Of a stretch of 7,395 nt of DNA, positions 1 to 7,395 are shown one piece after another. Below the pieces are notes generated by a model. It was not told the DNA's origin. It did no database searches and saw nothing but the letters and a program-made list of their open reading frames with translations. The position numbers were made by a program, and so were the translations under genes. The stretch is from Bryobacterales bacterium. Lineage in GTDB: Bacteria > Acidobacteriota > Terriglobia > Bryobacterales > Bryobacteraceae. The first letter of the stretch is position 1; every line of letters starts with the position of its first letter. The stretch lies in contig PKYZ01000813.1 of the NCBI GenBank assembly GCA_003132865.1, positions 4,488 through 11,882 of the forward strand. The letters run 5' to 3'.

Positions 1-1169
1 TTGTGCATGAGGTTGTCGGTGTAATATGGCGCCGGGTGGCAACTGGCGCAGCGGCCTTTCCCGAAGAAAATCTCCTCGCCGTGCAGTTCGTTGGCGGTCG
101 CTTTCCTGGGGTCGAGTCTGCCTTGAACGTTCAGCTTTGGGGCCGGCGGGAAATCTAACAGCTCTTGGAACTCGGCCATGAAGTGGACCTGGCTTCCCCG
201 ATCGAGAATGTTGACGCCCTTCTTCGTCGCGATGACCGGGTCACCGTCGAAGTAAGCGGCGCGCTGCTCAAACTCGGTGAAATCTTCCACGGTCTTCAGA
301 GCGCGCTGGGAGCCGAACAGGCGCTGCTCGTTTACGCCGCGCAAGGAGGGTGTGTTGATACGGTGCCGGTACTCCTGAGGCCGGATGTCGCCGACCAGGT
401 GGGTGGCGCGGTTGGTGTGGCCGTTGGCGTGGCAGTCCAGGCAGGCTACACCGCGGCTGGCATGAGCGCTGCGGCGATCCTCGGTCTGATTAAACTGCTG
501 TTGCGGAAACGGCGTAAGAAGCAGGCGGAGGCCTTCGATCTGCTTGGGGTTGAGGATGCCGTTGAAGAGCTCGTAGTAGTTGTCGAGGGTGACGAGCTTG
601 TCTTTCGAGACATCGCCGAGGTCGGGGCGGGTGGTGAGATAGATGGGCGGCGGGAATTCGGGGAGGAATTGGTCGGGAATGTCGAAGTCGAGGTCGAAGC
701 GCGTCAGGTCGCGGTTCTCCTGCTTGTTCATCTCATCGATTTCGAATTTCGGGAAGACCATTCCGCCCTCCGGATGGTTGGGGTGAGGGAGGGGAAGGAA
801 GCCGGCGGGGAAGATGTCGCGAGCTTTGATCTGGTCGGGAGTCAGTTTCGCCAACTGGTCCCAGGTCACTCCCGGGGCTAGTTTGACGCGCACGCCCTGC
901 TGGATCGGCTTGCTACGCGACATGGTGACGCCGGGCGCGGGATTGTTGCTTAGGTCATAACGCTCTTCGAGGAGCGTCATTTGACGTTTCATGATGTCGG
1001 CCTTGGCGGCTGACATGCGGGTCATGATGGTTGCAAAGGCCTCATGGATATCGACGGGGGCGTAGCTGGAGGGCCGCATATTGTCCTGGGCCAGGAGAAC
1101 GCCCACTCCAACGACGAGGCCCGCAGTCATGATCGAGGCCTGGATCATCGAACGTGTCTTGATTCGCAT
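1..1169 (-). CDS. Secreted dihaem cytochrome c (cytochrome c peroxidase/MauG-like), C-terminus cut by window edge
   Basis: The first 389 codons are present and the reading frame is open through base 1. The ATG at 1169 is preceded by GGAAGGAG with a short spacer, a good ribosome-binding site. Residues 1-32 form a Sec signal peptide (basic MRIKTR, then hydrophobic AGLVVGVGVLLA, then Q). Two c-type haem sites are visible: CLDCH at 243-247 and CASCH at 374-378. Between them is TPSLRG (273-278), typical of the cytochrome c peroxidase/MauG superfamily, where such periplasmic dihaem proteins carry out peroxide reduction or other redox chemistry. The region before the first haem site (about 210 mature residues, rich in Pro, Asp and Glu) is much longer than in classical CcpA or MauG, so this is a separate subfamily. 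Its substrate cannot be told from the sequence. Family placement is solid; enzymatic role is not. Confidence 0.92.
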   Translation of the reverse strand, partial: MRIKTRSMIQASIMTAGLVVGVGVLLAQDNMRPSSYAPVDIHEAFATIMTRMSAAKADIMKRQMTLLEERYDLSNNPAPGVTMSRSKPIQQGVRVKLAPGVTWDQLAKLTPDQIKARDIFPAGFLPLPHPNHPEGGMVFPKFEIDEMNKQENRDLTRFDLDFDIPDQFLPEFPPPIYLTTRPDLGDVSKDKLVTLDNYYELFNGILNPKQIEGLRLLLTPFPQQQFNQTEDRRSAHASRGVACLDCHANGHTNRATHLVGDIRPQEYRHRINTPSLRGVNEQRLFGSQRALKTVEDFTEFEQRAAYFDGDPVIATKKGVNILDRGSQVHFMAEFQELLDFPPAPKLNVQGRLDPRKATANELHGEEIFFGKGRCASCHPAPYYTDNLMH

Positions 1170-1181
1170 AATCTCCTTCCG

Positions 1182-1220
1182 CACCCGGGCGATGCTCCGC
1201 CAACGAGCCAGGCCCGGGTG
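1182..1220 (-). promoter_or_regulatory. Hairpin in the leader of the dihaem cytochrome gene
   Basis: CACCCGGGC (1182-1190) and GCCCGGGTG (1212-1220) are perfect 9-base inverted repeats around a 21-base loop. The structure ends directly next to the ribosome-binding site of the gene starting at 1169, so in mRNA it could affect translation initiation or stability. As DNA it could be an operator. The role is inferred; the repeat itself is seen. Confidence 0.45.
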
Positions 1221-1985
1221 GTTTGGTCCAGGATTTCCGTTTTGGCCTCCTGGCCCAGCAGCCATTATATATCCAATCGCCCCAATGAGAGCCGGTTGTC
1301 TCATCCTTCAATTCAATTCCGAGCGTGCTCTGGCGTGAGGGGAACGCGAGCCAGCTTGCCGAGGCAGCAACACCCGGCCCCAGACCCGTGCCGGGAAACG
1401 CCACTCCTACCGGTTCGACGATCTTCGGCGCTTAAGAAGGCCCCCATCTCGTCCGCCTGGCCCCGGAAGTACTGCGCGTCCCGCGCGGACGAAGAGATCT
1501 GGGGGGGATCAGAGCGCCGCAATCGTTCCGAACAGCCGCTTGGCCAAATTGGGGATGCTGCAGGCCAAATTGCAGAGAGTCGAGAGGGAACTGCACCGGC
1601 GCGCCCTGAGGAGTCGCGCGGCGCCAGCGAATCGCGGAGTTGGGGCTTCATGACGCGACAGGCGACTTTCGATAGGACGACGTTGTCAGGCAATATAGGC
1701 CTTTTTCCGAGTGGCCGGTAATTCGACCGGAGCACCGAATTGCGGCCATAAGGTTGGTAAACGCTGCGCGACTTTCGGCGGGTAATGGTCCTCAAAGACG
1801 GCGCACCCAGATCAACCGCACACAGTGGACCATGCACCCGTCGGTTCATTGAAAACGCCGAGAAGCCTCTTTGCGCACGTGCCGGGAGCGAAGCGCTGCG
1901 CACCAACGCGAGAAAACGACGTAATAGTTCCCGTCCGCGCGTGATCGCCCGCGATCCGTTCGCCGGGGTTCGGCGGCCAGCCCCG
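1221..1985. other. Stretch without a convincing gene
   Basis: Apart from the TATAAT box, nothing here could be assigned. Open frames exist on both strands but they lack recognisable domains and good ribosome-binding sites, and they mostly continue as out-of-frame readings of the neighbouring genes. One plus-strand frame ending at the TGA near 1652 reads as a short amphipathic helix with heptad spacing (see findings) and might be the tail of a decayed gene. No transfer RNA, insertion-sequence ends or strong rho-independent terminator was recognised. Confidence 0.4.
1264..1269 (-). promoter_or_regulatory. Candidate -10 box (TATAAT) for the dihaem cytochrome gene
   Basis: The minus strand reads a perfect TATAAT inside an A/T-rich GATATATAAT stretch in otherwise GC-rich DNA. 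It lies about 95 bases upstream of the ATG at 1169, leaving a leader that contains the 1182-1220 hairpin. No convincing TTGACA-like -35 box is seen at 16-18 bases spacing, so this is only a candidate. Confidence 0.35.
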
Positions 1986-3848
1986 TCAGCGGCCCGCGAG
2001 GGACAGCCGGAACGCGGCCATCTCCTGGCCGTTGCGAACCAGCAGGACGTCACCGGCCAGAACCGGGTGGTTCCAGGTCTTGCCCTCGAGCGCCGGGAAC
2101 CGCGCGAGCTCCGTGAACTGATCGGGGATCGCCCGGACCAGCGCCAGCTCACCCTCTTCCGACAACACCAGAAGCAAGTCCTGATCGGGCAGCAGGACGA
2201 GCTGGCCGTTGCCGTAGCGTCCGCCCTTCCACTTGCGCTTGCCGTCCTTGAGGTCGATGCACGCGAGGATGCTGCCGTCGAAGCCGAAGGCATAGCCATC
2301 ATGAACGACGAAGTCGTTGAAGTAGGGCTTCAGCCCATTCGAGGTCCAGCGCTCTTCGACGGTCCATCCGCCGGGTCCACGCGCGACCGCGAGGCGGCGC
2401 GTGCCGCTGCTGTCGCTGACGCTGATCAGGATGTCGCCGTCCGCGGTCAGGGCCGGCTGCACGATGGGGTAGCCTGGCCATGGGTGCTCCCAGAGCAGCG
2501 TGCCGTCGGCGAGCGCGACGCTGGTCGCGCCGGCTTCGCTCAAAAGCAGGACCTGCTGGACTCCGTCGATGGTCAATAGATGCGGCGAGCTGTAGCTCAC
2601 GCCGTGGGCCGGGCCGACCCAGCGCCGGGCTCCGGTGGCGCGGTCATAAGCGGCGAGCTGGCCGGCGACGCCGACGATGAGGACATCGCCGACCACCAAC
2701 GGCGAGCTCGCGAATCCCCATTGCGGACTCTTCATGCCGGTGTCGGACGCCGCGTTGTGCGACCACACGACGGCACCGTCACGGGCGTTGAGCACGTTCA
2801 GGATTCCGGTGGCGCCAAATGTGTACACGCGACCATTGCTGAGGGTCGGCGTCGCGCGCGGACCGGCGCCGCCATTCGACTCCCAGAAGCGGGACGTGTC
2901 GCGGTGTGCCCACACCGGCTCGCCGCTGGTCAGTTTGTAGCAGGCGACGACCTCATCGGGACCGCGCTGCTCTTGGGTGTAGATGAGGCCGCCGCGAACC
3001 GCGAAGGACGACCAGCCCGGTCCGACCGGCCGGCGCCATAGCGCGACCGGCGGCGACGCAGTCCAGTCGGTTTTGATCCGCACGCCGGGAATGACATCGT
3101 CGCGATGGGGTCCGCGAAAGCCTGGCCAGATGGGTCCCGTCTCCGCTTCCGCGGGAGCCGGCGGAAGCGCCACCGGCTCGTTGCCCGATTTGGCCACCAG
3201 CCGTTTCTCGGGAGTCTTCGCTGCTGCCGGAACCGGCGGAAGCGCCGCCGGCTCGTTGCCGGATTGGGCCACGGGCCGTTTCTCGGGAGTCTCCGCTGCT
3301 GCCCGAACCGGCGGGAGCGCCCCTGGCTCGTTGCCGGATTTGGCCATGAGCCGTTCCTCCGGAGTCTTCGCCCACCGCCAGTGCAAGTCGTTATGGAAGC
3401 TGCCGGCGGTGAAGCCACCGGTCCGGACGAGCGTCAACACTCCACACGCGAGCAGGATGGTCGCGACCATCGACACGCGCCGGGGTCCGTCCGGGAGACG
3501 ACGGGTGGCCACCGCCCACGCGACGAGGGCGAGGCTCAGGATTGGGATCGCCAAGATGGGGAACAACATCCCTTGCGCCCCAGTCGCAATCGACACGTCA
3601 ACGATGCGCTTTGTCGCGAACAGCACGACGATCATCAGGCCGACGGCGCCCAAGCGCTCGGACCAAGGCGCCCGGCTAAGGAACAACCACCACAGGACGA
3701 TGGCCAACCCGCCGACGAGTTCCCCAAGCAATCCAAAGAGCGCGGCTTCGGGCACGACGGCAGGGACGGCAAACCTTACCAGCCACTGCAGGATCACGAT
3801 GACCACGCCGGGCCACAGCCGGAGCGGCTTCCTAGCCGAATTTTTCAT
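1986..3848 (-). CDS. Membrane-anchored PQQ-like beta-propeller protein
   Basis: Protein of 620 residues. The N-terminal 145 residues contain about five hydrophobic helices (near 11-33, 35-58, 65-85, 92-114 and 125-143). A linker of three 25-residue repeats follows (162-236). From WPGFRGP (241-247) to the end is a beta-propeller with PQQ/WD-like blades; recurring phrases such as YDRATGARRW, LADGTLLWEHPW and IDLKDGKRKW are typical blade endings. The fold is that of PQQ-binding-like repeat proteins, but quinoprotein dehydrogenase active-site features were not identified, so a scaffold or sensor role is as likely as catalysis. The propeller is presumably periplasmic, tethered to the inner membrane. 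The ATG at 3848 has only a weak GGGA upstream. No gene is close enough to make an operon obvious. Confidence 0.9.
   Translation of the reverse strand: MKNSARKPLRLWPGVVIVILQWLVRFAVPAVVPEAALFGLLGELVGGLAIVLWWLFLSRAPWSERLGAVGLMIVVLFATKRIVDVSIATGAQGMLFPILAIPILSLALVAWAVATRRLPDGPRRVSMVATILLACGVLTLVRTGGFTAGSFHNDLHWRWAKTPEERLMAKSGNEPGALPPVRAAAETPEKRPVAQSGNEPAALPPVPAAAKTPEKRLVAKSGNEPVALPPAPAEAETGPIWPGFRGPHRDDVIPGVRIKTDWTASPPVALWRRPVGPGWSSFAVRGGLIYTQEQRGPDEVVACYKLTSGEPVWAHRDTSRFWESNGGAGPRATPTLSNGRVYTFGATGILNVLNARDGAVVWSHNAASDTGMKSPQWGFASSPLVVGDVLIVGVAGQLAAYDRATGARRWVGPAHGVSYSSPHLLTIDGVQQVLLLSEAGATSVALADGTLLWEHPWPGYPIVQPALTADGDILISVSDSSGTRRLAVARGPGGWTVEERWTSNGLKPYFNDFVVHDGYAFGFDGSILACIDLKDGKRKWKGGRYGNGQLVLLPDQDLLLVLSEEGELALVRAIPDQFTELARFPALEGKTWNHPVLAGDVLLVRNGQEMAAFRLSLAGR
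3141..3365 (-). repeat. Three tandem 75-base repeats coding a 25-residue Pro/Ala linker
   Basis: The units are 3291-3365, 3216-3290 and 3141-3215 in transcription order. Each codes a variant of TPEKRLVAKSGNEPVALPP plus a five- or six-residue Ala-rich tail (protein residues 162-186, 187-211, 212-236). GGCTCGTTGCC recurs at exactly 75-base intervals on the plus strand (3175, 3250, 3325). The array sits between the membrane helices and the propeller and looks like a flexible, copy-number-variable spacer. Confidence 0.95.
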
Positions 3849-3872
3849 CTTGGTCCCAGAGTCCTATTCAGT

Positions 3873-3906
3873 ATGCCCGGCGGGCATCGTTGACCTGGTA
3901 TGGTCA
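3873..3906 (-). promoter_or_regulatory. Two adjacent dyads upstream of the propeller gene
   Basis: ATGCCCG-G-CGGGCAT (3873-3887) is a perfect dyad with 7-base arms about 25 bases before the ATG at 3848. TGACC-TGGTAT-GGTCA (3891-3906) follows it. A TATGAT motif on the minus strand (3913-3918) could be a -10 box just upstream, which would place both dyads in the leader or at the start of transcription, where a repressor might bind. Operator function is inferred only. Confidence 0.3.
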
Positions 3907-4387
3907 TGGGCAATCATACGCAAGAGAACGGCGGATCGTTCCACATAAATCGCTATACGCGCTCTTGGTCCCCCAGGGGTGTGCAGAAAGCAGATGCCAT
4001 TCACCGGGCGGGCGCTAGGCGCTTGTCTCGGGCTTGCCGCCGTCAATGCGCATTCAACGTTTACAACGAATCCTCGAATTCCGATGGCGGTAACGAATAG
4101 TGGCGGGATGATGGGCACAACTCGCGTCAACCCGCGCCTAACGCACGTAGCGTTTAGGTTCCTGCGCAGTGGCAATTCGTCGGCCAATCGGAAAAAGCTT
4201 TCAAACGGTCGTCCAACCGTGGCCCACTATTTTCCAGCCGGCGCACGACGGCGTTGTTTGCCATTATCGTCCGGCCACACCGGCTGGTTGCGCCCCCCAG
4301 TCTGGCGTCCCGTTTCCGCCTGGCGCGCCGTGATTCAGGAACGTCGGCGAGCGGGCACTTCACCGGGGGCAGTCGCCAGCCGCGTCT
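3907..4387. other. Stretch without a convincing gene
   Basis: Short overlapping open frames exist on both strands (for example plus from 3979 and minus from 4187), but none shows a recognisable domain, a good ribosome-binding site or neighbour-like codon use. It probably holds the propeller gene's promoter and, towards its right end, decayed sequence leading into the GloVer remnant. Confidence 0.4.
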
Positions 4388-4505
4388 GCCTTGACGACTC
4401 TACACAGCTTCTGCTCCCAAGCGGGTGCCCGGGCGGCGGATACCCGCGGCAGTCCAGGCCCCCAATGGGGCCTTCTATGGGACAACCTTGTTTGGCGGGA
4501 CCAGT
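4388..4505 (+). pseudogene. Frameshifted remnant of a GloVer (TIGR03803-type) repeat
   Basis: Read across three frames, this stretch gives one nearly complete GloVer repeat: ALTTLHSFCSQ (from 4388), then SGCPGGGYP (frame of 4420), then AAVQAPNGAFYGTTLFGGTS (frame of 4449, ending about 4505). These match the usual order LYSF-CSQSGC-DGxYP-GLVQAxxGNFYGTTxxGG of GloVer repeat proteins. Each of the two frame changes is explained by loss of one base. No start codon or other repeat is attached, so it is a dead fragment. Its last 31 bases overlap the 3' end of the antisense thioredoxin gene. GloVer proteins are secreted or cell-surface proteins of unknown function, common in Acidobacteria and Verrucomicrobia. 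Confidence 0.75.
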
Positions 4506-4969
4506 AGTTCTTTGAGTACATCCTCGAAGACATTCCCTTCTTCGAAGCCGACTACCTTCTTTCTGACGATCCCTGTGCGGTCCGCCAAAATTGTTGCTGG
4601 TATTCCGAGCACGTTGTAACTGTCAACGTTCATGCCGTTGATGAGCAGGGGGTACGTGATTCCGTATTTCTTGGCGAACCTGCGGACTTGGGCTGGACTG
4701 GAATCCAGCGCGATCCCGACCACTACCAATCCGCGACTCCTGTACCTGCGGTACAGGTCTTCGTAGCCCGGCATTTCTTTCTTGCATGGACCGCACCAAG
4801 TGGCCCAGAAATCCAGCAGGATCACTTTGCCCTGGAACTGCCGAAGCGCGACTGTGCGGCCGGAGGTGTCGGGCAACGAAAAATCCGGGACTCGATCCAC
4901 CGGTGCTTGCGGGCGGAGCGGTATGGTGAACGCAAGACACGACACGAACAGAAGGATTCCGCGCTTCAG
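4475..4969 (-). CDS. TlpA-like exported thioredoxin (WCGPC), probable CTG start
   Basis: Thioredoxin-fold protein of the TlpA/ResA/AhpC-TSA group, which reduces disulfides (here perhaps selenium pairs) outside the cytoplasm. Counting from the CTG at 4969 (164 residues), the active site WCGPC has its cysteines at 59 and 62, and the cis-proline loop GIPAT has Pro at 124. PDFSLPDTSG before the active site is the usual TlpA entry. An alternative GTG at 4945 has no ribosome-binding site and would cut the hydrophobic segment in half. Starting at CTG gives a full signal peptide (LKRG, then ILLFVSCLAFTIPL, then RPQA) and a GGAG eight bases upstream; the CTG overlaps the upstream TGA as CTGA, implying translational coupling. 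The last nine or so residues are antisense to the GloVer remnant and may be acquired. Function class is sure; start codon is an inference. Confidence 0.9.
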   Translation of the reverse strand: MKRGILLFVSCLAFTIPLRPQAPVDRVPDFSLPDTSGRTVALRQFQGKVILLDFWATWCGPCKKEMPGYEDLYRRYRSRGLVVVGIALDSSPAQVRRFAKKYGITYPLLINGMNVDSYNVLGIPATILADRTGIVRKKVVGFEEGNVFEDVLKELLVPPNKVVP

Positions 4970-5490
4970 TTCAGAATCTCCAATATCTCCAATTGCGATG
5001 TGTCCGGCGTCTTAGGCTTCTTGCCTGCGGGCTTCTTGTACAGCAGTCCCCGGATCTTCACGGCTCCGACAAGCGCTCCCGGCTCCTCGAGTTTCCTCGA
5101 AATCGCGTTTGGCTTCACCGGGAATGACAGATTATCGCCAATCTTGAATATCATTCCGGTTGCGCCATCCTTCACGATTTCTCCGCTGGCAATGATGTCC
5201 ATCTCCGATACGGATACACCGCTGTCGTAGACGGCCTTGAAAATGGCGGAAGGATCAAACTTGGAATCCTCCTTGCGGAAGATCACCACCTTCCCATCCA
5301 CCAAACTGACTTCCACTTTTTGAACACCAGCCTGGCGTCCCAGGTGCTGTTGCACCCCGTAGGCTCAAAGGTTTCACGTCATGCCTTCGACGCGCAACTC
5401 AATCCGCTCGATGCCCGACTCGGCATCAATCAAACCGGGTGCCAATGTCGCCGCAGCGAGCGCCATGTACATCAATCTTCTTCTCAACAT
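4966..5490 (-). CDS. Exported HMA-domain selenoprotein with U-x-x-U in place of C-x-x-C
   Basis: Product of 174 residues if two in-frame TGA codons (5376-5374 and 5367-5365; residues 39 and 42) are read as selenocysteine. The ATG at 5490 follows a perfect AAGGAGG at 10 bases. Residues 1-23 are a signal peptide (MLRRRLMYMALAAATLAPG). Residues 27-95 form an HMA (MerP/CopZ-like) fold: IERIELRVEGMT-U-NL-U-AYGVQQHL, then GVQKVEVSLVDGKVVI, then FKAVYDSGV. Both TGAs sit exactly on the metal-binding cysteines of GMTCxxC. The C-terminal 75 residues (GEIVKDGATG to the end) are beta-rich and Lys/Pro-containing, possibly OB-like, unrecognised. It is the second gene of an operon, 23 bases after a beta-barrel gene and overlapping a thioredoxin gene. 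It probably binds a soft metal or acts as a redox pair in the periplasm. A start at the internal GTG 5355 would lose the signal peptide, first strand and motif, so is unlikely. Confidence 0.87.
5328..5349 (-). promoter_or_regulatory. Candidate bacterial SECIS hairpin
   Basis: On the minus strand: CAG, a two-base CA bulge, CCTGG, loop GACG, CCAGG, CTG. This gives eight pairs with one bulge. The apical loop starts 25 nt after the second TGA (5365) and 34 nt after the first (5374), and its first base is G. As I remember the usual bacterial SECIS search rule (loop 3-14 nt with G in the first two positions, upper stem 4-16 pairs, loop 16-37 nt from UGA), one hairpin satisfies it for both codons. 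It lies inside the coding region, as bacterial SECIS elements do. An overlapping alternative stem (GGTGC-AACA-GCACC, 5356-5343) lacks a loop G. Confidence 0.65.
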
Positions 5491-5500
5491 GCTGACAAGT

Positions 5501-5507
5501 CCTCCTT
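5501..5507 (-). promoter_or_regulatory. Ribosome-binding site deciding the selenoprotein start
   Basis: A perfect AAGGAGG stands 10 bases before the ATG at 5490. It is the strongest ribosome-binding site in the window and shows that translation begins upstream of the two TGA codons, not at the internal GTG. Confidence 0.85.
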
Positions 5508-5513
5508 CCAGCT

Positions 5514-6404
5514 TCAATGCCGGAATTGAAACTGCTTCCCGATCCCGAAGCTGATGTGCCTATCCGTCGTGTCTTGAATGCCATTGTTCCGCTGAACGAC
5601 GGGAAAATCGATGCCGAACCACAACTCCAGCCCCCCGCGCGGACTGAAGTAGGTGGCCGCTCCCACGCTGACAATTTCGCCTCCCGTGTCCGCTTGCCGC
5701 GCCATCGCAACTCTATCGTATCCTGCATGCGTCCAGACGAGTTGGGGGCCGATCCACCATTCCCTGCCGACCGAGTGCGATTGGTAAGGACGATAAGGAA
5801 AATACAAGCGCGTATGCACGTCGTCCCCGAGTTTGGTTGCTTGTGTCCCCTCCGTCCGGTGGAGGTAGTCCACAGCGGCATCCGCCACAAGCTTTTTGAT
5901 GTTGAAGAGTCCCGTATAGGTGCCATTGAAACTCAAGAACAGATCCGTCGAACCGGAGCCCGGTTGCAAACTCACCGGAAGCAGCGCTCCGGAAGCATCG
6001 CGGAGATCGGTACGCCCGGTGGCGAACTTCACGCCCGCTCCAATGGAAGCCTGTGTGGTGCCGCGCGGTGAATCCAGGCGCAGAAAGCGATACTTTAGGT
6101 GGACCAGAGTATCGCCGAATCCAGTTCCGCCTGTATCGTTCAGGTGATTCGTGGCAATCGCCCCGACGGCCGTCAGTTCGAGGTCGCGGCGGATTCCTAA
6201 GGTTAGAAGCAGCGGTTGGCGCACTTCAAGCGTTGGCCGTATTCCTGGCGTTGCGGTCGCGCCCGAAGGCGCGGTTCTGAATATCGAATCCACAGCGTAC
6301 GAGAGCATGGCACCACCAGGGAAGATGGTATTTCCGGTCTCCGGCGTGGGTCCTTGACACCAAGCGATTGCCGCCGCGCACACGAAGAGACCGAACGTCC
6401 GCAA
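5514..6404 (-). CDS. Outer-membrane beta-barrel protein, transporter-like, first gene of selenoprotein operon
   Basis: Protein of 296 residues starting at TTG 6404. AGGAG (6414-6418) lies nine bases upstream, and an in-frame TGA two codons before the TTG leaves no earlier start. The signal peptide is MRTFGLFVCAAAIAWCQG. The mature part is a series of amphipathic strands with alternating hydrophobic residues (for example LVHLKYRFLRL, QASIGAGVKFATG, ELWFGIDFPVV), and it ends in ISFGIGKQFQFRH, an outer-membrane barrel type of ending. It resembles the loose group of outer-membrane 'transporter' proteins related to MetA-type phenol-degradation barrels; that family match is tentative. The next gene starts 23 bases downstream on the same strand, so it is very probably co-transcribed with the selenoprotein. 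It could carry a substrate or metal across the outer membrane for the periplasmic pair that follows, but no specific ligand is visible. Confidence 0.8.
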   Translation of the reverse strand: MRTFGLFVCAAAIAWCQGPTPETGNTIFPGGAMLSYAVDSIFRTAPSGATATPGIRPTLEVRQPLLLTLGIRRDLELTAVGAIATNHLNDTGGTGFGDTLVHLKYRFLRLDSPRGTTQASIGAGVKFATGRTDLRDASGALLPVSLQPGSGSTDLFLSFNGTYTGLFNIKKLVADAAVDYLHRTEGTQATKLGDDVHTRLYFPYRPYQSHSVGREWWIGPQLVWTHAGYDRVAMARQADTGGEIVSVGAATYFSPRGGLELWFGIDFPVVQRNNGIQDTTDRHISFGIGKQFQFRH

Positions 6405-6405
6405 A

Positions 6406-6454
6406 GGTCACCGCTCCTGTGAGACTCTTTCATTCTCGCATCATGCCGGTCACC
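6406..6454 (-). promoter_or_regulatory. Pair of GGTNACC sites upstream of the selenoprotein operon
   Basis: GGTCACC occurs at 6406-6412 and again at 6448-6454, 42 bases apart (about four helical turns), on either side of the ribosome-binding site and leader of the operon. Each is a small dyad. They could be operator half-sites, but chance is quite possible. No clear -35/-10 pair was recognised in this region. Confidence 0.2.
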
Positions 6455-6604
6455 CGCCCGCCGCGCGTCGAAAAACCGGAACTCGTTGTGGAGGCATATC
6501 GGTAGCGGTTGTCGTCGCTGGGTGGGACCGGTGCTGGCTGACGATCACGTGAGCGGTTTGCGCGATTCTCGGCCAGTTGGCTGGACCACACCGGCAAGGA
6601 GACC

Positions 6605-6967
6605 GTGCTTTATGCCTTCACAGGGGGAACGGACGGCGGAATTCCCTACGGAGGTCTGGTTCGGGACGTGGCAGGCAACCTTTACGGCACCACGTATGCC
6701 GGTGGCGACCTAACGGGACCGAACGGCAGCTTTGGCGAGGGAGTGGTGTACAAGGTTGACCGGACCGGCAAAGAGACTGTCCTTTACTCCTTCACGGGCC
6801 TTTCGGACGGAGGGAACCCCGAAACGGGTCTGGTTTCGAACGCGGGCATCCCCGATTGCACCAGCTATGAGCTCTACGGGACCACCAGCAGCGGCGGCGA
6901 CCTAGGCTCAAGCCTATGCTACGCATACGGCTGCGGAGTGGTGTTCAAGCTCACGTTCCGTAAGTAA
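6605..6967 (+). CDS. GloVer repeat protein, 3' fragment (5' truncated)
   Basis: Two GloVer (Gloeo_Verruco, TIGR03803-type) repeats are clear in the 120 residues from GTG 6605. The first runs LYAFTGGTDGGIPYGGLV, GNLYGTTYAGGD, GVVYKVD (2-52). The second runs LYSFTGLSDGGNPETGLV, ELYGTTSSGGD, GVVFKL (60-116). It then ends at a natural TAA (6965). The repeat pattern extends upstream of the GTG: the frame is open from 6542 and reads WLDHTGKETVLYAFTG, the end of a preceding repeat, before meeting TGA at 6539. The AAGGAG before GTG is only three bases away, and full proteins of this type have a signal peptide and many more repeats. It is therefore probably the 3' remnant of a broken gene and not a working short gene. 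Normal function is unknown; these are secreted surface-type proteins. Confidence 0.75.
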   Translation: MLYAFTGGTDGGIPYGGLVRDVAGNLYGTTYAGGDLTGPNGSFGEGVVYKVDRTGKETVLYSFTGLSDGGNPETGLVSNAGIPDCTSYELYGTTSSGGDLGSSLCYAYGCGVVFKLTFRK

Positions 6968-6983
6968 GTGAACGCCATCGTCC

Positions 6984-7020
6984 CCGGCGGAAGTGGCTCA
7001 CGGCGATCGCGAGCCGCCGG
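6984..7020. terminator. Hairpin between convergent genes, possible two-way terminator
   Basis: CCGGC (6984-6988) pairs with GCCGG (7016-7020), and GGCTC (6995-6999) pairs with GAGCC (7011-7015), with a six-base bulge on one side. It lies 17 bases after the GloVer stop and before the end of the convergent gene whose stop is at 7109. There is no T-run, so it is not a classical rho-independent terminator. Confidence 0.3.
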
Positions 7021-7108
7021 CCCAGACATCGCATAACGAGTACACAAGGGGAAGAAGCGATGGATCAGATCGACAGGGACCCTCCGGTAGTGGTCCTGTT
7101 GGCGGCTG

Positions 7109-7395
7109 CTAGTGACGCCGGATGCTGTGCTTGTCCGGCGCCGGAAGCAAGCGGCTTCCCACTGGCCTTCTGCGAATCGCGGGAACGCTTCCGCTCGTCA
7201 CCACCGCGAACGATTGCGACACCTGTTGACTCGCCGTATTCTCCAGAGGACCGAACGTGATGTTCGCGTTCTCCGCCGTGCCGTCGTCGAAGTCCGTGTA
7301 ACCCGGCTCGTTGGTTACCGCGCTCAGGAGGCTATCCGCGTTGCACGTAATCGTCCCCGCGCCGCCCGAAAGCGTCGCGTCGTTGCCCCCGTAAT
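7109..7395 (-). CDS. C-terminal end of an unidentified, probably secreted protein; N-terminus beyond window
   Basis: The minus-strand frame is open from the right edge to the TAG at 7111-7109, giving 94 residues. It starts YGGNDATLSGGAGTITC, continues with LLSAVTNEPGYTDFDDGT and NITFGPLENTASQQVSQSF, and ends in a basic tail (AIRRRPVGSRLLPAPDKHS). The Gly/Thr/Asn/Ser-rich, beta-strand-like first two thirds suit an extracellular or surface protein. The arginine-rich ending does not look like the same domain, and no PEP-CTERM or other sorting motif is present, so a late frameshift is possible. Some resemblance to 'choice-of-anchor' secreted proteins is only an impression. Codon use with strong G/C third positions supports that it is coding. 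Confidence 0.55.
   Translation of the reverse strand, partial: YGGNDATLSGGAGTITCNADSLLSAVTNEPGYTDFDDGTAENANITFGPLENTASQQVSQSFAVVTSGSVPAIRRRPVGSRLLPAPDKHSIRRH

Follow-up and report, generated by a model that had tools for sequence, protein, structure and literature searches.

The locus and its gene product

The stretch of DNA analysed here, hereafter called the window, comprises 7,395 nucleotides from a Bryobacterales bacterium. On its minus strand, a frame of 174 codons plus a terminal TGA runs from 5490 to 4966 and reads MLRRRLMYMALAAATLAPGLIDAESGIERIELRVEGMT-U-NL-U-AYGVQQHL... with both internal TGA codons taken as selenocysteine (Sec, U). The initial annotation had described this frame as intact, its sole internal stops being the TGA codons 39 and 42 on both cysteine positions of the HMA domain, had noted a ribosome-binding site in front of it, and had predicted that gene callers would report only a fragment of 129 residues starting at a GTG. 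Re-reading of the frame bore out all of this: the sequence AAGGAGG was found 10 nt before the ATG, and the fragment occupies positions 4966-5355. With C put for both TGAs, the product passes the Pfam HMA model (PF00403) with 33 bits against a cut-off of 24.8 over residues 32-83, and it has the metal motif GMxCxxC of this domain with Sec for Cys (GMTUNLU). The signal-like N-terminus suggests that the product is exported. The AlphaFold model of the protein (pLDDT 83.7) has oxidised MerP as its top match in Foldseek (1.1e-4). A small beta domain resembling an OB fold appears to come after the HMA domain, and the structural search with a model of the C-terminal domain gave no significant fold match. 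The features of the locus are compiled in Table 1.

Table 1. Features of the UxxU locus in the window
Feature	Position	Strand	Basis or remark
Putative UxxU HMA selenoprotein gene	4966..5490	-	Predicted Sec 39 and 42; frame, Pfam HMA, both TGAs in 25/25 relatives
UGA1, predicted Sec39, first Cys position of GMTCxxC	5374..5376	-	Frame and relatives
UGA2, predicted Sec42, second Cys position of GMTCxxC	5365..5367	-	Frame and relatives
Ribosome-binding site AAGGAGG	5501..5507	-	10 nt to ATG 5490
Outer-membrane beta-barrel-like protein of family F0, encoded ahead of the UxxU gene	5514..6404	-	PF13557, 25.3 bits, cut-off 22
TlpA/ResA-like thioredoxin, WCGPC	4475..4945	-	AhpC-TSA 94.8 bits; ResA model 111.8, below its cut-off of 170
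Hairpin 1 (GGGGUG CAACAG CACCUG)	5341..5358	-	Candidate spacer hairpin or SECIS for UGA1
Hairpin 2 (GGACGCC AGGCU GGUGUUC)	5322..5340	-	Candidate SECIS for UGA2

Three further regions of the window contain recognisable features. An incomplete gene at 3-1304 (minus strand) encodes CxxCH motifs and shows a weak, below-cut-off likeness to MauG-type and multihaem cytochromes. The minus strand at 1986-3848 encodes a protein of 620 residues that contains a PQQ-type beta-propeller and begins with a hydrophobic region; a Pro/Ala-rich stretch of this protein is, by eye, repeated about three times (roughly 3150-3370). On the plus strand, repeats of the NLYGTTYAGGD and LYGTTSSGGD type are encoded at 6605-6967, for which there was no Pfam match. 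A search of the window with Rfam returned two sub-threshold matches only, and no tRNA was found in it.

Conservation of the two UGA codons

A genome scan led to 26 related loci (L001-L026). One of them (L024) is cut by a contig end, and the other 25 (L001-L023, L025 and L026) include the upstream DNA. According to their record titles, the loci belong to Acidobacteria, Acidobacteriaceae, Acidobacteriales, Candidatus Acidiferrales, Sulfotelmatobacter or Sulfopaludibacter, the last of which we take to be acidobacterial. In all 25 loci with upstream DNA, both TGAs are in place within an intact surrounding frame, which reads a signal-like N-terminus followed by EMRVEGMT-UGA-NF-UGA-AYG. Both TGAs are also present in eight diverged members (L060, L061, L062, L064, L065, L066, L068 and L072), which came to light when 396 genomes of the phylum were sampled; 129 of these genomes gave some form of HMA match. 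The same sample yields members with one TGA (UxxC) and with none (CxxC), and the protein P0036 is a full-length homologue with C-x-x-C. The locus thereby shows what is expected of a bacterial selenoprotein gene, namely an in-frame UGA that is conserved in relatives and Cys in homologues. In a tree of 30 members, the UxxU, UxxC and CxxC states need four changes; several branches are long and the exact place of the window in this tree is unsure.

The initial annotation had argued against random decay of the gene, and indeed the TGAs occupy the same two places in the 25 loci and the eight diverged members. It had also proposed a search for homologues with CxxC or UxxU aligned to the TGAs, and relatives of both kinds were found, P0036 being the CxxC case. 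A sequencing error, which it had named as a possible objection, can be set aside because TGA/TGA recurs on 25 separate contigs. Moreover, the residues before UGA1 are conserved in the loci of the relatives while several third codon positions vary, and therefore the part of the gene upstream of the TGAs is under coding selection. A pseudogene was rejected given the positional conservation of both TGAs in 25/25 relatives and the conserved upstream residues. A global reassignment of UGA was rejected as well: mechanically chosen ORFs of at least 150 amino acids in the same loci end in 76 TGA, 66 TAG and 56 TAA codons, and since TGA stops are common there and the gene in the window itself ends in TGA, UGA is still an ordinary stop in these loci and not globally a sense codon.

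Two scans of viral contigs with the queries P0001 and A2 yielded no relative, and there was no tblastn match on plasmids. In four loci (L094, L104, L105 and L106), HMA genes of the UxxC type with a single UGA (GMDUxxC or GLAUPFC) were observed. A small membrane protein, MerT-like by eye, is encoded near the UxxC gene in L094, L104 and L105, and L094 has a CxxC paralogue in the same cluster. These four UxxC genes form a sister group that is probably a second unlisted group of selenoproteins. Several further readings of U, among them those in L096 (item 24), L097, L098 (item 3), L105 (item 5), L106 (items 13-14), L107, L108 and L110, were taken for artefacts of the read-through rule.

RNA hairpins downstream of the UGA codons

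The two hairpins were analysed in 33 UxxU sequences. The bacterial SECIS model, applied here in our own implementation, has a loop of 3-9 nt, a stem of 4-16 bp, a G in the first two loop places, a distance of 16-37 nt from the UGA and an MFE of -7.5 or lower (PMC13188914 section 5). For UGA2, these rules are satisfied in 31/33 sequences, including the window, and only L025 and L026 fail; among control TGAs, about 5% pass (4/75 terminal and 122/2497 out-of-frame codons). The loop of hairpin 2 is located 31-32 nt after UGA2 and reads AGUCU, AGGCU, AGGAU, UGGAU, UGGAA or UGGAG, which fits the G[G|U] loop of the model (PMC13188914 section 5). The codons +13 to +18 after UGA2, which form hairpin 2, are near-frozen in the 25 loci (CGC, CAG and GGC in 25/25, TCT in 19/19, CAA in 22/22 and GTT in 22/25), CGC being a six-fold degenerate codon, and most codons from +19 on are variable. 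Across the 33 sequences, 95.8% of the cells in hairpin 2 hold standard pairs, which none of 500 shuffles reached. The covariation in hairpin 2 is thin: most pairs have changes in one partner or none at all, and two pairs show double changes, a number that 61/500 shuffles reached.

Compared with 400 synonymous randomisations per sequence (n=33), the mean z was -2.9 for the hairpin pair, with -3.4 for hairpin 1 by itself and -2.0 for hairpin 2. For the window alone, the same comparison gave a z of -3.0 for hairpin 1, and for hairpin 2 the difference from the synonymous controls was not significant (z -1.3, p 0.12). Plain dinucleotide shuffles of the window stretch were unremarkable, with z values of only -0.6 to -1.5. 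The hairpin signal stems from conservation across the relatives. By eye, the arms of hairpin 1 change together across clades (GUG/CAC, GUC/GAC, GCC/GGC and AUC/GAU) with shifts of the register. RNAalifold on A4 recovered only three hairpin-1 pairs.

The SECIS function most likely belongs to hairpin 2. Its loop lies 40-41 nt after UGA1, beyond the 37-nt limit, and the rules for UGA1 are satisfied in 5/33 sequences, all of them diverged and the window not among them. It is quite possible, if short of an even chance, that the two UGAs are served by separate SECIS elements, UGA1 by hairpin 1 and UGA2 by hairpin 2, an arrangement that would affect only the detail of the single SECIS. The loop of hairpin 1 is found about 21 nt after UGA1, at 20-21 nt in the five diverged sequences that pass the rules, and hairpin 1 has the stronger mean z; however, in the register of the window this loop has no G in the first two places, and 28/33 sequences fail the rules for UGA1.

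We prefer one SECIS combined with a spacer hairpin, the two SECIS elements being a close rival. With a single SECIS, hairpin 2 would serve both UGAs. Given the footprint of the ribosome, hairpin 1 would be folded only while UGA1 is decoded, which would shorten the path to hairpin 2, and a ribosome that has moved on to UGA2 would melt it. In its full form, the proposal is that Acidobacteriota possess widespread exported metal carriers with two Sec residues and a two-hairpin device, in which the two UGAs share hairpin 2 as their SECIS. Hairpin 1 would act as a collapsible spacer, folded only with UGA1 in the A site so that a SECIS at a distance of 40 nt comes within reach, and melted at UGA2. 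Taken as a whole, we regard this proposal as tentative and less likely than not. If Sec is confirmed, two UGAs nine bases apart followed by tandem conserved hairpins would be a natural test of one SECIS serving two codons.

Gene neighbourhood and possible function

The UxxU gene is part of a conserved cluster in the order barrel, UxxU and TlpA. Among the 26 loci, the F0 barrel family is present in 24, the TlpA-like family F1 in 25 and a Cys-rich family F3 in 13. Members of F3 (for example at 4481-4831 in L016) and a protein encoded at 4495-4851 in L102 are small, exported-looking and rich in Cys, Met and His, and their genes head the cluster. The two of these proteins that were scanned had no match in Pfam or NCBIfam, and the group is possibly an undescribed metal-binding family. 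In L091 (5250-8902), a diverged UxxU gene is located amid genes for a second HMA-like protein, a TlpA, a YHS-like protein, a barrel and another HMA-like protein, which looks like a larger metal-handling island.

The fold and the gene order suggest a MerP/CopZ-like function in the binding of a soft metal. The paired selenols in the periplasm would most likely bind a soft metal ion, for example Cu(I), Hg(II) or Ag(I), and the adjoining TlpA/ResA thioredoxin would keep the U-x-x-U site reduced. Judging from fold and gene order, the outer-membrane barrel may be part of the same pathway. The same selenoprotein could instead be a redox enzyme, in which UxxU acts together with TlpA as a diselenide/dithiol-like oxidoreductase in periplasmic disulfide or peroxide chemistry and does not carry metal. 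The occurrence of the TlpA/ResA-like family in 25/26 loci is in line with such a role, and redox activity is assumed for most selenoprotein families (PMC9312934). However, the fold is that of HMA, MerP and CopZ proteins and not that of thioredoxin, the GMTxxxx motif is otherwise intact, and a neighbouring gene in L102 (CxxC) and L105 (UxxC) encodes a membrane protein whose likeness to MerT is weak and stays below threshold. A redox enzyme is therefore considered unlikely, and soft-metal binding is the function that we favour.

Selenocysteine machinery and alternative readings of the UGA codons

The initial annotation had named the selenocysteine machinery as a check on its proposal. The genes selA, selB, selC and selD were found in most host genomes of the closest relatives; this survey covers the genomes of the relatives only. 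Scores over the cut-off were obtained for selD in 26/26 host genomes, for selA in 24/26 and for selB in 22/26, and G002, which is below the cut-off for selA, has a piece of this gene at a contig end. Application of ARAGORN to the best RF01852 match per genome revealed a tRNA-Sec(UCA) in 20/26 host genomes, and in the other six the best match was an ordinary tRNA. The missing sel genes and tRNA-Sec genes may be due to incomplete MAG assemblies. Two tandem tRNA-Sec genes, about 260 bases apart from start to start, were observed in L046 (G015). In 19/26 host genomes, SelD has a UGA at its own Sec site, KAAG-U-A(A/S)KL (L114-L132), which provides an internal control for the decoding of UGA as Sec in these organisms; SelD of L111-L113 has Cys at that site. 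The co-occurrence of SelA with the gene hardly discriminates because SelA is common in the phylum (250/396 genomes). Among the matches listed, 8/9 genomes with a clear two-TGA match have SelA, the exception being G292; two weak two-TGA matches, which were left out of this count, are split, G361 with and G252 without SelA.

It is very improbable that a suppressor tRNA, such as a tRNA-Cys(UCA) of the selC* type or an allo-tRNA, decodes the UGAs as Cys or another residue. The review PMC7609411 records allo-tRNAs from Acidobacteria and selC* tRNA-Cys(UCA) from Desulfobacterales, but the phyla to which it assigns the selC* tRNA-Cys are Firmicutes, Thermodesulfobacteria, Nitrospirae and Proteobacteria. 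Moreover, most hosts possess SelA, SelB, a SelD with Sec and, by the tRNA search at the best RF01852 match per genome, a canonical tRNA-Sec.

A search with the read-through protein retrieved 75 relatives, and a profile search gave 3416 matching database proteins, of which 120 were examined and the remainder may include other HMA proteins. In 172/173 protein records from both searches, the protein starts at the codon for residue 46, four codons past UGA2, and the functional motif is missing because the start falls past it; the sole full-length record is P0036. Judging from the loci, these truncated records are probably cut versions of UxxU genes. Two of the 120 listed proteins are named 'MAG: heavy metal-associated domain-containing protein [Candidatus Acidiferrales bacterium]', and if Sec is confirmed, database fragments with the name 'heavy metal-associated domain-containing protein' need re-annotation. 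The position of these starts, together with a GTG at that codon in 25/33 sequences, would agree with two genes or a pseudogene in which translation stops at UGA1 and restarts four codons after UGA2 to give the 129-residue product, but this is hardly tenable: the eight diverged members have GTC, GCC, GCG, GCT or ATC there and no usual start, the codons before UGA1 vary synonymously and their residues are conserved, and in the AlphaFold model the HMA fold would be severed between the first strand and the middle of the first helix.

Sec at both UGAs is strongly supported by the comparison of the sequences. SelA, SelB, SelC and SelD would read both codons, which would result in an HMA domain of the MerP/CopZ type with a U-x-x-U site. 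It is highly probable that the gene encodes an exported selenoprotein in which both UGAs specify Sec by way of this machinery, with hairpin 2 as the likely SECIS and a predicted soft-metal HMA site that would be kept reduced by TlpA. Acidobacteriota are abundant in soils. If Sec is confirmed, these bacteria make large-scale use of selenium in the metal site of an exported protein.

Relation to known selenoproteins and metal-binding proteins

No description of this acidobacterial UxxU family was found in the paper listings and text passages that the literature searches covered. PMC13188914 contains no occurrence of 'acidobacter', and the table passages covered list NF041115 and no such acidobacterial family. 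Acidobacteria have been credited with four selenoproteins in three families (PMC1794560), and no HMA family is among the new selenoproteins in the passages covered of PMC12013277.

One of the closest described systems is the NCBIfam model NF041115 (UxxU_metal_bind, metal-binding (seleno)protein), a UxxU protein with two Sec residues according to PMC13188914. The window protein shares with it the HMA-like match and U-x-x-U. However, it reaches only 37.9 of the 95 bits required by this model of 74 positions, and it differs in its additional C-terminal domain, its signal-like N-terminus and the cluster with TlpA and the barrel. The periplasmic mercury-binding protein MerP (TIGR02052; PDB 1osd), the top Foldseek match, has the fold and the GMTxxxx motif in common with the window protein, which misses the cut-off (36.5 versus 92.55 bits) and has an extra C-terminal domain; moreover, no mer operon was seen in the window. 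The metal site of MerP consists of Cys. The best-scoring NCBIfam models are those of the CopZ family metallochaperone, NF047957 with 44.9 and NF033795 with 40 bits, against cut-offs of 85 and 91, respectively. CopZ is cytosolic and uses Cys. The MerT/CopZ fusion-like heavy metal transport selenoprotein NF045683 also contains an HMA domain, and its MerT part shows a weak likeness (21.7 bits) to the neighbour of the UxxC gene in L105. In contrast to the window protein, which scores 32.3 bits against a cut-off of 375, NF045683 is a fusion of 235 positions. UxxU HMA selenoproteins and the MerT/CopZ fusion selenoprotein are already on record, and the window protein lies far below the cut-offs of both.
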